Part shown: positions 1-32,682 of the stretch, one piece after another
Position numbering within the stretch: the first letter of the stretch is position 1
Layout of the letters: each line of letters starts with the position of its first letter
Source: Verrucomicrobiota bacterium
Lineage (GTDB): Bacteria > Verrucomicrobiota > Verrucomicrobiia > Limisphaerales > Fontisphaeraceae
Direction of reading: 5' to 3'
Assembly (NCBI GenBank): GCA_037139415.1
Contig: JBAXGN010000083.1
Coordinates: forward strand, 1-32,682
DNA length: 32,682 nucleotides
Notes under the pieces: model-generated
Databases searched by the model: none
Told to the model about the DNA's origin: nothing
The model's input: the letters and a program-made list of their open reading frames with translations, nothing else
Translations under genes and position numbers: made by a program

Positions 1-241
1 ATTATGTCCGGGCTTCTTAAAAAAACTGCTTTTCTAAGTCCGACAGGCTGCTAGTCACCATCAGGGAGGTTTCGAGGGCTTTACGACTCCATTCCGGTGA
101 ACGAATAGACCGAGGGATAACCCTGCGCAAAGTAGCTCCATTCCCGTCCACATCGTCCATTGTGTCCATCGCGTCCATGCCGTCCTTTTTCCCTCCGGGA
201 GGGAACCGCTTTTCCAAAATCCCTGTTTTCCCCGTCGCGCA
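1..241. other. Gene-poor left edge with 9-bp tandem repeat and small hairpin
   Basis: No convincing gene is visible between the left edge and the stop codon at 242. A 66-codon open frame on the minus strand (17-217) has no recognisable domain and runs through a simple tandem repeat, so I do not call it a gene. The stretch holds five GTCC units with 9-bp period (146-185) and directly beside them a short dyad, CCCTC-CGG-GAGGG, at 191-203. That hairpin has a T-run before it on the plus strand and none after it on either strand, so it is not a standard intrinsic terminator. Confidence 0.5.
146..185. repeat. 9-bp tandem repeat, five GTCC-phased units
   Basis: GTCC recurs at 146, 155, 164, 173 and 182, exactly 9 bases apart. 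The intervening bases are mostly ACATC, ATTGT, ATCGC and ATGCC. On the minus strand it reads as GGAC-N3-AT units, which in one frame would give a Met-Asp-x pattern. It lies about 55 bases beyond the 3' end of the GH99-like gene. The period is a multiple of three, as in the two other tandem arrays of the window. Confidence 0.8.
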
Positions 242-2464
242 TCAGGGGGCAGGCGCAGATTCCAGTTTAGCCCGATAATTAAAGCGATCATTGGGCGCGG
301 CATCGCCATTTAAAGTGAAGTCGCTCCAATCCCCGGTCTGCTGGATATTATCGGCCCACTTGAAATCAATCACGGCCGGGAGTTTGTCGAGGCCAAGCGC
401 CGTGCGGGGAATGGCGAGCTCCAATTCGTTGCCGGCCATGCGATATTCTACCTGCGCCAGCGGTTGCCATGAATACGGCGATGCCTTTGGAGCGCGATGA
501 TGTTGCTCCAAAGACGTGGTCTGCGCCGGGCCCACCGAACGGTTCACCACAAAGTCGTAGCCCAACCAGCCGTTGGTATGGTTGCCGTCCGTGTCCAGGA
601 ATAGCAGCATCCAGTTGGACTGACCGGGGGGCGTGAGCGGTTCAGCGGTGCGGACATAAAAATAGACGTTCCGGGCATCATAGCTGACTTTGGCGGCAAC
701 GATATCATTGCGCCCTGTCTGGTTTACGTAGCGCGTCTCTTTGCTCCAGCCGCGATGATTGCGCTGCGCGGGATCGCCCCGGTCATCCCGGAATTCCAGC
801 TCGACGTTTTGCCAATCATCAAAGCGGCCGTCGATCTGAATGGGGTGGCTCCGGATGGGGGCCAGTGGGCGTACGCCCTTGTAACGCCGGATCGCCGCTG
901 TCATCTGGTAGTAATAATTGTCTCCATGCCCGCCGCGCATGGGCTCCACATCGCGGCTGTGCTCTTGGTCAAAGGTGTCCACGAACATCACGGGATGTTT
1001 CACACCGCCGAATTCGTTGTAACGGTTGGCCACCCATTCATTCCAGCCGGTGATGAAGATAAAGTCGGGATCTACCGCCAGCGCTCGTTCCCATTGCTCC
1101 GCGAAGTTCAGGCCGCAGTTCACCGCGCCGGGGGACTGGTCCATGGCACCGTGATGAAAGCTGCGCCCTTTGGCGTCCGGTTCACTCATGGAGCCCAGCC
1201 GGCGTCCGACGGCGTTTTGGGCCACACCCACAGACATCATTTCGCGTCCGCCGTGCGCATTGGTGAAGGTATGCTGCGGCGAGATTTCCAACCAGCTCCA
1301 TTGGTCCGGCCCGGTGGAACCCTTGAAATAATCCGGCTGCGGTTTGCGGAAGGTGAAGAAATTCCGGATGTGTTCATTGGTGCCACCTGTCACACTGATG
1401 CGCAGCGTGCGATCGCCGGGCACAGCCGCGCCATCCGCGAACGCCGCGCCGCGTGGGAAGGCATCCTTGGCCTCGCTCCACCAACCGACGGTGCCGCGTG
1501 CCGCAGAGGCTTCGAGGAGATAGGTTCCGGCTGGCTGGGGCGGATCGAACCGCAGCGTTAGCCACGCGTTATCAGCCACGTTTTCAAATTGCTGGAGGAT
1601 GATGGGTTCTCCGGATGCGCCTTGACGGCGTAACGTCAGCGTGACAGCGGCATTGCTCGTGTTCCAGGTGGGGAAGCTCCCGGCCACAGCGCGGAAAGGT
1701 TTATCCACCGTGAAGGATTGGCCCAGCGTGTGGCCCGGATGCAGCGGTGCAGGCACGTTGTGTTTATCCATGCCTTCGATGTCACCCTCAAACCAGGCGG
1801 GATCAGCCAGCAAGAGCGGTTTGTTGTCCCAGCAGAACCACAATTCGGGATGGAGTCCCGGGGCGTATAAATCTCGCCAAAGTTGATCCACCACCTTGTG
1901 CGGATTGCCAAAGGGGCACAGGAACGCAACTTGCGGGGTGCGGCCTCCGTGGCGGCGCACGTCCGCGAAGATACGCAATAGAGCTTGGTAACTCTCCGGA
2001 TACGTCCACCCATTCGTCACATCGAAGATCACTACGTCCACACCGGCATCCGCCAGCATCTGCGCGTGTTTGCGGATCACCCCCTCGTCGTCCGACACGT
2101 AATATCCGAACAGCGACTCGCCCCAATGATGGAATGCATGGAGCGGTCCCCATGGCGGGCTGGCGGGCTGGGTCATCGCCGCCGGATTGGCAGCCAGAAT
2201 TTTGGTAATATCGAACGGGCCCGCTTCGCCATGTCGGCCCAGCCAGAGAAAGTAGAAAATGCCAACATACCGGTTCGGGCGCGGATTCCCGACCTCGGCG
2301 TTTGTGGGCAACGAGCGACCCAAGGCATCCGTGGCGACCCAAGTGTCGCTGAAATTGTCCCACGGAGGCACGGGCGGCTCGCCCCCGAATGTGCCCGGCC
2401 CGACCAGCGCCATCACGGACAGCATAACGGCCAGTCTAGCGCGGTTACGATAATCGAAATTCAT
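242..2464 (-). CDS. Secreted GH99-like TIM-barrel glycoside hydrolase with CBM9-like C-terminal domain
   Basis: Predicted 740-residue exported protein. The N-terminus (RNRARLAVMLSVMALVGPGTFG) is a signal peptide. The central part looks like a (beta/alpha)8 barrel of the GH99/GH71-like or DUF5010 type: YVGIFYFLWLG near the start, DAGVDVVIFDVTNGW in the first third, and FIFITGWNEW after the middle; GWNEW is typical of these barrels. A beta-rich insert of about 130 residues sits inside the barrel region. The last 190 residues begin IDGRFDDWQNVELEF and contain FLDTDGNHTNGW, resembling CBM9/DOMON-like sugar-binding domains. I chose the ATG at 2464, preceded by GGATGGGTG; a GTG immediately upstream (2467) is the alternative. 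The substrate is not readable from the sequence. It probably acts in the periplasm or outside the cell together with the neighbouring sulfatase and glycosidases. Confidence 0.75.
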   Translation of the reverse strand: MNFDYRNRARLAVMLSVMALVGPGTFGGEPPVPPWDNFSDTWVATDALGRSLPTNAEVGNPRPNRYVGIFYFLWLGRHGEAGPFDITKILAANPAAMTQPASPPWGPLHAFHHWGESLFGYYVSDDEGVIRKHAQMLADAGVDVVIFDVTNGWTYPESYQALLRIFADVRRHGGRTPQVAFLCPFGNPHKVVDQLWRDLYAPGLHPELWFCWDNKPLLLADPAWFEGDIEGMDKHNVPAPLHPGHTLGQSFTVDKPFRAVAGSFPTWNTSNAAVTLTLRRQGASGEPIILQQFENVADNAWLTLRFDPPQPAGTYLLEASAARGTVGWWSEAKDAFPRGAAFADGAAVPGDRTLRISVTGGTNEHIRNFFTFRKPQPDYFKGSTGPDQWSWLEISPQHTFTNAHGGREMMSVGVAQNAVGRRLGSMSEPDAKGRSFHHGAMDQSPGAVNCGLNFAEQWERALAVDPDFIFITGWNEWVANRYNEFGGVKHPVMFVDTFDQEHSRDVEPMRGGHGDNYYYQMTAAIRRYKGVRPLAPIRSHPIQIDGRFDDWQNVELEFRDDRGDPAQRNHRGWSKETRYVNQTGRNDIVAAKVSYDARNVYFYVRTAEPLTPPGQSNWMLLFLDTDGNHTNGWLGYDFVVNRSVGPAQTTSLEQHHRAPKASPYSWQPLAQVEYRMAGNELELAIPRTALGLDKLPAVIDFKWADNIQQTGDWSDFTLNGDAAPNDRFNYRAKLESAPAP

Positions 2465-2706
2465 CACCCATCCAATACCGCGATGTGCCTACCGGGTTCA
2501 ATCTTTGAATCGTCTGATGCCGAAGCCGGCAGCGAACAAAAATCCAGTGGGCAAGCCAATGCCCGGCGGAATACCAGCGATTTGCCGGGTGTTCGTTTTG
2601 CCGAAGGTGGCCCAAGGGGGACACGACCTGGCCGATGTTTTTTCTTGGCGAAACCTGGTCTAAGGCGGATATTGGCCCGGCATTGCGGACATCGGAATCA
2701 AAGACT
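2465..2706. other. Intergenic region between divergent genes
   Basis: About 240 bases separate the GH99-like gene (-) from the orphan gene (+), so promoters for both should lie here. I see no strong sigma-70-type box pair, terminator or RNA structure. An in-frame ATG at 2635 would extend the orphan gene by 24 residues, but that extension has no protein-like character. Confidence 0.4.
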
Positions 2707-3567
2707 ATGAGTAACTTTATTGAGTCAGCTACGGCATTCTTCATGCGGAAGAAGGATCAGGCATTGCTGGCGGGGCAGAATTATACGGTGGAGCAGCTTC
2801 AGAATGGGGTGTCGCTCACGGTGGGGGCGGAGGCGATGAATTCCGCGCTTACGGAATTGGCCAAAGTATTTCATCCCAAGCAGAATCGGAAGGCGCTGTC
2901 CGGTTTGGTGATTGCGCAAACCACCCAGGAAAGTTTGGTGCCCGTGATGGAGCGGACCTACCGTGAGCCGGAGGATATTGTCTCGTACAAGGCACCGCAC
3001 ATTTCCGATCCGGACGCCCTCCTCAGCCTGTATCAAGCGCACTCCGCCGCCGGGGGGCCAGACGAATTGGGCGCAACGCTGAGGCATGCGTTTTCCATAC
3101 ATCAGGCCATCGAGTTTATTGAGAGCCATGAGCATGGCCACATCCATGAGTGGGGGCAGGTAGCCGCAATGCTGAACGATCCGAAACGGCTGGCCAAACA
3201 GGTGCAACGTGCGCACGCCGCCCTGGTGTTTGTCAAGGAGGCGGAAAGCGTCCGGCTGGCCACTGATTATTTTCTGAACACCTGGCCGCAGTTGGACGAG
3301 GCAAAAAGGGCGCATGTGGCCTCGCTGGTCACCGAGATGGCGACTGCCGCCGATGATCCAAACTACTTTCATCAAAACTCGCCGAACCTGTCGGCCTGCT
3401 TTTACCGCAACGCCATTCTCGTGCTATCCGTCACGATGTGGAATCCGCCTGCGCTGATGGCGGCGGAGCATCTTCACCGGCAATTCGCGGCCTTGAAACC
3501 AAGCCATGACCAGCCGGTCTTCCTTTATCATGCCCTCACTGGTACCTTGGCCGTCAAAGTCATTTGA
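2707..3567 (+). CDS. Hypothetical protein, 286 residues, unknown family
   Basis: I do not recognise this protein. It has no signal peptide and no membrane segment, and is mostly predicted alpha-helical and rich in Ala, Leu, His and Glu, so it is likely cytoplasmic. A His-rich stretch in the middle (IEFIESHEHGHIHEWGQ, about residues 137-153) with HEHGHIHEW could bind a metal, but no zincin HExxH or other catalytic signature is present. I chose the ATG at 2707 (MSNFIESATAFF) over the in-frame ATG at 2635 because the longer version adds a low-complexity leader. It is transcribed away from the GH99-like gene and towards the sulfatase (63-base gap), so co-transcription with the sulfatase is possible. 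Steady codon use and an uninterrupted frame support a real gene. Confidence 0.7.
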   Translation: MSNFIESATAFFMRKKDQALLAGQNYTVEQLQNGVSLTVGAEAMNSALTELAKVFHPKQNRKALSGLVIAQTTQESLVPVMERTYREPEDIVSYKAPHISDPDALLSLYQAHSAAGGPDELGATLRHAFSIHQAIEFIESHEHGHIHEWGQVAAMLNDPKRLAKQVQRAHAALVFVKEAESVRLATDYFLNTWPQLDEAKRAHVASLVTEMATAADDPNYFHQNSPNLSACFYRNAILVLSVTMWNPPALMAAEHLHRQFAALKPSHDQPVFLYHALTGTLAVKVI

Positions 3568-3595
3568 GCAGGGCCGCGTTTGGTTTTCATTGCGC

Positions 3596-3624
3596 TCGAC
3601 GCGTGCGCGCTTTGTCGTTAGCCT
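3596..3624 (+). promoter_or_regulatory. Candidate promoter of the sulfatase gene
   Basis: TCGACG (3596-3601), 17 bases, then TAGCCT (3619-3624). This is four of six to the -35 consensus, with a TAGCCT box also seen upstream of the LtaS-like gene (13264). The box ends six bases before the ATG at 3631, so a transcript from it would be nearly leaderless. Inferred from spacing only. Confidence 0.3.
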
Positions 3625-3630
3625 GACGCC

Positions 3631-5748
3631 ATGAGCATAATGAACCGTGCTTGGTTAATCATCGCCGTGATGAGCGGCGTGGTGCTGTCAGCGTTCGCCG
3701 CGCCCCAACCGCCCAATGTTGTGGTCATTCTCGCTGATGATTACGGCTATGGCAGCGCCGGGTGTTACGGCGCGGATGGCAAGTTGGTGCAAACCCCGAA
3801 TCTCGACCGGCTGGCCCGCGAGGGGCGCCGCTTCACGGATGCAAACACCACCTCGTCGGTATGCTCGCCCACCCGTTATTCCATCCTGACCGGTCGTTAT
3901 TGCTGGCGCACGGCGTTGACGCATGAAGTGCTCAGCACGTTCGCTCCGCTGCACATCGAAACCAATCGCCTGACCATGGCTTCCCTCTTGAAACGGCACG
4001 GTTATGCCACGGCGGCGGTGGGCAAATAGCATCTTGGTTATGGCACCGCCGATGATTCCCCGAAGTGGCGCACGGATTACACCGCCGAGCTATCGCCCGG
4101 GCCGCTGGACGTTGGTTTTGAATATCACTTCGGTGTGCCGAGCAACCATGGGGATCTCACGGGTATCTATGTGGAGAATCGTTTCGTCTATGGCCTGCGC
4201 AACGGGAAGATTCCGCCCGGCATGAAGCTTCCCGGCCCCGTGCCGGATGACGACAACTTCAAAGGCACCTACGGTCCCGAGGACACGGAGAGCGGACGCG
4301 CCAAAATTCTGGACCTGGCTGCCCCGCGCCGTGTCAACGAGCGGGTGATGCCCACGCTGGCGGATCGGGCGGTGAAGTGGATCGGGCGGCAGGATAAGCA
4401 GCGGCCATTCTTCCTCTACTTTACCCCGGTGGCGGTGCATAATCCGGTGACGCCTGACAAAGACATTGCCGGAACAAGTGCCGCCGGATTGTATGGCGAT
4501 TGGATCTTCGAGTTGGATCGCAGTGTGGGCCGCATTTTGGACGCGTTGGAGAAGCAGGGCGTGGCTGGAAGCACGTTGGTCATTTTCACGAGCGACAATG
4601 GCGGGGTCAAGGAACCGCAACGCACTGACAGCTTCCAAACCAAGGCGTTGAACGCCGGACTTCAGGTGAACGGCCCGTGGCGCGGCGGCAAGCATCACGT
4701 GTGGGAAGGCGGCTTCCGGGTGCCGTTCATCGTGCGCTGGCCCGGCAAGGTCCCGGCAGGCACGGTTTGCCCGGAGATGATCAGCCTGGCGGACTTGCTG
4801 TCAACCACGGCGGCGTTGGTGGGCGAGAAACTGCCGCCGGCGGATAAGGCCGCCGAGGATAGTTATAACATTTTGCCGGCAATCTTGGGCGAGCCGACGC
4901 CAGCCCCGCTGCGCCGCGATATGATCGTACACAGCGCGGATGGCGTGTTCGCGATCCGCCAAGGCCCGTGGAAGTGGATTGAAGGCGTGCCGGTGGATGA
5001 GATTAAACCGGGTCAACGCAAAGCGCGCGCCGAGGAATACAAACCGCAGCTCTACAATCTGGTCAGCGATCCGGCTGAGACCAATGACGTCAGCGCCGCA
5101 AATCCGGAGTTAGTGAAGGAGTTCCGCGCCCTCTTGGAGCGCTATCGCAACGGCGGGTACAGTCGGGAATTGCCGCCGATCATGGAGAAAGCCAAACCGG
5201 TGGTGGCCGTGTTGCCCGCGCCAACCGGGCGGATCACGTTGAACGCGGAGTTTCAAACCATGCCGGTGGCGCCCTGGGCGGTGACGCGCGGCCAATGGTC
5301 CGCCAAGGATGGCGGCGTGTGGGGCCTGCAGAAGCCGGGGGATGAACAAGGCGCGTGCTTGCATGGGCCATTGACCATCACGAATGGCACGATTCAATAC
5401 GAAATCAATTTCAAGGGGGCCAACCGGCATTCCCTGCGCGTGGAGACCGGCGACCGCCAGCACAGCTTCCGCATCGAGATCGCGCGCGCCTATGTGGGCC
5501 TTACCAAGAATCCCTCGCGCGGCGAAGGCGTGGACCAGACCGAACCGCTCGCGCGCAAGCCCTTGAAGCTGGAGTCCGGCCAATGGTATCCCGTGCGCAT
5601 TACCTGCCAGGGCAGCAACGCCACCGTGCAGGTCAACGATGTAAAAATCACCGGCGCGCATCCCGTCATCGGCGAACCCAAAACCGGTATGAACGTGCTC
5701 GTTTTTGGCGAGACCGCCGGCTTCCGGAACCTCAAGGTGGCAGAGTAA
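3631..5748 (+). pseudogene. S1-family formylglycine sulfatase with C-terminal lectin-like domain, interrupted by in-frame TAG
   Basis: The frame is continuous over 706 codons except for one TAG at 4027-4029. Residues 1-24 are a signal peptide. D36 and D37 (LADDYG) are metal ligands, and C78 in VCSPTR is the cysteine converted to formylglycine. Where sulfatases have VGKWHLG, this gene reads VGK-stop-HLG; one base (TGG to TAG at 4028) explains it. Downstream in the same frame are VAVHNPV, IFTSDNGG and RGGKHHVWEGGFRVPF, all sulfatase hallmarks. The last 180 residues (from about GRITLNAEF) form a separate beta-sandwich of the 3-keto-disaccharide hydrolase/DUF1080 or concanavalin type. As read, translation gives a 132-residue fragment; a GTG at 4135 could start a 537-residue remnant without the FGly cysteine. 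It could be a young pseudogene, an assembly error, or (least likely) recoding. The intact enzyme would remove sulfate from glycans in the periplasm. Confidence 0.85.
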
Positions 5749-6042
5749 CAAGGTGCTCTCGGCGGGCGGGCGGGCGGAGAAACTCTCGCCAAACGCGCCA
5801 TGTTCAGTTTAGGGGGAAAGTGTTGTTTTTTGACCAGTGGCGTCCCAAACCGGCTAAAGGATGTGCCAAAATGGCCCAGAAGACGCTTTTTTGGCGTGGC
5901 TGGATGATTTACTGGCGTGGCTGGATGACCCAGCCACACGGTTGGATGACCATTCTCACGCGAAATTTCTTGGAGCCGCATCCAAAGTGGCGTCGCGGCC
6001 TCCCTTCGCCCTGCCTTGCAGCCGGGTTGCGTGAGGCGGGCC
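5749..6042. other. Gene-free stretch between convergent sulfatase and GH13 genes
   Basis: About 294 bases lie between two converging genes. It starts with a (GGCG)4 microsatellite at 5761-5776 and contains a 21-bp tandem repeat (5892-5954) with a perfect 8-bp dyad. No protein domain is apparent in any frame, although open frames cross it because the repeat period is a multiple of three. No hairpin with a T-tail is present, so I do not call a terminator. Confidence 0.5.
5892..5954. repeat. 21-bp tandem repeat, about three units, with internal dyad
   Basis: Unit one (5892-5912) and unit two (5913-5933) share TGGCGTGGCTGGATGA exactly; unit three (5934-5954) is diverged but keeps TGGATGACC in register. 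A perfect inverted repeat GTGGCTGG-N5-CCAGCCAC spans 5917-5937 across units two and three. No poly-T follows it. The period equals that of the array downstream of rnhB, though the unit sequences differ. Confidence 0.75.
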
Positions 6043-9000
6043 TTATTGTTCCAACGTCAGTTCATCCAGCCACAAAATGCCGTTGGCACCGTTGAGACCG
6101 GCGCGGAGGGTGAGGTTGCGGGCGTTGGCGGGGATGGTCAGGGTGGTTTCGAGCTTTTGCCAATCGAAGGTGCCTTTGGGGGTGGCGGTGCTGAGGTGTT
6201 TCCATTCGCCATCCGGGGTCTGAAAACTCACGCCGATGGAACCGGTCTTCCAGCCCGCGTCGCCGATGGTCACGTTTTCGCCTTTGACCCAGGCGCTCAG
6301 GCGGATGGTGCGCCCGCGAATTTGTTCGGGCGCGCGCAGGATTTGCAGGAAGAGGCGGTATTCGCCGGTCTGGTTTTCCACGCGGGCGCAGCGGCGTCCA
6401 TGATGGGCGAGGGCCTCGGTGATGCTCCCGCCGGGGGGGGATTTGCCAGGGGCGCGCGGTGGGGGTGTTGGGCGAGCCGAGCGGCAGGGCGCGCTTTTCG
6501 CGGAGGCTGTACACGTGCGCGGAGGAGGTGGATTCAAAGGAGGCGTCGGCCAGGAGTTCGGAGGTTGTTTTTGGTGTGGTTGGCCAGACGATGGCGCTCG
6601 GACGTGCCGCTTTGGCCGCGCCGGGCGTCAGGAGGAACTCGCATTCGTACCAGGCGTTGGGGACCACGGGCTTGCCGCCGCCATCGAGCCAGGCCATGAA
6701 GAATTGGCGGCCCGCCAGAAAGACGTTTTGCAACGGCGCGGGAGCTTGGCATTGCAAGGCGGAGATTTCCGCCATTTGCCGGTTGTCGTTGTAGAGGCGC
6801 ACGGTGTCGGGCAGGAGGCCGAGTTTGGCAGTCTCGCCCATACGACCGGATTTATCGCACGCGCCCGCAGCGAGCAGGTTGCCGGCGCGCAGGAATTCAA
6901 AGCGCGCGGGTTCAATGAGCGGGAGCATCCAAGCGAGAAACGCGCTGGGTTCACGCGCCTGCCCCTGACTGAGGAAGCCCAGGCGCACGCGGATGGTGGG
7001 CGAGTCGTCAAAGACATATTCGGTGGCAAAGCGGATCGCGGGCTGGATGATGCCGAAGCGATCGGCATCGCGCAGTTGGCCGTGGAATTGGGCGTGGAGG
7101 GATTTGCCCGCGCGCCAGATGCGCGCGCCGGTCTCCACGTCGTTATCGGTGGCGGCGCGGTGCATGCGTTCGGTGCTGAAGCCTTTGTCGGTGTAGAATT
7201 CCTGGTTTTCCGCGAGCAGTTGCAGCGCGGGTTGTTTGGTCCATAGGCGGCTCAGGGTGCCGCCGGTGCGCTGGAGCTGCGCGCGGTAATGGGCGTTTTC
7301 CACGAGCCAATGGGTGCTGTGATGCTGCGCCGTGACGGCTTCGAGCGGCGCGGTGGCCACGGGCAGTTTGCCGGGGGCGAGCGTGACGGTGAAAGCGGCG
7401 ACGGCCGGTGAGACGGCTTTGGGACTGGTGAGATCGCGCCAGAGCAACGCGGCATGCCAGCCGGGGCGTCCGGCATATTTGTCGAGCAACAGGGCGTTCG
7501 CGAGGCCACTTTGCCAGGGCTGCGCGAGGGTGAGTTCCGCGCCGGAGCCGTCCGCCTTGAGGCAGCGCAGCGCAGCGCCGGTTTCGGGGAGCGGCACGGT
7601 CTCCATTTGCCAGAGGATTTCGGTGCCTTGTTGGCGGTAGTAAATATTGGAGTGCCCGGGCTTGCCGGTGGCGGGGCGCGGCGTGAACCAGTCGTCCAAC
7701 AACCCCTCGGCGGTCTGCACCTGGTAGCGTTGGCACTCAGCACCGGCGAAGACGAGCCCGGCGCGGCTGTGGGCGGCCCGGTCATCCAGGGTGGCGGTGA
7801 GTTCCACGTGCGAATCGCGGCAACGATATCGCAGGGACACGCGGGCTCCGGAGCTGAGTTGCGTTTTAAATTCCAGCGCCACGCCGCCCGCTTCCGGGGT
7901 GGATTGATAATCGGCGCGGGTGGCGATATCCCGGCCGTTTTCCAGCGCGCCATCCACGAATAAATCCCCCTGGCCGAGCAGCGGTTTGCCATCGGCGGAA
8001 GCGAACTCCTGCACCAGGCCGGAAGCGAGCGAGAGCGTCAGGCGATAATTACTGGTGCTGACTTCGACGCGGTCCTCGATGGCGGTGACTTTGGGGGTTT
8101 GCCCCGTTTCACGGACGGGCGGGAGTTCCGCGAGCGTTGGCGTGGCGGTGGGAACGGCGATACCCGGCGGGCGGAAGCAGAGCGCGGTGGCTTCCCAGGC
8201 GTCCAACCGCACCGCGCAACGCAACGGCGCTGTGCCAGTCACGGCGACCGGCGCGCCGGACATCATGTTGCGCGCGGGCCATTGCGGGCTGCCAGGGAGG
8301 TCTTTGGGCAGATCGAGCTGGATGGACTTCGCTTCCGGATTCAGGTTGATCGCCACAATGCTGTTGTTGGCCCCCAGCGTGCGCAGGAACGTCAGCACGC
8401 CCGGTTGATCGCAACGGATGGCCTGGTAACGGGCCTCGCCGTATTGCAACTCGGGCAGCGCGCTGCGAATTTGTAGAATCTGGTGGATGAACGGCCCGTG
8501 CCCGGTGTCTGCTTCATGGTAGATCATCGGCATGCCGTCCATCCACGCGGTGAGGGCCAGCAAGGCGCGGTACGCGGCCACGCCCACCCAGCCCTGGGCG
8601 CGCAGCGTGTCGTGGCTCTCCACATAGCGCAGGCGCAGGGTGCCGCGCGGTTCGGCAAGGCGCTGCTCTTCGAGAAATCGTTGCGCGTTGGCCGCGAGGA
8701 TTTCGGGCGGCATCCGCCGCCCCTGCAACAGGAGGCGCAGCGAAAAATCAAAATCATACAGCACATCGCACTCCTGCATGTACGGCGCGCGCTGCACTTC
8801 GCCCAGGACCGCGCCGTCCGGTTGCGCGGAGCGGACGGTGTCGCGGATGCCGTGGAGCATCTGCAGGCCGCCTTCGCGGAGCGTCAGGCTCCCGCGCTCG
8901 TAGGGCAAGGGCGGGACTTGGCCGCCGATTTTTTCCAGCGACGCCTTCCACCACGCCGCCGGGACGTTCCCGGGGACCTTGTTCGCGGCAGGGAAACCCG

Positions 9001-10402
9001 CGCGCCGCCAGTTCATGATATGGCTGCCGCCCACGGCGTCCACGCGAAAGCCATCAATGGAAAACGAACGCATGTAATGCTCGACAACCTTGAAGATGCG
9101 GTCTTGCCAGCCAGGCTCGCGAAAATCAAAGCACCAATAGTTTTGGGCGTCGCCATTCTCATCAAACACCAGCCACCACGGCAGATCATTGCGCAGCGGG
9201 CCGAAGGCGGGCGAGCCGCCATGCGGCACGAGGTCCTGCCAGACGCGCATGCCCTGCGCATGGATATCCTGGACGAGCGAACGGTATTCGGCTTCGGTGC
9301 CGAGGCCGTCCTGGAATTTATAATAGTCGCGCGGCCAGTAGCAGCCGCGATCCTCCAGCGGCAGCAGCCAGATCGCGCCCGCCCCGAGCTGCTTCACGCG
9401 CGGCACCAAATGCTGGCGCGCCGCGGTAAAGCCGCCGAGATCCGTGAACCCGCTGCCGATCGTACCGTTGGGGTGAAAGGAATACAGCGCATTTTCAAAG
9501 ACCCATAGCGGGCGGTTGTCGGGAACCTTCAAGCCCAGGTCGTCGCAGGCTTTCCAGATGGCCGTGCGGAACGTGGCTTCCAGCGGGGCGGCGTGGACCT
9601 CCATAAACGCCGGTCCAATGCTCTGAGCCTGCCCCGCTTCCGCCCAACCGGCCGCGTTGAATTCCTGGGCGACGTAACACGAGGGATTATCGCTGCCCAC
9701 GAGCACGGTTTGCGCGGAGTCACGGCGCGGATCGTTCAGAAAGAGCAAGGTGCGCTGCGCGGTCTGTTCGATCAGTAACGCGCCCAGTCCGTTGCCGCTG
9801 GCAGTACGGGATTGGGCGGATAAATCGGTGCAACTGACGCGCCGATTCTCATCCAGCACGCCGCGCATGGGAATGAAGTAATCGCCCTGTTTCGCCAACG
9901 GCCAGGCAAAGCGGACGCGGAAAAATTTAGCGGCGTTGTCATGGCCATCATCCGGGCGGTAAACGAGGCGCAAATAACGGGCTATGCGGTTGGAATTCCC
10001 CACCATGCCGAGCACCACGGACTCCTCCAGTTCCCATTCGCCAACCTGTCGCTTCACGGTGAGACGGTTGGAGGGGGCATCCCAGGTTTGCTCGATTAAT
10101 TGGCTGACGGCAGGGTTGCGATCCAGCAGCCATTTGCCGGATTTGGTTTGCACATCCACGGAAGCCATGGCGGGCGTCCCCGGGACCAATAACGGGATGT
10201 CATTCCAAGTGAGGGATGTCCAATCACCGGTATCCGGGTTGATCGCGAGTTTCCAGGGCCCTTTGCTCACGGCGTCAGCGGCGAACGCCGGCAGTCCACC
10301 CGGACACAACCACAGGGCGAGCAAGAGGAGTAACGTGCAGCATCCGAGCCTTGAGACGTGCGACGCATGGTGCGGGTGAAACCTGGATGTTCGGCAATTC
10401 AT
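6043..10402 (-). CDS. Very large secreted GH13 (alpha-amylase-like) multidomain protein, frameshifted near the 3' end
   Basis: The N-terminus carries a signal peptide (CCTLLLLLALWLCPGGLPAFAADA). About 240 residues of beta-sandwich precede a GH13 barrel (about residues 300-660) with region I DLVPHG (390-395), nucleophile D455 in GFRVDAVGG, acid/base E535 in VLGEV and D598 in VESHD. Region I has His where Asn-His is usual. After the barrel comes a beta domain, then about 550 residues of beta-rich sequence I cannot assign. The reading frame is lost at the C8 run (plus 6433-6440): the upstream frame continues as Arg/Pro-rich nonsense to 6062, while removing one C joins it to a good frame (AHHGRRCARVENQTGEYRL to LWLDELTLEQ) ending at 6043. 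That tail looks like a CBM4/9-type domain. The corrected protein has about 1452 residues; the catalytic part is intact. It probably acts on alpha-glucan-like or other polymers outside the cytoplasm. Confidence 0.8.
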
Positions 10403-10475
10403 AGCTATGGGTAATTATCTGCCGTTTACAGCTTATGCGCCACCCCTTTTTCCAAAAATGAACATCGGATCCGGT

Positions 10476-13187
10476 TTACGGCTCCGCCTCGGGAGCGACG
10501 ACGAAATCATCCAGATAATACACAGTCTTCGCGTTCGCACCGCTCATGAAGCCGATCCAACTCAGTTTTTTGAAGCTGGCCGTGGGGAAGGGTAAGTTGA
10601 TGAAATTCATTGGGGTACGGCCCGGGATGGTAAGCGTCATAGCCCATTTGCCGTCGAATTTTTTCCCGAGGCCGGCGGTGATTTCGAGCTTGATCCATTG
10701 GTCCATGGGAATTGCGACGACGGCCTTGTTGGGAACCGTAAGTTTGCCATCGCGGATATTCAGGCGGGGGCCGGTCATATAATTACCGCTCGTCCAATCC
10801 CGCCATTCAAAGTCCACGATGGCGTTGGTTTCGACGCGGATCTGGAAGGTGTTGTGGATGATGCCCTCGGCGAAATTCACATCGTAATTGAAATGCGGAT
10901 TGTAGCTGTTCTTTAAACCGGGGGCGTCGGTGATCTTGAGGCTGTGTTTGCCCGTGGCGGCGACCTGATCGGTGACGAGGACGGAGTCGCCTTTGTTTTC
11001 CACATGTATTTTGGCGTGCGCGGGTGGTTTGCCGACGGCGTCATACTCATACGTTTCGGTCAACGGCAGCACTGAAGGCTCGGGGGCAATTTCCAACGGA
11101 GGATACTGGACGGAACTGGCTTTGCGGACCCAAGCCGGGTCGCCATAGACACCGGCCTGTGAATAATCAAACGGTTTGAAACCGACCGTGGCTGCCGGTG
11201 AACCGGGCTTGAGATGGAAATCCAAACCGTCGGGATTAACGAACAGCGGATCAGCGATGATCGAACCCTGATCATGACCGGCGGCCTGCCACTGTTCAAA
11301 TAGCATACCCTTGAAATCCGTTTTGACGTTGGGGTTGACTTCCCAGTAACAATTGTTGCGCATGACATGTTTCACCTTTTCCCACGGACCCTGGAGCAGG
11401 ACGCCTTCTTTCCAATAGACAAGGTTGTTTTCAAAGGTGAAGGAGAGATGCTCCTCCACACGGGTGGCCTGGATCTGGTACAGTTTGCTAAACGCCAGGA
11501 TATTGTTGCGGATAATGTTTTCCTTGCCGTAGTGCTGATGAAAACCGCCGTTTTTCACGTTGTAAACGAGATTGTTTTCAAACAGGATACCGGTGCTGCC
11601 TTCATCGGTGTACATGCCCCAGCCGCCATACGAATAAGAATACACATCGTGAAAAATGTTATTCACGACCCGGGTGCCCTGGCTGGGACCGAGCGTGTAG
11701 ATGCCGCCCATGTCGCTCAGCAATCCCCAGCCAAGGTGATGCACATGATTGAAGGCGATCAGGTTGCCCTTGCACAGGCTCTCGCCGTATCCCCACCGCC
11801 AGCCAGCGGATATGCCGGTGTAAAACAGATCCCCGATTTCATTGTGCGTGATCTGGTTGGTGCCGCTGTGCCCCAGCCATACGCCGACGGCACAAGGGAA
11901 AATATAGCCGCCATGCAGCAGGATGTTGTTGTCCACGATGTTGGCGTCCGTACGGTCCGCCGGATTCTTGCTGATATTTGCTTCGCCCAAGCGCACGCCG
12001 CCCGCGCCGAAATCATGAATATAACAATGGCGGATGGTGTTCTCCCGGCAGCCGCGCCGAAACCAGACCGCGTAGGTGCCGATATGCCCAATCTCGCAGT
12101 CTTCCATCGCGATCTGTTGCGCGCCGTCTGCCATGACCACGGCTTCGATGGACGCGGCCGCCTGGTTGGGTTCAAAGCCGGTGGGTGGCGTCAGCCATTG
12201 CCCATGCTCGAACGTGAGGCCCTTCAGCGTGATATTCCGGACCCATTGCTGGCTGGTGGGGTCGCCCTTGAACACCACAAACTTATCCAGCACCGGCGCC
12301 ACGACGAGCGCCTTCGTTATATCCTCGCCCAGCAACGGCAGATAAGAAAGTGTGCCATCCCGACTCAGGAACCATTCGCCGGGTGCGTCCAGTGCTTGGA
12401 AATAATTCTCCAGCACGAAATGGGTGTTCTTGCGCCACGGATTCCACGATTTCATTCCCTCACCGGTGGTCACGATGGACTTGGTGTCGGGATCGAGCCG
12501 ATCCAGGAAGCGGCGGGTGTTGTCCCAATTGTGATACACCACCAGGTTGGCGTCCTTTAAGTCTGCCGGTGTCAACGCGGATATCTTGGCGTAATCCTCG
12601 GCGCGCAGAGCGATGGTTTGTTGGGCGCGTTTCGCCTTTTTCGGGTTACCCGCTTCCAGAGTGGTTTCACGCACGTCCGCCATGTAGAAAAAGAACTTGT
12701 TGGGCGTGCGGGCACGGGTGGCGCGCCGATCATTCACAAACAACTGCTCGAAGTACCATTTCCCGGCGGCAACCTCCGGCACTTGTGTTTGCCATAGGCC
12801 GTTGGGGCCGGGCTTGAAGCCGCCCAGCGTCTTGCCCCCGCTAAAGACGGGCCGCGCGCCCGGCGCGGTGGTGTAGAGCACTGGCGCGGTGGTTGTGCCG
12901 CTATCTTGCGGTTCCAGGATGAATGGTTCTGTGAGTTGATATTCACCATTGGCCACGGTGATGGTGATAGCTTCGGTGGTCGCGACTTTCGAGCGAAAGG
13001 TCCGAACTGCATTGCGTGCGCCGGTGAGCGAACGCACCGGGCCATCCGTGCGCGTTGCATTGGGTTTGGCCAGCCGCCCGGACCACGCATCGTTGCCGTC
13101 CGTCGCCACGAAGAATTCCGCCGCCGTGGAAGAGGCCAGGGCGATCCAAAGTATGGCCATAGTCAAGGTGCATTGCATCAATCTCAT
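10476..13187 (-). CDS. Secreted right-handed beta-helix carbohydrate-active protein (GH141/GH120-like architecture)
   Basis: 903 residues with a signal peptide ([22 protein letters not shown]). The mature start [16 protein letters not shown] followed by [17 protein letters not shown] is the typical opening of secreted parallel beta-helix enzymes (xylosidase GH120, fucosidase/xylanase GH141, and some lyases). Residues about 330-640 hold beta-helix coils rich in N-x-I and NNxL steps ([64 protein letters not shown]). The last 170 residues form a concanavalin-like sandwich ([33 protein letters not shown]). Exact family and catalytic residues cannot be fixed by eye; the GH141-like call is inference. 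It lies 73 bases upstream of the GH13 gene in the same direction, so they may be co-transcribed. It is divergent from the LtaS-like gene. Confidence 0.75.
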
Positions 13188-13240
13188 GACGTTGGTGTAG
13201 GCGAAAATAACTGAACTGGCAAATAGTTTCCATTAACAAG

Positions 13241-13269
13241 TTGTCATGGCTGCCAAGCGGTGCTAGCCT
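13241..13269 (+). promoter_or_regulatory. Candidate promoter of the LtaS-like gene
   Basis: TTGTCA (13241-13246), 17 bases, TAGCCT (13264-13269), 23 bases before the ATG at 13293. The -35 box matches five of six and the -10 box is weak but identical to the one proposed before the sulfatase gene. A small dyad CTGTT-N6-AACAG (13268-13283) overlaps the box and could be an operator; support is weak. Confidence 0.35.
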
Positions 13270-13292
13270 GTTGTTTGTAACAGATAACCTGA

Positions 13293-15326
13293 ATGGCACT
13301 TACTGAAACGTCCGCTGGGACACCCGGCAATATCGAAACCTGCGTCGTCAAACGGCTCATGGCACGGTTCAGCATCGCGCTCTTGCAATGGGCCGCGTTG
13401 TTGGTCAGTTTTTTTATCCTGCGCGTAGCTCTCTCCCTGGCCTTTCTGCCAGGTAACGCGGTTTCCCTTGGTGATTTGCTCCAAGGTTACTTGATCGGCC
13501 TGCACTTGGATACCTTTGTGGCCCTACTGCTGACACTGCCGCTGGTGATTTGGCTGGCACTGATTCCCGACCGCTGGTTTGCCGCTACCTGGCATCGCAT
13601 CCTCCTGCCGGTGTGCCTCTTGATTTTCTGGGGCGTTCAGACGTACCTCTTCTTTACCGAGTATTATTTCTTTGATGAATTCAAGTCGCGTTTCAACACG
13701 GTAGCGGTGGATTACCTCATGTATCATCACGAGGTGTTTGTGAATATCTGGGAGGATTATCCCATCATTCGCATTATTCTGGTTAGCGTGGTGTACGCAA
13801 GCATTATCGTCACGCTTGGTCGCAAGGCGATGCGGCGTGGGTATGGGATCGCAACCACGGGCTCCGGACGCTGGGCGGCCGCCGGCGTGTGGGGGTTGGC
13901 GACGGTTGGATTAGGGTTAACGGTTGGCATTCGCGAGGCCCGTTTTTGCCAGGAACGCCTCTTGAACGAATTGGCCAATAATGGGCACGTTTCCTTCTAC
14001 GCCGCGTTTACCACCAGTCACCTTGATTACGCTGCGTTTTATCGAACCATGCCACCCGCTGAGGCATTTACGCGAAGCAGCCGGTTGCTCAGCCATACCA
14101 ACGTGACCTTCGTCAATTCCACCACCAGTCTCCAGCGACGGGTGGCGGGCGATACCAACCGCCCCAAGATGAATGTGGTCATTCTGCTTGAGGAAAGCCT
14201 GGGGTCGGAATTCTGGGGTTGCCTGGGGGCCAAGAAAAAGAACCCCTTGACGCCGGAAATGGATAAACTGGCCGCCGAGTGTGGGATGTTATTCACCAAC
14301 ATTTATGCCTCGGGGAACCGCACGGTACGCGGATTTGAAGGCGTCTTCTCCTCCTTTCCGCCATTGCCGGGGGATTCCATTGTCAAACGCGATCACTCGA
14401 AGAACGTGGAAACCATCGCTCGGGTGCTGCAACGCGACGGGTATTCGACGGTTTTCTTGTATGGCGGACGCGGATTCTTTGACAACATGCGCGCGTTTGC
14501 AGTCAATAACGGTTACGAACGGTTTATCGAGGAAAAACATTTTCCCAATCCAACGTTTACCACCATGTGGGGGGTGTGTGACGAGGACTTGATGCAGCGC
14601 ACCATCGAGGAGTGCCGCGCCTTGAACGACACCGGAAAACCTTTTCTGGCCACGGCGCTGACGGTTTCCAACCATCGTCCGTTCAGGTATCCCAAGGGGC
14701 GCATCCCGGAAGATCCGGAAAAGAAATTCCGCGATTACGCGGTTAAATACGCGGATTATTCCTTGGGCCAATTCTTCAAAGCCGCCCGCCAGGAGAAATT
14801 TTGGACCAATACGATTTTTGTGGTGGTGGCGGATCATGGCGCGCGAGTGTACGGCAAGCAAAGCATTCCCATGCATTCCTACGAGATTCCCTTGTTGGTT
14901 GTGGCGCCTGGTTTGGCCACCCAACCGCAGCGCATTGGCGCGTTGGGTTGTTCGCTCGATGTATCGCCGACCATTTTGGGGATGATTGGCCGCCCGTATG
15001 ATACACTGTTCTTTGGCAGGGATCTTCTGAAAAATTCGACCGATGGCATGGTGTGGATCAATCACAACCGGGATATTGGGCTTTATCATCGTGAGCACTT
15101 GGTGGTTTTTGGTTTGAATAAGACGGTGGAATTCTATCATGGCAATCCTCGCACGGATACCTTGCAACGCGTTTTCAACCCGGATACGCAGGATCTGGAG
15201 TTGGAACAGGATGCCATGGCGATTTACCAATCGGCGGATGATCTGTACGTCAACGAACACTATCGCGTGCAACCGCCGACGGCATTGAGTACCGCCGAGC
15301 TCCGTGATATTGGCCAGAGGCGATAA
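13293..15326 (+). CDS. LtaS-like membrane sulfatase-fold protein (phosphoglycerol transferase family)
   Basis: 677 residues. The N-terminal half has about five hydrophobic segments (near residues 28-50, 60-92, 104-122, 157-175 and 193-212), followed by an extracytoplasmic domain of the alkaline phosphatase/sulfatase fold. Residue E300 in VVILLEESLG and T344 in SGNRTVRG match the metal ligand and catalytic threonine of LtaS-type enzymes; later HRPF and VVVADHGAR supply His and Asp-His ligands. Known family members move phosphoglycerol from lipids to lipoteichoic acid, or phosphoethanolamine/phosphoglycerol to periplasmic glucans. In a diderm lineage the latter type of role, modification of a periplasmic glycan or lipid, is likelier. 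This is inference; the acceptor is unknown. It stands alone: divergent from the beta-helix gene and convergent with the Czc operon (80 bases). Confidence 0.85.
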   Translation: MALTETSAGTPGNIETCVVKRLMARFSIALLQWAALLVSFFILRVALSLAFLPGNAVSLGDLLQGYLIGLHLDTFVALLLTLPLVIWLALIPDRWFAATWHRILLPVCLLIFWGVQTYLFFTEYYFFDEFKSRFNTVAVDYLMYHHEVFVNIWEDYPIIRIILVSVVYASIIVTLGRKAMRRGYGIATTGSGRWAAAGVWGLATVGLGLTVGIREARFCQERLLNELANNGHVSFYAAFTTSHLDYAAFYRTMPPAEAFTRSSRLLSHTNVTFVNSTTSLQRRVAGDTNRPKMNVVILLEESLGSEFWGCLGAKKKNPLTPEMDKLAAECGMLFTNIYASGNRTVRGFEGVFSSFPPLPGDSIVKRDHSKNVETIARVLQRDGYSTVFLYGGRGFFDNMRAFAVNNGYERFIEEKHFPNPTFTTMWGVCDEDLMQRTIEECRALNDTGKPFLATALTVSNHRPFRYPKGRIPEDPEKKFRDYAVKYADYSLGQFFKAARQEKFWTNTIFVVVADHGARVYGKQSIPMHSYEIPLLVVAPGLATQPQRIGALGCSLDVSPTILGMIGRPYDTLFFGRDLLKNSTDGMVWINHNRDIGLYHREHLVVFGLNKTVEFYHGNPRTDTLQRVFNPDTQDLELEQDAMAIYQSADDLYVNEHYRVQPPTALSTAELRDIGQRR

Positions 15327-15406
15327 TGGTGGTGCAACCTGCTTTACCGTTTTGATTTCGGCAAAGGAGTTCGACTACAACCGCGTCCTAAATGAGACCA
15401 TTCCTC

Positions 15407-18400
15407 TCACTTCCCCTTCTTCCGCGTGAACGTGTAGAGGACCGGTAACACCAGCAGGGTCAGCACCGTGTTGGTTACGATGCCGCCGATGACCACCGTG
15501 GCCAAGGGCCGCTGCACTTCCCCCCCTACCCCGACGTTCACCGCCATGGGGATAAAGCCCACGGCCGCCACCAGCGCAGTCATTAACACCGGACGCAGGC
15601 GGACCTGGCACCCTTCGCGCACCGCATTTTCCAGCAGCGCGCCGCCCGCCAGTTTTTGTTGGATAAAGGTGACCAGCACCAAACCGTTGAGGATGGCCAC
15701 GCCGCTCAGGGCGACAAACCCAATGCCAGCGCTAACGGTGAAAGGCATATCGCGCAACCATAGCGCCAGGATGCCCCCCACCATGCCAAGTGGAATGCCG
15801 GTGGCCACCATCAATACATCCCGGAAGGTGCGCAGGCTGAAATACAGCAGCACTAGAATCAGCGCCAAAGCGAGCGGCACCACGAACATGAGTTTGCGGT
15901 TGGCCCGCTCCATGTTTTCAAACTGGCCGCCCCATTCCAGCGTGTAACCCTCGGGCATTTTGACTTGCGTGGCGATTTTCTGCCGCGCCTCGGCGACAAA
16001 GCTGGCAACGTCACGCCCAGTCACGTTGCATTGGACGGTGATCCGGCGGCGGCCCCATTCACGATTGATCAAAGCGGGGCCTTCAACTTCCACCACTTTG
16101 GCCAGCCGGTTCAGCGGCAATACGGGGCCAGTGGTGGTCGGGATCAAGGTGTTGGCCAACGCCTCGGGATCGGTGCGCTGACGGTCAGGCAGGCGCACCA
16201 CCAATGGGAATTGTCGTTGGCCTTCGCGAATTTCCCCGACGCGCTTGGTGCCCACGGCTTCGACGAAATTCAGGACGTTGCGGGTCGGGATGCCGTAGCG
16301 GGAAGTCGCTTGTTGATCCACACGCACTTGCAGAAAGGGCTGGCCAGTGAGTTGTTCACCGGTGATTTCACCCGCGCCGCGAAGGCCGGTGAGCGCGGCT
16401 TGCACTTCCGCAGCCAACTGGCGCAGGGTTTCCAGGTCATCACCAAAAATCTTGATGCCAATATCAGAGCGAATACCGGCAACCAACTCGTTCATGCGCA
16501 TTTCAATGGGCTGGCTGAAGGCGGGCCGCAGACCGGGCACCTGGGCCAAGACGGCGTGTATCAACTCCACCAGTTCCGTCTGGGTACGGGCGCGCCGCCA
16601 TTGTTCACGCGGCTTGAGCGCCAGAAAGAAGTCCGAAAGTTCCACGCCCATCGGATCAGTGGCTACTTCCGCCGTGCCCAGGCGCGTCCAGATATGCTCA
16701 ATTTCATTGGGAAATTCCGCCATGAGCCGCTGCTCAATCAGATGATTCTGCGCGACCGCTTCATCCACGGAAATACCCGCCAACCGCACGGTAGTACCGA
16801 CGATGGCGCCTTCACCCAGTTTGGGCAGAAACTCCCCGCCCATCCGCATCGCCACCAAGAGCGAGCCCGCAAATACCGCCAGCGCCGCAAACAAGGTGGC
16901 CCAGCGGAAGCGCAACGCCAGGTTCAGCACCGGGCGATACAGCCAATGCGCCAGGCGGACAAGCGCCGGTTCGCGCTCCTTCACGTGCCGTGGCAACAGC
17001 ATGCTGGCCAGTACCGGAATAATTGTCAGCGCCACGAGCAGCGAACCGAGCAAGGCAAAAATCAGCGTCAACGCCATGGGTTTGAATAATTTCCCTTCCA
17101 CTCCCTCCAGACCAAGAATCGGCAGGAACACAATCAAAATGATGCCCACCCCAAACGCCACCGGCCGGGCCACCTCCAGCGGGGCACTCTCCATGACGGC
17201 GGCGCGTTCCGCCTCCGTCAGAGTGCGCCCCAGCTCATGCTGGCGTTCGGCGAGTCGGCGCATGGTGTTTTCCACCATCACCACCGCGCCATCCACAATC
17301 AGCCCGAAATCAATGGCACCCAGGCTTAGCAAGCTCGCCGCAATGCCCGCTTGCAACATAAAGCTACTGGCGAAAAGCATCGAGAGGGGAATGGCCGCCG
17401 CCACAATCAGTCCGGCCCGCAGGCTGCCGAGAAACGCGAACAGCACCGCCACCACAAGCAAGGCCCCTGCTTGCAAGTTTTCCCGCACCGTATGGATCAC
17501 TTGATCCACCAATTCCGTGCGATCATACAGCACCTGCATTTTGACATCCGCCGGCAACGCGTTTTGCACCTCGGCGAGCTTCTCTTTCAAGGCGCGCGTA
17601 ACCACCGCGCTATTTTCCCCCATCAGCATGAAACCGAGCCCGAGCACGATCTCACCGCGCCCATCCGCTGTGACCGCGCCGCGCCGAATCTCATGATCAA
17701 TCCGCACCTCCGCCACCTCGTGGACATGTACCGGCACCCCGGCATGGGAAGCGATCAAAATATTACCGATCTGTTCGGTATCGGTGACGATCCCGATGCC
17801 ATGCACGAGCAGAGTTTCGCCACTGCGCACGATTTGGCCGCCACCCACGTTCTGATTATTCGCTTCCAACGCCTCGAAAAGTTGTTCAAACGTCAGCCCA
17901 TGTTTGATCAAACGATCCGGATCCGTCACGACGTGGTACTGTTTCTCATACCCCCCCCAGGAATTGACCTCTGCCACGCCGCGCACTTTGCGCAACGCGG
18001 GTTTGACCACCCAATCATGCAGCTCGCGCAATTCGGTTAGCGTGCGGTTGGTGCGCTCCGAATACACCATGTAATGAAACACCTCGCCCAGGCCGGTGGC
18101 GATCGGCCCCAGTTGCGGGCGTTCAATGCCACCCGGCAACACCACACTCTGCAAGCGTTCGGTAATCAATTGGCGCGCCTTGAAAATGGTGGTCTGATCA
18201 TCAAACGTGGCGACCACCTGCGAGAGCCCGTATTTGGAGATGGAACGCACCGTTTGCAGCCCCGGCAACCCGCTGATTGCCAGTTCCACCGGCGCAGTGA
18301 TTTGCGCCTCCGCCTCCTCGGGATTCAGCGACGGTGCCACGGTGTTCACCTGCACCTGGACCGGCGTGGTATCGGGAAACGCGTCAATCGGCAGCAGGCT

Positions 18401-18493
18401 CAGCGTCCGCGTGCCCAGCACCACCAGCACAATGGCCAGCACGCCAACCAGCAACCGGTTGCGCAAGGAAAATTGAATTAATTGGTTTAACAT
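15407..18493 (-). CDS. czcA: CzcA-type heavy-metal efflux RND pump
   Basis: 1028 residues, full length for HME-RND inner-membrane pumps, with TM1 at residues 12-32 and the remaining segments in two clusters (about 340-545 and 865 to the end). The TM4 motif DFGLIVDGAVVMVEN (395-409) with D401 and E408 matches the DFG-x3-DGA-x3-EN signature described for divalent-cation exporters (Co/Zn/Cd) rather than the Cu/Ag type. The periplasmic part contains the usual NNQNVGGG and YEKQYHVVTDP sequences. It uses proton motive force to move metal from periplasm or cytoplasm to the TolC-type channel through the adaptor. It is last in the operon, 42 bases after the adaptor gene. Metal specificity is inferred from the motif only. 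Confidence 0.93.
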   Translation of the reverse strand: MLNQLIQFSLRNRLLVGVLAIVLVVLGTRTLSLLPIDAFPDTTPVQVQVNTVAPSLNPEEAEAQITAPVELAISGLPGLQTVRSISKYGLSQVVATFDDQTTIFKARQLITERLQSVVLPGGIERPQLGPIATGLGEVFHYMVYSERTNRTLTELRELHDWVVKPALRKVRGVAEVNSWGGYEKQYHVVTDPDRLIKHGLTFEQLFEALEANNQNVGGGQIVRSGETLLVHGIGIVTDTEQIGNILIASHAGVPVHVHEVAEVRIDHEIRRGAVTADGRGEIVLGLGFMLMGENSAVVTRALKEKLAEVQNALPADVKMQVLYDRTELVDQVIHTVRENLQAGALLVVAVLFAFLGSLRAGLIVAAAIPLSMLFASSFMLQAGIAASLLSLGAIDFGLIVDGAVVMVENTMRRLAERQHELGRTLTEAERAAVMESAPLEVARPVAFGVGIILIVFLPILGLEGVEGKLFKPMALTLIFALLGSLLVALTIIPVLASMLLPRHVKEREPALVRLAHWLYRPVLNLALRFRWATLFAALAVFAGSLLVAMRMGGEFLPKLGEGAIVGTTVRLAGISVDEAVAQNHLIEQRLMAEFPNEIEHIWTRLGTAEVATDPMGVELSDFFLALKPREQWRRARTQTELVELIHAVLAQVPGLRPAFSQPIEMRMNELVAGIRSDIGIKIFGDDLETLRQLAAEVQAALTGLRGAGEITGEQLTGQPFLQVRVDQQATSRYGIPTRNVLNFVEAVGTKRVGEIREGQRQFPLVVRLPDRQRTDPEALANTLIPTTTGPVLPLNRLAKVVEVEGPALINREWGRRRITVQCNVTGRDVASFVAEARQKIATQVKMPEGYTLEWGGQFENMERANRKLMFVVPLALALILVLLYFSLRTFRDVLMVATGIPLGMVGGILALWLRDMPFTVSAGIGFVALSGVAILNGLVLVTFIQQKLAGGALLENAVREGCQVRLRPVLMTALVAAVGFIPMAVNVGVGGEVQRPLATVVIGGIVTNTVLTLLVLPVLYTFTRKKGK

Positions 18494-18535
18494 AAGGGAA
18501 ACCCCATTTGCATATTATCCTGAAGCGGTGAGGCA

Positions 18536-19804
18536 TCAATCCGCGCAGCCCGCGCCCATGCGAGAGCTGAGCAGTTGCGATTTGATGGCAAAGCCGTGCT
18601 GAATCACCACCTGTTCCTGAGGCTTCAGACCAGCCAGCACCTCAACCAATCCCTGGTGGCGTGCGCCAAGACGAATGGCACGCGCATCAAATAGGTCTTC
18701 CTCCAGCTTCACAAAAACAAGCGGCTTGCTTTCCAGGTATTGCAGCGCGGATTCCGGTAGCAACAACGCACGGTCATGCGTTCGGATTAGAATGCGGGCC
18801 TGCGCAAACATTCGGGAACGCAGCACGCCATCGGGATTGGACACCTCCGCCCGCGCCCGCGCCATGCGCGTGCGTTCATCCACCTCCGGGCCGATCCAGG
18901 TGAGTTTTCCGGTAAAGGTGCGCCCGGGCAATGCTTCCACCTGCAACTCCACGCTTTGCCCGGTCCGCACTTTGTCCAGCGCGGTTTCCGGCAGATTCAA
19001 CATGGCCCACACCGTCGAACGATCCGCCAGCGTGAATAATGGCTTGCCGGCTTCCAGCAACGAACCGCGCACGGCAGTGCGCTCAATAATTTCCCCGGCA
19101 AACGGCGCGCGCACCTCCAGGAGCACCGATTCCTGCGGCTTGCCCTGCAACTCGTCAATTTGCGCCTCGGTAAAACCGACGGTCCGCAATTGCTGGCAGG
19201 CGGCACGGTGCGTGGCTTCGGCCTCCTGCAAATCCTTCTGCGACGTCACCTTTTCGTTGCGCAACTTGCGTTCGCGATCCAGCGTTTGATGCGTCAACAC
19301 GGCCTTGGCCACTGCCTCGGCGATCGTGGCGGACCAGATCCGCGCCACAATTTGCTTTTCCTCGATCAAGTTCCCCAGGTCAACGTCCACACTTTGCACG
19401 ATGCCACTCACCGGCGTGACGATCTGCGCGAGCTTGTTTTGGTTATAACCTAATTCGGCATAACACTCGACCGCCTCCGCCATTTCGCCAACGGTAGCGG
19501 TGGCCAGTTGAACCCCGACCAGCGTTGCCGAATTGGTGGATGGCAACCGCACCTTCATAGCCTCACCGGAAGCCATCGCCGTGATCTTCTGCGGTTTGCA
19601 AATACCGCATTCCGCCTCCGGCACGTTGTGCTCACCGCACATCGGCCGGCCCTGCGCGTCTTTGGCCGTGGCATGGCCGACGGCGGCATGGGCATGACCG
19701 GCATGTGCATCGCCTTCGGCGTGTTCTTCTTTGGGTTTGCATCCAACCGTGAGGGTAAACGCAAGCAGACCGACAATGAAATGAGGACGAATAATAATGT
19801 TCAT
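18536..19804 (-). CDS. czcB: Periplasmic adaptor (membrane fusion protein) of the metal efflux system, lipoprotein
   Basis: 422 residues. A lipoprotein-type signal ends at LTVGC with C22. The mature N-terminus has a His-rich stretch (HAEGDAHAGHAHAAVGHA) followed by MCGEHNVPEAECGICKP, a Cys/His motif likely to bind metal before delivery to the pump. Then come the barrel-sandwich and hairpin regions (VTPVSGIVQSVDVDLGNLIEEKQIVARI; a long helical hairpin about 165-220; VRAPFAGEIIERTAVRGSLLEAG) and a beta-barrel (VELQVEALPGRTFTGKLTWIGPEVDERTRMARARAEV). This order is standard for CusB/CzcB adaptors. The gene begins 8 bases after the TolC-type gene and is followed by czcA, so a single transcript is very likely. 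No good Shine-Dalgarno is visible before the ATG; translational coupling is likely. Confidence 0.92.
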   Translation of the reverse strand: MNIIIRPHFIVGLLAFTLTVGCKPKEEHAEGDAHAGHAHAAVGHATAKDAQGRPMCGEHNVPEAECGICKPQKITAMASGEAMKVRLPSTNSATLVGVQLATATVGEMAEAVECYAELGYNQNKLAQIVTPVSGIVQSVDVDLGNLIEEKQIVARIWSATIAEAVAKAVLTHQTLDRERKLRNEKVTSQKDLQEAEATHRAACQQLRTVGFTEAQIDELQGKPQESVLLEVRAPFAGEIIERTAVRGSLLEAGKPLFTLADRSTVWAMLNLPETALDKVRTGQSVELQVEALPGRTFTGKLTWIGPEVDERTRMARARAEVSNPDGVLRSRMFAQARILIRTHDRALLLPESALQYLESKPLVFVKLEEDLFDARAIRLGARHQGLVEVLAGLKPQEQVVIQHGFAIKSQLLSSRMGAGCAD

Positions 19805-19812
19805 GGGATAAG

Positions 19813-21078
19813 TTATTTGGAGATCGTTTTGACGGATTGCGGCGCGAGCAGCGCTTCCAGTTCCGCTTGCGCCAGGTTTAGTTCCAGCAGTTTCTGTTGA
19901 TACACCAAGCGCGCTTCCGCCGCCGTGCGCTGAGTATCCACCAAATCAATGAAATTGAATTTACCTTCGGCAAAACCCACTTGCACCAGCCGTAATGCCT
20001 CCGCCGCCTTGGGTAAAATGCGCTCCCGCTGGTTGCGGGTGTGCTCGGCGGCCGTGCGATACCGCTTGATGGCCTGCACCCACTCCCGTTGCAATTGCTG
20101 ACGGACCACTTCCAGTTCCGCCTCAGCCTCTTCCACCCGCGCCTGAGTTTCCTGCACGCGCCCCTTGGAGCGATCAAACAATGGCACTGGCACGGAGAAC
20201 CGAAAACCAACGATGGATTCATCCGTCGCGCCCACGCGTCCGCCCTCCAAACCGACTTTCACATCTGGATACGGTTCCAAGCGCATGCGGCGAAGCTCCA
20301 ACCGCGCCCGCTCCAAGCTTGCCAGCCCAACCGCCAGGCACGGATGCTGTCCCAACCAGGTCGTCACCGGGGTTTCCCACAGACTTGCATTGGCGGTTTC
20401 AGCCAAGGTCCCCGACAAAGCCATGGTATCAAGATCCGGGCGTCCCAACATCAACCCCAGTGTTTGCCGGGCGGATATCAGGTCCCGTTGCATCGTGTTT
20501 AATTCCGTTTTGGCTTGTTCCCATTGAATTTCCGCACGCAATTGCTCCTGATACGCGGTGGCGCCAGCCTCGGATCGCTTACGGGCTGTAGTCATGGAGG
20601 ATTCCGCCACCTGGGTTAACTCACCTACGGCGGCGACCATGCGTTCGGCGGCCAGCACTTGATAAAAGGCGGCCTTGGCGTTGCGCACCGTCTCGGTCCG
20701 CCGCACCGCCATCTCGGCGTCACTCAGCCGAATGCCGGTCTGGCCGATTTGCCGGTCCAAAGATTTTTTGCCGGGATATGGGAGCGTCTGCGAAATACCA
20801 AGGGTATGTTTGGCAGCGCCAAGCCCCCGTCCTCCCTGAATCGGCCAATCTTCAGTGGTTATTTCCAACTCTGGGTTAGGCCAGGCGCGCGCCTGAAGTG
20901 TACGCCCAACTGCCGAACGCGCTCGCGCCCCGGCAACACGCAGTTCCGGACTGTTCGCCAACGCCATCTGGATGACCGCATCCAGGTTTAAATTGGTCCG
21001 GACTGGCTCCGCTCCGACACCGCCGGTCAACCCCACAACCGATCCTGCAATTAAAATAATTACCGTATTGAGTTTCAT
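19813..21078 (-). CDS. czcC: TolC-family outer-membrane efflux channel (CzcC-like)
   Basis: 421 residues with a signal peptide (MKLNTVIILIAGSVVGLTGGVGAE). It has two related halves typical of outer-membrane factors: LDAVIQMALANSPELRVAGARARSAVG (about residues 32-58) and the later repeat with EEAEAELEVVRQQLQREWVQAIKRYRTAAEHTRNQRE, long helical hairpins, and a terminal helix that ends EARLVYQQKLLELNLAQAELEALL. It should form the trimeric outer-membrane duct for the czcB/czcA products. An AGGAAA sequence lies 7 bases before the ATG, one of the better ribosome binding sites in the window. It is second in the operon, 90 bases after the Cys-rich gene. Confidence 0.9.
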   Translation of the reverse strand: MKLNTVIILIAGSVVGLTGGVGAEPVRTNLNLDAVIQMALANSPELRVAGARARSAVGRTLQARAWPNPELEITTEDWPIQGGRGLGAAKHTLGISQTLPYPGKKSLDRQIGQTGIRLSDAEMAVRRTETVRNAKAAFYQVLAAERMVAAVGELTQVAESSMTTARKRSEAGATAYQEQLRAEIQWEQAKTELNTMQRDLISARQTLGLMLGRPDLDTMALSGTLAETANASLWETPVTTWLGQHPCLAVGLASLERARLELRRMRLEPYPDVKVGLEGGRVGATDESIVGFRFSVPVPLFDRSKGRVQETQARVEEAEAELEVVRQQLQREWVQAIKRYRTAAEHTRNQRERILPKAAEALRLVQVGFAEGKFNFIDLVDTQRTAAEARLVYQQKLLELNLAQAELEALLAPQSVKTISK

Positions 21079-21151
21079 GATTCGTTTCCTGCAAACACCG
21101 TCTATGAAATACCGATCCGCAATGTGAAATCACACCGCGGCCTTTAGAAAA

Positions 21152-21164
21152 TTCCCCGAGGGAA
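21152..21164 (-). terminator. Weak hairpin after the Cys-rich gene
   Basis: On the minus strand TTCCC-TCG-GGGAA, five base pairs, is followed by TTTTC, and starts five bases beyond the stop codon of the Cys-rich gene. It is too short for a strong intrinsic terminator; it could partly attenuate transcription into czcC or be chance. Confidence 0.2.
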
Positions 21165-21168
21165 AAGA

Positions 21169-21555
21169 TCAGGAAACGAACGAGGGGGCCCGAACCGGCA
21201 ACGCACAGCGATGAAGAAACTGCCAGCGTTGATCAAGACCGGGGGGAGAAAAATCCGGAACGGGCGCCGCTTCAGCCAACCGCGCCAATTCATCATTAGC
21301 CGCCGCGCTTGCAGTGACCGCCAGCAGCGCGGGAGCGCACACCTCGAGTTGCGGATTGGTGATAAAACAACCGACCGATTCGACCACCGTACAACTGTCC
21401 TCGCGGCAATCGTTATCCTGATGGGGTGTTTCGCCGGGATGATTACAACAAGCGAGCAGCTCGAAACCGGGAATGGACTCAAGCTGACAATGCATGGTGG
21501 CTGGTATCCATAGAAATACCAGCAACGCGGAGATTGCCATCTTTAACCGGTTCAC
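21169..21555 (-). CDS. Small Cys-rich exported protein heading the metal efflux operon
   Basis: 128 residues from a GTG at 21555; an in-frame ATG at 21540 would give 123 residues. An N-terminal hydrophobic stretch (LKMAISALLVFLWIPATMH) is a signal peptide or anchor. The mature part has eight cysteines, including an adjacent pair in LLACCNHPGE, a cluster in HQDNDCREDSC, and further Cys in VGC, EVC and HRC, with nearby His and acidic residues. I do not recognise a named family. Its place just upstream of czcCBA on the same strand, export signal and Cys/His content suggest a periplasmic metal-binding or sensing role; that is inference. A role as a metallochaperone for the adaptor, or an unrelated disulfide-rich protein, are both possible. 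Confidence 0.75.
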   Translation of the reverse strand: MNRLKMAISALLVFLWIPATMHCQLESIPGFELLACCNHPGETPHQDNDCREDSCTVVESVGCFITNPQLEVCAPALLAVTASAAANDELARLAEAAPVPDFSPPGLDQRWQFLHRCALPVRAPSFVS

Positions 21556-21565
21556 AGGTTAAACT

Positions 21566-21592
21566 ATAATACTACTACCGTAAGGATTTCAA
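21566..21592 (-). promoter_or_regulatory. Candidate promoter of the metal efflux operon
   Basis: Read on the minus strand, TTGAAA (21592-21587) is followed after 15 bases by TATTAT (21571-21566), or after 17 bases by TTATAG. The boxes sit in an AT-rich patch unusual for this window, just before the GTG at 21555, so transcripts would have a very short leader. Metal-dependent regulation is plausible, but no operator dyad is obvious and no regulator gene is adjacent. Confidence 0.35.
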
Positions 21593-21683
21593 GTGGAAAT
21601 TTCAAAATAAACTGCAAGTTGCCGTTTTCACCTGTCGCGCACACGTCCGCGCAGCGCTTTTCTGCGGTTTAAACGCAAGCGTG

Positions 21684-23204
21684 TTACTGAGTGGACAACA
21701 CCTGCTTGACTTTGTGTACCAAACCCTGACTGGTGAACGGCTTTTGCAAATAATTGTCTTCCTCCCCGCTGGCTGGCCGCACATAGCCGCTGGAAAATAG
21801 GATTTTGGTGTCGGGCAACAGTTCGCGGACTTTTTCGGCCAATTCGCGCCCGCTCATCTGCGGCATGACCAGATCGGTGATCAGCAAATCAATGCGGTCC
21901 CCGCCCTTTTTGATCAGGGCCAGCGCCTTTTCGCCGCTAGTCGCGGTTAAAACTTTATAACCAAAGGCGGAAAGCACCATTTGCCCCATCGTGAGCAACA
22001 GATCCTCGTCATCCACCATAAGGATGGTTTCGGAGCCGTGCAGTTCCTCGATTTTCCGCGCCGTATCTTTGACGAATTTCTTGTTGGCTGGCAGATAGAC
22101 GCGCACGGAGGTGCCATGATCCAACTCGCTGGAAATGGCCACATTGCCGCCATGATTGGTGATAATGCCATACACCCAAGCCAGTCCCAACCCGCGATGC
22201 CCATACTTGGTGGTAAAGAACGGTTCAAAAATGCGCGGCATCATGTCCGAAGCAATGCCGCAACCATCGTCCTTGACCTCCACGCAGACATAGCTGCCCG
22301 GTGCCAGATTGGCGCTCTGATCGTGCGTGGGTTCGCTGAGTTCCAAGTTACGACAACTGACCTGCACTTTGCCTCGGCGTTCCTTGGGAATCGCCTGCAC
22401 GGCATTCTCCACCACCTTCACAAATGCCTGTTGCATCTTGGCCTCGTCAAAATTGGCGCTGTAAAGGCGGCTTTCCAGATCCAAGTGCCACTCCACATGG
22501 ATCGACTGGCTGGGACCAGGTTTTTGAAACACCTCGACGGTGCGCCGCAACACGGCGTTTAAATTACCGGTCTGCTGGGCGCGCACGTCTTTTTCCTGAC
22601 GACTAAAGGCAGCCAGGTCATTGGCAATTTCCGCACCACGCTCTGCGGCCTTTTCCGCTTCCATCAGCGATCGCCGCCACGGATGATCCGGTTCCATCTT
22701 TTCGAGGATCAGCGAAATATGACCGAGAATGCTGGTCAGCGCATTATTAAAATCAAGCGCCACCGTGCGCGCAAGCTTGAGGGCGCAATCCAATTTTTGT
22801 TTCTGCTGGACCGCCTCGGCCAGTTGCGCCTTGGCTTCAGGGCTGATACTCTGCCCCTCCACCAATGGCAGCGCCGAACCCGCCGGAAACATTTGCAGGA
22901 CCAGACACTTCTGGCCATCCCGCGTATAACCGCTAACCAAGACTTGCAGTTCCAAGGTCATGTTCCCCTTGGTGCGAAATTTGATTTTGGCGGGCGGCGC
23001 GGTCAGTAAATCCGGACGCCCCAAAAACTGCTCCGCCGTCAGTTCATTGCCAGCCCCCCAGATGGACGCCAGATACACATGTTCCAGCATGGAGCCAAAC
23101 ACCGCAAACGCGCCCTGGCTGGCACGACACATCACGCCTTGCGAGTCCACCAATACGGCGGGCCACCCAGCGCTTTCCAAATCAAATTGAGAGTCGAACT
23201 TCAC
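21684..23204 (-). CDS. Hybrid histidine kinase/receiver protein lacking the phospho-acceptor histidine
   Basis: 506 residues, cytoplasmic, no membrane segment. Residues 1-110 look like a PAS-type sensor. The dimerisation helix reads ARTVALDFNNALTSILGH, where family members have H-D-F-N-N; the His position is L150 (codon CTT at 22757-22755). The ATPase part is intact by eye: N267 in VVENAVQA, DDGCGI (312-317), and GHRGLGLAWVYGIITNHGG. A C-terminal receiver (392-506) has D398/D399, phospho-acceptor D444 in LLITDLVMP, and K488 in LQKPF. The start is GTG at 23204; the upstream ATG in the same frame is cut off by TAA. It lies 19 bases after cdd on the same strand. Without His it cannot autophosphorylate in the usual way; it might act as a phosphatase, bind a partner kinase, or receive phosphate only through the receiver. 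Confidence 0.88.
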   Translation of the reverse strand: MKFDSQFDLESAGWPAVLVDSQGVMCRASQGAFAVFGSMLEHVYLASIWGAGNELTAEQFLGRPDLLTAPPAKIKFRTKGNMTLELQVLVSGYTRDGQKCLVLQMFPAGSALPLVEGQSISPEAKAQLAEAVQQKQKLDCALKLARTVALDFNNALTSILGHISLILEKMEPDHPWRRSLMEAEKAAERGAEIANDLAAFSRQEKDVRAQQTGNLNAVLRRTVEVFQKPGPSQSIHVEWHLDLESRLYSANFDEAKMQQAFVKVVENAVQAIPKERRGKVQVSCRNLELSEPTHDQSANLAPGSYVCVEVKDDGCGIASDMMPRIFEPFFTTKYGHRGLGLAWVYGIITNHGGNVAISSELDHGTSVRVYLPANKKFVKDTARKIEELHGSETILMVDDEDLLLTMGQMVLSAFGYKVLTATSGEKALALIKKGGDRIDLLITDLVMPQMSGRELAEKVRELLPDTKILFSSGYVRPASGEEDNYLQKPFTSQGLVHKVKQVLSTQ

Positions 23205-23223
23205 AGGTTATATTTCCATCGGT

Positions 23224-23691
23224 TCAGGTGGCTACCCGCTCAGGGCAGGCCACCGCCGCTATTTTGCGCGCATTGCTAAAATTCTTGAAGGCACCCGGTA
23301 AAAGCTCGGAGCTGGTAAATGACTTCGATTTCCCAGGGGAACGGCTATCGGCCACCCAGACCACCGCCGCCGGGGCGTACTCAGCCAGCAGTTGTCGGCA
23401 GGCACCGCAGGGCATGGCCCCACCATCCAAAGGTGCCACGACCGCCATGGCCATGAATTCGCGATGCCCCTCGGTCAACGCCTTGAACAACGCCACCCGC
23501 TCTGCACAACAGGTCAGCCCATAACTGGCGCTTTCCACGTTGGCACCAGTGATCACCGCCCCCGCCCGGGTGAGTAGCGCCGCGCCGACCTGAAAACCGG
23601 AATAGTCCGCACAAGCCATGCGACTGGCTTCAATGGCGGCGGCGATCAACCGTTTTCGGGAATTACTTGGGGTGATCTTTTTTTTGTCCAT
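23224..23691 (-). CDS. cdd: Cytidine deaminase
   Basis: 155 residues from the ATG at 23691 (MDKKKITPSNSRKR). Zinc and catalytic residues are clear: C62-A-E64 in TCCAERVALFKAL and PCGAC (94-98). F33, N51 and E53 fit the nucleoside-binding positions of small tetrameric or dimeric deaminases. The C-terminus (SPGKSKSFTSSELLPGAF) matches the usual ending of the family. It converts cytidine and deoxycytidine to uridine and deoxyuridine in the cytoplasm. The start overlaps the end of the purine nucleoside phosphorylase gene by 29 bases, indicating translational coupling in a nucleoside-salvage operon. A longer frame upstream exists but lies inside pnp and is not protein-like. Confidence 0.93.
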   Translation of the reverse strand: MDKKKITPSNSRKRLIAAAIEASRMACADYSGFQVGAALLTRAGAVITGANVESASYGLTCCAERVALFKALTEGHREFMAMAVVAPLDGGAMPCGACRQLLAEYAPAAVVWVADSRSPGKSKSFTSSELLPGAFKNFSNARKIAAVACPERVAT

Positions 23692-24556
23692 ACAGACGCG
23701 CAAAATTCTCCAATAACGCCGCCGCTTTGCCGGCGGAACGCTTACCAGTCTCCAGTACCTCGGAATGGGAAAGCGGTTGCGGATTGCGCCCCGCCGCCAG
23801 ATTGGTGATGCAGGAAACCGCCACAATTTTCATGCCGCATTGGCGGGACACGATGATTTCCGGCACCGTGCTCATGCCCACGGCATCCGCCCCCAAGGTC
23901 GCAAACGCCCTGATTTCCGCCGGGGTTTCATAGCTCGGCCCACTGACTGCCAGATAAACACCCTCATGCAGGTTGACATCCACTTCCTTGGCCACCTCGC
24001 GCATCATGCGGCGCAGGGTTTTATTATGCGCATCGGTCATATCCACGAAACGATGCCGGCCGGGCGGCACCGGGCCGCGAAGTGGATTAACCCCCATGAG
24101 GTTGATATGATCAGTTAACACCATGAAATCGCCTGGTTTAAGGCTGGCATTGATGCCACCAGCGGCATTGGTAAGCACCAAGGCGCGAATGCCCATGGCG
24201 GCCAGTAGCCGCACTCCAAACGTCACCTGTTCCAGCGAATGACCTTCATAGTAATGCGAGCGTCCGCTCAGAATCACCACTGGCGTTTTTTGCATGTAGC
24301 CAAGCACCAGTTTGCCGGCATGTCCCGCTACGCCCGTGCGCGGAAAGCCCGGAATACTCGAATAGTCCACCTCTAGGATGGCGGTACACCGCTGCAATAC
24401 TTGCTGAAACCCGGTACCCAATATCATCCCCAGCGCCGGTCGCAATTTGGAGCGGCGCAACAAAACGGCAGCAGCCTCCGACGGCGAGTTCCCCGATGGC
24501 TCGGGCTCGTGGCCGGCATTTCCCACTTTGCTATGTACTGTATTGGTTGCGATCAT
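23663..24556 (-). CDS. punA: Purine-nucleoside phosphorylase (PNP I / PunA type)
   Basis: 297 residues, normal for the trimeric PNP family. Visible signatures are MILGTGFQ (phosphate-binding loop, usually GSGLG; here G-T-G-F), ILSGRSHYYEGH (94-106), LVLTNAAGGIN (127-136), GPSYETPAEIRAF (206-218) and VAVSCITNLAAG (245-256). The first 30 residues (MIATNTVHSK...) are poorly conserved, so a later start is conceivable, but ATG 24556 is the only upstream start before the divergent moeB gene, 39 bases away. It splits purine nucleosides with phosphate to free base and ribose-1-phosphate. First gene of a unit with cdd, which it overlaps. Confidence 0.93.
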   Translation of the reverse strand: MIATNTVHSKVGNAGHEPEPSGNSPSEAAAVLLRRSKLRPALGMILGTGFQQVLQRCTAILEVDYSSIPGFPRTGVAGHAGKLVLGYMQKTPVVILSGRSHYYEGHSLEQVTFGVRLLAAMGIRALVLTNAAGGINASLKPGDFMVLTDHINLMGVNPLRGPVPPGRHRFVDMTDAHNKTLRRMMREVAKEVDVNLHEGVYLAVSGPSYETPAEIRAFATLGADAVGMSTVPEIIVSRQCGMKIVAVSCITNLAAGRNPQPLSHSEVLETGKRSAGKAAALLENFARLYGQKKDHPK

Positions 24557-24595
24557 GGTACAACTGCGATACGCTTGGTCATATTAGTATCAAAT

Positions 24596-25738
24596 ATGGC
24601 ATTAAACAATGAAGAAATCGGACGATATGCGCGCCATCTGATCTTGCCCGAGGTGGGCATGGCGGGCCAGTTGAAGTTGCAGGGCACCCGCGTTCTCTGT
24701 ATCGGGGCCGGCGGTTTGGGCTCGCCGATTGCCATGTACCTGGCCGCCGCCGGTATCGGGCAGATCGGATTGGTGGATTTTGATACGGTGGACCGGTCCA
24801 ATCTGCAACGCCAGATTTTGCACGGCACCAACGACGTTGGCCGGTTAAAAACAGACTCGGCGCGCGAGGTTATTCAGGCGCTTAACCCAAATGTGCGGGT
24901 GGAAACCCACCCCGTGCGATTAACCCGGCTAAACGCGCTGGACCTGATTCGCCCTTACGACATCGTGGTGGACTGCACCGATAACTTCCCCACGCGGTAC
25001 CTGACCAACGATGCCTGCGTGCTGCTGCGCAAACCCAATGTGTATGGGTCCATCTTCCGGTTTGAAGGTCAGGCCAGTGTGTTTGCGCCGCATCTGGGCG
25101 GCCCCTGCTATCGCTGCCTATATCCCGAAGCGCCACCGGCAGGAACCGTTCCCTCTTGCGCCGAAGGCGGAGTACTAGGGGTTTTGCCAGGAATTATTGG
25201 CTGCATTCAAGCCACGGAAATCCTCAAGCTGGCACTAGGACAAGGCACCCCCTTGCTCAACCGACTTTTGCTGCTGGACGCGTTGACCATGAAATTTCGC
25301 GAATTAAAACTGCGCCGCGATCCAGCCTGCCCGATTTGCGGCGATCACCCCTCCATTACTCAACTCATAGATTACGAAGATTTTTGTCACATGAAGCCCC
25401 AACCCACGATACCGAATCCGGATGAAGTCACCGTGCAAGACATGAAACGCGCCTTGGACGAACCCGCCTTGGGCATTCTGGTTGTGGATGTGCGTGAACC
25501 GGACGAGTACACGATTGCTTCCGTGAAAGGCACCCGGCTGATTCCATTAAGCACGCTGCCTAATCGCCATCCAGAACTGAACCCAAACCAACCGCTCTAC
25601 CTGCACTGCAAAGGGGGAGTGCGTTCCATGAAGGCACTGCAATACCTGCGTCAACAAGGCTTCCGAAACTTGAAGAGCGTCAAAGGCGGAATTCTGGCTT
25701 GGTCGGAAGAAATTGACCGTAGCGTGCCGAAATACTGA
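24596..25738 (+). CDS. moeB: MoeB/ThiF-type adenylyltransferase-rhodanese fusion
   Basis: 380 residues from the ATG at 24596 (MALNNEEIGRYARHLILPEVG). Residues 1-245 form an E1-like adenylation domain: nucleotide loop GAGGLG (37-42), DFDTVDRSNLQRQ, DCTDN (126-130), zinc pairs C171-x2-C174 and C245-x2-C248, and C188 in the position of the conserved crossover cysteine. After a linker, residues about 275-380 are a rhodanese domain with the active loop starting at C338 (CKGGVRS). Such fusions adenylate the C-terminus of ThiS/MoaD-type carriers and supply persulfide sulfur for molybdopterin, thiamin, tRNA thiolation or cysteine synthesis. The carrier gene is not in the window, so the pathway cannot be told. 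It is divergent from pnp across 39 bases. Confidence 0.92.
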   Translation: MALNNEEIGRYARHLILPEVGMAGQLKLQGTRVLCIGAGGLGSPIAMYLAAAGIGQIGLVDFDTVDRSNLQRQILHGTNDVGRLKTDSAREVIQALNPNVRVETHPVRLTRLNALDLIRPYDIVVDCTDNFPTRYLTNDACVLLRKPNVYGSIFRFEGQASVFAPHLGGPCYRCLYPEAPPAGTVPSCAEGGVLGVLPGIIGCIQATEILKLALGQGTPLLNRLLLLDALTMKFRELKLRRDPACPICGDHPSITQLIDYEDFCHMKPQPTIPNPDEVTVQDMKRALDEPALGILVVDVREPDEYTIASVKGTRLIPLSTLPNRHPELNPNQPLYLHCKGGVRSMKALQYLRQQGFRNLKSVKGGILAWSEEIDRSVPKY

Positions 25739-25755
25739 CCCAAACAACCAGCCGC

Positions 25756-26481
25756 CTAATAAATCGGCTTCAACACACAATCGCTATAATTGGTGTCGCC
25801 GGTATAGGTAAATAGTTTTTTAAGAGTAATCGGACCAACTTGCTGCACACTGCCATCCACCATCGCCACATTGCCGACAAACATGTGGATGTCGCTGCCC
25901 CATTCCGCCTTGGCAACGGCAGAGCCTGTTGGGGTGCCAAAAGAAGTAATCACATTGGCATTGGCATAGCCAGCACTACAGGGTCCAGTGTCCCCATTCC
26001 CCACGATGTTACGGTCAGTCGCCAGATGGTGGGTGGACATCAATGGCTGGGACTCGGTGGCAAAGGTGTAACTGAGAGCATTATTCTGGTAGCCTGGATT
26101 GGCAAACCCGCCAACATTCGTGCCAAACCCGTAGGCAATTTGGCGCGAGGTATCGCTCATGCAGGTGAAGACCTTCGGGTTGACGATTTCGCCGGAAATG
26201 GCCTGATAATGCCGCCAAGTGTGAATATCACCGTAGGTGCCACCGTCTACCGGCATGACCTGCCAGGGAAACTTCCAGTCATGATCGTCTGCCCACATCG
26301 AAAAGCCCAAACCTACCTGCCGGAGATTGTTGACGCATGAGATGCGCTGCCCCTTGGCTTTGGCCTTGGCCAGCGCTGGCAGCAACATCCCCGCCAGGAT
26401 ACCGATGATGGCAATAACAACGAGTAACTCGATCAAGGTGAAGGCCTGATCGCGCTTGGGTTCACTAAAGCGGCTTCTCAT
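25756..26481 (-). CDS. Type II secretion pseudopilin-like protein with prepilin N-terminus
   Basis: 241 residues from the ATG at 26481 ([20 protein letters not shown]); a frame open to 26577 would add 32 residues. The helix [28 protein letters not shown] is the class III prepilin signal, followed by [23 protein letters not shown], the pattern of the large PVC family of H-x9-DG (DUF1559-like) pseudopilins. The tail has VAMVDGSVQ. The residue before the cleavage site is Ala (QAF) rather than the usual Gly, which may lower processing. No other secretion genes are nearby; orphan copies of this family are common in PVC genomes. Function unknown. It is convergent with moeB (17 bases). Confidence 0.85.
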
Positions 26482-26616
26482 ACGTTTTACCCATACGCCA
26501 AGAAAGCTATCTGCGCAAGGGCAATACGCAGCAATCGCCCGCTTTTTTCTTCCGATTTTGATTGGATACGCGGCCATTAAGTTTTAGATTGGCAACGTTC
26601 AACAAAATAACGTCAC

Positions 26617-29607
26617 ATGAATGAACACGAGCGGCAGGAATGGGAGCAGCTTAAACAACTGATCGAGGCGCAGCAGGTTCAACTCAATGCCTTGCGCGCC
26701 CGGATTGACGCCCTGAGCACCGTACCCGCCGCGCTGGTCACGAATACTACTCCGGCATCCAGCCAATCTACCGAGCCGACCAAAGTTCCCAGCCCGGCCC
26801 CGGTGGCGGTACCGCCATTACTCGTTTCCCCCGAAGTCAGACACAGTCTGCCGCCGCCGTTGCCCAAATATGTTCCACCGCCAATCCAGCCTCTCCCGGA
26901 ATGCCACCCCACCGAAGTCGCCCTCCCAGCCATCGCCACAAACAATATCGAGAATATCAAACAACGCCGGGCTGCCGCGCTGGAGCAGTTACGCAGTCAC
27001 CGCGAGACGACCGCCGAGGTTTCACCGTTAGCCCAGGAAATCCCAAACGAACCGGCCACCGCCGAGGCACTTCCTGCCCAGGCGGAATCGGTCCCGAAAG
27101 GTTCCCTGGAAATGCGGCTGGGAACGTATTGGTTTGTACGCGTGGGCATTGTCATGGTGCTTACCGCACTGGTCTGGGCGGGCTATTACGCCTATGATAA
27201 ATTTCATTTGGGCGGTCCCGGCAAGGTGATCGCGCTATATGTGTTCAGCGGCCTGTTGATGGGGGCCGGGGCCTGGCTGCAACGGCAGAAGGAAAAGATC
27301 TCCGTGCGCAATTTTGGCGAGGTGGTATTCGCCGGCGGTTTGGCCGCCGTCTATTTCACCACGTACGCCGCGCACCATGTCGCCAGCTTGCGCGTGATCT
27401 CCAGCCCGTTCGCGGATGGGGTCTTGCTGCTGGCGTGGGCAGGGTTCATGATCTGGCTGGCGGATCGCAAGAAGTCCGAGGTGCTGGCAATGTTCGCCAC
27501 CGGGCTGGCCTATTACACCTCGGCCATTACCAGCATCGGCTTGTTCACGCTATTCTCCAACCTGGTGCTGACCTCCGCCGCTGTCTTTTTCCTGTTGCGC
27601 AACCGGTGGGTCGGGCTTTCCGTGGGCAGTCTGGTCGCCACCTATGGCGGGTTTGCCTTCTGGCGATTTTACAACGACGGCTGGGATTGGAACCAACACG
27701 CGGACGAACTAACCGTCGGGAACGTGTTCCTGGGCGGTTATTGGCTGGTGTTCACCGCAGCGGGTTTCCTGTCCAAGGCGGAAAAATTGATGCAAACGGA
27801 ACGGGCCTCGTTTCTCAGTGCGAATAATGGCGCGTTTTTTGGGTTGGTGGTGCTCTCGATGTGGCATGCCGACCAAGGCACGTTCTGGCGATTCGCCATG
27901 AGCTGCGGGGCAGTACTCATTGGGCTGGCGCTGGCGGCACGACGTTATTTGACCGAAGAAAAAGTGGTCCGTAACGCGTACCTGACCCAGGGTATCGCGC
28001 TAGTGACGCTGGGGTTGATCACCAAGTTCAGCGGGCACACGCTCGCCCTGCTGCTCGCCACCGAAAGTGTGATCCTGCTGATTCTGGGCAACCTGCTCGC
28101 CAACCGCGTGTTGCGCGTGGGAGCCCAGCTATGCGCGTTGCTCGCCGTCGGCTGGGGACTGGCCTCGACGGATACTCATGCCAACCAATCCCTGATCGCC
28201 AACCTCCTCTTGGGCGCGATGCTGGTGTTTAACGCTTGGTGGAACCGACGGCGCAACGCCGAGACCGAAACGCAGGAGTTTGATTTGTGCCAAGCGTACT
28301 TTTCTGCCTTGGGCTTGCTGATGTGGGCGGTCACCACCTGGCAGTTCACGCCCAACGATTGGCTCGTCCCCACCCTGGCCGTGGAGGCGCTGCTGCTTAC
28401 GCTCTCCTATTACGTCCTGCGCGTGCGGGAAATCACTGCTTTTGGCCAATGCTTCCTCCTTCTGGGGGTGTTTACCTGGCTCGGCCACAAACTGGACGCC
28501 AAAGAAACGGTCCCCTGGTGGAACCCCGCTATTCTCATCGCCGTGCTGGTGGCGATCAGCCATTGGTGGCAACGGCAGCAGACGCTCACCCTCAGCGTCT
28601 CGGCCCGCCAAGGGCCTCCGGGCCTGTACGCGTTGGCCACCGTCGGTATCCTGTTCTTCTGGTTGCAACCGGAATTTGCTCCGTCCAGTTGGATGGCCTT
28701 TACCTGCCTGCTGGCGTTGGTGCTGACGGGCTACGGCCTCCTCACCCGCGCCTGGTTCCTGGCGGCGTTTGGCCAGCTATTCCTGTTGGTTAGCGCGGTG
28801 GAATTTTTGCGCCAGCTCGACAGTTCCAGCACGCACCCGGCTTGGTATTTCGCGCTGGCCCCCATGGCCACACTGCTGAGCCTCGCCGCCGCCGCGCTCT
28901 ACTGGTACGCGCAACACCCGGACCTCCAGGATAAAACGCGCACGCAAATCCTCACCGTGGGAATCATCTACCGCTGGGCCGCCCTGCCCTTGGGGTTGCT
29001 CTGGATATTTGATTATATCCCCGCCCAGGAACAAGTGTGGGTACTCGCACTCGTGGGCGTCGCCCTGTTTGCCTTGAGCGGCTGGCGGCAGAGCCGGGAA
29101 GCGCTGCTGGCCTGTGGCGTAATGCTAGCCGTCGCCAGCATCACACTGATCGCCGCGCCGGCGCGGCCTACCACCTTCATCTACTGGCCCAACTTGGCGA
29201 CCATCCTGGTGTTCCCCGTCTTGCAGCAACTGGCCCGCCGCCAACCCGCCCGCTTCCCCCTGCCCGATAATTACCACGCGGCCCTGATGATCCCCGGTGC
29301 CTTGCTGCTTTGGTTTTACTTATCCCGCTGGGTGATGCTGGCCACTGGCGGGCGATTCTACGTCACCGCCACCTGGGCCGGACTGGCCCTGGGCATCTTC
29401 GGCGCGGGATTTTTATTACGCGAACGCATCTACCGCTGGCTCGGGCTGAGCATCCTGCTTTGCGCCCTCGCCCGCGTGATCCTTTACGATGTCTGGCAAC
29501 TGGCCGTGCCGTACCGGATTCTAAGCTTCCTGGCCCTGGGTTTCGTGTTGCTGGTGCTGGGCTACCTTTACAACAAGTACCAGGAAAAAATTCGGGAATG
29601 GTTGTAA
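26617..29607 (+). CDS. DUF2339 polytopic membrane protein
   Basis: 996 residues. Residues 1-34 form a short coiled coil (EWEQLKQLIEAQQVQLNALRARIDAL), residues 45-100 are a Pro-rich linker, and a second charged helix runs about 110-132. From residue 164 the family signature appears (LEMRLGTYWFVRVGIVMVLTALVWAGYYAYDKFHLGGPGKV), followed by more than 20 hydrophobic segments to the C-terminus. DUF2339 proteins are predicted inner-membrane proteins of unknown function. The last 100 residues (FLLRERIYRWLGLSILLCALARVILYDVWQLAVPYRILSFLALG) are typical of the family end. It is divergent from the pseudopilin and stands in the same direction as the esterase, SMUG and rnhB genes, with gaps of 28-64 bases between them. 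Confidence 0.9.
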   Translation: MNEHERQEWEQLKQLIEAQQVQLNALRARIDALSTVPAALVTNTTPASSQSTEPTKVPSPAPVAVPPLLVSPEVRHSLPPPLPKYVPPPIQPLPECHPTEVALPAIATNNIENIKQRRAAALEQLRSHRETTAEVSPLAQEIPNEPATAEALPAQAESVPKGSLEMRLGTYWFVRVGIVMVLTALVWAGYYAYDKFHLGGPGKVIALYVFSGLLMGAGAWLQRQKEKISVRNFGEVVFAGGLAAVYFTTYAAHHVASLRVISSPFADGVLLLAWAGFMIWLADRKKSEVLAMFATGLAYYTSAITSIGLFTLFSNLVLTSAAVFFLLRNRWVGLSVGSLVATYGGFAFWRFYNDGWDWNQHADELTVGNVFLGGYWLVFTAAGFLSKAEKLMQTERASFLSANNGAFFGLVVLSMWHADQGTFWRFAMSCGAVLIGLALAARRYLTEEKVVRNAYLTQGIALVTLGLITKFSGHTLALLLATESVILLILGNLLANRVLRVGAQLCALLAVGWGLASTDTHANQSLIANLLLGAMLVFNAWWNRRRNAETETQEFDLCQAYFSALGLLMWAVTTWQFTPNDWLVPTLAVEALLLTLSYYVLRVREITAFGQCFLLLGVFTWLGHKLDAKETVPWWNPAILIAVLVAISHWWQRQQTLTLSVSARQGPPGLYALATVGILFFWLQPEFAPSSWMAFTCLLALVLTGYGLLTRAWFLAAFGQLFLLVSAVEFLRQLDSSSTHPAWYFALAPMATLLSLAAAALYWYAQHPDLQDKTRTQILTVGIIYRWAALPLGLLWIFDYIPAQEQVWVLALVGVALFALSGWRQSREALLACGVMLAVASITLIAAPARPTTFIYWPNLATILVFPVLQQLARRQPARFPLPDNYHAALMIPGALLLWFYLSRWVMLATGGRFYVTATWAGLALGIFGAGFLLRERIYRWLGLSILLCALARVILYDVWQLAVPYRILSFLALGFVLLVLGYLYNKYQEKIREWL

Positions 29608-29667
29608 CCTAGCCGGTCGTTTTGCCTTCCCCGCGCGCATAACCCCCATTATAAACCAGGCAGCATT

Positions 29668-30936
29668 ATGAACTATATCACCCTGCTCACGATCCCGTTT
29701 ACCGCTGTATGCGCCTGTGCCGGCGTATCTGCCAGTACCATCACCAATGAGGCGGAAATACCGCCTTACACGCTGCCGGACCCGTTGGTTTGTCAGGATG
29801 GGACGCGCGTGACCGACGCGCGAACGTGGCGTGCCAAGCGCCGGCCTGAGTTGCTGCATCTCTTTGCCAGCGAAGAGTACGGCAAAACGCTCTTGGGCAG
29901 GCCGGAGGCAATGCGATTTGTGTTGCGCGAGGAGAAAAAGGAGGCGCGCGGCGGCAAGGCGACCCGCCTACAGGTGGGCGTGCTGTTTGAGGGCAAGGAG
30001 GATGGCCGACAGATGGAATTACTGGTGTACCTGCCCAATCAAGTCAAAGGCCCGGTGCCAGTGTTTCTCGGGTTCAATTTCGATGGTAATTATACCACCA
30101 CCGACGAGCCGGATATTCCGTTGGCCAAGCATTACGCGATGGGACTCTATGCCAATCGGTTGGTGAAAAACACCCCCACCGAAGCAGGCCGGGGCATCCA
30201 CAAAGAAATGTGGCAATATGACCTGGCGCTGGAGCACGGATATGGTGTGGTCACGGCCGGGTATGGTGAAATCGAACCCGATGCCAACGGCCGCTGGCAG
30301 GAAGGGCCGCGTGGACTGGGGCCGGAGCCGGGAGCAGAGGATTGGGGCTGCATCGGTGCCTGGGCTTGGGGGTACAGCCGGGCCTTGGATTATCTGGAAA
30401 CCAACCCACGGGTGGACGCCAAACGCGTGGCGCTGATCGGTTTCAGCCGGCTGGGCAAGACCGCGTTATGGGCGGCGGCGCAAGACGAGCGGTTTGCCAT
30501 GCTGGTCGCCAACAATTCCGGGGCCGGCGGCGTGGCCCTGAGCAAGCGCATTTTTGGCGAGACCGTCGCCAACCTGACGGCCAACCTTGGCCGCTGGTTC
30601 TGCCCGAACTTCCGCCAGTACGCCACCAATGAGGCCGCTTTGCCAATGGACCAGCATGAACTGGCCGCACTGATCGCGCCACGGCCCCTGCTCATCACCA
30701 GCGCCACTCAGGATCTTTGGTCTGATCCCAAAGGCGAATTTCTGGGCGGTCTCGGCGCGGACCCGGTCTATCGGCTCCTTGGCACCGACGGTCTGGCGTG
30801 CAAGGAATGGCCGGGTGCCGGTCAACTCGTGGACAGCCGCATTGGCTACTTTCTGCGCGTGGGTAAGCATGATGTCACCCTGGAAGATTGGCAGGCCATG
30901 GTGACTTATGCCGATAAACATTTCCGGAAAAAATAG
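29668..30936 (+). CDS. Secreted CE15-like glucuronoyl esterase / acetylxylan-esterase-type hydrolase
   Basis: 422 residues with a signal peptide (LLTIPFTAVCACAGVSAS). Alpha/beta hydrolase: nucleophile S260 in IGFSRLGKTAL (the G-x-S-R-x-G-K motif of CE15), NNSGAGGVALSKRIFGETV (282-300), MDQHELAALIAPRPLLITSATQDLWSDP (327-354) and H401 in RVGKHDVTLEDW. Canonical CE15 enzymes have a Glu at the SGAGG position; here it is Asn, so the acid is probably Asp349 or Asp353 as in some bacterial members. CE15 enzymes cut ester links between lignin and glucuronic acid on xylan. The substrate here is inferred. An AT-rich TATAAA lies 13 bases before the ATG. It has no glycosidase neighbours but matches the glycan-degrading theme of the left part of the window. 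Confidence 0.85.
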   Translation: MNYITLLTIPFTAVCACAGVSASTITNEAEIPPYTLPDPLVCQDGTRVTDARTWRAKRRPELLHLFASEEYGKTLLGRPEAMRFVLREEKKEARGGKATRLQVGVLFEGKEDGRQMELLVYLPNQVKGPVPVFLGFNFDGNYTTTDEPDIPLAKHYAMGLYANRLVKNTPTEAGRGIHKEMWQYDLALEHGYGVVTAGYGEIEPDANGRWQEGPRGLGPEPGAEDWGCIGAWAWGYSRALDYLETNPRVDAKRVALIGFSRLGKTALWAAAQDERFAMLVANNSGAGGVALSKRIFGETVANLTANLGRWFCPNFRQYATNEAALPMDQHELAALIAPRPLLITSATQDLWSDPKGEFLGGLGADPVYRLLGTDGLACKEWPGAGQLVDSRIGYFLRVGKHDVTLEDWQAMVTYADKHFRKK

Positions 30937-31000
30937 TCGTTCCGGATAGGACGGTGAATGGGATTACCCCAAGCCAACCGGCCAAAGAAAAAGAAGTAGG

Positions 31001-31783
31001 TTGCGTTTGTTAAGGCGGCGAGACTATAACCATGGCGTGGATGCGAATGCTCATCTCCCGAGTTTGATTGCGGCAACCCAGGCGCTCGCCCGGGCAGTGG
31101 ATGGTTTCCAATTTCCCGGCGGCTATGTGTACAATCCGTTGCGGTATGCTTGGGAACCGCACCAGATGTATCTTAGCCGCTACACCGGTGCCCCCAAGCG
31201 CGTGCTGTTTCTGGGGATGAACCCCGGTCCGTTCGGCATGGCACAGACGGGGGTGCCATTTGGCGAGATCAAGGCGGTGCGCGATTGGATGGGCATTGAA
31301 GCGCCGGTGGGCAAACCGCCGCGCGAACATCCCGGTAAGCCGGTTTTGGGATTCCAATGTCCGCGCTCAGAAGTCAGTGGGTTGCGGTTATGGGGGCTGT
31401 TCGCCGCCCGGTTTGGTACGCCGCAGGCATTCTTTACCGATCACTTCGTGCATAACTATTGCCCATTGCTGTTCCTGGAGAATACGAAATCCGGCAAGAA
31501 CGTGACGCCGGAACAACTGCCGGGATCGGATACGGCGGCATTGTTTTCTCTCTGCGATGAGTACCTGCGTCAGTTGGTGGTCCTGCTCAAGGTGGAGTGG
31601 GCCATCGGGGTCGGTGGCTTTGCCGAGGAACGCCTGGCGCTGGCGCTGCAAGGGTGCAACGTAAAAATTGGAAAAGTGTTGCATCCCAGCCCGGCCAGTC
31701 CGGCGGCCAATCGGGATTGGGCCGGAACCGCCACGCGGCAGCTTGAAGCCCAGGGCGTATGGCCAAGGAATAACACGGGGTAA
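31001..31783 (+). CDS. SMUG1-type uracil-DNA glycosylase
   Basis: 260 residues from a TTG at 31001; a GTG at 31037 is an alternative start. The active-site motif GMNPGPFGMAQTGVPFGE (72-89), DHFVHNYCPLLF with N152 in the uracil-recognition position, and HPSPASPAANRDW (228-240) with catalytic-loop H228 match single-strand-selective monofunctional uracil-DNA glycosylase closely. It removes uracil (and oxidised derivatives) from DNA, starting base excision repair in the cytoplasm. SMUG1 is best known from animals and occurs in a limited set of bacteria. It lies 64 bases after the esterase gene and 28 bases before rnhB, a DNA-maintenance pair that may be co-transcribed. Confidence 0.92.
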   Translation: MRLLRRRDYNHGVDANAHLPSLIAATQALARAVDGFQFPGGYVYNPLRYAWEPHQMYLSRYTGAPKRVLFLGMNPGPFGMAQTGVPFGEIKAVRDWMGIEAPVGKPPREHPGKPVLGFQCPRSEVSGLRLWGLFAARFGTPQAFFTDHFVHNYCPLLFLENTKSGKNVTPEQLPGSDTAALFSLCDEYLRQLVVLLKVEWAIGVGGFAEERLALALQGCNVKIGKVLHPSPASPAANRDWAGTATRQLEAQGVWPRNNTG

Positions 31784-31811
31784 CCACCGCCACCTTCAGC
31801 CAGAAGAACCC

Positions 31812-32498
31812 ATGTCCGCAAAACCTCCAACGAATTCGCCGTCAGCCACCGGTCCCGCGACCGATCGCTTTGCGTTTGAGCGGGAGTTGTGGGCCAAGGG
31901 GATCACCCGCGTTGCCGGTGTGGATGAGGCGGGGCGCGGGCCGTTGGCGGGCCCAGTGGCGGCGGCGGCCGTCATCCTGCCGCCAAGCTGGGAACTAACC
32001 GGGCTGCCGGCGGAACTGGCCGGGCTGAACGATTCCAAGCAACTTACCGAAGCGCAGCGGGACAAGTTTTACACCGCCATCACCACGCATCCCGAGATCG
32101 CCTATGGCATTGCCCAAGTGGAGGCGGCAATCATTGACGACATCAATATCCTGCAGGCCACGCATCGCGCGATGAATCTGGCCCTGGCCAAATTGGAACC
32201 GGCACCCGCCCATGTGCTGGTGGATGGGAACGCGGTTAAGTCATTTTTGTTTCCCCAAACAGCCATCGTCAAGGGGGACGCGCGCAGTTATTCCATCGCC
32301 GCCGCGAGCGTGCTGGCGAAGGTGACCCGCGATCGCCTCATGCTGGCCTATGATCATCAATGGCCACAATACGGTTTCGCCATTCACAAAGGCTATGGCA
32401 CCCCCCAACATTTGGCGGCCATCGCCGCCCATGGCCCCTGCCCTATCCATCGGCGCAGCTTCGCCCCGTTAAAAGCGGAACAACGGGAGTTGTTTTAA
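31812..32498 (+). CDS. rnhB: Ribonuclease HII
   Basis: 228 residues from the ATG at 31812 (MSAKPPTNSPSATGP). Catalytic carboxylates are D38 and E39 in VAGVDEAGRGPLAGPV, D138 in HVLVDGN, and D174 in KVTRDRLM. Other family sequences are LNDSKQLT (72-79), SYSIAAASVLAKVTRD (159-174) and HKGYGTPQH. The end HRRSFAPLK is typical. It cuts RNA in RNA/DNA hybrids and excises single ribonucleotides. A longer frame upstream (from 31668) lies inside the SMUG gene and is not conserved in character, so the shorter start is preferred. The gene is followed after four bases by a 21-bp tandem array. Confidence 0.95.
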   Translation: MSAKPPTNSPSATGPATDRFAFERELWAKGITRVAGVDEAGRGPLAGPVAAAAVILPPSWELTGLPAELAGLNDSKQLTEAQRDKFYTAITTHPEIAYGIAQVEAAIIDDINILQATHRAMNLALAKLEPAPAHVLVDGNAVKSFLFPQTAIVKGDARSYSIAAASVLAKVTRDRLMLAYDHQWPQYGFAIHKGYGTPQHLAAIAAHGPCPIHRRSFAPLKAEQRELF

Positions 32499-32502
32499 TT
32501 CC

Positions 32503-32682
32503 GTCTTGTCCAAGCCGGACAGGGTCTTGTCCAAGCCGGACAAGGTCTTGTCCAAGCCGGACAGGGTCTTGTCTGAGTCGGTCAGGGTCTTGTCTGAGCC
32601 GGACAGGGTCTTTGTGTAGACGGACAGGGTATTAGCTTGGCCGGGCAGGGTGGTGTGGTGGTGTAGGAGGGTCGCGACTGGG
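32503..32682. repeat. 21-bp tandem array with hairpin-forming units downstream of rnhB
   Basis: Units of exactly 21 bases begin at 32503, 32524, 32545, 32566, 32587, 32608, 32629 and 32650, with a partial ninth to the window end. Units 1-3 are nearly identical, units 4-5 share a second variant (TGAG in the centre), and units 6-8 are progressively diverged but keep length and the terminal AGG. The core is CTTGTCC-AAGCC-GGACA(A/G)G, a dyad with a 7-bp stem (perfect in unit 2, 32526-32544). Unit 5 keeps pairing with G-T wobbles. No spacers, so not CRISPR; no T-tail, so not a simple terminator. The array continues beyond the window or ends near it. Confidence 0.9.

Follow-up and report, generated by a model that had tools for sequence, protein, structure and literature searches.

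Helically phased operator and iteron arrays consist of dyads or direct repeats placed at whole helical turns, where one binding sequence serves one protein. The tandem arrays that we describe here from Verrucomicrobiota resemble them in whole-turn spacing, but have mostly locus-private units in place of a single common binding sequence. REP/BIME elements of the GTAG and CGTC families are likewise short palindromic repeats with many copies, some of them in tandem. GTAG repeats have been described in the PVC superphylum, with O. terrae of Verrucomicrobia among the carriers, and REP families share both a sequence and a GTAG or CGTC end (PMC3733652); the units described here, in contrast, follow a fixed 21-bp head-to-tail step with letters that mostly belong to one locus. 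Archaeal Borg tandem repeats, as far as excerpts of their description go, are also independent, locus-specific head-to-tail repeats of variable copy number, with units of 20–21 nt among them, but these units are perfect copies, vary in length, are A-rich and lie within ORFs in about half of the cases (PMC9879509). The Verrucomicrobiota units have drifted, measure 21 bp, are often dyadic, carry no codon signature and stand 5′ of particular gene families. The TAACTGA heptamers of Beggiatoaceae form repeat sets upstream of start codons genome-wide and share one 7-bp sequence, which usually stands no more than several bases from the start codon (PMC4679880), whereas the sequence of the 21-bp arrays varies by locus and the arrays lie further upstream. 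In open-licence PMC full text, searched with narrow sets of terms, we recognised no description of such arrays.

The arrays form a dispersed class in Verrucomicrobiota with an exact step, a dyad that is general though not universal, and an enrichment 5′ of two multicopy gene families. One member lies in the window, the whole stretch of DNA analysed, which is contig C83 (32,682 bases) of the 7.9-Mb draft genome G000. The last gene of the window is rnhB, its product identified as RNase HII by Pfam (PF01351, E 6.5e-40). As the original prediction had it, the array starts four bases past the rnhB stop (stop codon at 32496-32498, first unit at 32503). TRF reported 32503-32612 at period 21 with 91% matches, 0% indels and a score of 171, and further rows at periods 21, 42 and 63 extend to 32630 and 32651; with the register also seen directly, the 21-bp array is real. 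The predicted dyad CTTGTCC-N5-GGACA(A/G)G was read in units 1–3. The count of at least eight units was too generous: six units are clear and a seventh is in register, but an eighth, at 32650-32670, is unrecognisable. From 32631 on, the window had no match among the other sequences compared, and its DNA stops at 32682 because the contig ends there.

Table 1. Features at the end of the window (contig C83 coordinates).
Feature	Position	Strand	Details and basis
rnhB (RNase HII)	31668..32498	+	longest ORF as listed, TTG start; in-frame ATG at 31812
21-bp dyad array	32503..32649	+	unit starts 32503, 32524, 32545, 32566, 32587, 32608, 32629; TRF and direct reading
Three best units	32503..32565	+	CTTGTCC-AAGCC-GGACA(A/G)G plus two-base linker; direct reading
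Units 4–5	32566..32607	+	CTTGTCTGAG(T/C)CGG(T/A)CAGG, one-sided drift changes; direct reading and pairing count
Units 6–7	32608..32649	+	degenerate, 21-bp register kept; direct reading
Tail without recognisable units, then contig end	32650..32682	.	33 bases; direct reading

No terminator-like site (GC stem plus T run) that could serve as an intrinsic terminator of rnhB was found within the window array. The units are contiguous and 21 bp long, and do not have the CRISPR arrangement of near-identical repeats with unique spacers of similar length. Taken alone, the window array fails as proof of a selected dyad: under strict Watson–Crick pairing with a 3–4 base loop, 61.9% was paired over 6 units (p 0.18, not significant), and the related units of the same genome showed no compensation. 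Pairing kept through wobbles had been read as a hint of selection. For the CTTGTC unit family this hint was not borne out, because pairing equals shuffling: in the 8-bp helix of 19 distinct units from the same genome, 88.8% of the cells were paired against 88.3% when partners were shuffled, and 1 of 152 cells had changed on both sides. These were the 19 of 23 distinct units first used; a recount that added four array-edge or broken units gave 153 of 184 pairing cells against a shuffled mean of 151.6.

Pattern and DNA-similarity searches located related units at six other places of the same genome (contigs C277, C90, C26, C58, C173 and C10). The array is therefore not unique but occurs at seven places including the window, four of which, the window among them, are at contig ends; the core of window units 1–3 recurs at C10 and C173. 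With at most three mismatches, the window unit pattern had 17 matches in the genome, 14 of them inside arrays, and the reversed pattern had 0. A REP family would show a shared palindrome in many scattered copies, whereas the CTTGTC unit is found at these seven places and as arrays; arrays before other fibronectin-III (fn3) genes carry other sequences, and direct reading of the window units showed neither GTAG nor CGTC at the stem foot. At C90 and C58, the array stands 5′ of near-identical copies (96% in protein) of a 248-residue fn3 gene. An alignment of the two regions covers 966 bp at 94% identity, yet C90 holds about 10 units and C58 about 4, from which it follows that array copy number changes quickly; such a difference between close copies is that of a variable-number tandem repeat. 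At C277, C26, C173, C10 and the window, the available DNA showed no relative of the fn3 gene; all of these places except C10 have one flank missing. No 21-bp arrays were found in 200 kb of this genome outside the window.

In C58, a gene with a PEP-CTERM motif directly follows the fn3 gene (L076:4998-5733) and is absent in C90 (L075); beyond this inserted gene the last fn3 codons are repeated. One stretch of ~50 bp, which we presume may be an insertion-sequence end, abuts the C173 array (L054:1-53) and also lies upstream of the fn3 gene of C193 (start of L135). The genome further contains 180-bp tandem repeats, with about 4–5 copies in each of two blocks (L288:18421-20000). Its distant fn3 copies on C60, C185 and C52 (L129, L131, L134) start ~130–380 bases from a contig end that carries a separate 21-bp array in each case, as if arrays broke the assembly. 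The arrays probably do break assemblies, since several lie at contig ends of this draft genome.

The fn3 genes with upstream arrays belong to a family of helical plus fibronectin-III genes, here called family A. In a fold search with one family A protein, the top matches listed were, as far as named, fibronectin-III domains or their carriers. A two-unit pattern with at most three mismatches was matched in 15 of the 320 genomes of the order; the DNA was read for three of them (G000, G018 and G241), the rest being isolated 3-mismatch matches. Both G018 and G241 have 21-bp arrays, strongly drifted in G241 and at two G018 places, and again 5′ of a family A gene; the array of C112 in G018 is without it. 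When family A was traced by protein only (E 1e-8), it was present in 45 of the 320 genomes, often in several copies, and the upstream DNA was then examined without specifying any repeat sequence. The best tandem repeat within 1 kb upstream had a period of 21, 42, 63, 84 or 105 in 93 of 136 family A members (TRF), 13 of these scoring below 80, whereas downstream a multiple of 21 was the best period in 6 of 136. At a TRF score of at least 80 the counts were 80 upstream versus 2 downstream, and at 120 or more 67 versus 0. Fisher's test gave p 6e-31 for the full comparison and p 1e-28 once the five loci that had led to the family were removed (88/131 upstream versus 6/131 downstream), values that overstate independence because many of the loci are related.

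All 136 family A rows were counted, including six with fewer than 300 bases upstream, one of these with 9. Eight of 13 named loci were entered, L114, L115 and L125 being G018 and G241 places already included and L116 and L117 having no upstream DNA; the other members are a subset of the listed matches, chosen because they appeared nearly complete and had some flanking sequence. Outside the order, arrays were found at family A members of MAGs titled Spartobacteria and Chthoniobacteraceae (L123, L124), at G332 and G562, and at two of the five tabulated G553 copies. The median distance from the end of a family A array to the beginning of the protein match is 245 bp. In 357 kb of background, a protein search at E 1e-4 showed no family A relative, and none was found in phage, plasmid and viral collections (the viral scan was pre-filtered by one peptide pattern), on which ground a phage or plasmid origin was rejected. 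The arrays are not an obligatory part of the fn3 gene either, given that arrays without the gene exist. An 8-bp tandem repeat (CGCAACCG or a rotation of it) is found past the 21-bp array, distal to the fn3 gene, at three loci (L110:4308-4373, the L114 upstream stretch and L112:2680-2709), which come from two genomes belonging to different families.

Geometry is kept more than sequence: the exact 21 bp, arms of ~7–8 bp, a loop of 3–4 bases in most arrays and, often, a 42-bp alternation. Mean self-match at multiples of 21 bp was 0.65–0.72, compared with 0.28–0.34 one base to either side, and stayed sharp out to 231 bp, although the choice of intervals, by TRF periods that are multiples of 21, favours a strict register. 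The register was undecayed over 11 units even though neighbouring units differ by about a third. Even multiples of 21 tended to exceed odd ones, and 39 of the 68 arrays showed two-unit alternation (null of 200: mean 21.5, maximum 31). Between loci, 208 of 3569 pairs of consensus units reached 13 of 21 positions versus 55 in the null; a few cross-species pairs are close and most are not, so that unit sequences mostly differ by locus. Since the arrays share step length and symmetry rather than letters, conservation searches would miss most of them.

The dyad, with a loop of 3–4 bases, was significant against column permutation (p<0.05) in 52 of the 85 family A upstream arrays with at least three units and not significant in 33; without the seed loci it was found in 50 of 83. 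The original prediction was to fall if copies elsewhere lost the dyad or if the array was unique, and neither proved to be so. With self-match peaks at multiples of 21 out to 231 bp, these are dyads at constant whole-turn spacing, as in phased arrays. Among control repeats with periods other than 21 bp, a small and not clean set, 3 of 8 were dyadic. In dyadic arrays of at least five units, which were preselected by pairing, the arms varied less on average than the loop and the linker did. The 52 dyadic arrays, also picked by pairing before covariation was counted, contained 2197 Watson–Crick cells out of 3245 (null mean 2108, maximum 2144 in 300 shuffles) and 133 double-change cells (null mean 99.9, maximum 118). 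This covariation is small and carried by few arrays, with 7 of 43 at p<0.05 singly, and the pairing excess cannot separate selection from template-switch repair, because the units descend from one another.

In a second multicopy family, family B, 16 of 29 members had an upstream array and 1 of 29 a downstream one; at a TRF score of 80, the figures were 10 and 1 of 29. The set comprises 27 of 30 loci plus two places in G236; three loci with C-terminal fragments only were left out, and further matches without loci are outside the count. Family B has no Pfam match, and the idea that it is a relative of family A found no support (hhalign E 0.42, with a family B alignment of two sequences). In 524 kb of G236, 20 places had periods that are multiples of 21 (26 TRF rows); some are short, and at least two are inside long reading frames. 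Both family A genes in this sampled DNA have an upstream array, three further places lie 5′ of family B members, and about a dozen arrays adjoin neither family; the genes beside these remaining arrays include, as we take them to be, hemA, nusA and rlmN. Of 18 places inspected further, 15 were tested for the dyad, two of them with too few units, and 9 of the 13 testable arrays were dyadic. Array density seems very unequal between genomes, considering these 20 places in 524 kb against none in the 200 kb of G000. One pattern scan of a genome contig collection gave no match.

Within this class, the window copy has decayed to some extent and, as far as its contig shows, stands alone. No family A relative was found in the window-contig DNA at hand, and the loci listed by a genome-wide search for family B include no place on C83. 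The copy after rnhB may be a solo array, or its partner gene may lie beyond the contig end.

A two-turn step and mirrored units, free of codon signature and strand preference and located 5′ of genes, fit a DNA element that is recognised by its phase and shape. Because there is neither a codon-phase signature nor a surplus of G-U mismatches over A-C ones, the dyad appears to belong to the DNA and not to an RNA or protein. The existence of the class and the location of its members are firm; as for mechanism, we infer, with a probability of roughly 40%, a helically phased non-coding DNA array with two turns per unit that acts in cis by shape. Arrays of this kind would act on the DNA itself, placing many dyads on one helix face. 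A putative dimeric, shape-reading DNA-binding protein might line up on the dyads, or small cruciforms might extrude; either could determine how the adjacent gene is expressed or insulated. The unit letters would be free to turn over because only spacing and symmetry would be read. More speculatively, and as a doubtful rather than a probable claim, the arrays could represent a new class of bacterial cis-element defined by geometry: mostly locus-private 21-bp dyads in an exact two-turn register, often as 42-bp pairs, kept 5′ of certain multicopy families even as their sequence changes, with shape (a cruciform or a shape-specific filament) and not sequence being what is read.

The same pattern might also result from a ruler-like mutational process, a serious though minority possibility. 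A neutral or selfish tandem repeat without cellular function is credible if short of likely: slippage and unequal recombination would multiply a seed, and template switching in imperfect palindromes would make the dyad. Near-identical duplicates that differ by about six units and the weakness of the covariation speak for it, strand-symmetric mismatches fit a mutational origin equally well, and quasi-palindrome and template-switch mutation is on record in the portions available of two reports (PMC3820800, PMC7954356). However, slippage has no evident reason to pick 21 bp at so many different sequences or to leave arrays 5′ of two gene families, and it has to account for a register that holds over 11 units despite the divergence between neighbours.

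Structured RNA, in which transcribed rows of 17–19 nt hairpins in a leader or trailer act on mRNA stability or translation, appears improbable. The window array does fold better than its shuffles (z −5.65 on the + strand and −3.47 on the − strand), and the median distance of 245 bp to the protein match would suit a leader; but the minimum-energy fold of the window pairs distant units instead of forming a row of small hairpins, Rfam 15 gave 0 matches at gathering thresholds in the window, and the units of the same genome are without covariation. Their wobble-compatible strand is, moreover, the antisense of the fn3 gene, with 1 GT versus 19 AC cells in C90. Counted as distinct events in the gene sense, dyad mismatches numbered 112 GT versus 124 AC (p 0.47) and showed no strand asymmetry; with G-U and A-C events equally common, no strand is favoured. 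An imbalance between GT and AC seen per array (chi2 134, df 41) had arisen because one inherited change was counted many times, and it vanished among distinct events (chi2 29.8, df 34, p 0.68), so that RNA hairpins with compensation were rejected. The covariation and the surplus of G-U over A-C expected of a structured RNA were not found, and the 52 dyadic arrays show a small excess that is strand-neutral. Among the readings first proposed for the window array, both a slippage repeat and a dyad array at the DNA level still stand, whereas the mRNA 3′ structure is weakened by these event counts and by the position of the arrays 5′ of both gene families, and the hint of compensation fails.

That the arrays and the fn3 gene together form a mobile or recombining cassette, with the arrays marking its joints, is quite unlikely. 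The C58 and C90 duplicates span array and gene together, the last fn3 codons are repeated past the inserted gene in C58, and the distribution is patchy and multicopy, but arrays also occur without the fn3 gene, none of eight Pfam-scanned neighbour proteins is a recombinase, and the phage, plasmid and viral collections hold no relative of the gene. A coding repeat, be it a 7-residue repeat peptide or an upstream reading frame, was rejected as very improbable, for although 21 is a multiple of 3 and open frames exceed the permuted range (197 versus a mean of 163, range 140–186, in 81 arrays of at least four units), codon-phase variation was significant in just 2 of the 81 (mean p 0.62), the register sometimes shifts by a number of bases not divisible by 3 (periods 20, 41, 82, 83 and 88 among family A loci, and a 20-bp unit in G018), and unit 6 of the window has a stop codon in the GTC frame.

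Whether or not the arrays prove to be helically phased elements acting in cis, they flag two multicopy gene families without known function. Without selection on the step, one would have to explain a mutational process that has a 21-bp ruler built in, which would be no less strange. With selection, some factor in these cells recognises DNA by its helical phase and mirrored shape, and the diverse arrays of a single genome would form a ready-made series in which to search for it.
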